Below, one piece after another: positions 1 to 64,000 of a stretch of DNA of 64,000 bases (its first letter is position 1; each line of letters begins with the position of its first letter). A model generated the notes under the pieces. That model saw only the letters and a program-made list of their open reading frames with translations, was not told the DNA's origin and made no database searches. Source of the DNA: Caloramator sp. E03 (GTDB lineage Bacteria > Bacillota > Clostridia > Clostridiales > Caloramatoraceae); assembly GCF_006016075.1 (NCBI RefSeq), contig NZ_CP040093.1:558001-622000 (forward strand). Direction: 5' to 3'. Made by a program: the position numbers and the translations under genes.

Positions 1-504
1 ATTTATATCCTTTTTAATATTTAATATATAATTGTAATTCTTTTGGCATTCTTCAAAAAGGGTTAATAATTTTTCATTAGATTCTACAAATGGTAGCTCA
101 TTTGACTCAATATCTTTGGATATTGTAAACTGCCTCTTTATAGTAACATTAGTAAATTTTCCATTTTTGTATCTGATGTTTTTTGATATAAAAAGAGTAT
201 AAGTTCTGCCATATTCATAAGCTTTTGCAGGAGAGATTACAATTGATTTTTTGTCATTTCCTAATGATATACTGATTGGATGTTTAGAATTCTTATAATC
301 AATAACATATACATTATTGTTATTAACATATATTTCATCTAAAATATCGTCAAAGAGAACTATAAGTTGTTTATTAAAAGGAACATCTTTAATAGGCGGC
401 AAAATCTTAATTGAATTTCTCTTTGCCATTACTAAGACATTAATTGATATTAAAATAAAAACCAAAGTTGCCAATAATACTGATATTTTAAAATTCTTTC
501 TCAT
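1..504 (-). CDS. Exported protein with Big_5-like Ig domain (3' end missing)
   Basis: The frame stays open from an ATG at 504 to the window edge (168 codons without a stop), so the C-terminus is missing. The start is preceded by AGAGGGG at good spacing. Residues 1-28 form a signal peptide or membrane anchor: a basic start, then a hydrophobic stretch ending near VLVMA. Residues of about 40-120 resemble a bacterial Ig-like (SbsA/Big_5) domain, with a beta-rich pattern and a 'YGRTYTLFIS' strand like the usual 'pGttYtltIs' motif of that family. It is probably a cell-surface or secreted protein. The specific function is unknown. A partial gene such as this could also belong to a larger multidomain surface protein. 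Confidence 0.7.
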   Translation of the reverse strand, partial: MRKNFKISVLLATLVFILISINVLVMAKRNSIKILPPIKDVPFNKQLIVLFDDILDEIYVNNNNVYVIDYKNSKHPISISLGNDKKSIVISPAKAYEYGRTYTLFISKNIRYKNGKFTNVTIKRQFTISKDIESNELPFVESNEKLLTLFEECQKNYNYILNIKKDIN

Positions 505-600
505 AATAACCCCTCTTATTAAATTTTTATTATATATGACCTATAATATTTTTTATTTGTTCCAACAAATGTGTCATATAGTATAAAAAATCTAAATTTT

Positions 601-630
601 ATAAAAAATTATGCCGGCTATAAAGCCAGC
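601..630 (-). terminator. Rho-independent terminator after the dihydropyrimidinase gene
   Basis: On the minus strand GCTGGC-TTTATA-GCCGGC forms a six-pair stem with one G-T pair, followed by a T-rich run. It lies 20 bp after the stop of the gene at 650-2020. Confidence 0.75.
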
Positions 631-649
631 AATATTACATAAAGAAATA

Positions 650-2020
650 TTAAATATAGTTTATTTCTTTTGCCTTTACAAATTTGCCATAAGGTTTTAT
701 ATCTATCAGGTTATTATCTTTACATATAACTTTTCCTCTTAAAATAGTTGCAATTGGATATCCTTTTAACTTATATCCTTCAAAGACAGTATATTCAGAA
801 GCTGAATGAAGTTCCTTGCCTTTTAATACAACTTCCTTCTCTGAATCAAAAATAACGATATCTCCATCACTTCCTGGGGCTATCACTCCCTTTTTAGGAT
901 AAAGCCCAAATATCTTTGCTGGATTTGTACATAATAACTGTACCATCTTTTCTAAATTCATTTTGCCTTTATTAACTCCTTCTGTAAAAATTAAAGAAAG
1001 CAAAGTCTCACTTCCACCAATTCCTGGTATTATATTAAAGCAATCTTTAGCACTCAATTTATCTTTTATGTTAAAAGCACAATGATCTGTGGTTATACAG
1101 CATAAAGTGCCGTTTAAAATACTATTCCACAAAACATCCTGGTCCTCTTTTTTTCTTAGTGGAGGTGCCATTATATATTTTTGTCCATCAATATTTTTAT
1201 AACATTCATCTGTTAAAAGCAAGTAATGAGGACATGTTTCCCCGTAGACCTTATATCCATTTCCTTTTGATTTATTAATTGCTTTTGCACCTTCAGCAGT
1301 TGAAACGTGAACAAAATATACAGGTGCATTAAGACCTTCTGCTATTTTTATTACTTTATCAATTGCAACTTTTTCTGCTTCCCTTGGTCTGCTATCAGCA
1401 TAATCTGATATTTTCGTTCTGCCTTCTTTTAAGAACTTATCCTTTGTTATTCTTAAAATATCATCATCTTCTGCATGAACCGTTACAAGCATATCTAATT
1501 CTTTTGCTTTCTTTAAAAGGTTCGGTATTTTATCATAAGGTAATTTGCTATTTTCATAGGTAGTATAAATTTTAAGACTTCCTATGCCATAATCTTTTAT
1601 ATTATACAGTTCATCTAGATTCCAGTCATACTTACCAGTAATTTCTACATGAAAGTTATAATCAACATAGCAATGTCCCTGTGCCTCTTTTTCTCTCTCC
1701 CAAAGAGCTTCTATTAAAGTTTTTCCAATAATAGGGCTTACATAATCAATTATAGTAGTAACCCCTCCAAAAGCAGCTGATAAGCTTCCTGTTTCAAAGT
1801 TGTCTGCTGTTCTTCCACTTTTGGTTTTCATATAATAATGTACGTGAGCATCTATTACTCCTGGTATTACATATTTACCTGCAGCATCTATAACCTCATC
1901 ATTTAAATTCTCTTTTATATTTTTATCTATCTTACTTATTTTTTCATTATCTATTAGTACATCTGCTGTGATAATTCCATTTTCTGTTACAACAAATCCA
2001 TTCTTTATAACAAGGCCCAT
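650..2020 (-). CDS. hydA: Dihydropyrimidinase / D-hydantoinase family amidohydrolase
   Basis: This cytoplasmic zinc amidohydrolase opens hydantoin or dihydropyrimidine rings to N-carbamoyl amino acids. All metal ligands of the family are present: H59 and H61 (DAHVH), a lysine that would be carboxylated at K150 (SLKIYTTY), H182 (VHAED), H238 (FVHVS) and D312 (TTDHC). The length of 456 residues is normal. The ATG at 2020 is chosen because AAGAGGTG lies 7 bp upstream; an in-frame GTG at 2029 is part of that site. It is the last gene of a three-gene operon with two PLP lyase-like genes. The arrangement recalls the yge/hyu genes of anaerobic purine and ureide breakdown. The true substrate is not determined. 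Confidence 0.85.
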   Translation of the reverse strand: MGLVIKNGFVVTENGIITADVLIDNEKISKIDKNIKENLNDEVIDAAGKYVIPGVIDAHVHYYMKTKSGRTADNFETGSLSAAFGGVTTIIDYVSPIIGKTLIEALWEREKEAQGHCYVDYNFHVEITGKYDWNLDELYNIKDYGIGSLKIYTTYENSKLPYDKIPNLLKKAKELDMLVTVHAEDDDILRITKDKFLKEGRTKISDYADSRPREAEKVAIDKVIKIAEGLNAPVYFVHVSTAEGAKAINKSKGNGYKVYGETCPHYLLLTDECYKNIDGQKYIMAPPLRKKEDQDVLWNSILNGTLCCITTDHCAFNIKDKLSAKDCFNIIPGIGGSETLLSLIFTEGVNKGKMNLEKMVQLLCTNPAKIFGLYPKKGVIAPGSDGDIVIFDSEKEVVLKGKELHSASEYTVFEGYKLKGYPIATILRGKVICKDNNLIDIKPYGKFVKAKEINYI

Positions 2021-2041
2021 ATAAATCACCTCTTATGATTA

Positions 2042-3292
2042 TTATAAAAGTCCTTCAATATTTTCTAATACGTTAAACAATTCCTTTTCATCTGGTTCTA
2101 CTTCAATCGGATATCCAGATGCTTTTATTGCATTATTTGTATCTTTTAGCCCATTACCTGTTACTATACATACTACCATTTCATTGTAATCTATTATTTT
2201 TTCATTAATTAACTTCTTTAGCCCCGCAAATCCTGCAACTCCTGCAGGTTCACCAAATATGCCTGCTCTACTTCCCAGAAATCTCATTGCACTTAATATT
2301 TCCTCATCGGTAACATTTATAAATGTACCTTTAGATTCTCGTACTGCTCTTAAGGCTTTTTCAGCATTTCTTGGTACTCCAACAGCTATGCTATCAGCAA
2401 TTGTATTCTCACTAGATGGTTTAAATTTTGTATTATTAAAAAAAGCTTCTGTTAGTGGTGCACATCCTTTAGCTTGTACACCAGCAAGTTTTGGCAATTT
2501 ATTAATAAACCCTGTATTATATAAATCTAAATAACCCTTCCAAATCCCAGCTATTGTGCATCCATCACCTACTGAAACCACTGTCCAGTCAGGAACTTTC
2601 CAATTAAGCTGTTCACATATTTCAAGTGTTACAGTTTTTTTACCTTCCATAAGATATGGATTTATAGCAGCATTTCTATTATACCATCCATATTTTTCTA
2701 TTGCCATTGTAGACAGCTTAAAAGCTTCATTGTATGATCCCTTTACACTTATAACATTTGAACCAAAAATCTTAAGCTGTGCAATCTTCCCTTGAGGAGC
2801 TCTTTGTGGAACAAATATAACTGTTTTTATTCTACAGGATGCTGCATTACCGGCAAGTGAAGAAGCTGCATTCCCTGTAGAAGAACAGCAAATTATTTTT
2901 TTATTCTCTTCCATAGCCTTTGCAACAGCTATTGCAGATGCCCTGTCCTTTAAAGATGCAGTTGGATTAATTCCATCATCTTTTATATATAGCGTTTTTA
3001 ACCCTATTTCCTCTGCCAGTTTATCTGTTTTATATAAAGGAGACCATCCTACCCTGAGCTTTGGCTTAGGTCCATCTTTTTCAACAGGTAAAAAAGGCTC
3101 ATATCTCCACATAGAATAATTATGGATATTCAAAAAGTATTCTTTATTACATATTTTAGAGATATAATCATAATCATATACAACATCAAGAATACCTTCA
3201 ATTGTTCCACAGTCATCACATGTATATCGTCCAGAAACAGGCTCATATATTTTCCCACAGTTTATGCATTTTAAATATTTAACATTTTTCAT
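2042..3292 (-). CDS. Threonine synthase-like PLP enzyme with N-terminal zinc ribbon
   Basis: This is a fold-type II PLP enzyme of 416 residues. The N-terminus carries a zinc ribbon with two CXXC pairs (C9/C12 and C25/C28). The Schiff-base lysine is K115 in 'TASLKDRAS', followed by the phosphate-binding loop 'SSTGNAASSLAG' and glycine-rich 'VSVGDGCTIAGI'. The family includes threonine synthase (O-phosphohomoserine to threonine) and related ammonia-lyases. ATG 3292 is preceded by AAAGGTGA; a longer upstream reading frame would run into the preceding gene. It sits 16 bp after another PLP enzyme and before a dihydropyrimidinase, with no other threonine pathway gene nearby. A catabolic lyase is therefore as likely as threonine synthesis. 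Confidence 0.75.
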   Translation of the reverse strand: MKNVKYLKCINCGKIYEPVSGRYTCDDCGTIEGILDVVYDYDYISKICNKEYFLNIHNYSMWRYEPFLPVEKDGPKPKLRVGWSPLYKTDKLAEEIGLKTLYIKDDGINPTASLKDRASAIAVAKAMEENKKIICCSSTGNAASSLAGNAASCRIKTVIFVPQRAPQGKIAQLKIFGSNVISVKGSYNEAFKLSTMAIEKYGWYNRNAAINPYLMEGKKTVTLEICEQLNWKVPDWTVVSVGDGCTIAGIWKGYLDLYNTGFINKLPKLAGVQAKGCAPLTEAFFNNTKFKPSSENTIADSIAVGVPRNAEKALRAVRESKGTFINVTDEEILSAMRFLGSRAGIFGEPAGVAGFAGLKKLINEKIIDYNEMVVCIVTGNGLKDTNNAIKASGYPIEVEPDEKELFNVLENIEGLL

Positions 3293-3308
3293 TTTTATCA
3301 CCTTTAAA

Positions 3309-4805
3309 TTATAATTCTTTAAGAAGACCTGTCCTATCGTTAAATTCCTCAATAGTCCTATCAAGTTCTTGACCAATATGATGGAGTCTTCCCCAATAGT
3401 TATCATAGTCATACCACTGAGCATTCAACTCATCTAAATCATACATCTGCTGCTCAATCCAGGTATAATATTTGAGATTATGAATTCTTTTTTTACTCTT
3501 ATAAGTTAATTCTTCAATGTTATCTGTCCTTATTCCAACAACATATCTACTATAGTCTATTGCAGCATCTATTAATTCATATTTTCTTCCTCTTACCTCT
3601 TCCATTTCTTTTAATCTCGATTTATACATTTCAGCAGAATCAGTTAAAACCGTAATTACCATATCATCTTCATTTAATTCATAATATTTAGCAAATTTTA
3701 TGCAGCATAGTATATTAGCAGCACCTGATATTCCTACCCATGGAAGCTTTTCAATTAAATCCCGTTTAACTCCAAGACTTTTTAAATACTCATGTCCTGC
3801 TTCCTCATTGAAAAGTCTAAATAATGCAAGGCTTTCATTATCATCAATTCCTATTATCATATCAGTATTTTTAACATTATGTATCCAAGGAATATGCTTA
3901 TCCCCAATTCCTTCTATTCTATGATCACCAAAACCATTATTAAGCAACGTCGGGCATTGGACAGCTTCACCTACTGCAATCTTACAGTTTGGATATTTAT
4001 TTTTTAAGTAATCTCCACTTCCAAGAGTACCTGCTGAACCAGAAGTTAAGCATACTCCTGCAAGTTTCCCTTTATTTCCCTTTTCATTTTCTATAACTTC
4101 TTCCATTGCACTTCCTGTAACTTCATAATGCCACAGGTGATTACCGAGTTCTCCAAACTGATTAAATATCATTACATTTTCTCTTGTTTTTCTAAGCTCC
4201 CAAGTTTTATCATAAATTTCTTTAACATTGCTTTCACATCCTGGAGTTGCAATTATTTCATCAGCAACAGTTTTAAGCCAGTTAAATCTTTCTTGACTCA
4301 TATTCTCTGGTAGTATTGCAATTGATTTGCACCCTAACAATCTTGAATTGTATGCTCCTCCTCGGCAATAATTTCCTGTTGATGGCCAAACAGCTTCATG
4401 ATACGTAGGATCAAATTGCCCTGTAATTAGCTTTGGTATTAAGCATCCAAAGCTTGCTCCAACTTTATGACAGCCTGTAGGGAAGAATTTACCAACAAGT
4501 GCAAATATTCTTGACTTAACTCCGGTAATTTCCTTGGGTATTTCAATATAGTTAGGTAACCTATTAAACAATCCACCTTTTTCTTTTGGCTCATTTTTCC
4601 ATGTTATTCTGAATAGATTAAGTGGATCTAAATCCCATAATCCTATAAATTTAAGCTTTTCTTTAATTTTGTCGTTAATCTCTTCTGGATTTTTCATTTG
4701 CCTTAATGTTGGAATAATTATTTTCCGCTTCTTTGCAACTTCAACCGTTTTTCTTAGACCTTCCTCATTAACATTAAGATCAATAAGCTTATATTGTTTA
4801 GCCAT
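3309..4805 (-). CDS. Long PLP-dependent lyase/synthase (fold-type II, about 500 aa)
   Basis: This 498-residue protein of the tryptophan synthase beta/cysteine synthase superfamily has the PLP lysine in 'TGCHKVGASFG' (K114). A substrate-loop motif 'PSTGNYCRGGAYNSRLLG' and a glycine-rich phosphate cup 'LTSGSAGTLGSGDYL' follow. The C-terminal 120 residues extend beyond the usual domain. Family members are often annotated only as PLP-dependent protein subunit beta; 2,3-diaminopropionate ammonia-lyase is a distant comparison. The ATG at 4805 follows AAGGGGGG. It is the first gene of the operon with the threonine synthase-like and dihydropyrimidinase genes, behind a consensus promoter. The reaction is unknown. 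Confidence 0.75.
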   Translation of the reverse strand: MAKQYKLIDLNVNEEGLRKTVEVAKKRKIIIPTLRQMKNPEEINDKIKEKLKFIGLWDLDPLNLFRITWKNEPKEKGGLFNRLPNYIEIPKEITGVKSRIFALVGKFFPTGCHKVGASFGCLIPKLITGQFDPTYHEAVWPSTGNYCRGGAYNSRLLGCKSIAILPENMSQERFNWLKTVADEIIATPGCESNVKEIYDKTWELRKTRENVMIFNQFGELGNHLWHYEVTGSAMEEVIENEKGNKGKLAGVCLTSGSAGTLGSGDYLKNKYPNCKIAVGEAVQCPTLLNNGFGDHRIEGIGDKHIPWIHNVKNTDMIIGIDDNESLALFRLFNEEAGHEYLKSLGVKRDLIEKLPWVGISGAANILCCIKFAKYYELNEDDMVITVLTDSAEMYKSRLKEMEEVRGRKYELIDAAIDYSRYVVGIRTDNIEELTYKSKKRIHNLKYYTWIEQQMYDLDELNAQWYDYDNYWGRLHHIGQELDRTIEEFNDRTGLLKEL

Positions 4806-4837
4806 ATTTACCCCCCTTAAAATAATATTACCTAACT

Positions 4838-4873
4838 TTATTTTATTATATTTCCAATTATTAGAAATGTCAA
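4838..4873 (-). promoter_or_regulatory. Consensus sigma-A promoter of the PLP/PLP/hydA operon
   Basis: On the minus strand TTGACA (4873-4868) and TATAAT (4850-4845) are separated by exactly 17 bp, a perfect match to both hexamers. Transcription would start near 4838, about 33 bp before the start codon at 4805. Confidence 0.8.
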
Positions 4874-5096
4874 ACAAGCTCTATACTTATTTTTTAAACA
4901 GATTAAAACCATCAAGCATTTTAGATACTATGAAAAATTAATACTTATCAAAATTATTATTTATATATTAGCTTTATAATTTTATAAATTAGACGATATA
5001 TTTGTTAATATATTAAATATTATTATTAATTATTTTATATATTTTATTTAATATTTAAAAAATACATAAATTTAACAAATAATATGTCAATAATTG

Positions 5097-5125
5097 TTGA
5101 ATTTTGAAGTGTTATTTTATAAAAT
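5097..5125 (+). promoter_or_regulatory. Probable sigma-A promoter of the chemoreceptor gene
   Basis: TTGAAT (5097-5102) and TAAAAT (5120-5125) are spaced by 17 bp, 37 bp before the ATG. The rest of the 356-bp gap between 4806 and 5161 is very AT-rich. No sigma-D motility promoter was recognised in it. Confidence 0.45.
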
Positions 5126-5161
5126 AAATATTAATAATTTATATTTTGTTAGGGGGACATT

Positions 5162-7162
5162 ATGAAAAACAAAAAAGTATTAAGAAAACAAATCATTTCA
5201 CTTCTTCTTTTACTATCCTTAATTCCATTATTAATAGTTACATCTCTTAATTATTACATATCATTAAAAGCTGTAAAAAATCAGTACATAGAAACAATCG
5301 ATCAAAGCATTAAAAGAGGTCTTGATGTAATTGAATCATCATATAAAAACAAAAGCGAACTAATATCTTTGCTATCCCAAGATCCTAATGCCAATGGTAT
5401 ATTGTCAAATAGTGACTGTGAAAAATGGCTAATGTTAACTTTAAACTCATATATTGAAAATTATAAAGATATATCTTCTATATATATGGGAGTTAATAAT
5501 GGGAAAATGATAATTGCACCAAAGCAGGCTCTTCCAGAAGGTTATGATCCAAGAAAGCGCTCCTGGTATATAGATGCATCCTCAAGTAATAGCTTTGTAA
5601 TTACTGATCCCTATGAAGATGCTATTCAAAAAGGAATTTTCATGGTAACTTATGCAAAAGCTATTAAGGATTCTTCTAATAATCTTATTGGCGTTGTAGG
5701 ACTTGATATAAAACTTTCTACTCTATCAGAGCTCGTACAATCTATCAAAATTGGAAACAGCGGATTTGTAACAATAACTGATAAAAACGGTACAATAATA
5801 GCTGATAAGAAAAAAGAACTGTTAAATAAAACTTCAAAGGAAGTACCTTATATCGACGCTATATTAAAATCAAATTCTCAGTCTGGAACAGTACTTATTG
5901 ATAAAGCCAAATATATATACATAGTAAAAAGTCACGACAAAACAGGATGGAGGGTTATAGGCCTTGTACCTGAAAAGGAGATATCCGAAGCTACAAATTC
6001 AATTAGAAATTATGATATAATAGTTTTTATTCTTTTTGCAGCTGCTTCAATATTAATTGGTATATTCTTTTCTAAAAAAATAGTAGATCCGATTAATGTA
6101 ATAGTTAGTGTTATAGATAAGATTAAATCAGGAGATTTTTCAGTAAAGGTGCCTGAAAAATATATAAATTATAAAGGAGAAATTGGGGTTATTGCGGGTG
6201 GAGTTGACTCGATGCAAAATGAACTTAAAAAGCTAATACTAGATATAAAAAATGAAGCAAGCAGCATAAATTCAGTAATAAGTTCAGTTAACAGCAGTAT
6301 AAGTGACCTTAACAATACAATAGAAAAAGTATCAGCAACAACCCATGATCTTTCTGCGACTATGGAAGAAACTGCAGCTTCTGCCGAGGAGATGTCAGCA
6401 GCTTCAATTGAAATAGAAAAATCAGTACAGGTTATATCTAAAAAATCTCAAGATGGAGCTTTTGAAGCTTCAAATATAAGCCAAAGGGCACAGAATACAA
6501 AAATATCCGTTGAAGAATCGCAAGCAAAAGCAAAGGAAGTATTTGAAAAAACTAAAGCAGAGCTTGAAAAGGCAATTGAAGAAGCAAAAATAGTTGAAAA
6601 GATAAGTACTTTATCAGAATCAATTATGCAGATAACTTCTCAGACAAATCTTTTAGCACTTAATGCAGCAATTGAAGCATCAAGGGCTGGAGAAGCTGGA
6701 AGAGGTTTTTCAGTTGTTGCTGAAGAAATTAGAAAACTTGCTGAACAATCTAAAAACACCGTTATTGAAATTCAAAACATAACTGGAAAGGTAAGCGATA
6801 CTGTAAACAATTTAGTAAACAGTTCAAACAATCTTTTAGAGTTTATGTCTGTAAACGTTGATAATGATTATAAAACAATGATAGATGTTGCAGAAAAATA
6901 CAGCTCCGATGCAAAATACGTAGACAACCTCGTTACTAATTTTAGTTCAACAGCTCAAGAACTTTTATCTTCAATAAACGAAGTAATATTGACCATAGAA
7001 AGCGTTGCAAAGGCTTCAAGTGACGGTGCGGGAGGTACAACTGATATAGCAGGAAGCGTATCCGATATACACAAAAAATCCAATGATATTATTGAAGAAA
7101 TGTCAAAAGCGAAGGACGCCGCTGACAAACTAAACAACAGCATATCAAGATTTATAATATAG
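5162..7162 (+). CDS. Methyl-accepting chemotaxis protein with amino-acid-type dCache domain
   Basis: This is a 666-residue transmembrane chemoreceptor. Residues 11-30 form the first membrane helix, about 35-275 a periplasmic-type dCache sensor, about 285-305 the second helix, then HAMP. The signalling domain has the conserved tip '[20 protein letters not shown]'. The sensor carries the residue pattern known for amino-acid-binding dCache domains: Y128, R133, W135, Y151, D153 and D182. The predicted ligand is therefore an amino acid, which fits the ornithine-fermentation genes nearby. There is no C-terminal pentapeptide for CheR/CheB docking. TTAGGGGG precedes the ATG. The gene is monocistronic and ends in a terminator shared with rarA. 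Confidence 0.92.
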
Positions 7163-7197
7163 ATAAAAAAGAGATGGATTATCCATCTCTTTTTTAT
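7163..7197. terminator. Bidirectional terminator between the chemoreceptor gene and rarA
   Basis: AAAAAAGAGATGGA and its reverse complement flank a three-base loop, giving A-runs and T-runs on both sides. The two converging genes end at 7162 and 7194, so one hairpin can serve both. Confidence 0.9.
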
Positions 7198-8513
7198 CTA
7201 TTAATTCTTTTAATGTATTCAAGTCTTTCTTTAAACTTCTTTTCAAGACCTTCCTCAGTTGGATTGTAATATATTCTGTTTTTTAAGTTATCCGGAAGGC
7301 ACTGCATTTTTGCAATATTGTTTTCATAATCATGGGAATACATGTAGCCTTTATTATAACCAAGATCCTTCATAAGTTTTGTAGGTGCGTTTCTAAGATG
7401 CATCGGCACCTCTTGATTAAAGGTTTCAAGAGCATCTTTTTTAGCCATTTTATATGCCATATACACTGCATTAGATTTTGGAGCAAGGGACATATAAACA
7501 GCAGCCTGTGCAAGATTAACAGAGCATTCCGGCATACCTATAAATGTTACAGCCTTATAGGCTGCAACAGCAATCTCTAAAGCTCTTGGATCTGCAAGTC
7601 CTATATCCTCCGAGGCAAACCTTACTATTCTTCTTGCAACATATAAAGGATCTTCCCCTGCTTCAAGCATCCTTGCAAGATAATAAAGTGCAGCATCAGC
7701 ATCGCTGTTTCTCATAGATTTATGAAAAGCAGAAATTAAATTATAATGCTGCTCACCATTTTTATCATAAAGGAGCGATTTTTTCTGCATACATTCTTCA
7801 ACTACCGATTTGTCTATAAACTTAATACCATCGACTGTCTTTGCACCCTTTACAGCTAACTCTAAAGTATTAAGTGCTGTTCTGGCATCTCCATTAGAAT
7901 ATACTGCTATCATATTCAATGTTTCATCATCAATTTTAATGTTTATATCTTTAAATCCTCTCTCATCATTAATTGCATTTTTCAAAAGTTTTACAATATC
8001 CTCTGTTTTTAGCATTTCTAGTACAAAAACCCTTGAACGGGAAATAAGCGCTGAATTAACTTGAAAGGATGGGTTTTCAGTTGTTGCGCCTATTAAAATA
8101 ATACTTCCCTTTTCAACATAAGGCAAAAAAGCATCCTGCTGAGCTTTATTAAACCTGTGTATTTCATCTATAAAAAGAACCGTTCTAATTCCCTTAAGTC
8201 TTGCCTCATCAGATTTTTGCATTACTTCCTTTACTTCTTTAATGCCTGATGTTACAGCACTCATAGTTATAAATTCAGATTGAGTCATATTTGCAATAAT
8301 CATAGCAAGAGTTGTTTTCCCAACTCCCGGAGGCCCCCAAAGAATCATAGATGTTATATTATCAGTTTCAATAAGACGTCTTAAAAGTTTTCCTTTCCCT
8401 AATAAATGCTCCTGACCTACGAATTCATCAAGATTTCTTGGTCTTACCCTGTCTGCAAGGGGAGATTTTGTATCTTTATTATCATCAAAAAAAGAACTTT
8501 GTATAAAGTTCAT
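7194..8513 (-). CDS. rarA: Replication-associated recombination protein A (AAA+ ATPase)
   Basis: RarA/MgsA (439 residues) is a clamp-loader-like AAA+ ATPase that acts at stalled replication forks with SSB. Motifs are Walker A 'GPPGVGKTT' (about residue 60), Walker B 'VLFIDEIHRF' (about 110) and sensor 1 'IGATTENPS'. A C-terminal MgsA-type tetramerisation region follows ('VHLRNAPTKLMKDLGYNKGYMY'-like segment). Length is typical. GGTGAGG precedes the ATG. The gene stands alone between two terminators. In Bacillus its homologue lies next to tcdA and a cysteine desulfurase, whereas here those genes are about 25 kb away. Confidence 0.95.
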   Translation of the reverse strand: MNFIQSSFFDDNKDTKSPLADRVRPRNLDEFVGQEHLLGKGKLLRRLIETDNITSMILWGPPGVGKTTLAMIIANMTQSEFITMSAVTSGIKEVKEVMQKSDEARLKGIRTVLFIDEIHRFNKAQQDAFLPYVEKGSIILIGATTENPSFQVNSALISRSRVFVLEMLKTEDIVKLLKNAINDERGFKDINIKIDDETLNMIAVYSNGDARTALNTLELAVKGAKTVDGIKFIDKSVVEECMQKKSLLYDKNGEQHYNLISAFHKSMRNSDADAALYYLARMLEAGEDPLYVARRIVRFASEDIGLADPRALEIAVAAYKAVTFIGMPECSVNLAQAAVYMSLAPKSNAVYMAYKMAKKDALETFNQEVPMHLRNAPTKLMKDLGYNKGYMYSHDYENNIAKMQCLPDNLKNRIYYNPTEEGLEKKFKERLEYIKRINR

Positions 8514-8604
8514 ATCCTCACCAGCCTAAATTATTATTTTTTAATATTATATAACAAAAGTTTATAATAGACCATAACAGGTTAATAACAAAATTATTAT
8601 TAAG

Positions 8605-8640
8605 TAAAAACAAAAAGACAGGTATTATTAAATACCCGTC
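8605..8640 (-). terminator. Rho-independent terminator
   Basis: On the minus strand GACGGGTATT and AATACCTGTC form a ten-pair stem with one G-T pair, followed by a T-rich run ending at 8605. It lies just after the unknown gene at 8647-9210. Confidence 0.8.
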
Positions 8641-8646
8641 ACTGAC

Positions 8647-9210
8647 TTATTCTTCTATAAATTTTATGTCTTCCGTTGATATATTGACCCACTCCATACC
8701 TTTATCCCATACTACCTTTACCTTTATATCCGAAGTAAGTTTTTTTATCAATTCATCTCTTTTTAAATCTTTATTTACATATGTTGCTCTTGCTACTTCT
8801 ATTCCTTTGATTTTTATACCATCTATTATTTGTTTATTTTTTATATCTGTTCCAAAACCTAAAAAATCCTGCATAACAAAAATATTTTTCATAGATTCAT
8901 CTAAAAAAGCAGTAACAGTAATATCTTTATAAATATTACTAATCTTTGGCGTCATTCTCAATCTATATATTACACGATAATACTCTTGAGAATTATCTTT
9001 TGTATCTAAGATTACCTGCATATCATAAATAAAGTTATTACTTTTTTTACATTCTATTAGCATAAGATTTTCAGGGCGTTTTTTATCATATTCAATAATA
9101 TTTTCCTGTGAATTAATACTTTTTACTTTATCTTGATAAAGACCGAAGAAAAATTTTGATATTATTAATAATATTACAGTACTTAAAACTATAAATAAAC
9201 TTTTTTTCAT
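8647..9210 (-). CDS. Unknown exported or membrane-anchored protein
   Basis: I do not recognise this 187-residue protein. The N-terminus (MKKS, then a hydrophobic stretch to about residue 25) is a signal peptide or single membrane anchor without a lipobox cysteine. The rest is mixed alpha/beta with many charged residues and no evident catalytic motif. A region around residues 75-130 reads as paired beta strands. AAGAAGGAAA precedes the ATG. The gene is monocistronic, with about 240 bp before it and its own terminator after it. A small extracytoplasmic binding or structural protein is possible, but no function can be assigned. Confidence 0.6.
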   Translation of the reverse strand: MKKSLFIVLSTVILLIISKFFFGLYQDKVKSINSQENIIEYDKKRPENLMLIECKKSNNFIYDMQVILDTKDNSQEYYRVIYRLRMTPKISNIYKDITVTAFLDESMKNIFVMQDFLGFGTDIKNKQIIDGIKIKGIEVARATYVNKDLKRDELIKKLTSDIKVKVVWDKGMEWVNISTEDIKFIEE

Positions 9211-9372
9211 TATATTTCCTTCTTTTAATATTATTATACTTTTTTATATTTTTTGTATTAATTCTTATTTATATATTAAATCATTTTTTATATAAAGTAA
9301 ACAACTACTATATCCTAAAATTTTACATGAATCTTTATAATTAAAAGTAATTTATATCTTTTAATTATATGA

Positions 9373-9444
9373 AAAAATCAAAAATTAAGCCCATAATTGC
9401 TTCTTAATGAGCGACAAAGATTGGCTGTGCAGCAATTATGGGCT
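9373..9444 (-). terminator. Long-stem terminator of the ornithine degradation operon
   Basis: AGCCCATAATTGCT (9444-9431 on the minus strand) pairs perfectly with 9401-9388. The 29-base loop may itself fold through a short AGC/GCT stem. Two T-rich runs follow (down to 9373). It lies immediately after orr. The upstream gap 9211-9372 holds nothing else I can identify. Confidence 0.8.
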
Positions 9445-9450
9445 CAGCTT

Positions 9451-10509
9451 TTACACTAAAACTTTATGCACATAAGCAGACGTTGCAGCCTTTAAAAGCC
9501 CTCCATAATAGAGGTAAAACTCAACAACATCTCCAACTTTATAATCCTTTTTAGAATTAGTTACATTGAGTATGGTATGGTCGCTGCTTGCACCTATAAG
9601 CCTTATATCCTCATCAAAGGGGCGAATAAGATTAATATCTATATCCTGCCTTCCCATTGCAACTATTGCTCTTTTCATCATTCCCTTATCTTCAAATACA
9701 GGCTTTCCTCCAAAGGCATCCATACCAATATTTCCAATTGGAACCGATGGCTTTTCTTTAAGCTCAACTATCTGGGCCTTTAAAACAAAAGCATCATCAT
9801 AAAGTCCATCTAACCTCTTTCCAAAGGCTGTCTCTCTTCCAAGAAGAATTGCTTCTCCTACTCTTAAATTATTAATTCCCTTTGGCAAAGTTCCCTTTTC
9901 CACAAGATAAAGACTGCTTGAATTTCCTCCTGATATTATTTCAACATCAAGATTATATTTATCCCCCATATCCTTTGAAATATCAACAAGCTTTGAAAGA
10001 TTAACTTCATCTGGAATAACTCCCCCATAGCAGGTTAAATTAACTCCAAATCCCTTTATTTCAATACCTTTTATTTTTACAGCCTCACCTATGAATTCAT
10101 CTATATTATCTGGCCACACTCCCTCTCTTAAATCACCAAGATCAAGCATTATAATTACATTATGAACTTTTCCTATTCTTTGGGCAGCCTCTCCTAAAAG
10201 TTTTAAGGTTGAAAGTTCTGAGTTTTGGCTGTAATCAGAGTATAATACCACATCATCGACTTCACAATGCATAGGTATTCTTAAAAGCACTTTTTTAGAA
10301 GGAATATCCTTTAACTTTTTAAGATTTTCAATCCTCGAATCAGCAAGCATATCAGCGCCTCCCTTTAGCATTGCCATAGCTGCCAAAGGATTAGCACAGA
10401 AACACTTCGTTACCCCCCATATTTTAACATTATGTCTTTCACACATTTGTTTTATTATTCTTGTATTATGCTCAAGCTTTTTAAGATTTATCTCTAATCT
10501 TGGATACAT
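9451..10509 (-). CDS. orr: Ornithine racemase (PLP-dependent)
   Basis: This enzyme interconverts L- and D-ornithine, supplying the D-isomer used by ornithine 4,5-aminomutase. It has the alanine racemase N-terminal barrel; the PLP lysine is K35 in 'WGVTKCFCANP'. Further conserved segments are 'LDLGDLREGVWPD' and 'ISGGNSSSLYLVEKG'. Its 352 residues fit known Orr proteins. ATG 10509 follows GGAGAGG; a TTG at 10536, overlapping the preceding gene, is the less likely start. It is the last gene of the ornithine operon and is followed by a strong terminator. Its membership of that operon makes ornithine, rather than alanine, the substrate. Confidence 0.92.
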   Translation of the reverse strand: MYPRLEINLKKLEHNTRIIKQMCERHNVKIWGVTKCFCANPLAAMAMLKGGADMLADSRIENLKKLKDIPSKKVLLRIPMHCEVDDVVLYSDYSQNSELSTLKLLGEAAQRIGKVHNVIIMLDLGDLREGVWPDNIDEFIGEAVKIKGIEIKGFGVNLTCYGGVIPDEVNLSKLVDISKDMGDKYNLDVEIISGGNSSSLYLVEKGTLPKGINNLRVGEAILLGRETAFGKRLDGLYDDAFVLKAQIVELKEKPSVPIGNIGMDAFGGKPVFEDKGMMKRAIVAMGRQDIDINLIRPFDEDIRLIGASSDHTILNVTNSKKDYKVGDVVEFYLYYGGLLKAATSAYVHKVLV

Positions 10510-10525
10510 GTTATCCTCTCCATTG

Positions 10526-11881
10526 CTAAATTTCAAGACTTGCCTTTAAAAGTTTTAATGCCGCCTGAGGATACTTTTTCGAGAGCACTCCAAGAGATGC
10601 CATAATATAATGATTATCAACTAAAATTTTTGCCTCTTTAGTTGGGAAAAGCTCCGTTCCTTTTCCTCTTTCAGCAATTTTTTTCATTATATCAACTCTC
10701 CCTGGGAGCCTTGTTAGTGCTCCTCCAGTTCCTATTATATATTTTACCTGAGTTAAATCCTTACCCTCAGCAACACTTTTTCTTCCCGACTCCCCATAGA
10801 GCCTTCTTACCGTACCTGCATGCCTTTTTACTGCAGTTAAAACTGCCTCAAGGGTAAGCTTTTCTACAAATCTTTTTTCCTCATCAGTAATTGGTATAGG
10901 TTTATAATTTTCAATAATAGGCTTTATATCAAAGCCTAGTTCACTTGCAAGTTTTTCCTCTCCAATTCTTGACAGTACATTTTTCATATTTACATATACT
11001 CCAAGGTCGCCCTCAACAGTTCTTTTTGCCTCAGGCTCTGGAGATAATAGAATCCTTGCTATTTCATCAGAATCTTTAGTCACTGAGTGAACATCAGTTG
11101 TAGCTCCCCCAACATCAATAACAATTAAATCACCTATATCTTCCTTTAAAAGTTTTGCAGCCTCCATAACAGCACCAGGTGTTGGAATTATAGGCCCATT
11201 TACCATACTTCTTACCTTCGTCATTCCTGGAGCATGTACTATATGCTCCTCAAAGACACTTTGTATAACTCTTCTGCAGGGTTCAACATTTAAAAGATCA
11301 ACCTTAGGGTAAACATTATCTACTATATAAAGTTTTGAATTATAATCTTTAAATATTTCCTTTATATCCTCATGGTTTTCTATATTACCTGCATAGATTA
11401 CAGGAATTCCAAGGTTTAATGCTGCAATCTCCTCAGCATTATAAAGTGCAGTATCCCTCTCTCCAAAATCAAGGCCACCAGCAATTAATATTATATTAGG
11501 CTTTATATCCTGTATCTTTTTTATATCGCTTCTTCTAAGGCGTCCTGCAGTTACAAGATGAATAATAGCTCCTGCCCCAAGGGCAGCTTCCTTTGCAGCC
11601 TTTGCTGTCATATCATATACAAGTCCATGTACTGTCATCTTTAGACCGCCTGCTGCACTGCTTGATGCAAGAAAATCATCGTATTCAACTTCATCAATAT
11701 TTAAGTTCCTCTTTAAATCCTCAACTGCACCTTTAAGCCCAATGGTTACATCTCCATCAAGAACAGTTGTTGGAGATTGCCCTTGCCCTATAAATACCGG
11801 ATTATCGTTGTGAATGCCTGAAAAGGCATTCACAACCGTTGTAGTGCTTCCAATTTCTGCAACAAGAACATCAACTTTCAT
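10526..11881 (-). CDS. GlmL/MutL-family protein, probable aminomutase reactivating factor
   Basis: This 451-residue protein belongs to the GlmL (MutL) family of ASKHA-fold ATPases found beside B12-dependent mutases. Evidence is the N-terminal phosphate motif 'VAEIGSTTTVVNAF', 'LIAGGLDFGERDTALYNAEEI', the second phosphate motif 'IVIDVGGATTDVHSV' and the adenosine motif 'IIGTGGALTRLPG'. It is not the mismatch-repair MutL. Its position between oraE and orr suggests that it exchanges or reactivates the adenosylcobalamin of OraSE, as proposed for GlmL with glutamate mutase. AGAAGGTG precedes the ATG, 15 bp after the oraE stop. The role is inferred from family and context. Confidence 0.85.
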   Translation of the reverse strand: MKVDVLVAEIGSTTTVVNAFSGIHNDNPVFIGQGQSPTTVLDGDVTIGLKGAVEDLKRNLNIDEVEYDDFLASSSAAGGLKMTVHGLVYDMTAKAAKEAALGAGAIIHLVTAGRLRRSDIKKIQDIKPNIILIAGGLDFGERDTALYNAEEIAALNLGIPVIYAGNIENHEDIKEIFKDYNSKLYIVDNVYPKVDLLNVEPCRRVIQSVFEEHIVHAPGMTKVRSMVNGPIIPTPGAVMEAAKLLKEDIGDLIVIDVGGATTDVHSVTKDSDEIARILLSPEPEAKRTVEGDLGVYVNMKNVLSRIGEEKLASELGFDIKPIIENYKPIPITDEEKRFVEKLTLEAVLTAVKRHAGTVRRLYGESGRKSVAEGKDLTQVKYIIGTGGALTRLPGRVDIMKKIAERGKGTELFPTKEAKILVDNHYIMASLGVLSKKYPQAALKLLKASLEI

Positions 11882-11896
11882 AAATGCACCTTCTAA

Positions 11897-14101
11897 TCAT
11901 TTTAATCCCTTTGATTCAAGTTCTCTTCTCTTTTTAACAAGGAAAGTAGCAACATGAACACCTTTAGTTCCTCTTCCAAAGCCTGCATCAACTCCAGCTT
12001 CAACTGCAAATTCATTTGCAACCTGGGTTCCTCCACAGGCAATTATAATTCTATCCCTTATGCCTTTTTCAATACACAGCTCATGAATTTTCTTCATGTT
12101 TTTATAGTGAATATTATCATGGCTTATTATAGTGCTTGCAAGTATAGCATCAGCATTAGCCTCAATTGCTGCATCAACAAGCTTTTCAACAGGAACTGAA
12201 GTCCCAAGATATATGCACTCTATTCCATATTTCTCTATTCCACCGTGCTTTATATCTATTATTTCTCTTAAACCAACAGAATGTTCATCGTTTCCAACGG
12301 TTCCTGCAACCACCTTCATAGGTCTTCTTTCAATATCTGCCCTTATCTCATCATCGGACATAACCTCAGGCTTTGGAGGAATGTAAAGCTTTGTTGCATC
12401 GATTTCAAAAGGAACTCTTCCCTTTATTTCAACTAAAGTTCCTTCAGCTTCCTGCATGATGTTTTTGTGAACTACTTCAACATCTACAAGACCTAACTTC
12501 TTTCCAATCTCAAGGGCAACTACCTCAGCAGTGCTTTCATCAACAGGAAGAAACATTGTCTGAAGTATATATCCATCTCCTGCCCACTCAACCTCTGGCT
12601 TTACATGCTCCCTGCTATAGTATTTTCTTGACTCATTAAGCCTTACATTTACATTATCCTCTTCATCAAGTTCATCAATATAAACTATTTTCTCTGGCTT
12701 TTCAAAGGTACATCCATCTATTAAATCTGATGGATTCACTATTCCCTCAGGAAGGTTGTTGTATCCAAAATGAGCTGTAACTGGTGCCATATAATCCTTA
12801 TCCCTTGGATATACAGTTCCTGCACCTATTCCACCATCTATTTTTCTAACTATTCCATCTCCGTTTCTTTCAGGATAATATCCAGAATCAACAAAGAATC
12901 CTTCCTCAACAGCCTTAAAATATCCTCCAACCTCTAAAATCTCTTCCATGAAAAGAACTGCTCTCTCTTTTATCTCTCTTGCCTTTTCTTTTAGATAACC
13001 ATCTTTTTTAAGTTCAATCATTTCCATAAGGCCGTCCATTCCGGCAAAGGCCTGTTTTGCTGTACTTACTGCAGCAATGTTGTTGTAATGCCATGGTACG
13101 TTTCTGCCTTCATCAGGAGTTATAGTTGACTGAATATCTGCACTTGTTAAAACTGATGTTAAAATATTTAAAACATGGGTTACCGTAGCTTCCCTGGTAT
13201 CTGATTCAATATATTTTGTATTCATCTGAGCCCTCATTCTATATTCATGGAAAAAGTCTCTTAAAGCTACAGCATAGGGTAAGTCCAGCCTTAAACAAGG
13301 TGCAGGAGGGGCTGTTGGTGGAACTGTTGAAAGGCAGATATTTTTAGGATCCATACCAACCTTTCTTGAATACATACAATTTATTGCATGCTGAACCATA
13401 AGCTCAGGCATAACCTTCCATGCCTGTCTTGCAGTAGCATTAGCATTATGCGCACCATCTATTTGTGCCATATTAGCCCAAACCATTATTTTTTTTGCTT
13501 CAGCTGCATCTACAAAAGAGCGCACCATATTTACATTTCTATAAAGAACGTTGTACTGTGGATCCTGATGGGCACCATTTACTCCTTCTTCTGCAAACAT
13601 AACAGCAATGTCAGGGCCTGCTTCCCCTGATACATAGGAATGGTAGTTGATTGGGCGGCCAACTTCATCCTCAATCATATCAAGAGCCTTTCTTTGTGCC
13701 CTTACCTGTTTTCTTGTAACCGGAATTCCTCCAATTCCCTGAGGAGTACCCTCAATAAGCCCGTCATAGTGGCTCTGTCCTGCAGTCCTTATAACCATAA
13801 TATGATCTGCACCATGCCATGCAGCCATTCTCATTCTTCTTATATCATCCTCAAACCTTCCTGATGCTATTTCAGTTGTTATAACAGGCTTAGGCTGAGG
13901 ATCAATATTTCCAAAATACTTAGATGAAGGAAGACCATAGCTGTTTTTTAAGGGTTTACTCATATCGTGAAAAGTAAAGGGACCCATCTCAAGATTATCA
14001 ATAGGCTCTCTCCAGTGCCATCCTCTTCTTCTTGGACGATAATGCTCCAAATCCTTTAAAATCTCATCTATATCTATTTTTTCATTTCTTTTAAGTTCCA
14101 T
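11897..14101 (-). CDS. oraE: D-ornithine 4,5-aminomutase, large B12/PLP subunit
   Basis: OraE converts D-ornithine to (2R,4S)-2,4-diaminopentanoate using adenosylcobalamin and PLP. The 734 residues comprise an N-terminal TIM barrel ('HGADHIMVIRTAGQSHYDGL', 'WANMAQIDGAHNANATARQAW') and a C-terminal Rossmann B12 domain. The base-off cobalamin motif DxHxxG is 'DEHSVG', with the axial histidine near residue 607. A lysine eleven residues later (about 618, in 'DIKHGG') corresponds in spacing to the PLP lysine K629 next to H618 of the Clostridium sticklandii enzyme. The start ATG overlaps the oraS stop (TAATG), so the subunits are translationally coupled, with AAAGGAGGTG upstream. Confidence 0.97.
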   Translation of the reverse strand: MELKRNEKIDIDEILKDLEHYRPRRRGWHWREPIDNLEMGPFTFHDMSKPLKNSYGLPSSKYFGNIDPQPKPVITTEIASGRFEDDIRRMRMAAWHGADHIMVIRTAGQSHYDGLIEGTPQGIGGIPVTRKQVRAQRKALDMIEDEVGRPINYHSYVSGEAGPDIAVMFAEEGVNGAHQDPQYNVLYRNVNMVRSFVDAAEAKKIMVWANMAQIDGAHNANATARQAWKVMPELMVQHAINCMYSRKVGMDPKNICLSTVPPTAPPAPCLRLDLPYAVALRDFFHEYRMRAQMNTKYIESDTREATVTHVLNILTSVLTSADIQSTITPDEGRNVPWHYNNIAAVSTAKQAFAGMDGLMEMIELKKDGYLKEKAREIKERAVLFMEEILEVGGYFKAVEEGFFVDSGYYPERNGDGIVRKIDGGIGAGTVYPRDKDYMAPVTAHFGYNNLPEGIVNPSDLIDGCTFEKPEKIVYIDELDEEDNVNVRLNESRKYYSREHVKPEVEWAGDGYILQTMFLPVDESTAEVVALEIGKKLGLVDVEVVHKNIMQEAEGTLVEIKGRVPFEIDATKLYIPPKPEVMSDDEIRADIERRPMKVVAGTVGNDEHSVGLREIIDIKHGGIEKYGIECIYLGTSVPVEKLVDAAIEANADAILASTIISHDNIHYKNMKKIHELCIEKGIRDRIIIACGGTQVANEFAVEAGVDAGFGRGTKGVHVATFLVKKRRELESKGLK

Positions 14102-14472
14102 TACTTTTCACCTCCTTTAAAAATGTTTACTGCTAAGTCCCAATGAAGTCCCTGGGCCATCTCCCGTCCAACTTCCCTATAATCTCTGTTAAGATGCTTT
14201 GATACCTTTAAAACAACATGCCCTGCTCCTTTTCCCATAAGACCTCTGTCTATAGTATTATTTACAATATCCTTTGCTTCAAGGCTTGAAAATCCCATCC
14301 TTAAAAGGATTGACCTTTCAATTGATGGAGTTGTATTGTTTCTTGCCAATTCAACTAAAGGGTCAACTATTTTTTCAGCAAGAGCCCAAAATCTTTGCTC
14401 TAATTCTTCATCGGTAAGATCTTTAAGATGCTGCCTTCTAACTTCAAAATCATCAGCTCTTTTAATAGGCAT
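14101..14472 (-). CDS. oraS: D-ornithine 4,5-aminomutase, small subunit
   Basis: OraS (123 residues) is the small partner of OraE in the heterotetrameric aminomutase. It is all-helical. Segments such as 'LTDEELEQRFWALAEKIVDPL' and 'GLMGKGAGHVVLKVS' are typical of the family. Its stop codon shares a base with the oraE start. AGGAGGGGG precedes its ATG, 10 bp after the end of ortB. It has no catalytic residues of its own that I can identify; in known enzymes it stabilises the large subunit. Confidence 0.95.
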   Translation of the reverse strand: MPIKRADDFEVRRQHLKDLTDEELEQRFWALAEKIVDPLVELARNNTTPSIERSILLRMGFSSLEAKDIVNNTIDRGLMGKGAGHVVLKVSKHLNRDYREVGREMAQGLHWDLAVNIFKGGEK

Positions 14473-14482
14473 AATCCCCCTC

Positions 14483-15901
14483 CTATTTTTTTATTCCAAG
14501 TTCATCTAATACCGATTCTACAAATTTTCTATTTGTTCTTGTTTCTAATGCTAAAAATTCAATATCTTTATCATTTACACAATCTACCTTTGCCCTATTT
14601 ATTGCATTTTTTATATATGATTTTCTCATTTTATCCATATCTGCATGTCTAACTTTAATAAGGCTTGGATGCTCAGGAAGTATTATGTTAGTTCCAGGTA
14701 TTTCCTCATCAGGATTCCCAAATTTAACTTCAACTCCATTTTTCTTTGCAAAGGAAAGCTGTGCTAAAGGATGCTTTCCTGCCCCTGTATATTCAGTTTC
14801 CTGAATAACTATGATTTTATCTTCATCCATCTGTTGTGCTAATGCAAAGGCAGCAGTAAGGGATGTATTTCCTGCAGGGCCTCTCTCCAGTCCCTCAAGC
14901 TGCGATAATGCTTCAGTTATATAAAATACCTCACCCTGTTTTACTAAAAGATAATCTTCCATATATCTTAATGCCCTTGCCGCACTTCTTGGAACATCAG
15001 AATGATCAGGGTCAGTGGTGTATGGAACTCCAAAGCCTGTGTGCCCAGTTGTAAAAGATTTTCTGTTAAAGGCTTTATCTGATGCCATATGAAGTCCAGT
15101 TAAATCAACACTAACACCTATTACCTTTGTATTTACAGCCCCAGCTTTAATAAGACCTCTTGCTGTACCTGTTAAGTTTCCACCTCCTGCATGGGTTGCA
15201 ACTACTACATCAGGATCATGTCCTATCATCTCTCTGCACTGAATGGCTATTTCGTATCCTAAAGTTTCAACCCCTGCAATTCCAAAGGTAGAATAAAGTG
15301 AAGCATTAAAATATCCAGTTTCCTCAAGTATTCTAAGGAAGGTGTAGAAAAGCTCAGGGCCAACCGTTAGCTGTACAACCTCAGCACCAAGGCATTCGCA
15401 CTTTCTCTGTTTTTCAAGTATTTCAGGCTGACCAATCTTTCTTGAATCATAGCACTCCTGAACTATAATGCAGTCTAAGTTTCTCATAGCAGCCTGTGAT
15501 GCAACTGCTGCACCATAGTTTCCGCTGGTTGCAGCAACAACTCCCTTATAGCCAAGCTTTTTTGCTATATACACAGAAACAGAAGCTCTTCTGTCTTTAA
15601 AACTTCCTGAAGGATTGCATGCTTCATCCTTTACAAATATTCTTGCGCCTTTACCTTTAGGTGAAATCTTTCTAACAAGCTCTGTTAAATTTTTAAGCTC
15701 TAAAAGAGGAGTATTTCCAACTCCAGTTTCTCTTTGAATTTTCATAATATATGAAATTCCAAAGCCTATATCCCTCATCATTTTTTCATAATCAAAGGCA
15801 ATGCCTCCGCTTTCATATATGGAGTAATCCATTCCAAGGGCTTTTTTCATTATTTCATTTTTTCTATTCATTACTGCATCAAAACTTACATCAACTTTCA
15901 T
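14483..15901 (-). CDS. ortB: 2-amino-4-oxopentanoate thiolase, beta (PLP) subunit
   Basis: OrtB, with OrtA, cleaves 2-amino-4-oxopentanoate with CoA to acetyl-CoA and D-alanine, the last step of oxidative ornithine breakdown. The 472-residue protein is a fold-type II PLP enzyme. The PLP lysine is K102 in 'NPSGSFKDRRAS', followed by 'AATSGNYGAAVA' and the glycine-rich cup 'ATHAGGGNLTGTARG'. Its ATG overlaps the ortA stop by four bases (ATGA), indicating coupled translation. The distant resemblance to threonine synthase is explained by the shared fold. The operon context makes the assignment firm. Confidence 0.95.
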   Translation of the reverse strand: MKVDVSFDAVMNRKNEIMKKALGMDYSIYESGGIAFDYEKMMRDIGFGISYIMKIQRETGVGNTPLLELKNLTELVRKISPKGKGARIFVKDEACNPSGSFKDRRASVSVYIAKKLGYKGVVAATSGNYGAAVASQAAMRNLDCIIVQECYDSRKIGQPEILEKQRKCECLGAEVVQLTVGPELFYTFLRILEETGYFNASLYSTFGIAGVETLGYEIAIQCREMIGHDPDVVVATHAGGGNLTGTARGLIKAGAVNTKVIGVSVDLTGLHMASDKAFNRKSFTTGHTGFGVPYTTDPDHSDVPRSAARALRYMEDYLLVKQGEVFYITEALSQLEGLERGPAGNTSLTAAFALAQQMDEDKIIVIQETEYTGAGKHPLAQLSFAKKNGVEVKFGNPDEEIPGTNIILPEHPSLIKVRHADMDKMRKSYIKNAINRAKVDCVNDKDIEFLALETRTNRKFVESVLDELGIKK

Positions 15902-16209
15902 TTATTGTCACCGCCCTTTAAAATGCCCCTTAGCTGTTTTCCAATTTTTAATAACTCAGGAACATATTCATCTCCAAATCCATATTCATACCTTGGATTT
16001 ATTAAAACAAGTTCACCCTTAACTATTCTTCCTGTTAAAGTTGTAATCTCAACCTCATCATAAAGATTAGCATCATGATTTAAAAATCCCTTTACCCAAA
16101 GCTCGAGAGGAACCTTCTTTGTATCCTCAGGAAGCTTTCCCGTTCTTTCCTCTGGTTTTAAAACTATCTGATGTATCTGTACCCAGTCACCTTTTTTTGC
16201 ATCAGACAT
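15898..16209 (-). CDS. ortA: 2-amino-4-oxopentanoate thiolase, alpha subunit
   Basis: OrtA (103 residues) is the small subunit of the thiolase. It is beta-rich and starts 'GDWVQIHQIVLKPEERTGKLPEDT'. A C-terminal 'INPRYEYGFGDEYVPELLKIG' segment is characteristic of the family. GAGGTG precedes the ATG, 4 bp after the ord stop. It has no PLP site; its role with OrtB is known from the Clostridium sticklandii enzyme. Confidence 0.95.
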   Translation of the reverse strand: MSDAKKGDWVQIHQIVLKPEERTGKLPEDTKKVPLELWVKGFLNHDANLYDEVEITTLTGRIVKGELVLINPRYEYGFGDEYVPELLKIGKQLRGILKGGDNK

Positions 16210-16213
16210 TATA

Positions 16214-17254
16214 TCACCTCTTTATATGATTCCTTACATCATCCATAAATACATGTGGTATTGGAAGATCCTTCATTGTAACAAGACCTGGCTTTGCATT
16301 TATAACATGGGGAATCATATTAACAGCTGTTGCAATGGTCCCTATTCCTCCAGGAGTTTCAGGTTTTATGCAAAGGTTGATGTTTGGATCTCCTTCAATC
16401 CATATATAATCACCTGTTTCAATGTTTTCAAGTTCTGGATGTATCTGCTGTGGATGCTCAAGTATAATTACCGGCTCTCCATTTTTAAGTCCATAGCCAC
16501 AGTGTCTGCATCCTGCAACCATACCTGGCTCTACAACAACATCCTTAGTTTCTCTATGAACCTTTGATATAATTGGCTCTCTTGTCTGTTTTACCTCATC
16601 GATTTCAATTCCAAGAGCATCTGCAATCATTGGTATTGATTCTTCAAAGCCAACATGTCCATAAATTGATCCGTCTTCAATTCCCTTCATAAACTGCTCA
16701 TAAGTTGTACCAACGCCCTGCTCAACCATAACTGTCTTTCCAAAGGGTGATAAGTCATTTATTCTTGCTGCTCTTATCTTCTTTACACTTCTACATGCTG
16801 CAGTTAAAGTTATTATTAAAGTATCCAGTACAAACCCAGGGTTTACTCCTGTTCCAAGTATTGTAACTCCGTTTTCCTTTGCAAGTCTATCCATCTCTTT
16901 TGACATTTCAGGAGCAACCTTATAAGGATATGCCATCTCTTCAGCAATAGTTATAACGTTCATCTTATTAGAAACTATTAATTTAATAGGTTCAAATACT
17001 CCTTCGACAAAAGAATCAATTGAAAGTAAAACCACATCTGCCTTTGTTTCTTCTAAAACTTTCTTGGCATTAGTTGATACTTTTACATTAAGCCTTCTTC
17101 CAATTTCAAGGTAATCTCCAAGATCCATTCCTTCTTTGCTTTGATTTCTTATTATACCCCCTACAATTTCAAAGCCTTCCTTTTCAAGAATCATTTTTGC
17201 CATGCCGCCTCCCATGTTGCCAATACCCCAAAGTATTACTTTAATTTTATCCAT
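16214..17254 (-). CDS. ord: 2,4-diaminopentanoate dehydrogenase
   Basis: Ord oxidatively deaminates 2,4-diaminopentanoate to 2-amino-4-oxopentanoate with NAD(P)+. The 346-residue protein has an N-terminal Rossmann fold ('VILWGIGNMGGGMAKMILEKEG') and resembles the dihydrodipicolinate reductase-like dehydrogenase family. The conserved central segment 'GTGVNPGFVLDTLIITLTAACRSVKKI' follows. GGAGGG precedes the ATG. It is the first gene of the ornithine operon (ord-ortA-ortB-oraS-oraE-glmL-like-orr), with a sigma-54 promoter 40 bp upstream. Confidence 0.96.
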   Translation of the reverse strand: MDKIKVILWGIGNMGGGMAKMILEKEGFEIVGGIIRNQSKEGMDLGDYLEIGRRLNVKVSTNAKKVLEETKADVVLLSIDSFVEGVFEPIKLIVSNKMNVITIAEEMAYPYKVAPEMSKEMDRLAKENGVTILGTGVNPGFVLDTLIITLTAACRSVKKIRAARINDLSPFGKTVMVEQGVGTTYEQFMKGIEDGSIYGHVGFEESIPMIADALGIEIDEVKQTREPIISKVHRETKDVVVEPGMVAGCRHCGYGLKNGEPVIILEHPQQIHPELENIETGDYIWIEGDPNINLCIKPETPGGIGTIATAVNMIPHVINAKPGLVTMKDLPIPHVFMDDVRNHIKR

Positions 17255-17292
17255 ATATTAACCCTCCAAAATTAATTTTTTACATATTTTTT

Positions 17293-17308
17293 TGCATAAA
17301 TCATGCCA
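17293..17308 (-). promoter_or_regulatory. Sigma-54 (-24/-12) promoter of the ornithine operon
   Basis: On the minus strand TGGCATG-N4-ATGCA matches the consensus TGGCACG-N4-TTGCA at all key positions. The invariant GG (17307-17306) and GC (17295-17294) are exactly 12 bp apart. Transcription would start near 17282, about 28 bp before the ord ATG. A sigma-54 activator gene lies directly upstream. Confidence 0.85.
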
Positions 17309-17447
17309 TAATTTTTATAGGAATTTTAAATTTCAATTTATATATATACATAAATTTATAACATACTGCATTTTTATTATTAATTTTTATTCTTTTATGA
17401 TTATTCTTAATCTTAAGCGCAATTATTTTTGCAGAATGCTATATGAG

Positions 17448-17465
17448 TATATAAGCTTATATACA
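17448..17465. promoter_or_regulatory. Perfect 18-bp palindrome, candidate enhancer (UAS) of the ornithine operon
   Basis: The half-site GTATATAAG is followed directly by its reverse complement. The site lies about 150 bp upstream of the sigma-54 promoter, a usual distance for the upstream activating site of an enhancer-binding protein. The Fis-type helix-turn-helix protein encoded beside it is the obvious candidate to bind. AT-richness means that chance cannot be excluded. Confidence 0.5.
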
Positions 17466-17507
17466 AAAAAAATGCACCCATGCAATTTTTTTTGCATAAG
17501 GGTGCAA
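17466..17507 (-). terminator. Two-tier terminator of the sigma-54 activator gene
   Basis: On the minus strand an outer stem (TGCACCC/GGGTGCA) encloses an inner stem (ATGCAA/TTGCAT), followed by eight T. It lies directly after the activator gene. It separates that gene from the enhancer palindrome and operon promoter, so the ornithine operon is insulated from read-through. Confidence 0.85.
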
Positions 17508-17515
17508 TTTTTTTA

Positions 17516-18907
17516 TCATATTTTTATATTATACCTTTTAATTTTTTGCTGAAGAGTCTGCCTTTTTATTTTCAAAAGTTTTGATGCCTTAGATATGTTA
17601 TTTTCGCACTTTTTAAGGGCTTCTTTTATTATCTTTTTTTCAATCTCATCCATATATTCATCAAGGGAAATCCTAAAGGAATAATTATTAATATTAAGCA
17701 TATTTTCATCCTTTGAATTAAATAAAGTATCCTGTATTTGGTGTGTAAAATGTTCCTTTTGAAGTATATGGCCTGAAACCATGTTCATAGCCCCTTCAAT
17801 ATAATTCTTAAGCTCTCTTACATTTCCTGGCCAATCGTATGACATAAATGCATCATATACTTCCTTTGACACATCCCAAACATCTTTAGAAAATTTATCA
17901 TTGTATTTTTTTATAAATTCTTTTATAAATAAAGGTATATCTTCTTTTCTATCCCTTAATGCTGGTATTGTAATATTAACAACACTAAGCCTGTAATATA
18001 AATCCTTTCTTAAAGTACCATTAACAATTGCTGTATAAGGATCCTCATTTGTGGTTGCAATTATTCTTACATCAACTGGTATATCCTTAACATCTCCAAC
18101 CCTTCTTATATAACCTTCCTGAAGAACTCTTAAAAGTTTTGCCTGAAGGGATATACTCATTGAATTTATCTCATCTAAAAGCAGTGTTCCTCCATTTGCC
18201 TGTTCAAATAGGCCAATTCTGTCAACAGCACCTGTAAAACTTCCCTTTATGGTTCCAAAGAGTATGCTCTCAAGAAGTCCCTCAGGAAGTGCTGCACAAT
18301 TAAGGGCAACAAAAGGTTTTAAAGCTCTTTCGCTTTCATTATGAATACATCTTGATAAAACTTCCTTCCCTGTCCCAGTTTCTCCATATATCAAAACTGT
18401 CGATGAAGAAGCAGCTGCTTTTTTAGCCATTTCTACACATTTTAAAAATTTAGGGCTGCATCCTGTTATGTTATCAAAACTATATTTTTTATCACTTTTA
18501 ATCTCGATTTTGCTTTTTCCTGTAAGATGTATTATTCTATCATAAAGCTCCTTAACCTTTGTAAAATCCTTTGAGATTTCAATTGCCCCAGCTATCTCAT
18601 CATCTAATTTTATAGGGAGAGTTATATTTACAGCGGTTATGTTATAACCTTTTTTGTTAACATAGCTTTGATATCTCTCTCCAATAGCTTCTCCGCTTTT
18701 TAGTACATTACATAATGTACTTGTGTTTTCATTAAGGCTTGGGAATAGCTCCAGTATTTTTTTACCTATTACCTCGCTTCCATCTAATCCCTCAAGGGTT
18801 TCCATAGCTTTATTATATATGATTGTCTTACCTTCACTATCAATTACATGAATGCCCTCGTCTATATTATCTATAAGTATCTCAAGGATTTTTCTATAAA
18901 AATCCAT
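17516..18907 (-). CDS. PAS-AAA+-Fis sigma-54 activator, probable ornithine operon regulator
   Basis: This is a 463-residue enhancer-binding protein. Residues of about 5-125 form a PAS sensor ('EGIHVIDSEGKTIIYNKAMETL'), about 145-375 the sigma-54 activation ATPase, and about 425-463 a Fis-type helix-turn-helix. The ATPase has Walker A 'GETGTGKE', the sigma-54-contact loop 'GSFTGA' (a variant of GAFTGA), Walker B 'GGTLLLDEI' and the R-finger region 'LRKDLYYRLSV'. It resembles RocR/ArgR-type activators of arginine and ornithine catabolism. GGAAGGAG precedes the ATG, 26 bp after cinA, so it may be co-transcribed with cinA. Its target is inferred from the adjacent sigma-54 promoter. Confidence 0.92.
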   Translation of the reverse strand: MDFYRKILEILIDNIDEGIHVIDSEGKTIIYNKAMETLEGLDGSEVIGKKILELFPSLNENTSTLCNVLKSGEAIGERYQSYVNKKGYNITAVNITLPIKLDDEIAGAIEISKDFTKVKELYDRIIHLTGKSKIEIKSDKKYSFDNITGCSPKFLKCVEMAKKAAASSSTVLIYGETGTGKEVLSRCIHNESERALKPFVALNCAALPEGLLESILFGTIKGSFTGAVDRIGLFEQANGGTLLLDEINSMSISLQAKLLRVLQEGYIRRVGDVKDIPVDVRIIATTNEDPYTAIVNGTLRKDLYYRLSVVNITIPALRDRKEDIPLFIKEFIKKYNDKFSKDVWDVSKEVYDAFMSYDWPGNVRELKNYIEGAMNMVSGHILQKEHFTHQIQDTLFNSKDENMLNINNYSFRISLDEYMDEIEKKIIKEALKKCENNISKASKLLKIKRQTLQQKIKRYNIKI

Positions 18908-18933
18908 AATTATCTCCTTCCGGATATAAAGCT

Positions 18934-20175
18934 TTATTTTATAATGTTTTTCAGCTCTCTTCTAAGAAAGTCTATTGCATACATTGCAGCTCTTTCTCTT
19001 ATTTTTTGTCTGTCCCCCGAAAAATTATATTTTATTGTTTTAACATTTCCATCTATGGAAAGCCCTATATATACAAGGCCCACAGGTTTTTCATCGCTTC
19101 CTCCGCCTGGGCCTGCTATTCCCGTAGTTGAAATGCCAATTCTAGTATTTGAAGCTTTTGCAATCCCTAATGCCATCTCTGCTGCCACTTGACTGCTTAC
19201 AGCTCCATGTTTTTCTAATGTTTCTTTTTTAACTTTCAGTCGGCTTATTTTTGCTTCATTGCTGTAAGTTACAGCCCCTTCAATAAACACCTTTGAAATT
19301 CCCGGGTAGTTTATAAGCTTTGCTGCCACAAGTCCACCAGTACAGGATTCTGCAGTTGATATAGTTAAATTATTATCTATGAGCATTTTTCCTACAACAT
19401 TTTCAAGGGTATCCTCATCTTCTCCATAAATATAATCCCCAAGACGCTTTTTTATTTCCTGTGCTATAGGTTCTATAAGCTTTTTAGCTTCAAACTCATC
19501 CTTTGCTCTTGCTGTTATTCTAAGTATTGCTTCGTTTTGTTTTGCATAGGGTGCAACTGTTGGATTTGTCATGTTTTCTATTAAATCTGAAACCTTCTCT
19601 GCCATATGGCTCTCTCCAATTCCAAAGGTTCTTATTACCTTAGATACTATTGCACCATCAATATATTTTTTAATATAGGGAACAACATAATTTTCAAACA
19701 TAGGTATCATCTCAAAGGGAGGACCTGGGAGCATAATAAGCATTTTGCCTTTTTCATCTATTATACATCCAGGTGCTGTACCATTTTCGTTTGGAAGTAT
19801 AACAGCCCCTTGTGGAAAATATGCCTGCTTTTCATTACTTTTTGCAAAATCTCTATTTAATTTTTTAAAATATCCCTTTATTTCCTCAAGCAAATCTTCA
19901 TGAAGAATGAGCTTTTTCCCAAAATATTCTGCTCCTATCTCCTTTGTTAAATCATCCTTTGTAGGTCCAAGCCCTCCAGTTGTTATTACAATATCTGCTC
20001 TTTTAAAGGCAATATCATAGGCTTTTTTTAATCTTTCACTGTTATCCCCTACAACAGTTTGAAAATATACAAATATTCCCAAGTCTGCAAGCCTCTTTGA
20101 TAGATATTGGGCATTGGTATTTAGTGTATCTCCAAGCAAAAGCTCGGTTCCCACTGATAATATTTCAGCTATCAT
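18934..20175 (-). CDS. cinA: CinA: competence/damage-inducible protein, NMN amidohydrolase family
   Basis: This 413-residue protein is a full-length CinA. The N-terminal half is the molybdopterin-binding-like (COG1058) domain, starting 'IAEILSVGTELLLGD' with 'VITTGGLGPTKDDLTKE'; this domain has ADP-ribose pyrophosphatase activity in characterised members. The C-terminal half is the amidohydrolase (PncC-like) domain with 'TAESCTGGLVAAKLINYPG' and 'GIAGPGGGSDEKPVGLVYIG', which deamidates NMN in pyridine nucleotide recycling. AGGAGTG precedes the ATG. It is not beside recA here; the next gene downstream is the sigma-54 activator. Confidence 0.95.
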   Translation of the reverse strand: MIAEILSVGTELLLGDTLNTNAQYLSKRLADLGIFVYFQTVVGDNSERLKKAYDIAFKRADIVITTGGLGPTKDDLTKEIGAEYFGKKLILHEDLLEEIKGYFKKLNRDFAKSNEKQAYFPQGAVILPNENGTAPGCIIDEKGKMLIMLPGPPFEMIPMFENYVVPYIKKYIDGAIVSKVIRTFGIGESHMAEKVSDLIENMTNPTVAPYAKQNEAILRITARAKDEFEAKKLIEPIAQEIKKRLGDYIYGEDEDTLENVVGKMLIDNNLTISTAESCTGGLVAAKLINYPGISKVFIEGAVTYSNEAKISRLKVKKETLEKHGAVSSQVAAEMALGIAKASNTRIGISTTGIAGPGGGSDEKPVGLVYIGLSIDGNVKTIKYNFSGDRQKIRERAAMYAIDFLRRELKNIIK

Positions 20176-20299
20176 TTTATCACTCCTAATTTTAACTTAT
20201 ATAACAAAAATACTATACATATTATACCATAATATATGCTATAAAATTAAACTTTTCTTAACCCTTTATATCAGCATAGAAAAGCTGCTGCATTTATGA

Positions 20300-20305
20300 T
20301 ATAAT
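20300..20305 (+). promoter_or_regulatory. -10 element before the coiled-coil gene
   Basis: TATAAT lies 21 bp before the ATG at 20326, with only a weak candidate -35 (TAGAAA at 20277-20282). It would give a very short leader containing the ribosome binding site GAGGTGG. Confidence 0.35.
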
Positions 20306-20325
20306 TTTTTTGCGAGGTGGTTCTA

Positions 20326-20649
20326 ATGGAAGAAAAAATCTTAGAAATTTTAATGAACTTACAAAAAGACATGAATTCTATGAAGTCAGACATAGGCTCC
20401 CTAAAATTAGATATGGACTCTGTAAAAAGCAATATTAGTTCCATGCAAAGTACTTTAGCCGAACATACAAATATTTTAAGAGCATTAGAACATAGAACGG
20501 AAATTATATCAGCAGAAGTTGAAAATTTAAAACACGATATGGCTGAAGTTAAAGGAGAAATTAAATCTATAAGAAAAGATTTATCTCAAGTTGAAATGGT
20601 TACTGCCAATAACTGGTCTGATATAGCGAAACTAAAAGCTATAAAATAA
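20326..20649 (+). CDS. Small coiled-coil protein of unknown function
   Basis: The 107-residue protein is predicted to be almost entirely helical. Its heptad-like repeats ('MKSDIGSLKLDMDSVKSNISSMQS'-type pattern in residues 15-45, and again at 60-90) indicate a coiled coil. ATG 20326 is chosen because GAGGTGG lies 5 bp upstream; a GTG at 20317 lies inside that site. There is no signal peptide, membrane segment or catalytic motif. It is alone between divergent cinA and convergent hisS. Similar short coiled-coil proteins are common in Firmicutes without known roles. Confidence 0.75.
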   Translation: MEEKILEILMNLQKDMNSMKSDIGSLKLDMDSVKSNISSMQSTLAEHTNILRALEHRTEIISAEVENLKHDMAEVKGEIKSIRKDLSQVEMVTANNWSDIAKLKAIK

Positions 20650-20665
20650 TTTAGATAAATAGTTT

Positions 20666-20690
20666 AAAAAAGGAGCATTATGCTCCTTTT
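20666..20690. terminator. Bidirectional terminator between the coiled-coil gene and hisS
   Basis: AAAAGGAGCA-TTA-TGCTCCTTTT is a perfect ten-pair hairpin with T-runs on both strands. It lies between the two converging genes. Confidence 0.9.
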
Positions 20691-20710
20691 ATTAATATAT
20701 TTTTCTTTAA

Positions 20711-22033
20711 TTAAACCCGGTTTTTTATTGTTTTTATAGCTTCACTAATCTCTACAATATTTTGTGCGCCTGTACTCATATTTTTTAAGGAAACCATTTT
20801 TCTTTGCAGTTCATCCTCACCAATGAGAATTACATAAGGAATATTAAGCTTATCCGCATAAGCAAACTTCTTTCCTAATTTAGCATCTTCATAGTAAATT
20901 TCACATACGATTCCTTCATTCCTTAATAAATTAGCAATTTCTATAGAATAATCGAGAGTTTCTCCCATAGGAATAAGCAATACTTCAGATAATGTCGATG
21001 AAGCGTTTTCACCTATTATTTCAGCTTCCCTCAACTGATAGAAAAGCCTTGTTAAGCCGATGGATATACCAACTCCTGGAAGTTTTTGATCCGTATAAAA
21101 TTCAGCAAGATTATCATATCTTCCACCGGAGCATACGCTTCCTATTTGTGGATAATTATTAAGAATTGTTTCATATACCGTACCTGTATAATAGTCAAGT
21201 CCTCTTGCTATAGTCAAATCAATTATAAAATTCTTTTCTGGAACGTTAAAGCATCTAATATAGTGCACTACTTTATTAAGTTCATCAAGTCCTAAAAGGA
21301 ACTGTTCATTTTCTATATTAAGTTCTTTAAGCTTTAATAATATATCATCATTAGAGCCTTTAATCCCTATAAATTCCATTATACTATCTATTGAATCTCT
21401 TTCAATTCCTATTTCCTCAAGCTCTTTGATTACTGCATCATAACCTATTTTTTCAAGCTTATCTATTATCCTTAATACTTCAACCTTCTTATCTACCTTG
21501 ACAGATTCAAAGAAACCATTAAGAACCTTTCTGTTGTTTATGTGTATAGTAAAATCCTCAAATCCTAAATCTTTAAAGGTTGAGTATATTATACTCGGAA
21601 TCTCTGCATCGTTTATAATGCTGAGCTTTCCATTTCCTATTATATCTATATCACACTGATAAAATTCCCTGAAACGCCCCTTTTGGTTTCTCTCCCCTCT
21701 GTAAACTTTGCCGATATGATATCTTCTAAAGGGGAAATTCAGCTCAGAAAAATGCTGTGCTACATATCGTGCAAGAGGAACAGTTAAATCAAATCTTAAA
21801 GATAAATCCGTATCTCCCTTTGTAAATCTATATATCTGCTTTTCTGTTTCTCCTCCACCCTTTGCAAGAAGAACCTCTGATTTTTCTATAAGAGGTGTAT
21901 CCAGTGGAACAAATCCATATTTTTCATAGTTCCTTCTTATAGTATCCATCATTTTATTAAATAATATCTGATCTTTTGGCAAAAGCTCCATAAATCCTGG
22001 AAGAATAGATGGTTTTACTTTTTGCTCCTTCAT
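20711..22033 (-). CDS. hisS: Histidyl-tRNA synthetase
   Basis: This class II aminoacyl-tRNA synthetase charges tRNA-His. Motif 2 is 'GKVYRGERNQKGRFREFYQCD'-like around residues 107-127. The histidine-binding loops are 'ARGLDYYTGTVYE' and 'SVCSGGRYDNLAEFY'; motif 3 is 'GVGISIGLTRLF'. A C-terminal anticodon-binding domain runs from about residue 340. Its 440 residues are slightly longer than usual. TTAGGAGGAG precedes the ATG. No T-box leader is present. In many Clostridia hisS sits directly before aspS, but here it is 22 kb away, after a phosphatase gene. Confidence 0.95.
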   Translation of the reverse strand: MKEQKVKPSILPGFMELLPKDQILFNKMMDTIRRNYEKYGFVPLDTPLIEKSEVLLAKGGGETEKQIYRFTKGDTDLSLRFDLTVPLARYVAQHFSELNFPFRRYHIGKVYRGERNQKGRFREFYQCDIDIIGNGKLSIINDAEIPSIIYSTFKDLGFEDFTIHINNRKVLNGFFESVKVDKKVEVLRIIDKLEKIGYDAVIKELEEIGIERDSIDSIMEFIGIKGSNDDILLKLKELNIENEQFLLGLDELNKVVHYIRCFNVPEKNFIIDLTIARGLDYYTGTVYETILNNYPQIGSVCSGGRYDNLAEFYTDQKLPGVGISIGLTRLFYQLREAEIIGENASSTLSEVLLIPMGETLDYSIEIANLLRNEGIVCEIYYEDAKLGKKFAYADKLNIPYVILIGEDELQRKMVSLKNMSTGAQNIVEISEAIKTIKNRV

Positions 22034-22044
22034 TTTTTCTCCTC

Positions 22045-22692
22045 CTAACTAAAATTAATGATATCGATATTAACTTCATTAAATCCTAAAATAACTTTAT
22101 CAGCGCCATGCAGTTTATCTGATGAACCTACACCAATCACATACATTCCTGCATTTTTTGCAGCCTCAATTCCTGCCTCTGCATCCTCAAAAACAACACA
22201 ATCCTTAGGTTCAATATTCAATTCCTTCGCAGCAAGCAGAAAAACTTCTGGATCTGGCTTTGCTTTTTTTACTTTATTGCCGTCTATTATAGCATCGAAG
22301 TATTTTTCAATTCCAAGATTATTCAATATAATCATTGCATTTTTACTTGCAGAGCCAAGGGCTGTTTTAATTCCATTTTCCCTTAAAGATATTAAAAACT
22401 TTTCTACTCCTATGAAAATTTCAGACTTATCGATTTTAGATATGTATTCTACATACCAGTTGTTCTTTTTTTCGGCAAGCTTTATCTTAGTTTCATCATC
22501 AAAGTTTAGCCCCCCAATCTCAAGAAGTATTTCAAGGGACTTCATCCTGCTGACTCCCTTTAGTCTTTCATTGTCTTTAATTGTGAATTCAAAGCCAAGC
22601 TCCTTGGCAAGTCTTTTCCATGCAAGATAATGATATTTTGCAGTATCAACTATAACTCCATCCAAATCAAAAATACACCCTTTAACTGACAT
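22045..22692 (-). CDS. pgmB: Beta-phosphoglucomutase-like HAD phosphatase
   Basis: This 215-residue HAD-superfamily protein has motif I 'FDLDGVIVDTAKYHY' (nucleophile and acid aspartates, with His as in beta-phosphoglucomutase), motif II 'ALGSAS', the motif III lysine in 'KVKKAKPDPEVF' and motif IV 'VFEDAEAGIEAAKNAG'. The cap-domain segment 'LKGVSRMKSLEILLE' with the R-x3-S pattern supports beta-phosphoglucomutase (beta-glucose-1-phosphate to glucose-6-phosphate). ATG 22692 follows GGGGG; an upstream in-frame start is less likely. It lies 11 bp before hisS and is probably co-transcribed with it. No maltose or trehalose phosphorylase gene is near, so the substrate is uncertain. Confidence 0.82.
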   Translation of the reverse strand: MSVKGCIFDLDGVIVDTAKYHYLAWKRLAKELGFEFTIKDNERLKGVSRMKSLEILLEIGGLNFDDETKIKLAEKKNNWYVEYISKIDKSEIFIGVEKFLISLRENGIKTALGSASKNAMIILNNLGIEKYFDAIIDGNKVKKAKPDPEVFLLAAKELNIEPKDCVVFEDAEAGIEAAKNAGMYVIGVGSSDKLHGADKVILGFNEVNIDIINFS

Positions 22693-22774
22693 ATTTAAAC
22701 CCCCAAACAAAATACAGTTGCTATAATCAAATAAACTATAGCATAAATGTCAAAGCATCTCAATCCTTTATATT

Positions 22775-23764
22775 TTATATGTCTGCAAATACCCCTATTC
22801 CCATCTGCAGTGCTTTATCATATATTTTATAGGCAGTTACTATATCCATAACCGATATACCAACCGTTTTATATATTGTAATATCTTCTTTAGACCTTCT
22901 TCCTTTAATCTTTCCTGTTAACAGCTCTCCTATTTCTCCGTCTATTCTATCCTTTGTTATAACACCTTTATTAATGGGTATTATAATATCCCCAGCCTCA
23001 GATAATACCGCTTCCTTTGAATCAACATAAAAACCTTCTGCCTTTGAAACTATGTATTCATCCATCTCCTGCATATTCGGAGTGTAGGAGCCTACTCCAT
23101 TTATATGTGCTCCTTTTTTTACTTTTTTCCCATCAAATACAGGACTTTTTGAAGTTGTAACTGCAGTTATAATATCAGCATCACAAACAGCCTCATCTGA
23201 AGATTTTACAGGTATAATCCTTGCATTATACTCTTTTAATTCCCTTTGCATATTTTCAGCAAACTCACAAGATTTTTCATATTCAAGGCTATAAACCCTG
23301 ACTTCCTCAAGCTCTCTTACAGATAACATAGCCTCAAGCTGGCATCTTGCCTGTCCTCCCGTCCCTATAAGAGCACCGATTTTTGAATCCTTATTTGAGA
23401 GTATATCAGTAGCAGCACCAGAACCTGCACCTGTCCTTAGCTGTGTTAAATATGTTCCATCCATTATACAACAAACATCACCCGTTGTCCCATCTAAAAG
23501 TATCATCTTTGCAGGAACTGAAGGGATATTTTTTTGAGCATTTTTAGGAAACACGCTGACTATTTTAATTCCAAGGCTGTTTAAATCCTCAACATATCCT
23601 GGCATAAACAAAGATTGTCCTTGGAATTTAGGAACATCTATATTTGTCCTTAAAGGAACTACGCTTTTACCCTCTGAATATAATTTGAAGGCAGTTTTTA
23701 CTGCATCTATTGCATCCTTCATAGTAAACACTTTCTTTATATCTTCCTTCGTCAATAGTAACAT
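22775..23764 (-). CDS. Ornithine cyclodeaminase / alanine dehydrogenase family protein
   Basis: This 329-residue NAD(P)-dependent enzyme belongs to the mu-crystallin family. Evidence is 'MLLLTKEDIKKVFTMKDAIDAVK' at the N-terminus, 'DGTYLTQLRTGAGSGAATDIL' (substrate arginine and lysine region) and the nucleotide fold 'GALIGTGGQARCQLEAML'. Members convert ornithine to proline, deaminate alanine, or reduce delta-1-pyrroline-2-carboxylate. The ornithine genes nearby favour an amino acid role, but the substrate is not decidable by eye. ATG 23764 follows GGAGGG. A longer upstream frame lacks a ribosome binding site. Confidence 0.8.
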   Translation of the reverse strand: MLLLTKEDIKKVFTMKDAIDAVKTAFKLYSEGKSVVPLRTNIDVPKFQGQSLFMPGYVEDLNSLGIKIVSVFPKNAQKNIPSVPAKMILLDGTTGDVCCIMDGTYLTQLRTGAGSGAATDILSNKDSKIGALIGTGGQARCQLEAMLSVRELEEVRVYSLEYEKSCEFAENMQRELKEYNARIIPVKSSDEAVCDADIITAVTTSKSPVFDGKKVKKGAHINGVGSYTPNMQEMDEYIVSKAEGFYVDSKEAVLSEAGDIIIPINKGVITKDRIDGEIGELLTGKIKGRRSKEDITIYKTVGISVMDIVTAYKIYDKALQMGIGVFADI

Positions 23765-23835
23765 ACTATCCCTCCATATTTTAAATATATCTTCATTATA
23801 AAACTTTTCTTTATTTTTATGCAATAATTCATTAA

Positions 23836-23889
23836 TTTAACCTAATTAGCAACAGAAGTCACCCACTTCTATAAGTTGGGGTAGCTCAC
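23836..23889 (+). repeat. IS200/IS605-type right-end remnant, copy A
   Basis: The stretch contains TTTAACCTAATTAG, then a GAAGT-CACCCACTT / AAGTTGGGGTAG hairpin ending in CTCAC. The hairpin and its end match the pattern of right ends of IS200/IS605 (TnpB-carrying) elements. The same conserved leader and hairpin recur on the minus strand at 31484-31532, and the hairpin alone in the longer copy at 31309-31428. No transposase frame is attached. Confidence 0.55.
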
Positions 23890-23899
23890 TTAATTATAG

Positions 23900-23961
23900 T
23901 ATAATAAAAAACCCATAAACTTAAAACCTAATCCTTTTTAAATGCTTAAGTTTATGGGTTT
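23900..23961 (-). terminator. Terminator of purL
   Basis: A 16-pair perfect stem (AAACCCATAAACTTAA at 23909-23924 with 23946-23961) has a 21-base loop. On the minus strand a T-rich run follows, 15 bp after the purL stop. Confidence 0.85.
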
Positions 23962-23976
23962 AAATAATCTTTATAT

Positions 23977-26900
23977 TTATTTAAAATATTCAACCCCAGC
24001 TTCAAAAATCCTTTGATTCTTCTCAAAAGGAATATTTTTTAAAGTACATAAACCTATTCTTTCTGAATGTCCCATCTTCCCGAGTATCCTTCCATCTGGG
24101 CTTGTTATGCCTTCAATAGCAAAGGCAGAACCGTTAGGATTAAATTTTATATTATATGTTGGATTGCCATCAAAATCAACATATTGAGTTGTTACCTGAC
24201 CATTTTCAAATAGCTTTTGTATTATTTCATCCTTTGCTACAAATCTTCCTTCGCCATGGGAAATTGGAATTGCATGAACATCTCCTACCTTTACATTATT
24301 AAACCAAGGCGATTTATTTGAAACAACCTTTGTTAATGCAATTCTTGATATATGTCTCCCTATTTCATTATAAGTTAATGTTGGACTATCATCTTCCATA
24401 TCCCTTATCTCTCCAAAAGGTAAAAGGCCAAGCTTTATTAAGGCCTGAAAACCATTACATATTCCAAGCATAAGACCATCACGATTTTTTAAAAAGTCCA
24501 TTACTTCTTCTTTAATCCTTGGATTTCTAAATACAGTAGCTATAAACTTACCAGAACCATCTGGTTCATCTCCGGCACTAAATCCTCCCGGTATCATTAT
24601 AATCTGTGAATTTTTTATTCCTTTTATCATTTCGCAAATAGAAGTTTCTATATCCTTTGAAGTTAAATTTTTGAATATAGCTAAATTTATATTGGCTCCT
24701 GCCCTTTCAAAGGCTTTTATAGAATCATACTCACAATTAGTTCCGGGAAAAACAGGTATAAACACTCTTGGCTTTGCAAACTTTAAATCACTTTTGCTGC
24801 TAATAAAACTTTTTAAAGGAAATGATTTAATTACTTCATCTTTTTTAGTCTTAGTAGGAAATACCTTTTCAAGAGGTTTTTCCCATGCTTCTATACATTC
24901 ATCAATAGATATATTAGTACTTTTAATTTTAATATAAGGTTCCTGTTGAGTTATACCAAGCATTGTATAATTTAAACCATAAAACTCTTTATCTATATCT
25001 GTATTATCATCTATCTCAACAATAATAGAACCAAGCTCTGGCATAAATAAATCTTTTTCATCTACTTGTTTTGAAAAGATAAAACCTATTTTATTTCCAA
25101 AACTCATTTTACTAATAGCTTCAGCAATTCCACCATATCTTACTGTATGAGCTGATAATATCTTCCCTTCCTTTATAAGGCATGTAACTTTTTGTAAGTT
25201 TTTCTTTAAAACATCAAAGCAAGGAAGGTCATATTCATCTCTTTCCATACTTAAAAGAACTACTCTGCTTCCCACCTTTTTAAACTCTGGAGATATTATA
25301 TTCTTTGCATCAGCAATACCAACAGCAAAAGCTACAAGTGTTGGAGGAACATCAAGATGTTTAAAACTTCCAGACATACTATCCTTACCACCTATAGCAG
25401 GTATGTTAAGTACCTTTTGAGCATAAAAGGCTCCAAGCAATGCACTAAAGGGTTTCCCCCATCTTTTAGCCTCTTTCCTTAGTTTTTCAAAATATTCCTG
25501 AAGGGTAAGCTTAATATTTTTATAATCCCCTCCCATAGCAACTATTTTAGATACTGCTTCAACTATTGCATATACTCCTCCATGGAAAGGGCTCCACTTA
25601 GCAAGCTTTGGCTCATATCCATAAGCCATTAAAGTACAGGTTGTTGTATTACCATTTTCAACTGGTATCTTTGCAGCCATACCTTCAATTGGAGTTAACT
25701 GATATTTTCCTCCAAAGGGCATTAAGATTGTACCTGAACCAATTGTACTATCAAACATCTCAACAAGACCCCTTCTGCTGCATACGGAAAGATCTTGAAG
25801 GTTAGCAATCCACATCTTTGTTAAATCATCTTTATCCTCTAATATTTTATTAAAATAGCTATTTTTTTCATCAGGGGCTGTAACATAAACATCAACTCTT
25901 TGTGTTACTCCGTTTGTATCAAGAAAATCCCTTGATATATCAACTATAACGTTCCCTCTCCAGCTCATTTTAAGCCTTCTATTTGAAGTTATCTTAGCTA
26001 CGACAGTAGCCTCAAGATTTTCCTCTTTAGCATAATCAATAAATTTCTGTGCATCTTCTTTTGATACAACCACTGCCATTCTCTCTTGAGACTCTGAAAT
26101 CGCAAGTTCTGTTCCATCTAATCCTTCATATTTTTTAGGTATTGTATCAAGATCTATTTCAATTCCATCATAAAGTTCACCTATTGCAACCGAAACTCCT
26201 CCAGCCCCAAAGTCATTACATCTTTTTATCATTCTACTAACATTTGGGTTTCTAAAAAGCCTTTGAAGCTTCCTTTCCTCAACTGCATTTCCTTTTTGAA
26301 CCTCTGCGCCACACTTTACAATTGATTCTTCATCATGCTCCTTTGAAGATCCTGTGGCGCCACCACAACCATCCCTTCCTGTTCTTCCTCCAATAAGAAT
26401 TACAACATCTCCTTCGACTGGTGTTTGCCTTACGACATTCTTTTTAGGTACGGCTCCTATTACAGCTCCAATCTCCATCCTTTTGGCAACAAACCCCTCA
26501 TCATAAACTTCATCAACAAAGCCTGTTGCAAGACCAATTTGGTTTCCATAGGAGCTATACCCTTTTGCAGCTTCCCTTGTTATTTTTATTTGAGGAAGTT
26601 TATTTGGCAGGGTATCCTCTATTTTTACTCTTGGATCTCCACTTCCTGTTATTCTCATAGCTTGATAGACATACGATCTTCCTGACAGAGGATCTCTTAT
26701 TGCACCTCCAAGACATGTTGCAGCTCCTCCAAAGGGTTCAATTTCAGTTGGATGGTTATGGGTTTCATTTTTAAACATAACAAGATACTTTTCGATATTT
26801 CCATCTACATCAACATCAACCTCAATACTACATGCGTTTATCTCTTCTGATACATCAAGATCCTTTAAAAGCCCCCTCTTTCTCATCTCTTTCATTGCTA

Positions 26901-27738
26901 TAGTTGCAATATCCATAAGGCATATATCCTTTTTATTATTTTCATATACATACTCTCTTGATGAAATATATTCTTGATATGCTTTTTCTATTGGCTTTGA
27001 ATATTTACCTTCCTGAAAGTTTACGTTTTCAATATTTGTAAGAAAAGTCGTATGGCGACAATGATCAGACCAATAAGTATCTATAACTTTAATCTCTGTA
27101 ATAGTCGGGTTTCTTCTTTCTATATTTTTAAAATAATCCCTGCAAAACTTTAAATCTTCAAAACTCATAGCAAGATCATGTAGATTTTTAAACTCTAAAA
27201 GCTCTTCATCATCAAATTCAATAAATCCATACAATATCTTAACGTTTTCAGGCTCTTTAAACTCATAGTCCATACTATTTAGCTTTTCTAATGTAGCTTC
27301 TCTTGAATCCACAGGGTTAATACAGTATTTTTTTATTCTTTCAAATTCTTCATCTGAAATATTTCCATTTAAAACTATAACCTTAGATACCAAAACAACA
27401 GGTCTTTCCTTCCCTGTTAATATCTGAATACACTGTGAAGCTGAATCAGCTCTTTGGTCATATTGTCCTGGAAGATACTCAACTGCAAAAACCCTATCTC
27501 CTTTATTAATATTTATCTCTTCATTATATGCAAAATCTACAGCTGGCTCTGATAATACATTACTCTTTGCTTTCTCAAATTCCTCATCTGAAAGTCCTAA
27601 AATATCATACCTATTAAATATTCTAATTTCTTTCACATCAATCCTAAGGTCTTCCCTTATATCCTTTAACAGCTTTTTGCTCTCAACATTAAATCCTTCT
27701 TTTTTTTCAACAAATAACCTTCTAATTTTTCTATCCAT
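23977..27738 (-). CDS. purL: Phosphoribosylformylglycinamidine synthase, single-chain form
   Basis: This enzyme converts FGAR, glutamine and ATP to FGAM in de novo purine synthesis. The 1253 residues hold an N-terminal PurS-like region, two PurM/AIRS-type halves ('KNETHNHPTEIEPFGGAATCLGG', 'GGRTGRDGCGGATGSSKEHD') and a C-terminal class I glutaminase. The glutaminase has its catalytic cysteine in 'GICNGFQALI' and the His/Glu pair near 'HGEGRF'. Bacillus splits this into PurS, PurQ and PurL; Clostridia often have the fused type. AAGGGG precedes the ATG. It stands apart from other pur genes. A weak PurBox-like sequence (CGAAC at 27774-27778) lies upstream, but only 11 of 13 positions fit. Confidence 0.95.
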   Translation of the reverse strand: MDRKIRRLFVEKKEGFNVESKKLLKDIREDLRIDVKEIRIFNRYDILGLSDEEFEKAKSNVLSEPAVDFAYNEEININKGDRVFAVEYLPGQYDQRADSASQCIQILTGKERPVVLVSKVIVLNGNISDEEFERIKKYCINPVDSREATLEKLNSMDYEFKEPENVKILYGFIEFDDEELLEFKNLHDLAMSFEDLKFCRDYFKNIERRNPTITEIKVIDTYWSDHCRHTTFLTNIENVNFQEGKYSKPIEKAYQEYISSREYVYENNKKDICLMDIATIAMKEMRKRGLLKDLDVSEEINACSIEVDVDVDGNIEKYLVMFKNETHNHPTEIEPFGGAATCLGGAIRDPLSGRSYVYQAMRITGSGDPRVKIEDTLPNKLPQIKITREAAKGYSSYGNQIGLATGFVDEVYDEGFVAKRMEIGAVIGAVPKKNVVRQTPVEGDVVILIGGRTGRDGCGGATGSSKEHDEESIVKCGAEVQKGNAVEERKLQRLFRNPNVSRMIKRCNDFGAGGVSVAIGELYDGIEIDLDTIPKKYEGLDGTELAISESQERMAVVVSKEDAQKFIDYAKEENLEATVVAKITSNRRLKMSWRGNVIVDISRDFLDTNGVTQRVDVYVTAPDEKNSYFNKILEDKDDLTKMWIANLQDLSVCSRRGLVEMFDSTIGSGTILMPFGGKYQLTPIEGMAAKIPVENGNTTTCTLMAYGYEPKLAKWSPFHGGVYAIVEAVSKIVAMGGDYKNIKLTLQEYFEKLRKEAKRWGKPFSALLGAFYAQKVLNIPAIGGKDSMSGSFKHLDVPPTLVAFAVGIADAKNIISPEFKKVGSRVVLLSMERDEYDLPCFDVLKKNLQKVTCLIKEGKILSAHTVRYGGIAEAISKMSFGNKIGFIFSKQVDEKDLFMPELGSIIVEIDDNTDIDKEFYGLNYTMLGITQQEPYIKIKSTNISIDECIEAWEKPLEKVFPTKTKKDEVIKSFPLKSFISSKSDLKFAKPRVFIPVFPGTNCEYDSIKAFERAGANINLAIFKNLTSKDIETSICEMIKGIKNSQIIMIPGGFSAGDEPDGSGKFIATVFRNPRIKEEVMDFLKNRDGLMLGICNGFQALIKLGLLPFGEIRDMEDDSPTLTYNEIGRHISRIALTKVVSNKSPWFNNVKVGDVHAIPISHGEGRFVAKDEIIQKLFENGQVTTQYVDFDGNPTYNIKFNPNGSAFAIEGITSPDGRILGKMGHSERIGLCTLKNIPFEKNQRIFEAGVEYFK

Positions 27739-27874
27739 TTTCTCTACCCCTTACTATAATATTTGTCATATAACGAACATTATATTATATTTTTATAAAA
27801 TCATTATGATTATTGTAAATATTATATCATAGAATATAATTTTTCAACAGATATAAACAAAAAATATAATGCTG

Positions 27875-27906
27875 TTGAAACTATTTTAAAAATGATTTAT
27901 TATAAT
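27875..27906 (+). promoter_or_regulatory. Probable promoter of the zinc uptake operon
   Basis: TTGAAA (27875-27880) is followed 17 bp later by TATTAT (27898-27903), which overlaps a TATAAT at 27901-27906. Start of transcription would fall at about 27911, inside or just before the operator. A 9-bp inverted repeat (TTTCAACAG/CTGTTGAAA, 27842-27850 and 27872-27880) overlaps the -35. Confidence 0.45.
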
Positions 27907-27914
27907 AATGTTTA

Positions 27915-27935
27915 AAATGCAAATGATTTGCATTT
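27915..27935. promoter_or_regulatory. zur box: 21-bp palindromic operator, predicted Zur box
   Basis: AAATGCAAAT and its exact reverse complement flank one central base. The site overlaps the predicted transcription start of znuA-znuC-znuB-zur. Fur-family regulators bind palindromes of this size, and the operon encodes one, so zinc-dependent autorepression is expected. The sequence differs from the Bacillus Zur consensus. Confidence 0.75.
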
Positions 27936-27956
27936 GTATTAAGGAGGTAGGTTTAT

Positions 27957-28868
27957 GTGAAAAACAAGTTATATTTAATTTTAGCAATAATCGCTATTTT
28001 ATTCTGTTCATCCTGCAATGTTAAAAATAGCGATAAGAAAGAAATTTCAAATAAGCTTAACGTATATACAAGTTTTTATGCTATGTATGATTTTACAAGT
28101 AAAATAGGTGGAGATAAAATAAATATTAAAAATCTTGTTCCATCAGGTATTGAACCACACGACTATGAACCATCCCCAAGTGATATTGCAAGTTTAGAAA
28201 AGGCTGATATTTTAATATACAATGGTGCTGGAATGGAAGGATGGATAGATAAAGTATTAGATTCATTAAATAATAAAAATCTTGTAATTGTTGAAACTTC
28301 AAAAGGATTAAAGCTTATAGAAAATACTGACATTGATGAGGATTTAAAATACGATCCTCACGTATGGCTCAATCCTCAAAATGCAAAAAAACAAATGGAA
28401 ATAATTAAAGATGCTCTCGTATCAAAGGATCCTCAAAACAAAGAATATTATGAAAAAAACTATGCAGAAAATGCAAAAAAAATAGATAAGCTTGATAAGG
28501 AATATAAAGATGCGGTATCAAAATTTAAAACAAAAGATATAGTTGTTTCCCACTGTGCCTTTGGTTATCTTTGTGATGCATATAATCTCAACCAAATTGC
28601 AATTGAGGGACTTTTAGCTGATTCAGAGCCAACACCATCAAAGATGGCACAGATAGTTAAGTTTGCTAAAGAAAATAATGTAAAGTACATATTTTTTGAA
28701 GAACTTATAAGTCCAAAGGTCGCTCAAACAATAGCAAGGGAAGTTAATGCAAAAACAGCAGTCTTAAATCCTTTTGAAGGTCTTAAAGATGAGGACATTA
28801 AAGCAGGAAAGGACTACTTTTCTGTGATGAGAGAAAACCTAAAAGTTTTAAAGGAAGCTCTACAATAG
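27957..28868 (+). CDS. znuA: Zinc ABC transporter substrate-binding lipoprotein
   Basis: This cluster A-I metal-binding lipoprotein (303 residues) captures Zn2+ (or Mn2+) outside the membrane for ZnuBC. A signal peptide ends in the lipobox 'LFCSSC' with the lipidated cysteine near residue 20. Metal ligands are expected in 'GIEPHDYEPSP', 'DPHVWLNP', 'VSHCAFGYL' and the acidic 'FFEELISP' segment. There is no His-rich loop, which is often seen in zinc-specific members. The GTG start at 27957 follows AAGGAGG; an ATG two bases earlier would hit a stop at once. The Zur-like operator and regulator make zinc the likely metal. Confidence 0.92.
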   Translation: MKNKLYLILAIIAILFCSSCNVKNSDKKEISNKLNVYTSFYAMYDFTSKIGGDKINIKNLVPSGIEPHDYEPSPSDIASLEKADILIYNGAGMEGWIDKVLDSLNNKNLVIVETSKGLKLIENTDIDEDLKYDPHVWLNPQNAKKQMEIIKDALVSKDPQNKEYYEKNYAENAKKIDKLDKEYKDAVSKFKTKDIVVSHCAFGYLCDAYNLNQIAIEGLLADSEPTPSKMAQIVKFAKENNVKYIFFEELISPKVAQTIAREVNAKTAVLNPFEGLKDEDIKAGKDYFSVMRENLKVLKEALQ

Positions 28869-28879
28869 AAGGTGATATT

Positions 28880-29659
28880 TTGGAAAATGTAATTGAAGTA
28901 AATAATTTAAGTTTTGGATATTCAAATAATCTTATACTTAAAAATATAAGTTTTACTGTAAAAAAAGGAGACTTTGTTGGAATATTAGGTCCTAATGGAT
29001 GTGGCAAAAGTACATTGTTAAAACTTATGTTGAAAATTTTAAATCCTTTAAACGGAGATATTAAATTGTTAGGAAAAAATATAAAGGATTTTAAAGACTG
29101 GAGCAGCATCGGTTACGTTTCACAGAAGGCAAATTCCTTTAACACAAGCTTTCCTGCCACTGTTGAAGAAATAGTATGTGCAAATCTATATTCAAAAATA
29201 GGCATTTTCAAGTTTCCAAATAAATACCATAGGCAATTGGTATATAAAACTCTCGAAACAGTAGGTCTTGAAGGATGTGCTACAAAACTTATAGGAAACT
29301 TATCTGGAGGACAACAGCAAAGGGTATTTATAGCAAGAGCTCTTGTTAATAACCCTAAAATACTTTTTCTTGATGAACCTACTGTTGGAATTGATACAGA
29401 ATACGAAAGTGCTATATACTGCCTTTTAGGAAAATTAAACAAAGAACAAGGAATAACTATAGTTATGGTTACTCACGACATTGAAAATATTGCCCTCCAC
29501 GCTAACAAACTTTTATACATAAGTGATAAAGGAAATGTAACAAAGGCCAAAGATGAATCTATGATAAAAGATATTCTAAAAAAAGTTTATGGCTATGATT
29601 TAAATTTTGAAGCTCACTACTGTAAAAACTTATTTAAGAAAGAAGGTATCAAATGTTAG
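28880..29659 (+). CDS. znuC: Zinc ABC transporter ATP-binding protein
   Basis: This 259-residue ABC ATPase energises ZnuB. Motifs are Walker A 'GPNGCGKST' (about residue 38), the signature 'LSGGQQQR', Walker B 'ILFLDEPTVGID' and the H-loop 'VTHD'. The start is a TTG at 28880, 7 bp after AAGG, 11 bp downstream of znuA. Its end overlaps the start of znuB by 7 bp, as expected for one translationally coupled operon. Confidence 0.93.
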   Translation: MENVIEVNNLSFGYSNNLILKNISFTVKKGDFVGILGPNGCGKSTLLKLMLKILNPLNGDIKLLGKNIKDFKDWSSIGYVSQKANSFNTSFPATVEEIVCANLYSKIGIFKFPNKYHRQLVYKTLETVGLEGCATKLIGNLSGGQQQRVFIARALVNNPKILFLDEPTVGIDTEYESAIYCLLGKLNKEQGITIVMVTHDIENIALHANKLLYISDKGNVTKAKDESMIKDILKKVYGYDLNFEAHYCKNLFKKEGIKC

Positions 29660-30492
29660 ACATATTTCAATATGACTTTATGCAAAAAGCTTTTATGATT
29701 GGTATTCTAATTGCTGTTATAACTCCCTGCATAGGAGTTGTTGTAGTCTTAAAAAGACTTTCTATGATTGGTGATTCCTTATCCCACAACTCCTTAGCAG
29801 GGGTTGCAGCAGGGCTTGTAATTGGAATAAACCCTATAATAGGTGCTGTAATTTTTTCAATAATCGCCGCCTTTAGCATAGAATTAATTAGAAAATCCTT
29901 TTCAAAATATGCTGAAATAGCAATAGCAGTTATAATGTCAACAGGGATTGGACTTGCAGGCATTTTATCTGGCTTTGTAAAAAATTCTTCAAACTTCAAC
30001 AGCTTTTTATTTGGAAGTATTGTTGCAATAAGCGATTTAGAGCTTTTTGTAGTAATAACATTAAGCCTGTTTGTAATAATTATTGTTTCTATTCTTTATA
30101 AAGAACTATTTTTTATAACCTTTGATGAAGAAGCCGCAAGGATTTCAGGGATTCCAGTTAAAACTATAAATTTTATTTTTACATTATTAACAGCAATAGC
30201 AATATCTGTATCTGCCCGTACCGTAGGCACCCTTGTTGTATCATCCCTTATGGTTCTTCCAGTAGCTTGTGCAATACAGATTGCTAAAAGTTACAAGCAA
30301 ACATTTATATACTCTATTTTATTTGGCGAACTCTCTATGGTATTAGGACTTTTCATTTCCTATTACGTTAATTTAAAGCCCGGTGGTACAATAGTAATAA
30401 TAGGTGTTATAATCCTTTTAATAATTTTAACAATAAATAAGATAGCTAAACTTTTATTAAAGAAAAAGTATAAGTCTCTTCAAAGGGGATGA
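29653..30492 (+). CDS. znuB: Zinc ABC transporter permease
   Basis: This 279-residue integral membrane protein belongs to the ABC-3 metal permease family. About eight hydrophobic helices are evident. Typical motifs are 'LKRLSMIGDSLSHNSLAGVAAG' near the N-terminus and 'DEEAARISGIPVKTINFIF' (the loop contacting the ATPase). It forms the channel of the uptake system. GAAGGT precedes its ATG inside the end of znuC. Confidence 0.93.
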   Translation: MLDIFQYDFMQKAFMIGILIAVITPCIGVVVVLKRLSMIGDSLSHNSLAGVAAGLVIGINPIIGAVIFSIIAAFSIELIRKSFSKYAEIAIAVIMSTGIGLAGILSGFVKNSSNFNSFLFGSIVAISDLELFVVITLSLFVIIIVSILYKELFFITFDEEAARISGIPVKTINFIFTLLTAIAISVSARTVGTLVVSSLMVLPVACAIQIAKSYKQTFIYSILFGELSMVLGLFISYYVNLKPGGTIVIIGVIILLIILTINKIAKLLLKKKYKSLQRG

Positions 30493-30496
30493 TTTT

Positions 30497-30931
30497 GTGG
30501 AAAACAAAAATAGATATAATGAGATATTAACTAAGGAAGGATTTAAAAAAACAAAGCATAGAACTGATATACTTGAGATATTATATAACTCAGACAAACC
30601 TTTATCTGCAGAAGAAATCTATCTGTATTTAAAACAAAATGACTCATCAATAAGCCTTTCAACTATCTATAGAAATATGGATAGGCTTATTGAAAGAAAT
30701 CTTGTTATAAAAAATACACTTTTTAACGATAATAAAGCACGATTTGAAATCAGTAGAAAAAATCATAAGCATCATATAATATGCTTAAAATGTAATAAGA
30801 TGATTGAAATAGATGAGTGTCCTTTTAAAGAACTTGAAAATAAAATCAAAAATGAAACTGGATTTGAAATAGAAACACACAAGTTTGAAATATATGGATA
30901 CTGCGAAAACTGTAAGGATAATAAAAAATAG
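30497..30931 (+). CDS. zur: Fur-family regulator, predicted zinc-responsive Zur
   Basis: The 144-residue Fur-family repressor has an N-terminal winged helix ('TKHRTDILEILYNSDKPLSAEEIYLYLKQ'-like). The metal and dimerisation domain contains 'HKHHIICLKCNKMIEID' and 'YCENCKDN', whose two CXXC pairs form the structural zinc site. The GTG start at 30497 follows AGGGGA, 4 bp after znuB. Its place at the end of a zinc uptake operon headed by a palindrome argues for Zur rather than Fur or PerR. It probably represses its own operon when zinc is plentiful. Confidence 0.88.
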   Translation: MENKNRYNEILTKEGFKKTKHRTDILEILYNSDKPLSAEEIYLYLKQNDSSISLSTIYRNMDRLIERNLVIKNTLFNDNKARFEISRKNHKHHIICLKCNKMIEIDECPFKELENKIKNETGFEIETHKFEIYGYCENCKDNKK

Positions 30932-30965
30932 TTATTTAGTTTTTTTATGTTTAATTTATGTATTC

Positions 30966-30993
30966 TTGGGAACAATATTAACAGCGATTTAAT
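30966..30993 (+). promoter_or_regulatory. Possible promoter of the zinc-ribbon gene
   Basis: TTGGGA (30966-30971) and TTTAAT (30988-30993) are 16 bp apart. Transcription from about 31000 would give a leader of about 78 bases. The match is moderate. Confidence 0.35.
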
Positions 30994-31011
30994 ACCAAAG
31001 TTCTAATCCTC

Positions 31012-31055
31012 GGATTGGGGTTATAAAAGTCTTTGAGTTATTAAATCCCTAATCC
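31012..31055 (+). promoter_or_regulatory. Leader hairpin before the zinc-ribbon gene
   Basis: GGATTGGGG (31012-31020) can pair with CCCTAATCC (31047-31055) over nine positions with one G-U pair. The same GGATT can instead pair with AATCC at 31005-31009. The ribosome binding site AGGAGG begins 9 bp after the structure, so a switch between folds could affect translation. Purely inferred. Confidence 0.3.
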
Positions 31056-31077
31056 AATACCACAGGAGGTCTAAAAA

Positions 31078-31251
31078 ATGCCCGATAAAACAATTATCTG
31101 CAAAGATTGTCACAAGGAGTTCACTTTTACAGAAGGAGAGCAGGCATTCTATAGAGAAAAAGGATTTCAAAACGATCCTTTAAGGTGTCCAGAATGCAGG
31201 CGAGCAAGAAAGCATGAAAGACATTCAGGCTCAAAAGACTTTAGAAAGTAA
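31078..31251 (+). CDS. Small zinc-ribbon protein (zf-trcl type)
   Basis: This 57-residue protein has two CXXC knuckles, 'CKDC' at residues 8-11 and 'CPEC' at 37-40, separated by an aromatic and acidic stretch ('EFTFTEGEQAFYREKGF'). That is the pattern of the probable zinc-ribbon family found in many Firmicutes. The C-terminus is strongly basic (RRARKHERHSGSK), suggesting nucleic acid contact. CAGGAGG precedes the ATG and a strong terminator follows. The function is unknown. It lies 147 bp after zur but probably has its own promoter. Confidence 0.85.
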   Translation: MPDKTIICKDCHKEFTFTEGEQAFYREKGFQNDPLRCPECRRARKHERHSGSKDFRK

Positions 31252-31262
31252 CTAAACATTAA

Positions 31263-31285
31263 GGAGAGCAAAAGCTCTCCTTTTA
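31263..31285 (+). terminator. Terminator of the zinc-ribbon gene
   Basis: GGAGAGC-AAAA-GCTCTCC is a perfect seven-pair hairpin followed by TTTTAT, 11 bp after the stop codon. Confidence 0.9.
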
Positions 31286-31308
31286 TCATAGGTGTAATAT
31301 AAGCCATT

Positions 31309-31428
31309 GTGAACTACCCAACTTTATGAAGTGGTAACTTCCTGGTCAATACTCCATCTGAGTAAGTTTCCCAACACTCAAAGGGCTATTTCATCCCAGG
31401 TAATACCACTATGTGGCTAATTTTAGCT
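31309..31428 (-). mobile_element. Orphan IS200/IS605 right end resembling a TnpB omega RNA scaffold, copy C
   Basis: Read on the minus strand, this 120-bp stretch holds the elements I associate with the 3' region of TnpB-carrying elements. These are a GTGGTATTACC hairpin region, a 'GGGAAAC...CTCAGATGGAG' core, and a final hairpin GAAGTTACCACTT / AAGTTGGGTAGTTCAC. No tnpB frame is present upstream. It is therefore a decayed remnant or a solitary non-coding right end. The identification is from memory of such ends, not from a search. The remainder of the gap 31252-31606 holds copy B and AT-rich sequence. Confidence 0.6.
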
Positions 31429-31483
31429 TGATTTTCGATATATAATTATTTTATATTTTATGTTTTATTCGTTAACCAACATT

Positions 31484-31532
31484 CATCACCAACTTTACGA
31501 AGTAGGCAATTTCTGTTTCTAATTAGGTTAAA
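31484..31532 (-). repeat. IS200/IS605-type right-end remnant, copy B
   Basis: On the minus strand it begins with TTTAACCTAATTAG, identical to copy A over 14 bases. AAACAGAA and a degenerate hairpin (CCTACTT / AAGTTGGTG) follow. It lies 55 bp before copy C in the same orientation. Confidence 0.5.
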
Positions 31533-31606
31533 ATATTCTGCAGAATCTCATCTTTTTTAACCAATTATCATCCTAAATAATTCCCTAATTTTGTACTTTA
31601 ATTCTT

Positions 31607-32743
31607 TTATATATTAATTATTTCAGAATTTTCTATAGCATCATTTATAAGTTCCTCTTTATTTAAAGCCTTTTCAGATGCTTCAATGTCATTTAATCTT
31701 GGCTTAGTCTTTGGATGTTTAGGAACAAATATTGTACAGCAATCCTCATAAGGAAGTATTGAAATATCGTATGTACCTATCTGCCTTGAAATATCCATGA
31801 TATCAACCTTATCCATTCCTACAAGAGGTCTAAATATAGGCATTCCTATACCATTTGTTGTTACAAACATACTCTCTAACGTCTGGCTTGCAACCTGCCC
31901 TAAACTTTCACCAGTTACTATACAAAGTCCACCTTCTTTTATTGCAATCTCCTCTGCTATCTTTGCCATAAACCTTCTCATTATTATCGTTAGCTCATCT
32001 TCCCTGCACTTTTCTATTATTTCCATTTGTATCTTTGTAAAAGGAACAACATAAAGTTTTATCCTTCCTGTGTATTCGGAAAGCTTTTTAGCAAGATCTA
32101 TAACCTTTTCCTTTGCTCTCTCACTTGTATATGGATGGCTGTGATAATATACACAGATTATCTCAAGACCCCTCTTTGCCATCATATATCCTGCAACTGG
32201 GCTATCTATTCCACCTGATAAAAGTAGCACTCCTTTTCCGGCACTTTTATATGGCATTCCCATAACTCCTTTATGTTCCTTTGAATATACATAAGCATTT
32301 TCCCTAATCTCAACGTTAACTACAATCTCAGGATTATGTACATCTACCTTTATTCCTGAAATATTTTTAAGTATATAGCCTCCAACTTGCTTTGAAATTT
32401 CCAATGAATTTAAATGAAAACTTTTATCTGCCCTTTTGCTCTCTACTTTGAAAGTTTTAACATTTAACTCTTTTAATTGCAATACTGCTGCATCCCCTAT
32501 ACTTTTAATATCCTTTTCAATAACATCAGCAACTGCAACTGATTGAACCCCAAAAATCTTTGTTATTTTATTAAGCATCTCATCATTATAATCATCAATG
32601 AATAATCTTCCAAGATCCTTAGTAATTTTGTAGTTTTTCCCTATTCTTTCCTTAATATTTTTAACAAGCAAATCTTCAAAGGTCTTTCTATTTAAACCTT
32701 TTAATGAAATTTCACTCGCGTATTTTACTAAAAGCTTTTTCAT
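31607..32743 (-). CDS. thiI: tRNA 4-thiouridine synthetase
   Basis: ThiI activates U8 of tRNA with ATP and inserts sulfur; it can also feed thiamine thiazole synthesis. The 378 residues contain an N-terminal ferredoxin-like/THUMP region and the PP-loop ATPase motif 'LLSGGIDSPVAGYMMAKRG' near residue 175. The C-terminal rhodanese domain of the E. coli enzyme is absent, as in Bacillus. Sulfur is then delivered directly by a dedicated cysteine desulfurase. That partner is encoded just upstream with a 4-bp overlap. AAGGAGG precedes the ATG. Confidence 0.95.
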   Translation of the reverse strand: MKKLLVKYASEISLKGLNRKTFEDLLVKNIKERIGKNYKITKDLGRLFIDDYNDEMLNKITKIFGVQSVAVADVIEKDIKSIGDAAVLQLKELNVKTFKVESKRADKSFHLNSLEISKQVGGYILKNISGIKVDVHNPEIVVNVEIRENAYVYSKEHKGVMGMPYKSAGKGVLLLSGGIDSPVAGYMMAKRGLEIICVYYHSHPYTSERAKEKVIDLAKKLSEYTGRIKLYVVPFTKIQMEIIEKCREDELTIIMRRFMAKIAEEIAIKEGGLCIVTGESLGQVASQTLESMFVTTNGIGMPIFRPLVGMDKVDIMDISRQIGTYDISILPYEDCCTIFVPKHPKTKPRLNDIEASEKALNKEELINDAIENSEIINI

Positions 32744-33879
32744 TTTTTTATCCTCCTTAAAAACTTCAATATATTTTTTAATGCTTCAATTGTTTTATCA
32801 ACTTCATCAATAGTGTTAAGGTACGAAAAACTAAACCTTATAGCTCCAGAAATATAGCAATCATTAAGCCCTATTGCAGGAAGTACATAGTTTTTATGAG
32901 ATGACTTTTTCGCTGAACATGCTGAGCCTGTTGAAACATAAATTTCATAATCTTCAAGTGCATGAAGTAAAACTTCACCTTTTATATCCTTAAAAGAAAC
33001 GTTAAGTATATTTCCTATATGCACATCATCTATTGGACTATTTATTCTCACATCTTCAATTTCAGATAACCTATTCATAAAATGCTTTTTAATATTGTTT
33101 ACATGCTCTATTTTTTGTTCAATATTATCACTTATTATATTTGCAGCAACTCCAAAAGCAGATATCATTGGAAGGTTTTCTGTACCTGATCTTATATCCC
33201 TCTCCTGACCTCCACCAGATATTAAAGGCCTTATATTTACACCTTTTTTAATGTAAAGGGCACCTACTCCTTTAGGTCCATGAATCTTATGGGCACTTAT
33301 AGACATTAAATCCACATCTAACTTTTTAACATCTATTTTTATTTTTCCTGCAGATTGAACAGCATCCACATGAACTCTCGTTTTTTTATTTTTATTTCTA
33401 ACTATTTTTATTATCTCCTCAATAGGCTGAATTGAACCTATTTCATTATTAACATGCATAATAGTTACAAGCTTTGTGTTATCTTTAATAGAATTTTTAA
33501 GTTGGTCTATGTTTAAAACTCCCCTGCTATCTACATCTAAATATGTAACTTCTACCCCTTCCACTTCAAGTTCCTTTAATGCTCTAAGAACACTTGGATG
33601 TTCAATTTTTGAAGTTATAACATGATCCCCGTTTTTAATAATTCCTTTAATTGCTGTATTGTTAGCCTCACTCCCTCCAGAGGTAAAAACTATTTCGTTT
33701 GCCTGTGCATTTATAAGCATCGCTACATTTTCTCTTGCTATCTTCATCTTTTTTTCAGCCTCAATACCAAGCCTGTGGGCAGATGAGGGATTTCCAAAAT
33801 ACTTTTCCATACAAAGTACAACCTCATCAATAACTTCTCTATGTGGTTTTGTTGTTGCGCTATTATCAAAATATATCAT
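32740..33879 (-). CDS. Cysteine desulfurase (NifS/IscS class), partner of ThiI
   Basis: This 379-residue PLP enzyme removes sulfur from cysteine as an enzyme-bound persulfide. The PLP lysine lies in 'SISAHKIHGPKGVGALY', and the persulfide cysteine in the loop 'STGSACSAKKSSHKNYV' near residue 325. 'YFDNSATTKPHREVIDEV' marks the N-terminus. The 4-bp overlap with thiI and the missing rhodanese domain of ThiI indicate that it supplies sulfur for tRNA 4-thiouridine (as NifZ of Bacillus). No iscU or other cluster-assembly gene is adjacent. GAGGAGGAG precedes the ATG. Confidence 0.93.
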   Translation of the reverse strand: MIYFDNSATTKPHREVIDEVVLCMEKYFGNPSSAHRLGIEAEKKMKIARENVAMLINAQANEIVFTSGGSEANNTAIKGIIKNGDHVITSKIEHPSVLRALKELEVEGVEVTYLDVDSRGVLNIDQLKNSIKDNTKLVTIMHVNNEIGSIQPIEEIIKIVRNKNKKTRVHVDAVQSAGKIKIDVKKLDVDLMSISAHKIHGPKGVGALYIKKGVNIRPLISGGGQERDIRSGTENLPMISAFGVAANIISDNIEQKIEHVNNIKKHFMNRLSEIEDVRINSPIDDVHIGNILNVSFKDIKGEVLLHALEDYEIYVSTGSACSAKKSSHKNYVLPAIGLNDCYISGAIRFSFSYLNTIDEVDKTIEALKNILKFLRRIKK

Positions 33880-33959
33880 TTCGAGCTCCTCCTCTATAAT
33901 AAATGATAAGGTTATTTCAAATATAATCTACAATAGCAATATATTTCTATTTTTCCTCT

Positions 33960-33988
33960 TTGTCAATGATTTAATTATTTACTATACT
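33960..33988 (+). promoter_or_regulatory. Sigma-A promoter of the ymaF-like gene
   Basis: TTGTCA (33960-33965) and TATACT (33983-33988) have a 17-bp spacer. Transcription would begin near 33995, with a leader of about 57 bases. Confidence 0.6.
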
Positions 33989-34051
33989 TTTGTAACATAT
34001 ACCTTATTTGCTCATAATATATATAAAGACAAATACTTTGAGGTGAACATA

Positions 34052-34330
34052 ATGTATCATAAGCACCAGTTCTCAGGAACATCCTCCTACTGTGAAGATC
34101 ATGAGCACAGCTACTGTAGTGAAAGTACAATCGGTCTTAATAAAACTCCTCACAGCCATTATCTAAAAGGTGTTACATCCTTTTCTAACGGTCACTGTCA
34201 TACCTTTTGTATAACATCAGAAAAAGATATCCAAATACCTGGTGGATGGCACGTTCATCTTTATCATGGAATTACAGATCCCTTTGAAGGCCATACCCAT
34301 AATATAACAGGATACACATTTTCAGAATAA
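34052..34330 (+). CDS. YmaF-family histidine-rich protein
   Basis: The 92-residue protein resembles the YmaF family of unknown function. It carries 13 histidines, twelve of them in six HxH pairs at residues 3/5, 17/19, 34/36, 48/50, 67/69 and 81/83. Pairs recur at alternating spacings of about 14 and 17-19, so the chain reads as three repeats of about 32 residues. This strongly suggests metal binding (Cu, Zn or Ni). It has no signal peptide. GAGGTG precedes the ATG at 34052; longer upstream frames are antisense to the desulfurase. It converges with the Cu/Zn superoxide dismutase gene. Confidence 0.85.
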   Translation: MYHKHQFSGTSSYCEDHEHSYCSESTIGLNKTPHSHYLKGVTSFSNGHCHTFCITSEKDIQIPGGWHVHLYHGITDPFEGHTHNITGYTFSE

Positions 34331-34342
34331 TGATATATTAAA

Positions 34343-34382
34343 ATATTAACGCCACAATTAATCCAACTGTGGCGCTAATATT
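34343..34382. terminator. Bidirectional terminator between the ymaF-like gene and sodC
   Basis: AATATTAACGCCACA and TGTGGCGCTAATATT form a long stem with a single mismatch and a loop of about ten bases, followed by T-rich sequence. Both genes converge here. Confidence 0.85.
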
Positions 34383-34387
34383 TTTTA

Positions 34388-34951
34388 CTACATTTCTTTT
34401 ATTATACCACATCCGAGCCTTCTTCCTGATGCACCAGTAGGCTGTGTCCTATAATCATCAGGGCTTTCATGTATTATTATCGTCTTTCCAATTATATCTG
34501 CAACTTTAAATTTATTAGTAAAGAAGCTCATATTTGCAATACCATCGTTTGAAAATAAAACAGGAAAATCTCCTGCATGATTTCCATGTGGCTGATTCCA
34601 AGGGTTATAGTGTCCACCTGCTAAAGCAAAAGGGTTATTTACATCTCCAACATCACAATTTCCTAATTCATGAATATGAAACCCATGAGGACCTACCTGT
34701 GGCATATTATCTTTAGCTGGCCTAAATTCCGGCAAACCTGAAATATCAACATAAACCATTGTACCTCCTAAAACTTCCCTAAAGTAAACATATCCATCAA
34801 GATTGGGTGCAAGAGGTCCACCTTTAATATGGGCATAAGCTTTTTTAGCATAGTACTGATCTGTATACCCGATACTTCTAAAATAGCAACTGCAACAATT
34901 CATCGAATCAAATATGCTTTTATTTTCAAAATTAGGAACATAAGATAACAC
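34388..34951 (-). CDS. sodC: Cu/Zn superoxide dismutase
   Basis: The enzyme dismutates superoxide. The active site looks complete. Copper ligands are H92 and H94 ('GFHIHE'), bridging H114 ('GGHYNP') and H161; zinc ligands are H122, H125 and D128; the disulfide pair is C99/C181; the guiding arginine is in 'GASGRRLGCG'. Unlike most bacterial forms there is no signal peptide, but an N-terminal 'NCCSCYF' cysteine cluster of unknown role. The start is GTG 34951 with GGAGGT upstream. A cytoplasmic Cu/Zn enzyme in an apparent strict anaerobe, next to a His-rich protein, is uncommon. Confidence 0.9.
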   Translation of the reverse strand: MLSYVPNFENKSIFDSMNCCSCYFRSIGYTDQYYAKKAYAHIKGGPLAPNLDGYVYFREVLGGTMVYVDISGLPEFRPAKDNMPQVGPHGFHIHELGNCDVGDVNNPFALAGGHYNPWNQPHGNHAGDFPVLFSNDGIANMSFFTNKFKVADIIGKTIIIHESPDDYRTQPTGASGRRLGCGIIKEM

Positions 34952-35033
34952 TATTATACCTCCATTAAATAATTATACACATCAGTTTATTATATGCTTT
35001 AAAGCCATGAAGGTGAATATTTAATTATTTTTT

Positions 35034-36266
35034 CTATTGTGCTGCATTATAACCTGCAACATAACCAGATGACCAAGCCCATTGAAGATTAAATCCTCCA
35101 CAATCCCCATCTATGTCAAGTATCTCCCCTGCAAAATAAAGATTTGGTACAATCTTTGATTCCAAAGTTTTAGGATTTATATCTGAAACATCAATACCTC
35201 CTGCAGTAACCTGTGCTTCTGTCCATGATTGTGTTCCTATTATCTCCAATTTCAAAGATTTCATTATTTTTACAATAGAACTTATATAATTCTCATTTAA
35301 ATCCCCACATCTTATATGTATATCTTTAATATCAGCCAACTTTAATATTACAGGTATCATCTTTTTATTTATAAGACCAACAAAACTAAAATCAATAGGT
35401 TTATAAGGAGATGATTTTATTCTTTTTATTATGATTTCTTCTAACCTATCACTTTCAAAGTCTGGAAACATATCCACTACAATAAAAGGCTTTTTTGATT
35501 TATTAATATTTTCTACAGCAGTCCTACTTAGCTGAAGAATAGGGGGGCCTGAAATACCATAGTCAGTATAGAGAATTTCTCCTTTTTCCTTTTTAAGCAC
35601 TTTATTATCTACCTCAATAGAAGCTTCTCCTTCAAACTTTACTCCTTTAATTGCTTTTAAAAACGGAGCATTAAGCCTTAATTGAACAAGAGCTGGAGAT
35701 GGCTCTATTATTTTATGCCCTAACGCAGCTGCAATATCATATCCACTTCCATTTGAGCCAAGGTTAGGACTTGCCTTCCCTCCTGTTGCAACTATTACGG
35801 AATTAGCATTAAAGTTTCTGCCATCTTTTGTTATAATGACAAAGCCTCCTTTAACAGGCTTAATCTGTTTAACTTCTGTATCACAAACTTCTTTCACATT
35901 AAGTCTTTCTATTTCATATCTTAAAACATCAAGTACACTTGAAGCCTGAAAGCTATAAGGATATACTTTCCCATCATCCTGAATACTGCACATAATCCCA
36001 ATTTCTTCAAAAAAATCCATGGTTTTATTTACATCAAATTGAGAATAAGCTCCATAAAAAAACTTAGGATTTTTACCATGATATCTACTTATGTCTATAT
36101 ACATATTTGTGAGGTTACATCTACCATTTCCAGTTGCAAGTATTTTTTTCCCAACTCTGTTCATTCTCTCTAATATAAAAACTTCAGCCCCTTCTCTCGC
36201 TGCCGTAATTGACGCAACAAGACCAGCTGCTCCTCCTCCAATTACTGCTACTGTTTTTCCACCCAT
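35034..36266 (-). CDS. HI0933/BaiN-family FAD-dependent oxidoreductase
   Basis: This 410-residue flavoprotein begins with the FAD-binding motif 'VAVIGGGAAGLVASITAAREGAEVFILE', followed by the family signature 'VGKKILATGNGRCNLTN'. The C-terminal FAD segment is 'PNLYFAGEILDIDGDCGGFNLQWAWSSGYVAG'. Members are annotated as aminoacetone oxidase-like or BaiN-type reductases; the physiological substrate is mostly unknown. It is preceded by GAAGGGA and stands between sodC and glyA on the same strand, about 80 bp from each. The intergenic spacers hold no strong terminator on its 3' side. Confidence 0.88.
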   Translation of the reverse strand: MGGKTVAVIGGGAAGLVASITAAREGAEVFILERMNRVGKKILATGNGRCNLTNMYIDISRYHGKNPKFFYGAYSQFDVNKTMDFFEEIGIMCSIQDDGKVYPYSFQASSVLDVLRYEIERLNVKEVCDTEVKQIKPVKGGFVIITKDGRNFNANSVIVATGGKASPNLGSNGSGYDIAAALGHKIIEPSPALVQLRLNAPFLKAIKGVKFEGEASIEVDNKVLKKEKGEILYTDYGISGPPILQLSRTAVENINKSKKPFIVVDMFPDFESDRLEEIIIKRIKSSPYKPIDFSFVGLINKKMIPVILKLADIKDIHIRCGDLNENYISSIVKIMKSLKLEIIGTQSWTEAQVTAGGIDVSDINPKTLESKIVPNLYFAGEILDIDGDCGGFNLQWAWSSGYVAGYNAAQ

Positions 36267-36323
36267 ATAAATCTTCCCTTCAAGATAATTTAAAAATATT
36301 ATATCATTTTTATAAAAATATTA

Positions 36324-36345
36324 AACCTCCGGATAACCGGAGGTT
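36324..36345 (-). terminator. Terminator of glyA
   Basis: AACCTCCGG-ATAA-CCGGAGGTT forms a perfect nine-pair hairpin 5 bp after the glyA stop. On the minus strand it is followed by a moderately T-rich stretch. Confidence 0.75.
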
Positions 36346-36349
36346 CATA

Positions 36350-37585
36350 TCAATCCTTATAAATTGGAAAACTTTCACAAATTTTCTTTACCCTGTCCCT
36401 TGCAGGTTTTAAATCCTTATCTCTATTTTCAATTACCCAATTTATAATATCTGCAATTGCAATCATCTCTTCTTTTCCAAATCCTCTTGTAGTAACAGCA
36501 GGAGTTCCAATCCTTATTCCACTTGTTACAAAAGGGCTTTCAGGATCAAATGGAATCGTATTCTTGTTTACAGTAATTCCTACTTCATCAAGAATATGCT
36601 CTGCATCTTTACCTGTTATATTTTTATTTCTCAAATCAATTAACATAAGATGATTATCAGTTCCACCAGATACAAGTTTAAAATCTCTATCCATTAATGC
36701 TTTGGCAAGAGTTTTAGCATTTTCTAATACTTTCTTTTGATATTCCTTAAATTCATCTGCCATAGCTTCCTTAAAGCAAACAGCTTTTGCAGCTATAACG
36801 TGTTCCAGTGGCCCTCCTTGTATTCCTGGAAATATGCTTTTGTCTATAGCCTTTGCATACTTTTCTTTACAAAGTATAGCTCCACCTCTTGGTCCTCTCA
36901 GTGTCTTGTGAGTAGTTGTTGTTACAAAATCTGCATACTCTACAGGATTTGGATGCAGTCCTGCTGCAACAAGACCTGCAATATGAGCCATATCAACCAT
37001 CATATAGCATGAAACTTCATCGCATATTTCCCTAATTCTTTTAAAATCAATAATTCTTGGGTATGCACTTGCGCCTGATACTATCATCTTCGGCTTTTCC
37101 TTTAAAGCCATCTTTCTCAATTCATCGTAATCTATGTATCCCTCTTCATTAACTCCATAGGAAATGAAGTTATAAAGCTTACCAGAGAAATTAACTGGAC
37201 TTCCATGGGTTAAATGTCCTCCATGGGAAAGATTCATTCCAAGTACTTTATCACCTGGTTCAAGAACAGTAAAATAAACTCCCATATTTGCCTGTGAGCC
37301 CGAATGAGGCTGAACGTTGGCATGTTCTGCATTAAATAATTTTTTTAATCTTTCTCTTGCAAGGTCTTCAACGACATCGACATATTCACAGCCACCATAA
37401 TACCTTTTTTTGGGATAACCTTCAGCATATTTATTTGTTAGCTGTGAACCCTGTGCTTCCATAACTGCCTTACTTGTAAAGTTTTCGGAAGCAATTAGCT
37501 CAATTTTATTCTGTTGCCTACTCATTTCATTTAGGATAGCTTCATAGATTTCGCTATCTATTTTTCTTATGTTTTCCAACCCCAT
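36350..37585 (-). CDS. glyA: Serine hydroxymethyltransferase
   Basis: GlyA interconverts serine and glycine with tetrahydrofolate, feeding one-carbon metabolism. The 411-residue fold-type I PLP enzyme has '[20 protein letters not shown]' at the N-terminus, the PLP lysine in '[15 protein letters not shown]' near residue 226 and '[12 protein letters not shown]' for cofactor phosphate. Length is standard. AAAGGAAGTG precedes the ATG. It has its own consensus-like promoter and terminator. No glycine or tetrahydrofolate riboswitch was found upstream. Confidence 0.97.
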
Positions 37586-37630
37586 AATGTCACTTCCTTT
37601 TTTCTTATTTTTGTATATTATACAAATTAA

Positions 37631-37659
37631 ATTATAAATATTAAAAGAAAGATTTACAA
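37631..37659 (-). promoter_or_regulatory. Sigma-A promoter of glyA
   Basis: On the minus strand TTGTAA (37659-37654) and TATAAT (37636-37631) are 17 bp apart, about 45 bp before the ATG. Confidence 0.7.
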
Positions 37660-37673
37660 GATTATTATAATAG

Positions 37674-37692
37674 AGGCTGCATACAGCAGCCT
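37674..37692 (-). terminator. Probable terminator after the CsoR-family gene
   Basis: AGGCTGC-N5-GCAGCCT forms a seven-pair GC-rich hairpin 30 bp after the stop. The following sequence (CTATTATAATAATC) is only partly T-rich, so termination may be weak. Confidence 0.55.
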
Positions 37693-37721
37693 GTTAATCT
37701 AATATTGTAACATCATTTTAT

Positions 37722-37985
37722 TTACTTCATAAACTTTATCATCATTTCAATAAGATCATCAATTTTATTCTCTTCAAAATTGCTTTCAACTGCTTTTCTT
37801 ATACAGTTTTTTGAGTAGTTCTCAAGTATAATTCCCCCAACTTTATTCATCGCAGCTCTTACTGCTGCAATCTGTATTAAAATGTCACTACAGCATTCAT
37901 CCTTTTCTATCATCCTTTGTATTCCTTTTACCTGTCCTTCTATTCTTTTTAATCTTTTTATTATATCGTTTTTAGAATATTCCAT
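37722..37985 (-). CDS. CsoR/RcnR/CstR-family repressor lacking the copper histidine
   Basis: The 87-residue all-helical repressor has the family start 'IIKRLKRIEGQVKGIQRMIEK'. The copper sensor CsoR uses Cys, then His 25 residues later, then Cys 29 residues after the first. Here C32 and C61 are 29 residues apart, but the position of the histidine is Y57. That Cys-Cys pattern is the one of CstR, which senses persulfides. C31 is an extra cysteine. GAGGTG precedes the ATG, 16 bp after tcdA, with which it is probably co-transcribed. Its target operator was not found. Confidence 0.85.
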   Translation of the reverse strand: MEYSKNDIIKRLKRIEGQVKGIQRMIEKDECCSDILIQIAAVRAAMNKVGGIILENYSKNCIRKAVESNFEENKIDDLIEMMIKFMK

Positions 37986-38001
37986 TTTAACACCTCTAAT
38001 A

Positions 38002-38730
38002 TTATTTTATCAAATCTTTTACAACTTCACCAGCAATAATAAGCCCTGCAACCGAAGGTACAAAGGATATACTCCCTATTATTTTTCTTTTTTTGATTAC
38101 GGTATCTTCTTTTTCATCAGAGGATATCATTATATCTTTTGGTTTTATAGGGGGTTCCTTTGAATATACTACCTTTAACCTTTCAACTCTTCTTTTTTTA
38201 AGTTCCTGTCTAAGTACCTTTGCAAGAGGGCACACACTTGTTTTATAAATATCTGACACTTCAAATTTTGTAGGATCTAGCTTATTTCCAGCTCCTAAGC
38301 TACTTATTATTGGGATATTCATATTAGTGCACTTTACAATCAAATCAATTTTAGATGATACAGTATCTATAGCATCAACAACATAATCATAGTCTAAACT
38401 CAAAAGCTCTTTTGAAGTATCTTCATTATAAAAATTCTTATATGTAACAACCTCAGCATCAGGATTTATATCTAATATTCTACTTGCCATCACTTCAACC
38501 TTAGGCATTCCTATTGTTTTTGTAGTCGCATGGATTTGCCTATTAATGTTTGTTGGGCATATATTATCTGCATCAATAAGCACTAACTTTCCAACATTAC
38601 ATCTTGCAAGAGCCTCAACTACAAATGAACCTACTCCTCCAATACCAAATACTGCAACTGTGCAATTTTTAAGTTTATCCATTGCTTCCTTGCCAATTAA
38701 TATTTCAGTTCTTAAAAATGGATTAACCAT
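38002..38730 (-). CDS. tcdA: tRNA threonylcarbamoyladenosine dehydratase
   Basis: TcdA (YgdL/YrvM) is an E1-like enzyme that cyclises t6A37 of tRNA to ct6A with ATP. The 242 residues have the adenylation fold 'AVFGIGGVGSFVVEALARCNVGKLVLIDADNI'-like start (about residues 27-58), then 'NINRQIHATTKTIGMPKVEVM' and the catalytic cysteine region 'DAIDTVSSKIDLI'. TTGGAGGAA precedes the ATG. A 6S RNA gene lies immediately upstream on the same strand, the same order as bsrA-yrvM in Bacillus subtilis. Confidence 0.93.
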   Translation of the reverse strand: MVNPFLRTEILIGKEAMDKLKNCTVAVFGIGGVGSFVVEALARCNVGKLVLIDADNICPTNINRQIHATTKTIGMPKVEVMASRILDINPDAEVVTYKNFYNEDTSKELLSLDYDYVVDAIDTVSSKIDLIVKCTNMNIPIISSLGAGNKLDPTKFEVSDIYKTSVCPLAKVLRQELKKRRVERLKVVYSKEPPIKPKDIMISSDEKEDTVIKKRKIIGSISFVPSVAGLIIAGEVVKDLIK

Positions 38731-38757
38731 AAAATTCCTCCAAAAATCTATTTAAAA

Positions 38758-38932
38758 ATACCCGCCGTATCGTTAGATGGATTGAATGAACCTGCTCCCA
38801 GCAGGTGGGTGTCCTCCCTGATGCTTCTTGTTACCTTAAATTAAGGCCTACATTCCACATCAGGAGACCGGGCTCCCTTTGTATTAGTGTTGGCTCATAC
38901 AAAGTCCATCCTATCGAATACAGCAGGCACTA
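38758..38932 (-). ncRNA. ssrS: 6S RNA
   Basis: On the minus strand a transcript of about 175 bases can close by a long terminal stem: CCTGCTGTAT...GATGGA at the 5' end pairs with TCCATCTAACGATACGGCGGG-type sequence at 38761-38781, with few bulges. Internal short stems with unpaired middles (GGAGCCCGGTCTCC, CACCTGCTGGGAGCAGGT) give the rod-with-bubble shape typical of 6S RNA, which sequesters sigma-70 family RNA polymerase. A T-rich run follows. The place directly before tcdA matches B. subtilis bsrA. A near-consensus promoter precedes it. Called from structure and synteny, not from a covariance search. Confidence 0.75.
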
Positions 38933-38941
38933 TTTATATTT

Positions 38942-38970
38942 AATATAGCACCATACATCATTTTTATCAA
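38942..38970 (-). promoter_or_regulatory. Promoter of the 6S RNA gene
   Basis: On the minus strand TTGATA (38970-38965) and TATATT (38947-38942) are exactly 17 bp apart, placing the start of transcription at about 38935, where the terminal stem begins. The gap 38971-39120 is AT-rich and otherwise only carries the promoter region of the plus-strand lipoprotein gene. Confidence 0.7.
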
Positions 38971-39120
38971 TATATATATTTTATTTTATAATTTTTATAT
39001 ATCATTAATCCTTAATTTTTTAATTATTACTTGTGTTTACATAAAAAATTTATAATGAATTTTTAAGATATTGCAATTATAATAATTATATAAGCAATAT
39101 ATTTATACGGAGGATTTTAT

Positions 39121-40605
39121 ATGAAAAAAGCTAAAATTTTATCTACATCTATTATTTTATGTTTACTACTTACTATTATTCCTTCTTGTAAAACAAAAAA
39201 TGTACAATCTAATTTGCCACAGTCCTCGTTAAGCCAACAAAGTCAAAACTCCACAACTAATACAAATAATAATTCCAATAATACAAATTCAAAAGAAGAA
39301 GATAATTCATTAGAAAATCAGGAAAATATAGTTTATATAAGTGCAAATAGCTTAATCGTAAGAGCTGAGGCTAATTATAATGCAAAGGTAATAGACAAGC
39401 TTTTAAAAGGAACAGAAGTTAGAATACTTGAAAATAAAGCAGATGATAAAAAAAATGTTTGGTATAAAATTAGCTATTCAAACAATAGTAAAGAATCAAG
39501 TGGCTGGATTTTGTCAAACTATACAGTTAAAAATAGGACTGATCTTTTAAGCAAAGATTTAAAATCACTTGATTTTAGTCCTCAAAATAAAGTATCAGAG
39601 TATGATAACAACCCAAGAGTAAAAGTTAAAGGAATTTACGTCACTATTTATTCTGCAAGTAATTCAAGAATAGATGAGCTTATTGAAATGACAAAGAGAA
39701 CTAAGATAAATGCTTTTATAATTGACGTAAAAGACGATAAAGGAACTATGCTCTTTCCAACAAAAGCTGCTGAGAAATATGCCCCTGAAGCCAATAAAAA
39801 AGCACCAATTAAAGACATTGCAGCTTTTATGAAAAAGCTTAAAGATAACAATATTTACGCTATTGCAAGAATAGTATCTTTTAAGGATCCAACATATATA
39901 AAAGCTCATCCTGACAGAGCAATTATATATAAAGGTACAAATAAGGTATTTACAAACAAAGATAACCTTGCTTGGGCAACTGCTTATGATAAAGATCTTT
40001 GGGACTACAATATATCAGTTGCAAAGGAGGCAGCAGAGGTTGGATTTAATGAAATTCAATTTGACTATGTACGTTTTCCTGCCTCAAATGGTGGAAAACT
40101 TGATAAAATATTAGATTATAGGAACACTGATAACATACCAAAGCCTTTAGCAATTCAAAATTATTTAAAACTTGCATACAAGGAACTATCCCCTCTTAAG
40201 GTTTATATAGGTGCAGATATATATGGTCTGGTAGGCTCTGTTCCTGATGATATGGCATTAGGCCAATATTTTGAGGCAATAAGTAACGTTGTTGATTATG
40301 TGTGTCCTATGATGTATCCAAGCCACTATGCAAATGGAACATACAAACTTCAAATTCCTGATGCAAAACCCTTTGAAACTATATTTAATTCAGCAAAGGA
40401 CTCAGTTGCAAGAAACAAAAATATTAAAACCCCTGCAATCATAAGGCCATGGATTCAAGATTTCACAGCAACATGGGTTAAAGGTCACATACATTATGGT
40501 GTAAATGAAGTATCAAATGAAATCAAAGCTTTAGAATTAAATGGTATCGATGAATTCATGCTTTGGAATGCAGGAAATAAATACACAGAAGAAGCTGTAA
40601 AATAA
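39121..40605 (+). CDS. Lipoprotein with SH3 domain and DUF4015 glycoside hydrolase-like domain
   Basis: The 494-residue protein has a lipoprotein signal peptide ending 'IIPSC' (lipid cysteine about residue 23) and a Ser/Asn/Gln-rich linker to about residue 65. A bacterial SH3 domain follows at about 70-140 ('SLIVRAEANYNAKVIDKLLKGTEVRI'), then from about 165 a TIM-barrel of the DUF4015 putative glycosidase family. Typical segments are 'VKGIYVTIYSAS', 'FIIDVKDDKGTM', 'EIQFDYVRFP' and 'VCPMMYPSHY'. It is probably anchored outside the cell and acts on wall polysaccharide or another glycan. The ATG has AGGA upstream; a terminator follows. Confidence 0.88.
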   Translation: MKKAKILSTSIILCLLLTIIPSCKTKNVQSNLPQSSLSQQSQNSTTNTNNNSNNTNSKEEDNSLENQENIVYISANSLIVRAEANYNAKVIDKLLKGTEVRILENKADDKKNVWYKISYSNNSKESSGWILSNYTVKNRTDLLSKDLKSLDFSPQNKVSEYDNNPRVKVKGIYVTIYSASNSRIDELIEMTKRTKINAFIIDVKDDKGTMLFPTKAAEKYAPEANKKAPIKDIAAFMKKLKDNNIYAIARIVSFKDPTYIKAHPDRAIIYKGTNKVFTNKDNLAWATAYDKDLWDYNISVAKEAAEVGFNEIQFDYVRFPASNGGKLDKILDYRNTDNIPKPLAIQNYLKLAYKELSPLKVYIGADIYGLVGSVPDDMALGQYFEAISNVVDYVCPMMYPSHYANGTYKLQIPDAKPFETIFNSAKDSVARNKNIKTPAIIRPWIQDFTATWVKGHIHYGVNEVSNEIKALELNGIDEFMLWNAGNKYTEEAVK

Positions 40606-40609
40606 TTTA

Positions 40610-40640
40610 AAGCACCTTGATATTTTAAATCAAGGTGCTT
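40610..40640. terminator. Terminator shared by the lipoprotein gene and the amino acid transporter operon
   Basis: AAGCACCTTGAT and ATCAAGGTGCTT form a twelve-pair stem with a 7-base loop. T-runs on the plus strand make it strong for the lipoprotein gene; it may also stop minus-strand transcription from the ABC operon. Confidence 0.88.
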
Positions 40641-40690
40641 TTATTTTTTATATTTAAACATAATAAAGCTTACCTGAAATTTAAAAATAA

Positions 40691-41422
40691 TTATAGTACC
40701 TTCTCAAGAAAAGCCTTAGTTCTATCCTCTTTAGGATTTGAAAATATAACATCTGGAGTCCCTTCTTCTACAATTTTTCCTCCATCCATAAATATTACTC
40801 TATCAGCAACTTCCCTTGCAAATGCCATTTCATGAGTTACAACTATCATAGTCATACCTTCATTAGCAAGATCTTTCATGACATTTAAAACTTCACCAAC
40901 AAGCTCTGGATCAAGGGCTGAAGTAGGCTCATCAAAAAGCATTATATCGGGATTCATTGCAAGAGCTCTAGCAATAGCAACCCTTTGTTTTTGTCCACCT
41001 GAAAGTTTTGATGGATAATAATCTATTTTATCAGAGAGCCCAACCTTTCCTAATAGCATTTTTGCCCTTTCAATCACAACGTTTTTATCTTCCTTTTTCA
41101 CTGTTATTGGAGCTACTATTACATTTTCTAAAGCAGTCATGTGGGGAAACAGGTTAAAATTTTGAAATACCATTCCCATCTTCATTGTTATTTTTCTAAT
41201 GCTCTTTTTATCATTATAGTTCAGCTTTTCTCCTTCTATTATTATAGTTCCAGAGTCTACCTCTTCAAGATGATTGAGACATCTTAGAAACGTACTTTTA
41301 CCTGAACCTGAAGGACCAATTATTACAAGTACTTCACCTTTTTTTACGTTTATATTAATGTTTTCAAATACAACAAGGTCATCAAATCTTTTTGTTACAT
41401 TTTTAGCCTCTATCATGTACAT
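40691..41422 (-). CDS. Polar amino acid ABC transporter, ATP-binding protein
   Basis: This 243-residue GlnQ-type ATPase has Walker A 'GPSGSGKST', Q-loop '[19 protein letters not shown]', signature 'LSGGQKQR' and Walker B '[14 protein letters not shown]'. It energises uptake with the permease and binding protein encoded upstream in the same operon (spacers of 13 and 30 bp). GGGAGATGG precedes the start. The amino acid transported cannot be told from the ATPase. Confidence 0.93.
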
Positions 41423-41435
41423 TGTTCCATCTCCC

Positions 41436-42086
41436 TTAAGAATATCTTGATAATTTCTTCTCGACTGCAGAGAAAATACTTGTAAAAACTGTTGTCATTA
41501 TAAGATACAATATTGCTGCTGTAAAAAGCATCTCTGTATATTTAAAAGTAGCTGAGGATATCTGAACAGCACTTCTCATAAGCTCAACCATTGCTATTGT
41601 AGAAACAAGTGACGTATCCTTTAGCATTGTAATAAATTCATTTCCAACTGGTGGAATAATAACTCTAAAGGTTTGAGGTAGTACTATTTTTTTCATAGTT
41701 TGAAAATAATTAAATCCAAGTGCCTTTGCTGCTTCAAACTGTCCCTTGTCTATAGAAATTATTCCTCCTCTTATTATCTCTGCCATATATGCACCACAGT
41801 TAAGGCTAAGACCTATAACTGCTGCAGTAAAGGGAGACATTGTAATTCCCATCATCGGAAGAGCATAATAGAAGAAAAACAACTGTAATATAAGTGGCGT
41901 ACCTCTAAAAACCCAAATATAAAAGGAAGCAATTCCACTTGTAAATATATTTTTAGTTATCTTTAAAAGTGCAAGTATTACCCCTAAAATTGATCCAAAA
42001 AATAGTGTTATAACTGTTAATTTTATTGTCATGATACTTCCATCAAGTAAATAAGGAAGTTTTCCTATAATAAATTTGATATCCAA
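41436..42086 (-). CDS. Polar amino acid ABC transporter, permease
   Basis: This 216-residue HisM/GlnP-family permease has about five membrane helices. The family signature is '[36 protein letters not shown]', the EAA loop that docks the ATPase, near residues 120-155. Only one permease gene is present, so a homodimer is likely. GGGGGGC lies before the start. Confidence 0.93.
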
Positions 42087-42116
42087 TAGTAGCCCCCCTA
42101 ATTTGCTATTTAAAGT

Positions 42117-42983
42117 TTATTTTGAATAGTAGTCAGTTTTAAACCATTTTAAAGATATTTTTGAAAGAGTACCATCAGCCTTTAATTCATCTATTGCCTT
42201 TTGCACTGCTTCCTTAAGTTTTTCATCTTCTTTTCTAAATCCAATTCCAAATGGTTCTTCCATAAGTTTTCCTGGTGATACATACTTGCCTTCTTCAAGT
42301 CCCATATAGTATCTTCCAACCTGGTCATCAGCAACAAGTGCATCTATTCTTCCAGCAGCTAAATCCATAAATGCCTCAGTTATTTTATCATATTTTTTTA
42401 TCTCTTTTGTAACACCTGTTTTTTCTGTAGCAACTTCACCAGTTGAACCAAGTTGAACTCCAACAACTTTTCCTTTTATAGCATCAACACCACTAACTGA
42501 TGAATTTTCCTTCTTTGTTATTATAATTGGACCACCTGATATATATGGCTCACTAAAAGCTATTTCTTTTTTTCTTTCATCTGTTATACTTAATGCAGAT
42601 AAAATCATATCAAACTTTTTTGCTTTTAGAGCTGGAAGTATTCCATCCCATGCAGTTGGAACCCATTCAATATTAACTCCAAGTTTTTTACCTATTGCAT
42701 TTCCTAAATCAATATCAAATCCAACAAGATTATTTTTGTCATCCCTATATTCCATAGGAGGATATGAATCATCAAGCCCTATCATTATTTTACCTGAACT
42801 TTTAATATTATCAGGAAGTAACGCAGCTAAACTATCATTTTTACTTACACTTAATAAAAAGTCTTCTTGTTTTTGTGCGCTATTCGGATTTTTCTCTGTG
42901 TCATTTGAAGACTTGCTACCACACCCAGCAAGAAGACCTGTTAATATAAATACTACCATTGTAAATAATACAACTTTTTTCAA
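42117..42983 (-). CDS. Polar amino acid ABC transporter, substrate-binding lipoprotein
   Basis: This 288-residue family 3 solute-binding protein is exported and lipid-anchored (lipobox 'LLAGC'). Ligand-site segments are 'IGLDDSYPPMEYRDDKNNLVGFDIDL', 'MILSALSITDERKKEIAFSEPY' (the R that binds the alpha-carboxylate) and 'DALVADDQVGRYY'. I prefer the TTG at 42983, giving MKKVVLFTMVV after AAAGG, over ATGs up to 45 bp upstream; this is a judgement. It is the first gene of the transporter operon. Ligand unknown; ornithine, arginine, lysine, glutamine or cystine are possible. Confidence 0.9.
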   Translation of the reverse strand: MKKVVLFTMVVFILTGLLAGCGSKSSNDTEKNPNSAQKQEDFLLSVSKNDSLAALLPDNIKSSGKIMIGLDDSYPPMEYRDDKNNLVGFDIDLGNAIGKKLGVNIEWVPTAWDGILPALKAKKFDMILSALSITDERKKEIAFSEPYISGGPIIITKKENSSVSGVDAIKGKVVGVQLGSTGEVATEKTGVTKEIKKYDKITEAFMDLAAGRIDALVADDQVGRYYMGLEEGKYVSPGKLMEEPFGIGFRKEDEKLKEAVQKAIDELKADGTLSKISLKWFKTDYYSK

Positions 42984-43204
42984 TTCAATCATCCTTTCCA
43001 TTTTTATTATCATCTTATCATTATACATTCATAATTATACTTATTCAATAGTTAATTAAAAAAACATCGCAAAATTTATTATATTATTATTATGTTATGT
43101 TTTTAATGTTAATATTATTTTAAATAAATTAACATTCATAATTCTTATTATTACTTTAATTTATTTAATATTACAATATTATATAGTGCATATTTATAAT
43201 ACAA

Positions 43205-43243
43205 ATAAAAAATAAGGCCACAGAAGTGACCTTATTTTTTATT
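43205..43243 (-). terminator. Terminator overlapping the aspS stop codon
   Basis: On the minus strand AAAAAATAAGGTCAC and GTGGCCTTATTTTTT form a stem with one mismatch, followed by a T-run. The rest of the gap 43029-43204 is AT-rich and shows nothing I can identify. Confidence 0.8.
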
Positions 43244-45016
43244 TGTTATGCTTATTCCAAGCTCTTCAAGCTGTTTCTCATCAACTTCAGATGGAGAATT
43301 GCTCATAGGATCAGCAGCATTTTGATTCTTTGGAAATGCTATTACATCTTTAATATTATCAGTTTCAGTTAAAAACATTATTAACCTATCAAAACCATAA
43401 GCAAGCCCTCCATGAGGTGGTGGACCATATTTGAAAGCTTCAAGCAGATAACCAAACTTTGCCCATGCCTTTTCAATATCAAGACCTATAGCATTGAACA
43501 TCCTCTCCTGAAGTTTAGTATCGTGAATTCTTATACTTCCACCGCCTATTTCCTCACCGTTTAAAACTATATCATAAGCCTTTGCCCTAACTCTTGCTAT
43601 GTCTGTTTCAAGATACTCTATATCCTCATCCATAGGAGCAGTAAAAGGATGATGCACTGCAACATATCTTCCTTCTTCTTCATCAAATTCAACAAGAGGA
43701 AATTCTGTAACCCAAAGGAATTTATATTCTTTGTTATCTGGTCCTATAAGGTTAAGCTTTCTTCCAAGCTCTAATCTTAAGGCTCCAAGGGATGAAAAGG
43801 CTGTCTTTGGTTTATCTGCAATAATAAGAAGTAAATCTCCAACCTTTCCATCCATTCTATCTATTATAGCCTTTAACTCATCCTCAGTCATGAACTTTGC
43901 AAAGGATGATTTTATTTCGTTTTCCTTTATTGCAATCCATGCAATTCCTTTTGCTCCATATGTTTTAACATATTCAGTTAATCTGTCTATTTCCTTTCTT
44001 CCAAAGTCAGCACATCCCTTTGCATTTATACCTCTAATTTCTCCACCTTGAGCTGCTGTGTCGCTAAATACCTTAAAGCTACTATTTTTTACTATATCCT
44101 TTATATCAACTATTTCCATACCAAATCTTAAATCCGGCTTATCACTTCCATACTTTTCAATAGCCTCTTTATAGGGCATCCTCATAAAAGGTATTTTAAT
44201 ATCTATACCCTTAATCTCTTTAAATATCTTCTGAATAAGCCTTTCATTAAGTTCAATTACATCATCAATATCTACAAATGACATCTCAATATCAATCTGT
44301 GTAAACTCTGGTTGTCTGTTAGCCCTTAAATCCTCATCCCTGAAGCATCTTACTATTTGGAAATATCTATCATATCCTGAAATCATAAGAAGCTGCTTAT
44401 AAATCTGTGGAGATTGTGGAAGAGCATAAAATTTTCCTGGGAAATTTCTGCTTGGTACAAGATAATCCCTTGCCCCCTCTGGAGTACTTTTTATGAGCAT
44501 AGGAGTTTCAATTTCAAGAAATCCATTTTCATCCATAAAGTCTCTAACAACCTTAGCTGTTTTATGTCTTGTCATTATTCTTTTTTGCATGTCAGGTCTT
44601 CTTAAATCAAGATACCTGTATTTGAGCCTTATTGCCTCTGATGCATCAAGGTTTTCCATTATGTATATAGGAGGTGTTTCTGATTCTGAAAGTATTCTCA
44701 AATCTTCAGCTTTAATTTCAATTAATCCTGTTGGTATTTGATGATTTGGAGATTCCCTTAAAACAACCTTTCCAGTTACAGCAATAACATATTCACTTCT
44801 TAGAGGGTTTGCCTTCTCAAAGGCTTCTTTATTTATCTCTTCTCCAAACACAACTTGAACTATTCCTGTTCTATCTCTCAAGTCAACAAATATCAATCCT
44901 CCTAGGTTCCTTCTTCTTTGAACCCATCCCATTACAGTTACAGTTTTATTTACATCCGTTTCTCTTAGCTGTCCACACATTATAGTCCTTTTTAATCCTT
45001 TTATAGATTCAGCCAT
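43232..45016 (-). CDS. aspS: Aspartyl-tRNA synthetase
   Basis: AspRS (594 residues, bacterial type) charges tRNA-Asp. It has an N-terminal OB-fold anticodon domain ('VTVMGWVQRRRNLGGLIFVDLRDRTG'), the class II core with motif 2 'YFQIVRCFRDEDLRANRQPEFTQID', a bacterial insertion (GAD) domain around residues 290-420 and motif 3 'GGLAYGFDRLIMFL'. AAAGGAGGAG precedes the ATG. Expression is controlled by the T-box leader upstream. Whether it is discriminating or also charges tRNA-Asn is not decidable here. Confidence 0.97.
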   Translation of the reverse strand: MAESIKGLKRTIMCGQLRETDVNKTVTVMGWVQRRRNLGGLIFVDLRDRTGIVQVVFGEEINKEAFEKANPLRSEYVIAVTGKVVLRESPNHQIPTGLIEIKAEDLRILSESETPPIYIMENLDASEAIRLKYRYLDLRRPDMQKRIMTRHKTAKVVRDFMDENGFLEIETPMLIKSTPEGARDYLVPSRNFPGKFYALPQSPQIYKQLLMISGYDRYFQIVRCFRDEDLRANRQPEFTQIDIEMSFVDIDDVIELNERLIQKIFKEIKGIDIKIPFMRMPYKEAIEKYGSDKPDLRFGMEIVDIKDIVKNSSFKVFSDTAAQGGEIRGINAKGCADFGRKEIDRLTEYVKTYGAKGIAWIAIKENEIKSSFAKFMTEDELKAIIDRMDGKVGDLLLIIADKPKTAFSSLGALRLELGRKLNLIGPDNKEYKFLWVTEFPLVEFDEEEGRYVAVHHPFTAPMDEDIEYLETDIARVRAKAYDIVLNGEEIGGGSIRIHDTKLQERMFNAIGLDIEKAWAKFGYLLEAFKYGPPPHGGLAYGFDRLIMFLTETDNIKDVIAFPKNQNAADPMSNSPSEVDEKQLEELGISITNKK

Positions 45017-45049
45017 AAATACAACTCCTCCTTTACTTCTTTTTTCGCA

Positions 45050-45264
45050 TAAAAAACCGCCCCTTAAAAGGGACGGTTATATACCGCGGTACCACCCTAA
45101 TTGGCTTTCACCCACTTAATCTTTAACGCAGAAAACGTAACACCCTACTCAATTCAGGCATAAGCTCCCGGGTGTCATTCATCTTCCTTAACTCTAGAAC
45201 AGCTCTCAGTTAAAGTGTTCCTTCCTGTAGAGTGTTTGAAGACTACTCCTCCCGATCAATGCTT
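45050..45264 (-). promoter_or_regulatory. T-box leader of aspS with GAC (Asp) specifier
   Basis: The minus strand holds the conserved T-box AGGGTGGTACCGCGG (45098-45084), followed by the terminator hairpin AACCGTCCC/GGGGCGGTT plus a T-run (45078-45050). The upstream stem I region starts GATCGGGAGGAGTAG. Its specifier loop reads GAATGACACC, giving GAC (45176-45174), an aspartate codon. Uncharged tRNA-Asp binding the specifier and the T-box bulge stabilises the antiterminator and turns aspS on. Confidence 0.95.
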
Positions 45265-45266
45265 TT

Positions 45267-45294
45267 ATAATATTTTTATTAAATTATATGAAAA
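45267..45294 (-). promoter_or_regulatory. Probable promoter of the T-box/aspS unit
   Basis: On the minus strand TTTTCA (45294-45289) and TATTAT (45272-45267) are 16 bp apart, with transcription starting about 45262. It directly follows the end of hemZ. Confidence 0.5.
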
Positions 45295-46725
45295 CTAAAA
45301 TAACATGTCAAGCCCCTTTAATTTTTTCTCAATCATTTCATCTATCCTTGTTACATACTCTTTTATATCCTTTACATTTGAAATTCTCTCTATTCTATTC
45401 TCATCAATAAATACAAGCTTCGTTATAGCCCCTGGACCAAATCCTGCAATGGATATATTTTCTGCAATCATTTGTATATTATATATGCACTCTTTATCTT
45501 TCATGCAATATCCGACATTTTCAAGAGGGCTTACCATATTTTTTTGCCTATACATATAATAAGGATACATTCCCATATTTTTTACATAATTTACAGCAAT
45601 ATCATACATACTATCTATTTCATCGCTCTTTGCTTTATATCCTCTTTCATTAAGATATGATGCCCTTTTTACTGCCATAGTATGTATCGTAATGCTATCT
45701 GGTGAGAGCTCTTTTAATTTTTCCATAGTATTTTTAACATCATTACTATTCTCACCTATAAGACCTATTATTATATCCATATTTATATTATCAAATCCTA
45801 AATTCCTTGCAATATAATATTTATCTACTATATCCTTTGAATCATGCAGTCTTCCTATCCTTTTTAAAGTTTCATCATTCATAGTTTGAGGATTTATACT
45901 AATCCTTGAACAGCCATATTCTTTTAAAACTTTTAATTTTTCACAATCAATTGAATCTGGTCTTCCAGCTTCAACAGTAAATTCCTTTACTTTAAATAAA
46001 TCAATATTGCTTCCAAGCTCATTAAATATAATTTCAAGATTATCGCCACTTAAGGATGTAGGAGTTCCCCCTCCAATGTATATTGTATCTATTCTAAAAC
46101 CCTTATTCTTTAAAAAATTCAAAGTGCACCTAATCTCCTTTTTAAGTGCATTAATATATTGATTCACAATCAGCTCATTTCCTTTAATAGGTGTTGAAGT
46201 AAAAGAGCAATATATGCAGCGTGAAGGACAAAAAGGCACATCTATATAAAGACTTATATCCTTTTTATTATAAGTTAAATATTTTGATTCATTTTTTGCA
46301 ACCTCAAGGGCAAGAATAGCTTTTTCTAATGATAAATCATAGTTTGATAATAGATAATTTATTATATCTTCATCCTTTAATTTACTTTTATAACATTCAT
46401 GAACTATCTTTGTAGGTCTTATTCCAACAAGTATGCCCCAAGGAATATTAATTCCCGTATAATTTTTTAAAGCTCTTAAAGCTGTTAGTTTAATAGCATT
46501 TTTTATTTGCTTTTTATCATCAGTAATTTTGTAATCCTCACAAATTTTCAAAGAATTATTTTCATAGATTTTGAATTTAGCAGATTTGTTATCATAATCA
46601 ACTACGCTTTTAACATTAAAATCATCATCTTCAACAAATTCTATTTCACTTTTATTATAAAATAGTGAAACGATTTGAAATACCTCATATCTATAATCAT
46701 GTCCTTCTAATTTTACCTTAATCAT
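45295..46725 (-). CDS. hemZ: HemZ-type radical SAM coproporphyrinogen dehydrogenase
   Basis: This 476-residue radical SAM protein has the cluster-binding CxxxCxxC in 'DVPFCPSRCIYCSFTS' near residue 170 and HemN-like segments 'IDTIYIGGGTPTSLS' and 'EAGRPDSID'. HemZ-class proteins have an extra N-terminal domain, present here over about residues 1-150. The assigned step is oxygen-independent coproporphyrinogen III oxidation, though many Clostridia with HemZ do not make haem and its role there is uncertain. ATG 46725 is chosen because AAGGGG lies 6 bp upstream; ATG 46731 abuts that site. Confidence 0.9.
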   Translation of the reverse strand: MIKVKLEGHDYRYEVFQIVSLFYNKSEIEFVEDDDFNVKSVVDYDNKSAKFKIYENNSLKICEDYKITDDKKQIKNAIKLTALRALKNYTGINIPWGILVGIRPTKIVHECYKSKLKDEDIINYLLSNYDLSLEKAILALEVAKNESKYLTYNKKDISLYIDVPFCPSRCIYCSFTSTPIKGNELIVNQYINALKKEIRCTLNFLKNKGFRIDTIYIGGGTPTSLSGDNLEIIFNELGSNIDLFKVKEFTVEAGRPDSIDCEKLKVLKEYGCSRISINPQTMNDETLKRIGRLHDSKDIVDKYYIARNLGFDNINMDIIIGLIGENSNDVKNTMEKLKELSPDSITIHTMAVKRASYLNERGYKAKSDEIDSMYDIAVNYVKNMGMYPYYMYRQKNMVSPLENVGYCMKDKECIYNIQMIAENISIAGFGPGAITKLVFIDENRIERISNVKDIKEYVTRIDEMIEKKLKGLDMLF

Positions 46726-46735
46726 TTCCATCCCC

Positions 46736-46921
46736 TTAGTAATCCTGCTCTGCCTCTTTCTTTAAATTCATTAATAGTTTTTGGTTTATATTAAGTTCCC
46801 TTGCAATATCTTCATCATTAAGACCTTCTTCAACAAGTTCACAGTATTTTTCATAGTCGAACTCCTCAAGCATATTATCCGAACTCTTAATTTTAAATGG
46901 AAGGGTTTTCTTTTTTTTCAT
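46736..46921 (-). CDS. Small acidic protein with helix-turn-helix-like segment, unknown
   Basis: The 61-residue protein begins with a basic stretch (MKKKK) followed by acidic helices. The segment 'LVEEGLNDEDIARELNINQKLLMNLKKEAE' reads like a small helix-turn-helix of the resolvase type. AGGGGTGAT precedes the ATG. It lies 10 bp before hemZ and is presumably translated with it. Its function is unknown; the position is common beside hemZ in Clostridia as far as I recall. Confidence 0.65.
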   Translation of the reverse strand: MKKKKTLPFKIKSSDNMLEEFDYEKYCELVEEGLNDEDIARELNINQKLLMNLKKEAEQDY

Positions 46922-46981
46922 TTAATCACCCCTAAATTCTTTTTATACCTAATTTACCCAAATAGTAAAAAAATATTCATA

Positions 46982-47596
46982 TTATAAAAAAGGATTATAT
47001 CTTTTTTCTTCTCCAACTGTTGTAGATGGCCCATGGCCAGGATATATTATTGTATCATCATTATATATCATTATTTTTTCTTTTATGGATTTTATAAGCT
47101 GTTCATGAGAAGCTTTTTCAAAATCTGTTCTTCCAACGGAGCCTTTAAAAAGTGCATCACCTGTTAAAATGATGTTGTTAATTTTTAAAGACACGCTTCC
47201 CGGTGTATGACCTGGGGTTTCTAAAACCTCAATCCTAATATCCCCAACTTTTATTATATCTCCATCTTTTATATACTCATCTATTTCAAATAGTTTTATA
47301 TTTCTTAATATAGGAGTTATATTTAGAGTACCTCCTTTTGTTAAATATTCATCTTCCTTATTCATGAGTATCTTTGCACCAGTTGCTTCTTTTATATCAT
47401 AAACACCTGCAATATGATCTCCATGTCCATGGGTTAAAATAATATATTTTACATTTAAATTGTTATCTTTACATTCTGAAAGTATACCTTTTGAATTCCC
47501 ACCTGGATCAATTATTGCACAATCCTTTGTATTTTTATCTCCTACAATATAGCAATTTGCCATATAAACTCCTGCAGGATAAACTTTTAAAATCAT
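46982..47596 (-). CDS. MBL-fold hydrolase, glyoxalase II-like (YqgX type)
   Basis: The 204-residue metallo-beta-lactamase-fold protein has the metal motif 'LTHGHGDHIAG' (residues about 56-66), 'ETPGHTPGSVSL', the bridging aspartate in 'ILTGDALFKGSVGR' and a C-terminal 'IIYPGHGPSTTVGEE'. It belongs to the short glyoxalase II-like group without the C-terminal helical domain, so the substrate may be another thioester. AGAGGTG precedes the ATG. It lies 10 bp after dtd in the relA-dtd-mbl-hemZ series. Confidence 0.88.
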   Translation of the reverse strand: MILKVYPAGVYMANCYIVGDKNTKDCAIIDPGGNSKGILSECKDNNLNVKYIILTHGHGDHIAGVYDIKEATGAKILMNKEDEYLTKGGTLNITPILRNIKLFEIDEYIKDGDIIKVGDIRIEVLETPGHTPGSVSLKINNIILTGDALFKGSVGRTDFEKASHEQLIKSIKEKIMIYNDDTIIYPGHGPSTTVGEEKRYNPFL

Positions 47597-47606
47597 AATT
47601 TCACCT

Positions 47607-48056
47607 CTAAAAATTTTTTTTACTATCTAGCATAAGTGTAACAGGCCCATCGTTTATTATTTCTACCTCCATATATGCCTGGAATTTCCCTGTTTCAACG
47701 TTACTTACATATTTTTTACACTCATCAACAAATTTTAAATACATTTTCTCAGCATATTCAGGCTTTGCTGCCATCATAAAATTTGGTCTCCTACCCTTTC
47801 TGCAATCACCATATAGTGTAAACTGCGATACTACAAGTAGGCTTCCAGCAATATCTATAAGGGATAAATTTAGTTTTCCGGTTTCATCTTCAAATATCCT
47901 AAGATTGCATATCTTTTCTGCAAGATATACTATATCCTCATCAGTATCAGCATCTTCAACTCCTAATAGCACTAAAAGCCCTTTGTCAATTTTACCAACC
48001 ACATTTTCATCAACCTTTACACTTGATGATTTAACTCTTTGCACTACCGCCCTCAT
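47607..48056 (-). CDS. dtd: D-aminoacyl-tRNA deacylase
   Basis: Dtd hydrolyses D-aminoacyl-tRNAs and mischarged glycyl-tRNA-Ala. The 149-residue protein has '[16 protein letters not shown]' at the N-terminus and the two signature motifs that form the chiral pocket: '[17 protein letters not shown]' (SQxTL) and 'NDGPVTLML' (NxGPxT). ATG 48056 follows AGAGGTGAGG; the longer frame starting at 48086 overlaps relA. It lies directly after relA, as in Bacillus. Confidence 0.96.
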
Positions 48057-48069
48057 AACCTCACCTCTT

Positions 48070-50250
48070 TTAATTTCTGTATACATCTATTATACCTTGA
48101 AGTTTTCTAAAATCCTTCATAATCTTATCAAGCTGATCAATATTGTTAACTTGTAAAGTTAACGCAATTATAGCAATATTATTTTTAGATGTCCTTGCAT
48201 TCATCGCCTTTAGAGAAAGCTTAGCATTGGTTAAAATATTTGTAATATCTGAAAGAAGCCCATGCCTATCATAGGCCTCAATTTGAACATCAGCAAGAAA
48301 ATCTGCTGTATGTTCTCCTGTCCAGCTTGCATCTACAACTCTTTCGGGTTCAATCAAGGAAAGGTTATAAAAATTCTTACAATCCTTTCGATGTATTGAA
48401 ACTCCTCTACCCTTTGTAATAAAACCAATAATATCATCTCCAGGTACAGGATTACAGCACTTTGCAAATCTAACAAGTAAATCCTTTTCTCCCTTAACTA
48501 CTATGCCAGGTTTCTTGCCTTCCCGGTTGTAACGTCTTTTTGACGTATCAATCCTTTCAGGTATTTTTAAGATAGATTCACTATCTTCCTCATTTTTTCT
48601 CATTTCTTCCTTTATTCGTGATATTATTTGACTTGCATTTATTGCACCGCTTCCTATTGAAGAATACATATCATCAATTTGAGAAAAGTTGAATTTTTTC
48701 AAAATAACATCTATATATTCTGATTTCATAGCATCTGAAAATGATAAGCCTTGTCTTTTTATTTCCTTTTCAAAAGAATCGCGTCCTTTTTCAACGTTTT
48801 CCTCTTTAAAGGTCCTTTTAAACCACTGTCTTATTTTTGTCTTTGCTTGAGAGCTTTTTACAATATTGAGCCAGTCCCTGCTGGGGCCCTTTGAAGTGTT
48901 TGATGTTATAATTTCTACTATATCACCAGTTACAAGTTTATAGTCAAGGGGTACCATCTTGCCATTAACCCTTGCACCTACACATCTATTTCCTATATCT
49001 GTATGAATCCTATAAGCAAAATCAAGAGGAGTTGAATCTATAGGAAGATCAATTACCGTTCCCTTTGGAGTAAATACAAAAACTTCATCGGAGAATAAAT
49101 CTATTTTAACAGTCTCCATGAATTCTTTAGCATCCTTTGCATTTTTCTGATACTCCATAATTTCTCTTAACCACTTTAGCTTATTTTCTATTTCATCCTC
49201 TTGTATTCCCTCTTTATATTTCCAATGAGCTGCAATACCGTATTCAGCCGTTCTATGCATCTCCCAAGTCCTAATCTGTATCTCAAAAGGCTGACCTTTG
49301 GGACCTATTACAGTTGAATGAAGGGATTGATACATATTAGGTTTGGGCATGGCAATATAATCTTTAAATCTTCCTGGAATAGGCTTCCATAGCGTATGAA
49401 CTATCCCAAGTGATGCATAGCAATCCTTTATAGTCTCAACAATAACTCTTATAGCAAGAAGATCAAATATCTGGTCAAATGTTTTATTTTTTTGATACAT
49501 TTTCCTATAGATACTATAAAAATGTTTAGGCCTACCATCTATATCTGCTTTAATTCCAGCCTGTTCGAACTTTTCACTTAGAACCCTTATTATCTCATTT
49601 ATTTCATTTTCTCTTTCAGCTCTCTTTTTTGAAACCTTATTTACAAGATCATAATATTCTTCAGGATTCAAATATCTTAAACTTAAATCTTCAAGCTCCC
49701 ACTTTATTTTTGATATACCAAGTCTATGGGCAACAGGAGCATATATATCTAATGTTTCTTGAGCCTTTTCCTTTTGTTTTGAAGGAGGAAGATATTTTAA
49801 TGTTCTCATGTTATGAAGCCTATCAGCAAGCTTTATAAGTATTACCCTTACATCCTTTGCCATTGCCAAAAGTACTTTTCTAATGTTTTCCGCCTGCTGC
49901 TCCTCCTTTGACTTATACTCTATCTTACCAAGTTTAGTTACACCTTCAACAAGGTTTGCAACTTCTATATTAAATTCCCTTTTAACATCCTCATAAGTAT
50001 ACTCAGTATCTTCAACAACATCGTGAAGGAGGGCAGCACAAATTGTGTCGGTATCAAGTCCCATTTCAATAAGTATTAGTGCTACTTCAACAGGATGCAA
50101 AATATATGGTTCTCCCGACTCCCTCATCTGTCCTTCATGAGCTTTTTTTGAAATATAATAAGCCTTATATATAGCATCAATATCAAGTCGCTCTTCAATA
50201 TTTAATTCTTTTATTTTATCTGAAATCTTATTAAATAAATCTGATTCCAT
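48070..50250 (-). CDS. relA: Bifunctional (p)ppGpp synthetase/hydrolase
   Basis: This Rel enzyme makes and degrades the alarmone (p)ppGpp. The 726 residues comprise the HD hydrolase domain with '[18 protein letters not shown]' (HDxxED intact), and the synthetase domain with '[22 protein letters not shown]'. The RFKD motif is that of bifunctional Rel rather than of monofunctional RelA. A TGS domain ('[26 protein letters not shown]') and a C-terminal zinc-finger plus ACT region ('[27 protein letters not shown]') follow. AGAGGG precedes the ATG. It lies between apt and dtd. Confidence 0.97.
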
Positions 50251-50280
50251 AACAGCCCTCTTTTCTTCACATTACAATAT

Positions 50281-50304
50281 ATGGCTGGTAATATTACCAG
50301 CCAT
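50281..50304. repeat. Perfect 24-bp palindrome between apt and relA
   Basis: ATGGCTGGTAAT is followed by its exact reverse complement. A T-run is present only on the plus-strand side, opposite to the direction of apt and relA. It may still be a weak terminator or processing hairpin between the two genes, or an operator for relA. Confidence 0.6.
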
Positions 50305-50364
50305 ATTTTTTATTAATTATATATTAATATTAAAAACTTTGCAATTGTTTTTCGACATAATAAA

Positions 50365-50883
50365 TTAAAATTCATATTGAACTAATGAATTAACGTTATA
50401 GCCTTCAAGCTTATCTCTTCCATTAAGACCCGTAAGCTCAACAACAAAACTTATACCTGCAACTTCTCCACCAAGCTGTTCTACAAGTTTTGCTACTGCG
50501 GATATAGTTCCTCCAGTTGCGAGAAGATCATCAACTATAAGTACTTTCTGACCATTTTTTATTGCATCCTTGTGTATTTCAAGAGAATCAGTACCATATT
50601 CAAGGTTATATGTGTATCTTAATGTATCCGATGGAAGTTTTCCTGGTTTTCTAACAGGAACAAATCCAACTCCGAGAGAATAAGCAATCGGTGCCCCAAG
50701 TAAAAATCCCCTTGCCTCAGGACCAACAACAACATCAATGTCTTTATTTCGAACCTGCTCTACCATTTTATCAATTGTATATTTAAATGCTTCTCCATCA
50801 CTAAGTAATGTTGTTATATCTTTAAAGCTAATACCTTGTTTTGGGAATCCTTCAATAACCCTTATTTTTTGTTTAATATCCAT
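50365..50883 (-). CDS. apt: Adenine phosphoribosyltransferase
   Basis: Apt salvages adenine to AMP with PRPP. The 172-residue type I phosphoribosyltransferase has '[33 protein letters not shown]' and the PRPP-binding motif '[16 protein letters not shown]' near residue 120. AGGAGGA-like sequence precedes the ATG. It heads the apt-relA-dtd group. Usually recJ lies directly upstream in Clostridia; here about 5.5 kb of other genes intervene. Confidence 0.97.
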
Positions 50884-50955
50884 ATAAAATCCTCCCCCGC
50901 TTATCGATATTTAAATTATACATTAAAATATACTAAAGTTTAAGTTTTTTTATAA

Positions 50956-51264
50956 TTATTTAACTGATAGTTCCTTTATATTATTTATATAACCCAATAC
51001 ATATTTTTCTACTTCAGCAACAATATTTTTAACATCTTCATTATATAACCTATAGTACATTTCAAGACCTACCTTTTCACTTTTTACAAGATTTGCGTCC
51101 TTTAATATTCTAAGATGCTGCGATAAATTAGCCTGGCTAAACTCTATATCTTCATTAAGCCTGCATACACATTTAGGACCATTATATAAAAACTTTATTA
51201 TTTTGTATCTTATTGGATGTCCAAGCGCTTTAAATATCTTTACCATTAATTCATCTGAATTCAT
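50956..51264 (-). CDS. ArsR/SmtB-family repressor
   Basis: The 102-residue winged helix-turn-helix protein has 'FKALGHPIRYKIIKFLYNGPKCVCRL' and the recognition helix 'FSQANLSQHLRILKDANLVKSEKVG'. The CVC pair at about residues 32-34 matches the alpha-3 metal site (ELCVCDL) of arsenite/antimonite and cadmium sensors. It probably represses the permease and thioredoxin-like genes upstream. GAGGGAGTG precedes the ATG. A palindrome CAATTA-N2-TAATTG lies 40 bp upstream. Confidence 0.9.
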   Translation of the reverse strand: MNSDELMVKIFKALGHPIRYKIIKFLYNGPKCVCRLNEDIEFSQANLSQHLRILKDANLVKSEKVGLEMYYRLYNEDVKNIVAEVEKYVLGYINNIKELSVK

Positions 51265-51303
51265 TTTTTCACTCCCTCATCAATGTACTATAATATAATA
51301 AAT

Positions 51304-51317
51304 CAATTAAATAATTG
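51304..51317. promoter_or_regulatory. Candidate ArsR operator
   Basis: CAATTA-AA-TAATTG is a perfect inverted repeat with a two-base centre, just upstream of arsR. The surrounding DNA is very AT-rich, so this is weak support. Confidence 0.35.
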
Positions 51318-51363
51318 TTTTCAATATAGTAACAATTTATTATACCAATATTTTTAAAATATG

Positions 51364-51409
51364 TAAACGCCATATTATAACTACTATAAGCAATTAAATA
51401 TGGCGTTTA
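51364..51409 (-). terminator. Probable terminator after the permease gene
   Basis: TAAACGCCATA (51364-51374) pairs with TATGGCGTTTA (51399-51409), with further A-T pairs extending the stem inward. The T-run on the minus strand is short, so some read-through into arsR is possible. Confidence 0.6.
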
Positions 51410-51420
51410 AAGCTTATTAT

Positions 51421-52389
51421 TTATGCGATTATATAATTGAATAAATATCCTGTAAATAGTATTCCTATGCCAACAATAGTTATAAATATAGCAAGAAGCT
51501 TTGGTTTTAATACTCTTCTTAAAAGAATCATTTCAGGTACACTAAGAGCCGTTACTGCCATCATAAATGAAAGAGCTGTTCCCATTGCAACTCCTGCACG
51601 AGTAAGCTCACTTACAAGAGGGATAATTCCAGCAGCATTAGAATAAAGAGGAACTCCAACTACTACTGCAATAAATACTGCAAAGGGATTTCCTTTTCCC
51701 ATATAAGGTGCTAATGCCTTATTAGGAATCCAACCGTGCATAAATCCACCAATTGCTATTCCTATTACTACATAGAGCCAAATCTTTTTAATTAAATCCT
51801 TTGTAAAATTCCATGAATCTATTAATCTTTCCTTAATTGTAGGATTTGGAATTTCAATTTCAGTATTGATGTTCATTTCATATACATAACCTTCAACATA
51901 TTTTTCAAGTTTTAATCTTCCAAGTATAATTCCACTAACTATTGCAATTATCTCACCAGAAACTACATATATTAACGCTATTTTGATCCCAAACAATCCA
52001 TATAAAAGCCCAAGTGCAACTTCATTAACCATTGGTGCTGCTATAAGATATGAAAATGTAACTCCAAGGGGTACTCCTGCTTCAACAAAACCTATAAAAA
52101 GAGGGACTGCAGAACAGGAACAAAACGGAGTAACAATACCCAAAAGAGCTGCAAGCACATGACCTATAAATACACTTCCTTTGTTCTTTGCAAGAATTTT
52201 TCTTGTTTTTTCTGGTGGAAAAAAGCTTCTGATAAATGTTATAGCATAAATTATCATAAATAGAAGAATAAATATTTTTATTGTATCAAAAACAAAGAAA
52301 TTTAATGCACTTCCAAGCTTACTCTTTTCAGATAATCCAAATACATTATAAACAAGAAAATCTGCAAATCTTTGAACAGGAACAAACAT
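51421..52389 (-). CDS. ArsP/YraQ-type permease (DUF318)
   Basis: This 322-residue membrane protein has about eight helices and the family hallmark 'ITPFCSCSAVPLFIGFVEAGVPLGVTFSYLIAAPMVNEVA', whose paired cysteines may bind metalloid or thiols. A second half repeats the pattern around 'VVGVPLYSNAAGIIPLVSEL'. ArsP members export methylated or aromatic arsenicals; many relatives have unknown substrates. ATG 52389 follows GGAG; a TTG 18 bp upstream is less likely. It is co-transcribed with the thioredoxin-like gene and near an ArsR regulator. Confidence 0.85.
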   Translation of the reverse strand: MFVPVQRFADFLVYNVFGLSEKSKLGSALNFFVFDTIKIFILLFMIIYAITFIRSFFPPEKTRKILAKNKGSVFIGHVLAALLGIVTPFCSCSAVPLFIGFVEAGVPLGVTFSYLIAAPMVNEVALGLLYGLFGIKIALIYVVSGEIIAIVSGIILGRLKLEKYVEGYVYEMNINTEIEIPNPTIKERLIDSWNFTKDLIKKIWLYVVIGIAIGGFMHGWIPNKALAPYMGKGNPFAVFIAVVVGVPLYSNAAGIIPLVSELTRAGVAMGTALSFMMAVTALSVPEMILLRRVLKPKLLAIFITIVGIGILFTGYLFNYIIA

Positions 52390-52465
52390 AAAATCATCTC
52401 CAATCAAATTCTAATAATTATATAAGAAATATATTTACTTTGAACAAAAGAAATAGGCTTTAAGC

Positions 52466-52705
52466 CTACTTCTCTTCGTTTATAAACTTGATAATTTCAT
52501 CAACGGTACACACCTTACCAAAAGCTTTTACCTTTTCATTGATAACAATTGCAGGCGTCCTCATAACACCATAGCTCATTATATCCTTAATATTTTCAAC
52601 CTTTACAATTTTTGCTTTAGCTCCACTCTTTGCAACTGCTTCTTTTGCATTTGCTTCAAGCTTTTTGCAATTTGAACACCCCGGTCCTAAAATTTTAATA
52701 ACCAT
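52466..52705 (-). CDS. Small thioredoxin-fold protein (CSNC), redox-active disulfide protein 2 type
   Basis: The 79-residue protein has the redox motif 'GPGCSNCKKLEANAKEAV' (CxxC at about residues 9-12), a cis-proline segment 'RTPAIVINEKVKAFG' and an extra cysteine in 'KVCTVDEI'. Such small thioredoxins often sit next to DUF318 permeases and ArsR regulators, and may deliver electrons or metalloid to the permease. ATG 52705 is preceded by AGGAGG at 8 bp; a GTG two codons earlier is unlikely. A short hairpin at its stop (52448-52470) may act as a weak terminator. Confidence 0.88.
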   Translation of the reverse strand: MVIKILGPGCSNCKKLEANAKEAVAKSGAKAKIVKVENIKDIMSYGVMRTPAIVINEKVKAFGKVCTVDEIIKFINEEK

Positions 52706-52972
52706 ATACACTTCCTCCTCTACATATTTTTAATTATTATAAATAAATAATACCTATCTAATAAATTCTTTTAATTTATCTTGTTGATCTATCATTTGAT
52801 ATACTAAACTAAGTATATCTGTTCAAATTTAATGTTTTATAATCCAAACATCTTAATTATATAATAAAATAATTATATAATAATGTCAATGAATATTTTT
52901 GATAAACAATTATATTATTCATATTAAAAACTTATTAGCTTTATTATACTCTATATAGCTCAATTTTCAATA

Positions 52973-53002
52973 TTGACATAATATATCACTTTATAATATA
53001 TT
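52973..53002 (+). promoter_or_regulatory. Promoter of the fluoride-riboswitch operon
   Basis: TTGACA (52973-52978, perfect) is followed by TATATT (52997-53002) after 18 bp. Transcription would begin at about 53009, just before the riboswitch. The rest of the gap 52706-52972 is AT-rich and holds only the presumed promoter of the divergent thioredoxin-permease operon. Confidence 0.7.
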
Positions 53003-53017
53003 AAAATTAAAAGTAAA

Positions 53018-53099
53018 TAGGTGATGAAGTTCGCCATAAAGCATCTTGTTAAAGATTGATAACTTCTGCAATATTTATTATGCAGAAGTTTTATTTTTA
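53018..53099 (+). promoter_or_regulatory. crcB motif: Fluoride riboswitch (crcB motif) with overlapping intrinsic terminator
   Basis: The aptamer (about 53018-53069) follows the conserved pattern: AGGTGATG, GTTCGCCATAAA, a small hairpin ATCTT/AAGAT, then TTGATAACTTCTGC. Stem P1 pairs GAAGTT (53026-53031) with AACTTC (53061-53066); the pseudoknot pairs GGTG (53020-53023) with CGCC (53032-53035). The 3' strand of P1 is also the 5' half of a perfect ten-pair terminator AACTTCTGCA/TGCAGAAGTT (53061-53090) followed by TTATTTTT. Fluoride binding would hold P1, block the terminator and switch the operon on. Identified by eye from the known consensus. Confidence 0.85.
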
Positions 53100-53111
53100 G
53101 GAGGTAGTGCA

Positions 53112-54053
53112 ATGGATTTAAATGTTTTTGTAGATTTTAAAAACAAAATAATAGAAAATGTTTCAAAAGTAATCGTTGGCAAAAACGATGTTATTGAACT
53201 TATAACCATTTCCTTTATTTGTGGAGGTCATGTGCTTTTAGAAGATATCCCGGGAGTTGGTAAAACTATGCTTGTTAAAGCCTTTGCCAGCTCTATAGGC
53301 TGTGACTTTAAAAGAATTCAATTTACTCCTGATCTTCTTCCATCAGACCTTACAGGAATAAACTTTTATAATCAAAAAAGCTGTGAATTCGAATTTAGAA
53401 AAGGTCCCTTATTTACTAACATAGTTCTTGCTGATGAGATTAATAGGGCAACTCCAAGAACACAATCAAGCCTCCTTGAAGCTATGGAAGAAAGTCAAAT
53501 CACAGTGGATGGTCAAACAAGGAAATTAAGCCATCCATTTATGGTACTTGCAACTCAAAATCCTGTTGAATCATTCGGTACATTTCCACTTCCTGAAGCA
53601 CAACTTGATAGGTTTTTTATGAGAATAAGAATGGGTTACCCCTCAAGACGAGAGGAAATTGAAATTATAAATAGAAATAAAGATAATAATGTAATAAATA
53701 ATTTAAACCCGGTTGTAACTTTGGATGAAATTAACTATGTTAAAAATAACTTTTCAAATATAAATATATCATCAGATGTCATGGAATACATTATGGATAT
53801 AGTTGAAGCTTCAAGAAAGGATGAAAAAATACTGCTTGGAGTAAGCCCAAGAGGAACGATTGCTCTTTTTAAAGCTTGCCAAGCAAAAGCAGCAATTGAA
53901 GGCAGAAGATATATCTTACCTGAAGATGTAAAGTATCTCTCACCTTATGTTTTAAATCACAGGATAATCCCTAAAGGTGTTAATAAAACAAATAATGCAG
54001 ATCTAATAAAGTATATGCTTAATAGCATAAAAGTACCAGTTGAAAATTATTGA
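53112..54053 (+). CDS. MoxR-family AAA+ ATPase
   Basis: The 313-residue MoxR ATPase is a chaperone-like AAA+ protein that usually acts with a VWA or DUF58 partner. Motifs are Walker A 'EDIPGVGKTMLVKAFA' (about residue 42), Walker B 'IVLADEINRATPRTQSSLLEAMEE', sensor 1 'VLATQNPVESFGTFPLPEAQLDRF' and the lid 'LGVSPRGTIALFKACQAKA'. ATG 53112 follows TTAGGAGGT; the frame continues upstream, but that part lies in the riboswitch terminator. It is the first gene of the operon, 12 bp before the DUF58 gene. Confidence 0.95.
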   Translation: MDLNVFVDFKNKIIENVSKVIVGKNDVIELITISFICGGHVLLEDIPGVGKTMLVKAFASSIGCDFKRIQFTPDLLPSDLTGINFYNQKSCEFEFRKGPLFTNIVLADEINRATPRTQSSLLEAMEESQITVDGQTRKLSHPFMVLATQNPVESFGTFPLPEAQLDRFFMRIRMGYPSRREEIEIINRNKDNNVINNLNPVVTLDEINYVKNNFSNINISSDVMEYIMDIVEASRKDEKILLGVSPRGTIALFKACQAKAAIEGRRYILPEDVKYLSPYVLNHRIIPKGVNKTNNADLIKYMLNSIKVPVENY

Positions 54054-54064
54054 GGTGCATAATT

Positions 54065-55186
54065 ATGATTTACGCTGCCCTTTTGATTATAATACTAGGC
54101 TTTATTTTAAATAACCTGTCTAAAAAATATATGATACATAATCTTGAATATAAAAGAAGATTGTCTAAAAACATAGTTGAAATAGATGAGGAATTTGAAA
54201 TTTCATCAATAATTGAAAATAAAAAAATCCTTCCTATAACTTTTATGCAGATTACTGAAAAGTTTCCTGATTCAATATACTATAAGTTTGATGCTAACAT
54301 TTTAGAATCAGCTAATTACCTATTTCACAAAGCAACCTACACACTTTTGCCCTATCAGAGAATTAAAAGAACTTATAAAGCAAGTTGTAAAAAAAGAGGA
54401 AGATTTTATTTTTATGATGTAGTTTTAACTTTAGGAGATTTTTTAGGACTTGATACCTATAGCAAAGCAATTGATTCATCTCTTCAAATAATTGCTCTTC
54501 CTAAATCTATAATTTTGAATAATGTTTTAAAGCCTTATGGGGATTATTATGGAGATATATCTGTTAAAAGATGGATAATTGATGACCCTGATCATATAGT
54601 AGGGATTAGGGAATACACGCCTTTTGATCCACAAAAGTTTATACATTGGCCTACTTCTTTAAAATCTAATAAGCTTATGGTTAAAAAATTTGATTTTACA
54701 TCTGAAAATACTGCCCTCCTACTTCTTAATATAGAATGTAGAAAACCCTTTTGGATAGAAATAGATGAAAATAAAATAGAAAAATGCTTTTCAATTGCAA
54801 GAACAATAATTGAAGAATTACAGTCAGAAGGAATACCTTATGCTTTTGTAGATAACATACAAGGAAGCGATTTCTCACTAAAAAACAATAATTTTGTTTC
54901 TGGTTATGGTTTTTCGATGATGAATCAAATACTTGAAAATCTCGGAAAGGCATCCTTTGGAATTGAGCAAGAATTTGAATTAATATTAGAACATGTAATT
55001 TCTAACCCAATGAATTTTAAAACTACAATCATAATAACTCCTTTTTTACTTGAAAGTTATGTAGAGTATATTAATAAAATTTGTGATATTACAAATAGTA
55101 TTGTATTAATATCAATGGATGATGAAAACCTTTCAAAAATAAATAATAAAGTTTTAATCTTTACTGAAAGGAGTGAGCCTATTTGA
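54065..55186 (+). CDS. DUF58-domain membrane-associated protein
   Basis: The 373-residue protein has an N-terminal hydrophobic segment (about residues 2-20) and a beta-rich region, then the DUF58 core: 'GDISVKRWIIDDPDHIVGIREYTPFDPQKFIHWPTSLKSNKLMVKKF' region near residues 170-220. It continues into a VWA-like fold ('TALLLLNIECR'). DUF58 proteins are the standard partners of MoxR ATPases and are linked to envelope integrity, but their biochemical role is unclear. ATG 54065 follows GAGGTG at 7 bp. The end overlaps the next gene by 4 bp. Confidence 0.9.
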   Translation: MIYAALLIIILGFILNNLSKKYMIHNLEYKRRLSKNIVEIDEEFEISSIIENKKILPITFMQITEKFPDSIYYKFDANILESANYLFHKATYTLLPYQRIKRTYKASCKKRGRFYFYDVVLTLGDFLGLDTYSKAIDSSLQIIALPKSIILNNVLKPYGDYYGDISVKRWIIDDPDHIVGIREYTPFDPQKFIHWPTSLKSNKLMVKKFDFTSENTALLLLNIECRKPFWIEIDENKIEKCFSIARTIIEELQSEGIPYAFVDNIQGSDFSLKNNNFVSGYGFSMMNQILENLGKASFGIEQEFELILEHVISNPMNFKTTIIITPFLLESYVEYINKICDITNSIVLISMDDENLSKINNKVLIFTERSEPI

Positions 55187-56439
55187 ATAACATCCTTTTA
55201 ATAAAGATAGTTAATTTCTTTTCATTTTTATTTTTGATTTTAAACTTCATATTATTACTTATGAACATAATAAATAATAATAGCCTGTTTTTTGTCTATA
55301 TTACTATTTTCTCATTTATAGCTTATGAATTAAAATCAAAAAAAAATACTTACCTTTATATTTTTTGTATTTTTCTAGTAATTCCACTATTTTTTTATCA
55401 TTCAATCATTTATATTCTTTTTATCATTACAATTTATTTTTTCACATTTTACTTTATTTTTTATAATATAGATAATATGAACTATAGCCTTTCAATTGAA
55501 CAATTTACAAAAGAAATGTATGTAGTGTTAGCAGTTATTATAATAGGATTAATAGCTCAAAAGACTGCTTACTTAAACAAAGTATCAGGACCTTACATAA
55601 TATTATTTCTAATATCATCTATAGTGCTTTTAAGAACATTAAGATATATCAATTACAATGGTTATGACAAAAAAATCGATAGAATTAATTTAATTTATTC
55701 CACTTTAATTGCAGCTTTAACCTTTACACTTAGTTTAGATAATATAAGGCAAAAAATTATACTATTATTAATAAAAGCTTATTATACTTTCATTGATATA
55801 CTCATGTTCTTATTTTCGTGGCTATTTATTTTAATAGGGTACATTCTTGCTTTTATAGTTGATATATTAAAAAAGATAATCGATAAAAAATCCTTTAGAG
55901 ATATAAATATACAAATACCAAAAATCCAGATAGAAGACATAAAAATTTCAGGTCCTCAAAACATGACTAATTTAATTTCATCAAACCCAATTTTAAACAT
56001 TATATTAAAAAGTTTGATATTTATTCTATTAATCTATTTAATAGCTAAAATATTTAAACGTCAATACTACCTTAATGAAGCAACGGAATTTTATACTGAA
56101 AAAAAAGAATATATCAAAGAAAACAAAAACAACTTATTTAGTAGTTTTAAAAAATATATTTCTAATAAAAAGCCTAAAAATTATAATGAACTAATAAGAT
56201 TTTATTATTTAAAATTTATAAAAAAATCTATGTTAAATAGAATAGAAATTAAAAATAGTGATACAACCTTTGAAATAAATAAAAAATGTGAAAAGATCTA
56301 TGACAGTAAACTATTAAATGATATAAGAAGCATTTACATAAAAATCAGATATGAAGATATAAAAGCCGATAAAAAAATGTTTAAAGATTTTTATGAACAT
56401 TATAAAAAACTTAAAGCAACCAAAATTACAGGCAGGTAA
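55183..56439 (+). CDS. Multi-pass membrane protein, DUF4129-like C-terminus
   Basis: The 418-residue protein has about eight hydrophobic helices: six or seven in residues 1-230 and one near 270-295. A basic cytoplasmic tail follows whose pattern ('NYNELIRFYYLKFIKKS', 'YIKIRYEDIKADKKMFKDF') resembles the DUF4129 tail of the transglutaminase-like proteins that complete MoxR-DUF58 operons. The transglutaminase domain itself is missing, so this is a reduced form. The start is a TTG overlapping the DUF58 stop (TTGA), with GGAGTG upstream. Very A/T- and Ile-rich. The role is unknown. Confidence 0.8.
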   Translation: MNNILLIKIVNFFSFLFLILNFILLLMNIINNNSLFFVYITIFSFIAYELKSKKNTYLYIFCIFLVIPLFFYHSIIYILFIITIYFFTFYFIFYNIDNMNYSLSIEQFTKEMYVVLAVIIIGLIAQKTAYLNKVSGPYIILFLISSIVLLRTLRYINYNGYDKKIDRINLIYSTLIAALTFTLSLDNIRQKIILLLIKAYYTFIDILMFLFSWLFILIGYILAFIVDILKKIIDKKSFRDINIQIPKIQIEDIKISGPQNMTNLISSNPILNIILKSLIFILLIYLIAKIFKRQYYLNEATEFYTEKKEYIKENKNNLFSSFKKYISNKKPKNYNELIRFYYLKFIKKSMLNRIEIKNSDTTFEINKKCEKIYDSKLLNDIRSIYIKIRYEDIKADKKMFKDFYEHYKKLKATKITGR

Positions 56440-56456
56440 AACCTACCTGTAATTTT
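56422..56456. terminator. Bidirectional terminator between the MoxR operon and recJ
   Basis: AAAATTACAGGCAGGT and ACCTACCTGTAATTTT form a sixteen-position stem (one mismatch or wobble) with a three-base loop. It overlaps the stop codons of both converging genes. Confidence 0.88.
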
Positions 56457-58209
56457 GTATAATCAGATTAACTGATTTAAAACCCATATATTCATTAATA
56501 TCTATATTAAAGGCAATATCAATCATTATATCATTTTGAATACCTTTATATAGTTTTTCAAGCTCTTTTATGCCAAATTTGTTGATAATATAATCTTCAA
56601 ACTTGTCTATTTCTCCAAAGTATAAACCATCTAAGGCTACCTTATTATTTCCACAATGTAACTTGAGCTTTAATACATTCCCTTTTTCCCCTAATTTCAT
56701 AGCTCTTAATATCTTTACGTTTTTTTCAGCAAATAAAGGCTTTTCATTGCTTTTCCCATAAGGTTCAAGAAGTTTTAATTCTTGTGCTAATTCAATTGTT
56801 ATTTCACTTAATGGAAGCTGCATATCTAAATATATTTTCCTTACTAAATCATCTTCAGCAATATTACTATCAGAGTTCAATTTCTCTCTTAAAACATCAA
56901 TCTTTGATTTTTCAATTGAAAGTCCTGCTGCTAATGGGTGTCCTCCAAATTTAATTAAAATATCCCTGCACCTTAAAAGGCCTTCAAATATATTATAGCT
57001 ATCAATACTCCTTCCGGAGCCTTTAACACAATCCTCTCCATCTGTCAATATTATTGTTGGTTTATTATATATTTCCTTAACCCTTCCTGCAATAATACCT
57101 GCTATGCTTTCATGTATCTGTGCATTATATACCACTAATATGTTATCTTTCTTTAAATCACTACTTTCAATTTCTTCTAATACATCTCTTACACCTTTAA
57201 CAGTCATATTCTTTCTTTCCTGATTTAATTCTACAAGTTCCTTTGAAATTTTTACAGCTTCTTCTTTATCTCCTGTTAAAAAAAGTTCTACTCCCCTTTT
57301 TGCCACATCAAGCCTTCCCGTTGCATTTATGCAGGGTCCTATTATAAATCCTAAATGGTAGGTAGTTATACTTCTGCCATCAAGGCCTGATTCTTTAATC
57401 AATTCTTTAAGTCCTATGTTTTGAGTGTTATTAATTATTTCAAGACCTTTTTTAACTATTATCCGGTTTTCTCCTATTAAATCAACAACATCACAAACCG
57501 TTGCAATTGCAACAAATTCAATAAAAGATTCTATTTCTTTTCTGTCAATACCTCTCTTTTTATAAAGTAATTCAATAAATTTATAAGCAACTCCTGCACC
57601 ACAAAGCCCCTTAAAAGGATAGCTACAATCTTCTTGTTTTGGATTAATTATAGCATCTGCACAGGGCTTTATATATTTTCTTTTACCATTTTCATCATCT
57701 TCAAAAGGTACATCATGATGATCTGTAATTACAACTTTAATTCCTCTATTTTTGGCATACTCAATAGGTTCTATGGCAGATATACCATTATCACAGGTTA
57801 TTATAGTTGAAACTCCTTCTTGTATTACCCTATCTATTATGTTTATATTTATTCCATATCCATCATTTATTCTATGGGGTATCTCATATATAACATCAGC
57901 TCCCAATCTTTTTAAGGCTTTATAAAGTATATAGATACTTATAACCCCATCAACATCATAATCTCCTATAATGGCAATTTTCTCATTCTTATTAATGCTA
58001 TCTATTATAATATCAGTACCATTATCATTATCTTTCATAAGTTCTGGATTATTCATATATTTCATATCAGGATTTATAAAAATTTTTGCACTCTCATAAT
58101 CTATTATTCCCCTGTTTAGCAATACCCTACAGAGGACTTCACTTATTCCTAATTTCTTTGAAATATTAGTTATATCTGCATTTATATTTCTTAACATCCA
58201 CTTTTCCAA
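56443..58209 (-). CDS. recJ: Single-stranded-DNA-specific exonuclease RecJ
   Basis: RecJ digests single-stranded DNA 5' to 3' in recombination and repair. The 588 residues contain the DHH phosphoesterase motifs 'IAIIGDYDVDGVISIYILY' and 'VVITDHHDVP', the DHHA1 region 'FGGHPLAAGLSIEKS' and a C-terminal OB-like domain. I choose the TTG at 58209 (MEKWMLRN) after AGGGGG, because the TTG at 58218 is too close to that site. It follows secF, as is usual in Clostridia. Confidence 0.95.
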   Translation of the reverse strand: MEKWMLRNINADITNISKKLGISEVLCRVLLNRGIIDYESAKIFINPDMKYMNNPELMKDNDNGTDIIIDSINKNEKIAIIGDYDVDGVISIYILYKALKRLGADVIYEIPHRINDGYGININIIDRVIQEGVSTIITCDNGISAIEPIEYAKNRGIKVVITDHHDVPFEDDENGKRKYIKPCADAIINPKQEDCSYPFKGLCGAGVAYKFIELLYKKRGIDRKEIESFIEFVAIATVCDVVDLIGENRIIVKKGLEIINNTQNIGLKELIKESGLDGRSITTYHLGFIIGPCINATGRLDVAKRGVELFLTGDKEEAVKISKELVELNQERKNMTVKGVRDVLEEIESSDLKKDNILVVYNAQIHESIAGIIAGRVKEIYNKPTIILTDGEDCVKGSGRSIDSYNIFEGLLRCRDILIKFGGHPLAAGLSIEKSKIDVLREKLNSDSNIAEDDLVRKIYLDMQLPLSEITIELAQELKLLEPYGKSNEKPLFAEKNVKILRAMKLGEKGNVLKLKLHCGNNKVALDGLYFGEIDKFEDYIINKFGIKELEKLYKGIQNDIMIDIAFNIDINEYMGFKSVNLIIQNYR

Positions 58210-58277
58210 CAGAGCCAACCCCCTGCATATTATATTCTACACTATTATAATATCAGGAATATAAATATGCAAATTAA

Positions 58278-58299
58278 AAGAGCCATGTAACTGGCTCTT
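58278..58299 (-). terminator. Terminator of secF
   Basis: AAGAGCCA-N6-TGGCTCTT is an eight-pair hairpin overlapping the secF stop, followed on the minus strand by TTAATTT. It may be leaky, with some transcription continuing into recJ. Confidence 0.75.
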
Positions 58300-59167
58300 A
58301 TGCAATCTTTCCTCTTTTTTCTAACATCACCCAGATTGGGCTTGCAATAAATATTGATGAATAACATCCACTTATTATACCAACTATCAGTGGAAGAGCA
58401 AAATCTTTGATTGAAGAAACGCCAAAGATATATACCGCAGTTATTGTAAATAATGTAGTTAAAACTGTATTTATAGATCTTGAAAGGGTTTGAGTAATAC
58501 TTGCATCTGCTGTAATAGCAAAGCTCTTATATTTTCCTAACCTTCTGTTTTCTCTAATCCTATCGAAAACAACTATTGTGTCATTTATTGAATAACCAAG
58601 TATTGTAAGCATAGCTGCAATAAAGCTGCTATTTACAGGTATCTGTAAAACTGCATAAACAGAAACCATAACGAGAAGGTCATGCAAAAGTGCTATAATT
58701 GCTGCAACACCTGATTTTAATTCAAATCTAAAAGATGTATATATAAGTATACCTAAAGTTGCAACTATTGATGATGTTATAGCCTTTTGTCTTAATTCTT
58801 TTCCTATTGATGGTCCTATTCTCTTAGTAGCTTCACGTGCAGTATCATCAAGTTGATACTTTGCCTTTATTTCATTGAAAAGCTGTGCAATTTGGTCATC
58901 AGTAAAATCTTTACTGCTTATTTCAACTTTCTTACCTTCAAGTATCTCTCTTGCTGATGCTTTTGGATCATATTTTGCTGCTATTTTTCTAATATCCTCA
59001 ACATTAAAATCCTTGCCTATCTTTATTGTAACTACTGTACCACCCTTAAAATCAATTCCATAATTAAGGTCTTTTATAAGCCATGTACCTACACCTATTA
59101 TAATTATGATTAATGAAATACTAAACCATAACTTCCATCTCTCAACTATCTTAAACATCTTTTCCAT
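58298..59167 (-). CDS. secF: Protein translocase subunit SecF
   Basis: SecF (289 residues) works with SecD to pull exported proteins through SecYEG using the ion gradient. It has six membrane helices; an N-terminal helix (about 15-33) is followed by the conserved 'DLNYGIDFKGGTVVTIKIG', the extracytoplasmic domain, and then 'ILGYSINDTIVVFDRIREN' with the conserved D and R near residue 200. GGGGGTGG precedes the ATG, 11 bp after secD. SecD and SecF are separate proteins here, unlike the fused SecDF of Bacillus. Confidence 0.96.
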   Translation of the reverse strand: MEKMFKIVERWKLWFSISLIIIIIGVGTWLIKDLNYGIDFKGGTVVTIKIGKDFNVEDIRKIAAKYDPKASAREILEGKKVEISSKDFTDDQIAQLFNEIKAKYQLDDTAREATKRIGPSIGKELRQKAITSSIVATLGILIYTSFRFELKSGVAAIIALLHDLLVMVSVYAVLQIPVNSSFIAAMLTILGYSINDTIVVFDRIRENRRLGKYKSFAITADASITQTLSRSINTVLTTLFTITAVYIFGVSSIKDFALPLIVGIISGCYSSIFIASPIWVMLEKRGKIA

Positions 59168-59178
59168 GTCGCCACCCC

Positions 59179-60417
59179 CTATTTAACAGACGGTCTGTAG
59201 AAATTCACATTAGTAATAATTCCTGAATTAACAAAGGATTTTAGCAGGAATCTTGTTATAGTTATTGCAGTAAATAAGCTGCATAAAACACCTATATTTA
59301 AAGTTAATGCAAATCCTTTTACGGAACCAGATCCTAAGAAATAAAGCACAAATCCAGCAATAAGAGTTGTTATCTGTGAATCAAATATAGATGTAAATGC
59401 CTTATGGAAACCTAAATCTACAGCTGTCTTTAGGGATTTTCCAAGGTTTAACTCTTCCTTTATTCTTTCGAAAATAAGTACATTAGCATCTACCGCCATA
59501 CCTATTGAAAGCAAAAGCCCTGCTATTCCTGGTAGTGTTAATGTTGCTTTTATTGATACAAAAACCAAAACAGTTAATATCATATAAACAACAAGGGCAA
59601 GATCCGCAATTAAACCTGGTATTTTATAATATAGGAGCATAAAAATCATTACAAGGGAAATACCTATTACTGCTGCCTTTTTACTTGTTGGAATAGCTTC
59701 AGCACCAAGAGTTGGCCCTATAGTTTCAACTGTAGCAGCACTTAATTTTATAGGCAATGCACCGGATTTTATAATACCTGCAAGTCTCTTTGCTTCTTCA
59801 ACATCCTTACTTCCTGTAATTATAGCTTCTCCGTTTGGTATAACTTCTTGAACTGTAGGATTTGAAACCATATCATCATCCATATAAATTGCAATCTGCT
59901 GTCCCTTAAACTTTGCAGTAGCCTCTGCAAACTTTTTAGCTCCATCATCCTTTAACTTTAATTGAACAACTGGCTGATTATTTCTTGAATCAACACCAAC
60001 AGTTGCATCAGCAACATCTTTACCTGTTAAAATTACATTATTATCAGGTCCTATAAATTTAAGTTCTCCTGTCTTTCCAATTGCATCAAGGGCATTCTTA
60101 GCATCGTAAATTCCAGGAATTTCAATTCTTATTCTATTCACTCCAGGAATTATAGCAACTGTAGATTCTTTAACACCAAGATTATTTATTCTAAGATCAA
60201 GAAGCTGCCTTGTTCTTTCAAGATCTTCCTTTGAAACTTGTCCAATAGCTTCCTCTTCAATATATACTCCGCCCTTTAAATCAAGACCAAGTGAAAGTAA
60301 ATTTTTTATAGGTCTTACTTCATAATTTCCTAAATTAAGGCCGTTAAGTAATGTGTAGGCAAAAAATAAAATTAAAAATGTACTGATTATAAATGCGAGC
60401 ATACCTCTTTTTCTCAT
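59179..60417 (-). CDS. secD: Protein translocase subunit SecD
   Basis: SecD (412 residues) has an N-terminal helix, the P1 extracytoplasmic domain starting 'LSLGLDLKGGVYIEEEA', and five C-terminal helices with 'GIAGLLLSIGMAVDANVLIFERIKEELNLG' (conserved D near the channel). ATG 60417 is preferred because AAAAGGGGG lies 6 bp upstream; a GTG at 60435 would put that site inside the gene. It is followed by secF at 11 bp. Confidence 0.95.
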   Translation of the reverse strand: MRKRGMLAFIISTFLILFFAYTLLNGLNLGNYEVRPIKNLLSLGLDLKGGVYIEEEAIGQVSKEDLERTRQLLDLRINNLGVKESTVAIIPGVNRIRIEIPGIYDAKNALDAIGKTGELKFIGPDNNVILTGKDVADATVGVDSRNNQPVVQLKLKDDGAKKFAEATAKFKGQQIAIYMDDDMVSNPTVQEVIPNGEAIITGSKDVEEAKRLAGIIKSGALPIKLSAATVETIGPTLGAEAIPTSKKAAVIGISLVMIFMLLYYKIPGLIADLALVVYMILTVLVFVSIKATLTLPGIAGLLLSIGMAVDANVLIFERIKEELNLGKSLKTAVDLGFHKAFTSIFDSQITTLIAGFVLYFLGSGSVKGFALTLNIGVLCSLFTAITITRFLLKSFVNSGIITNVNFYRPSVK

Positions 60418-60487
60418 ACGCATCCCCCTTTTCACGTTGCTATGTTCTATTATACATCTATAGACATTTTAAGTCAACTTAACAGAT

Positions 60488-61858
60488 TTATTCAACACTG
60501 TTATTTTCTGATAGTTTAATTTTTATTGCAATTGCACATTCAATTCTCTTTTTCATCATGCTGCATCCTAACTTATAAGGCTTATATATATCCTCATTGA
60601 AATTATAATTGTTTGCCTGGCATCCACCACTGCAGTAAAATCTTGCCCAACATTCAAGACAATCTGTCTTGTTATATATATGTCCATTTTTAAACTCATT
60701 AACTATTTCTTTATTTAAAGTGCCTTCAAAAACATTACCCATATTGTATTTTTCATTTCCGACAAACTGATGACATGGATATATATCTCCCTTTGGAGTT
60801 ACAGCAACATATTCATGGCCTGCTCCGCATCCTGATATCCTTTTATATATACAAGGTCCTCCATTTACATCTATCGCAAAATGATAGAATTTAAAGCCAT
60901 TTCCTTCTCTATTTCTTCTTATTATCTCATCAGTAAGCTTATCATATTGCTCAAAAATCTGTGGTAAATCTTCCTCCTTTAATGCAAGAGGGTTATCATC
61001 AGGAAGGACAACTGGTTCTATTGAAATCTCTTTAAATCCTTCATCAGCAAGATGTAAAACATCGTTATAAAAATCAAGATTTTCATGGGTAAAAGTACCT
61101 CTTACATAATACTGCTTTCCTTCTTTTCTTCTTGAAATCATATCCTTAATCTTTGGCATTATGTCCTTATATGTTCCTGATCCATCTCTTCTTATCCTTA
61201 TTTTATCATTTACCCTTTCTCTTCCATCAATGCTTAAAACAATGTTCCCCATATTATCATCTATATATTCCATAATCTCGTCATTTAAAAGAGTTGCATT
61301 TGTTGTTATTGTAAATCTAATATTTTTATTATATTTTTTTTCTTCTTCCTTTGCATATTCTATTATTTTTTTTATAACTTCAAAATTTAATAAAGGCTCT
61401 CCTCCAAATAGATCTATCTCAATATTGCGCCTTGGACCTGAATTTTTAATTACAAAGTCTATCACTTTTTTACCAACATCAAAGCTCATAAGCTCACTTT
61501 TACCATGATAATTTCCTTCTGAAGCAAAGCAATATTTGCATCTTAAATTACAGTCATGAGCTATATTAAGGCATAAAGCTTTTATATATGATGGTCCTTC
61601 GCCATTTAAAATAACGTCTTTATATATATCTTCAGTATATAACATTTTTTCTTTCTTCAAATATTCAATTTCCTCAATACCTTCTTCAATCTCATCTTTA
61701 GAATATTTATCTTTTAAAATTCTATATATTTCCTCTTTGTTTTTTGCTTCATAATGATCCAAAATATCATACACTACATCATCTACAACATGTATTGCTC
61801 CACTGTTAACATCAATTACTATGTTTAAGCCACATTGTTTATACTTATGAATCTTCAA
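60488..61858 (-). CDS. scfB: SCIFF peptide maturase (radical SAM/SPASM thioether-forming)
   Basis: ScfB installs thioether crosslinks in the six-cysteine SCIFF peptide. The 456 residues have an N-terminal peptide-recognition (RRE-like) region, the radical SAM cluster motif in 'IAHDCNLRCKYCFASEG' (CxxxCxxC, about residue 103), 'DLFGGEPLLNFEVIKK' and a C-terminal SPASM domain with many cysteines ('GCGAGHEYVAVTPKGDIYPCHQF', 'CLECWARFYCSGGCQANNYNF'). The start is TTG 61858, 7 bp after AAGGAGG. The substrate peptide is encoded 114 bp upstream. Confidence 0.96.
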   Translation of the reverse strand: MKIHKYKQCGLNIVIDVNSGAIHVVDDVVYDILDHYEAKNKEEIYRILKDKYSKDEIEEGIEEIEYLKKEKMLYTEDIYKDVILNGEGPSYIKALCLNIAHDCNLRCKYCFASEGNYHGKSELMSFDVGKKVIDFVIKNSGPRRNIEIDLFGGEPLLNFEVIKKIIEYAKEEEKKYNKNIRFTITTNATLLNDEIMEYIDDNMGNIVLSIDGRERVNDKIRIRRDGSGTYKDIMPKIKDMISRRKEGKQYYVRGTFTHENLDFYNDVLHLADEGFKEISIEPVVLPDDNPLALKEEDLPQIFEQYDKLTDEIIRRNREGNGFKFYHFAIDVNGGPCIYKRISGCGAGHEYVAVTPKGDIYPCHQFVGNEKYNMGNVFEGTLNKEIVNEFKNGHIYNKTDCLECWARFYCSGGCQANNYNFNEDIYKPYKLGCSMMKKRIECAIAIKIKLSENNSVE

Positions 61859-61942
61859 CTTTGCACCTCCTTAAAATAGTACTTTTTTATAATAATATAA
61901 ACTTAAAAATAAATAAAGCAAAAATATTTAAAAATTTAAAAA

Positions 61943-61964
61943 GCAGTAACTTTTATGTTACTGC
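61943..61964 (-). terminator. Terminator between scfA and scfB
   Basis: On the minus strand GCAGTAAC-N6-GTTACTGC is a perfect eight-pair hairpin followed by TTTTTAAATTTTTAAA. It would give more scfA message than scfB message by partial termination. Confidence 0.85.
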
Positions 61965-61972
61965 CATTTTAT

Positions 61973-62113
61973 TTACTTGCTTTCACATTCAAGATTTGCA
62001 ACTGTACAGGAAGTTTTGCATGCTGACTGGCAGGAATTTGCACATTCTTTACATCCTGGCTTATTTATGCTTGACTTTAATACTCCATAATTTATTGTCT
62101 TTATATGTTTCAT
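61973..62113 (-). CDS. scfA: SCIFF ribosomal peptide precursor (six cysteines in forty-five residues)
   Basis: The 46-residue peptide starts 'MKHIKTINYGVLKSS', a leader conserved in the family. Cysteines are at positions 21, 24, 28, 32, 36 and 43, with a threonine at 34 and further Ser/Ala acceptors between them. It is the substrate of the maturase ScfB, which links cysteine sulfurs to alpha-carbons. AAGGAGG precedes the ATG. SCIFF is found in almost all Clostridia; its biological role is not known. It is too short for standard gene callers to trust. Confidence 0.96.
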   Translation of the reverse strand: MKHIKTINYGVLKSSINKPGCKECANSCQSACKTSCTVANLECESK

Positions 62114-62217
62114 GTTAAATTCCTCCTTTAGCTACTTAATTATATTATTAATTTAACTACTAAATTATAACATACAATATATTATTACTCAATACTTACA
62201 GCAGGTATTATAATAAA

Positions 62218-62610
62218 TTAATCTTTACTTGCAATGGTTATTCCTATAATTCCAGCAAGAGCACCAACAATTAAGGACATTACAAACATTATAATATAAG
62301 ATTTAAAATTAAGTCCTCCTCTTTCTGCAAGCAAAGCAATAATTGCAATTAAAATAATATAAATTCCTCCAATTAAAGCTCCATGCAAAAATCCTTTGCT
62401 TCCTACTTTATAGGAACCATATATTGATGCATAACATATACTTATAATCGTAATTATCCACACAATGGTTTTCATATAATCCTGATTTAAATTTGAGAAA
62501 AAAAACACTAAAGATGTAATTAAAAGAAGTATTATTGAAAGTGCTATACCTCTCATTACTGCTTTTAGGTATATAACATATAGCTTTTCCTTATCTTCTT
62601 TTTCATACAT
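62218..62610 (-). CDS. TIGR04086-family membrane protein
   Basis: The 130-residue protein has four predicted membrane helices (about residues 15-37, 43-63, 72-92 and 100-125), and glycine-rich turns 'GSKGFLHGALIGGIYI' and 'SLIVGALAGIIGITIA'. It matches the small membrane protein family that regularly lies between yajC and the SCIFF genes in Clostridia. ATG 62610 follows AGGGGGTGG. Function unknown; a link to SCIFF export has been suggested by position only. Confidence 0.88.
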   Translation of the reverse strand: MYEKEDKEKLYVIYLKAVMRGIALSIILLLITSLVFFFSNLNQDYMKTIVWIITIISICYASIYGSYKVGSKGFLHGALIGGIYIILIAIIALLAERGGLNFKSYIIMFVMSLIVGALAGIIGITIASKD

Positions 62611-62658
62611 AAAATCCACCCCCTAAAATATATATGAGGGTGATTATGAATATATGTA

Positions 62659-62949
62659 TCATTCATTATTTTCTTCTTTATTTTCTTCTTTTTCAAATAC
62701 AGATGATACTGAATACTTTGCCATACTAATTTTAACTTTATCAGGGCCTGTTTCAAGTATTATGGAATTTTCATTCATGTCAATTATTTTTCCATATATC
62801 CCTGATCTTGTCATTACATTATCTCCAATCTTTAAACCTTCAATCATATTCTTTAATTTCTTCTGTTTTTTCTGCTCTGGCATTATTAGAAAAAAATAAA
62901 ATACTCCAAATATAAGAACCCAAAGTAAAATGTTTACTCCTCCCTGCAT
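62659..62949 (-). CDS. yajC: Preprotein translocase accessory subunit YajC
   Basis: YajC (96 residues) is a single-pass membrane protein that associates with SecDF. It has an N-terminal helix (residues about 6-24) ending in the hallmark 'FFLIMPEQKKQKKLKNMIEGLKIGDNVMTRSGIYGKI', then a small beta domain and a Glu-rich tail. TTGGAGGTG precedes the ATG. It lies 22 bp after tgt. Confidence 0.96.
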   Translation of the reverse strand: MQGGVNILLWVLIFGVFYFFLIMPEQKKQKKLKNMIEGLKIGDNVMTRSGIYGKIIDMNENSIILETGPDKVKISMAKYSVSSVFEKEENKEENNE

Positions 62950-62971
62950 TTATTGCACCTCCAATATATTA

Positions 62972-64000
<1,029 letters not shown>

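Follow-up and report, generated by a model that had tools for sequence, protein, structure and literature searches.

The ornithine fermentation operon of Caloramator sp. E03 appears to be served by an enhancer that lies partly inside the transcription terminator of its own activator gene. We consider it very likely that the sigma-54 activator OrdR binds two dyads upstream of ord, loops to the sigma-54 ord promoter and opens it, and that the distal dyad doubles as the apex of the ordR terminator. This reading comes from a comparison of the 64,000-nt stretch of DNA analysed here (the window; the genome scanned is a 2.98 Mb contig) with a set of 66 non-redundant loci, 63 of them found through ord and three through the published Clostridioides difficile promoter letters. 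The loci share descent, so that counts made across them are not independent.

Organization of the ornithine module

The genes ord-ortA-ortB-oraS-oraE-or4-orr run along the minus strand from 17254 down to 9451 and make up the oxidative ornithine pathway (Table 1). Judged by Ord, the closest relatives belong to Caloramator, the protein being 95% identical to that of C. quimbayensis. Upstream of the operon in the direction of transcription and on the same strand lies ordR, which starts 26 bases after a cinA-type gene (family assigned by profile). Its product contains PF00158 (1.5e-64), PF02954 (HTH_8; 7.5e-13) and PAS_9 (6.5e-9) domains, bearing out the PAS-AAA+-Fis activator that the initial annotation had placed beside the operon.

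The exact C. difficile ord promoter is present in three of the 71 genomes searched, which their sequences suggest we may call Clostridioides-type. At one of these loci (L112) the OrdR protein is 49% identical to the window's over 441 columns, and when it is searched in the window's genome the window gene comes first at 411 bits, with the runner-up at 260 bits; by this comparison the window activator is OrdR in the sense of PMC6615313. OrdR/sigma-54 control was predicted in five species by that study (Nie 2019), and OrdR/sigma-54/ord regulation is also in print for C. difficile CD0441-CD0442 (PMC7438776). A sigma-54 module with a PAS-containing enhancer-binding protein that drives ornithine fermentation, as first annotated, is well supported and had already been predicted for relatives under the name OrdR: the pathway, the promoter class, the activator and the existence of an OrdR UAS motif are known, the scheme as a prediction. 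The module is less self-contained than had been proposed. Activator, promoter and operon do sit together, but the only sigma-54 gene found in the genome lies elsewhere (C1:2866642).

The usual sigma-54 contact loop of enhancer-binding proteins is GAFTGA. Most OrdR proteins have GGFTGA or GSFTGA instead: among 40 OrdR loci the loop reads GGFTGA in 17, GSFTGA in 10 and GAFTGA in two, and was not found in 11, the window copy being of the GSFTGA type. At the locus of Caloramator sp. mosi_1 (L013), ordR matched in fragments only and the terminator-borne site lies ~200 bp farther from the promoter than in relatives; this looks like a decaying module.

Table 1 Positions of the ornithine module and its control elements in the window
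Feature	Position	Strand	Basis
orr, ornithine racemase	9451..10536	-	NF040742
or-4, GlmL-related ornithine degradation protein	10526..11881	-	NF040744
oraE	11897..14101	-	NF040743
oraS, D-ornithine 4,5-aminomutase small subunit	14101..14472	-	PF16552
ortB	14483..15901	-	NF040741
ortA	15898..16209	-	NF040739
ord, 2,4-diaminopentanoate dehydrogenase, first gene of the operon	16214..17254	-	NF040740, above cut-off
Sigma-54 (-24/-12) promoter of the ord operon, TGGCATGATTTATGCA	17293..17308	-	Sequence match, conservation, C. difficile parallel
Proximal candidate OrdR site (UAS), TGCAAAAATAATTGCG, one mismatch to GCAAA-N4-TTTGC, outside the terminator hairpin	17418..17433	-	
Distal candidate OrdR site (UAS), TGCAAAAAAAATTGCA, one core mismatch, apex of the ordR terminator	17481..17496	-	
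Predicted intrinsic terminator of ordR, hairpin 17473-17506 and T tail 17465-17472 (8 T)	17465..17506	-	
ordR, PAS-AAA+-Fis sigma-54 activator, 463 aa, GSFTGA loop	17516..18907	-	Translation, Pfam, OrdR comparison

The sigma-54 promoter of ord

A sigma-54 promoter with the 12-bp GG-GC spacing originally reported does precede ord, read from 17308 to 17293. Its letters alone are weak evidence, since the pattern TGGCAYNNNNNWTGCW, which matches once in the window (at the ord promoter; 0.32 matches expected), occurs at least once in 30 of 100 shuffled windows. It is the position and the conservation that make the promoter convincing: a sigma-54 promoter-like site lies before ord at 55 of the 66 loci, and at 39 of the 40 where the activator is directly upstream. 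Set against a TGGCAY-N5-TTGCW-like context, the window promoter has its GG and GC 12 apart and departs once, with ATGC for TTGC, which is why a genome scan for TTGC-type sigma-54 sites returned nine places and the ord promoter was not among them. The same departure is found in the published C. difficile ord promoter, TTGGCACGATTTATGCTTT, whose 5' end was mapped (Table 4, PMC7438776), and the two promoters have GATTTATGC in common. One published observation counts against sigma-54 control, in that the C. difficile ord operon was unchanged in a sigL mutant grown in TY medium (NR in the same table); for most such unchanged genes the authors of PMC7438776 suggest the absence of inducer. Between the sites described below and the -24 element, at about 17335-17350, the stretch TGTATATATATAAATT is identical in three Caloramator species and is possibly a bend or an additional binding site.

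A conserved dyad upstream of ord

We counted all 5-letter dyads with spacers of 0-12 in the 63 ord upstream regions and compared the counts with those in 30 shuffle sets. GCAAA-N4-TTTGC ranked first, occurring in 44 of the 63 regions where 0.1 were expected, and the top count reached by any dyad in the shuffle sets was 9. The two copies in the window each contain one mismatch and are not among the 44; that both are one base off the core counts against them as candidate sites. Across the 66 loci, a promoter and a site occur together at 51, a promoter only at four, a site only at two and neither at nine. For 72 sites at ordR-adjacent loci, the distance between the centre of the site and the beginning of the -24 element has a median of 137 and a range of 57-259, and PMC6615313 places most clostridial UAS sites 100-250 bp away. 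The same source, which treats 39 groups of enhancer-binding proteins, ascribes to OrdR a distinct UAS motif of its own and to many operons multiple UAS sites; the letters of GCAAA-N4-TTTGC are perhaps already contained in its Fig. 3 and Table S3.

By itself the site lacks specificity, because its one-mismatch core has many genomic matches (288 forward and 240 reverse, compared with 22 and 16 in the reversed control). Specificity comes from its spacing to the promoter: a site followed after 90..120 bp by the promoter occurs once in the genome, at ord, and is absent in the reversed control. On these sequence grounds GCAAA-N4-TTTGC is probably the OrdR binding site.

Alternatives to OrdR binding at the dyad

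The initial annotation had assigned the role of enhancer to a different element, a perfect 18-bp palindrome to which the activator would bind. The palindrome exists (GTATATAAGCTTATATAC); it is perfect and intergenic and lies 139-156 bp above the -24 element, at 17447-17464, one base to the left of the 17448-17465 first given. Aligned with both same-genus relatives (L009 and L010; 95% identical Ord), it is broken, while the dyads and the promoter's GG and GC are kept. Of the two elements whose conservation among ornithine-degrading Clostridia the initial annotation had proposed to check, the promoter held up (the 39 of 40 ordR-adjacent loci given above) and the palindrome fails within its own genus. 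It is also near chance level. Twenty shuffled windows contain 10 perfect palindromes of at least 18 bp (0 to 2 each, ~0.5 per window) and the real window two, and when the 261-bp intergenic region, which has 20% GC, was shuffled 5000 times, 123 of the shuffles had a perfect palindrome of that kind. Dyads of the TATAT/ATATA type are found in 5-6 of the 63 ord upstream regions, inside the 5-9 that some dyad reaches in the shuffle sets. With no conservation, a near-chance frequency and a different dyad strongly conserved at the expected distance, we rejected the palindrome, and that it is the activator's enhancer seems hardly credible. Elsewhere in the window, at 50279-50306, lies a longer perfect palindrome of 28 bp, ATATGGCTGGTAATATTACCAGCCATAT.

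The dyad might instead belong to another regulator and merely travel with ordR, given that its assignment to OrdR is read from sequence and that the main text of PMC6615313 describes the OrdR motif just as "distinct". What bears on this are the 13 of 66 loci that have no site before ord. For seven of these 13 the genome was searched for OrdR. In five of the seven genomes an OrdR match (425-448 bits, 48-51% identity) lies on the strand of ord, ~7 kb upstream of it; the other two lack such a match, with none at E 1e-60 in one and a best score of 297 bits in the other. The prediction that the interval after the distant OrdR gene should hold the dyad and a sigma-54 promoter came true in all five, with at most one mismatch in the dyad and an exact copy in four, and the gene after that interval is ortA-like by eye. 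Six second-rank OrdR-like matches above 350 bits from the same search also have promoters, and the dyad is present at none of the six. The best of these paralogues scores 428 bits, inside the OrdR range of the five genomes, so score alone cannot split orthologue from paralogue; linkage to ord does, and orthology in these five out-of-sample genomes rests on that linkage as well as on score. Since the dyad follows ordR even when ord is ~7 kb away and is missing beside the paralogues, it goes with the ornithine activator and not with the whole protein family, and we regard its ownership by another regulator as very improbable. Four of the six second-rank matches precede a gene that seems to resemble kdd, the lysine-fermentation dehydrogenase; at L160, L161, L162 and L164 the OrdR-like paralogue before such a gene has a sigma-54 promoter and no OrdR site.

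A candidate OrdR site inside the predicted ordR terminator

The predicted ordR terminator hairpin has a folding energy of -17.9 kcal/mol (z -3.5), a stability reached by 0 of 200 shuffles, and a separate pattern scan agrees with the call. A hairpin is called on the plus strand too, and the terminator is possibly bidirectional. The initial annotation had described a strong terminator that separates the activator gene from the promoter; the hairpin and T tail are indeed predicted, but the element is more than a separator: one likely site of the pair lies within it. Terminator-like hairpins were called 67 times in the window, and the core is contained in just two of these calls, which coincide at ordR on opposite strands.

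This arrangement recurs. Of the 40 loci where ordR is the gene directly upstream, all but one (39) have the site, which at 33 of the 39 lies inside a called terminator hairpin. When the sites were kept and their flanks shuffled, 8.2 such overlaps were expected; when the terminators were kept and the sites placed randomly, 10.2 were expected among the 35 loci with both features and the maximum in 5000 simulations was 20, compared with 33 of 35 observed. Overlap was not called at six of the 39 (L010, L016, L026, L027, L062 and L078), although at L010 and L016 a hairpin is present at the site but falls below the caller's core or T-tract threshold. With a non-adjacent activator, overlap is seen at one of six loci (0.7 expected), and with no activator in the fetched stretch at three of the eight loci that have a site (0.7 expected). 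Where ordR precedes the ortA-like gene there is none in five, and four of those five have another terminator-like hairpin. By our own tally of taxonomic labels, the loci with overlap span at least nine families of the class.

Two geometries are found. At 22 loci one site lies within the hairpin, usually at its apex, and at 11 loci there are two or more sites within it, usually two, 20-24 bp apart, forming the arms. In the three Clostridioides-type genomes a single exact site, AGCAAAAT(A/G)TTTTGCT, is itself the hairpin before the T tract. The stem outside the core was compared between embedded and bare sites, and the N4 letters between tandem arms; both sets of figures are descriptive, because the sets were chosen after the sites had been seen and the loci are related. 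In the embedded set of 21 single sites, the six positions immediately flanking the core form pairs (counting G-U) in 18-21 cases each, and a position shows as many as six pair types; among 13 bare sites the same positions are paired in 4 to 8 only, both lists having been picked with the sites in view. In tandem arms the N4 letters are complementary at 81 of 132 places; with arms taken from different loci the figure is 56.4 (sd 5.6), and 81 was reached in 0 of 2000 such re-pairings. This comparison used 37 pair rows, 33 after dropping identical pairs, and admits loci without a called terminator and pairs of which one site has as many as two mismatches. The outer-stem pairing and the N4 complementarity indicate that structure has been kept beyond the motif, and the motif beyond the structure. 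A conserved core within a co-varying outer stem can thus be read directly from the sequences, as can the promoter, the sites, the hairpin and their conservation.

A literature search, mostly of titles and abstracts, returned no description of a sigma-54 UAS inside the terminator of its activator, and the words "terminator", "hairpin" and "overlap" are absent from the main text of PMC6615313. What is new relative to the literature found is an enhancer and a terminator as one element, with OrdR binding, termination and any coupling between the two as its putative activities.

PrdR and other activators

A second activator in the same genome has a comparable layout. Its PrdR (853 bits to NF041552; prdC- and prdA-like frames then follow, by eye) is associated with three TGTC-N8-GACA sites, the middle one of which is the apex of the PrdR terminator. 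This type of site has been described independently, since it fits the PrdR UAS class TGT-N10-12-ACA of PMC6615313. A set of 30 loci, less two without an activator frame, one duplicate, five without a promoter call and one with a promoter and no site, left 21 loci, PrdR or PrdR-like, that have both a promoter and a site. Using a terminator hairpin threshold of -9 kcal/mol, overlap was found in nine of the 21 (2.6 expected) and in five of the 10 PrdR loci over the family cut-off; it is absent in 12 of the 21, both same-genus relatives included. The site at L125 lies in a hairpin of -8.5 kcal/mol, just under the threshold, and two loci without a promoter call (L134 and L135) have TGT/ACA-type sites in hairpin arms and were left out of the count.

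Generality within the window's genome was evaluated at six further activator regions (L117-L122). L117, that of PrdR, has the overlap. L119, with a target that is alcohol-dehydrogenase-like by eye, has TGT/ACA-type pairs that are all outside the terminator; L118 and L120 have no terminator call; at L121 a terminator was called, a sigma-54 promoter was not, and the single TGT/ACA-type match does not fall within the terminator; and at L122 activator and promoter are divergent. The remaining activators of this genome do not clearly display overlap. At L165 the apex of an activator-gene terminator is a 16-bp palindrome, TGACAGATTTCTGTCA, which may be a third example of a terminator-borne site.

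Discussion

In the mechanism that we infer, OrdR would bind two 16-bp sites, (T/A/C)GCAAA-N4-TTTGC(A/T/G), centred ~118 and 181 bp upstream of where the -24 element begins. Bound OrdR would then loop to the closed sigma-54 polymerase and open the promoter, switching on ord-ortA-ortB-oraS-oraE-or4-orr in the presence of a signal that is likely to be ornithine or a product. The distal site would serve as enhancer in the form of duplex DNA and as terminator in the form of RNA. The most likely use of this arrangement would be insulation: cinA-ordR transcription would end at the enhancer, sparing the proximal site and the sigma-54 promoter from polymerase run-over. A palindromic activator site beside a T tract probably needs little to become a terminator, in keeping with an overlap that has appeared repeatedly and in two geometries.

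The overlap may also be without function in itself. A palindromic site bound by OrdR could have come to terminate transcription by chance, through lying beside a T tract, and selection for compactness could then have kept it. The lineage-specific outer stems and the two geometries do look like recruitment, and loci with a separate terminator manage without overlap; nothing decisive stands against this account, which differs from our favoured one only in denying that shielding of the enhancer and promoter is useful, and we put it a little short of an even chance. The overlap might, at the other extreme, actively couple the two functions, OrdR bound at the terminator acting as a roadblock or a modifier of termination and so linking its occupancy to the ordR 3' end and to read-through into ord. 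At most ordR-adjacent loci the site does coincide with the place where termination is predicted, and roadblocking by CcpA has been proposed at B. subtilis rocG (PMC4348106), but termination past the stop codon would hardly change the level of OrdR protein, and we think such coupling unlikely. A broader proposal takes in OrdR and PrdR together: terminator-embedded enhancers would be a feature that selection has favoured repeatedly in clostridial sigma-54 modules, coupling enhancer occupancy to the end of the activator transcript (by insulation, roadblock or feedback), and would have arisen with different motifs for at least these two activators. We offer this tentatively, as a less likely reading.

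For OrdR itself, the preferred reading of two dyads with one in the terminator offers a binding sequence that can now be tested, in a pathway that is linked to C. difficile colonization in the title of PMC8803604. It also suggests that one DNA stretch can be enhancer and terminator in many Clostridia, and clostridial terminators may therefore hide regulatory sites. Reporter fusions or annotations cut at the terminator would lose part of the enhancer.

The module matches the OrdR of Nie 2019 (PMC6615313) and C. difficile CD0441-CD0442 (PMC7438776) in its orthologous activator, its target operon ord-ortAB-oraSE-orr and its promoter class. RocR of Bacillus subtilis resembles OrdR by its described function, the SigL-dependent activation of arginine/ornithine catabolism with ornithine or citrulline (PMC4348106), but involves other genes. 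The PrdR/sigma-54/prd system shares an activator terminator that holds a UAS-like site, TGTC-N8-GACA, and differs in its motif, in its CBS-PAS sensor and in the lower share of overlapping loci (9/21). The nearest precedent found for the overlap of enhancer and terminator comes from Neisseria and Pasteurellaceae, whose DNA uptake signals have been recruited as terminators (Kingsford 2007, PMC1852404); there, elements with another DNA-level job likewise form terminator hairpins and close complementary copies likewise make up the hairpin arms. Uptake signals are genome-wide, whereas the ord case concerns the likely enhancer of one operon within the terminator of its own activator.
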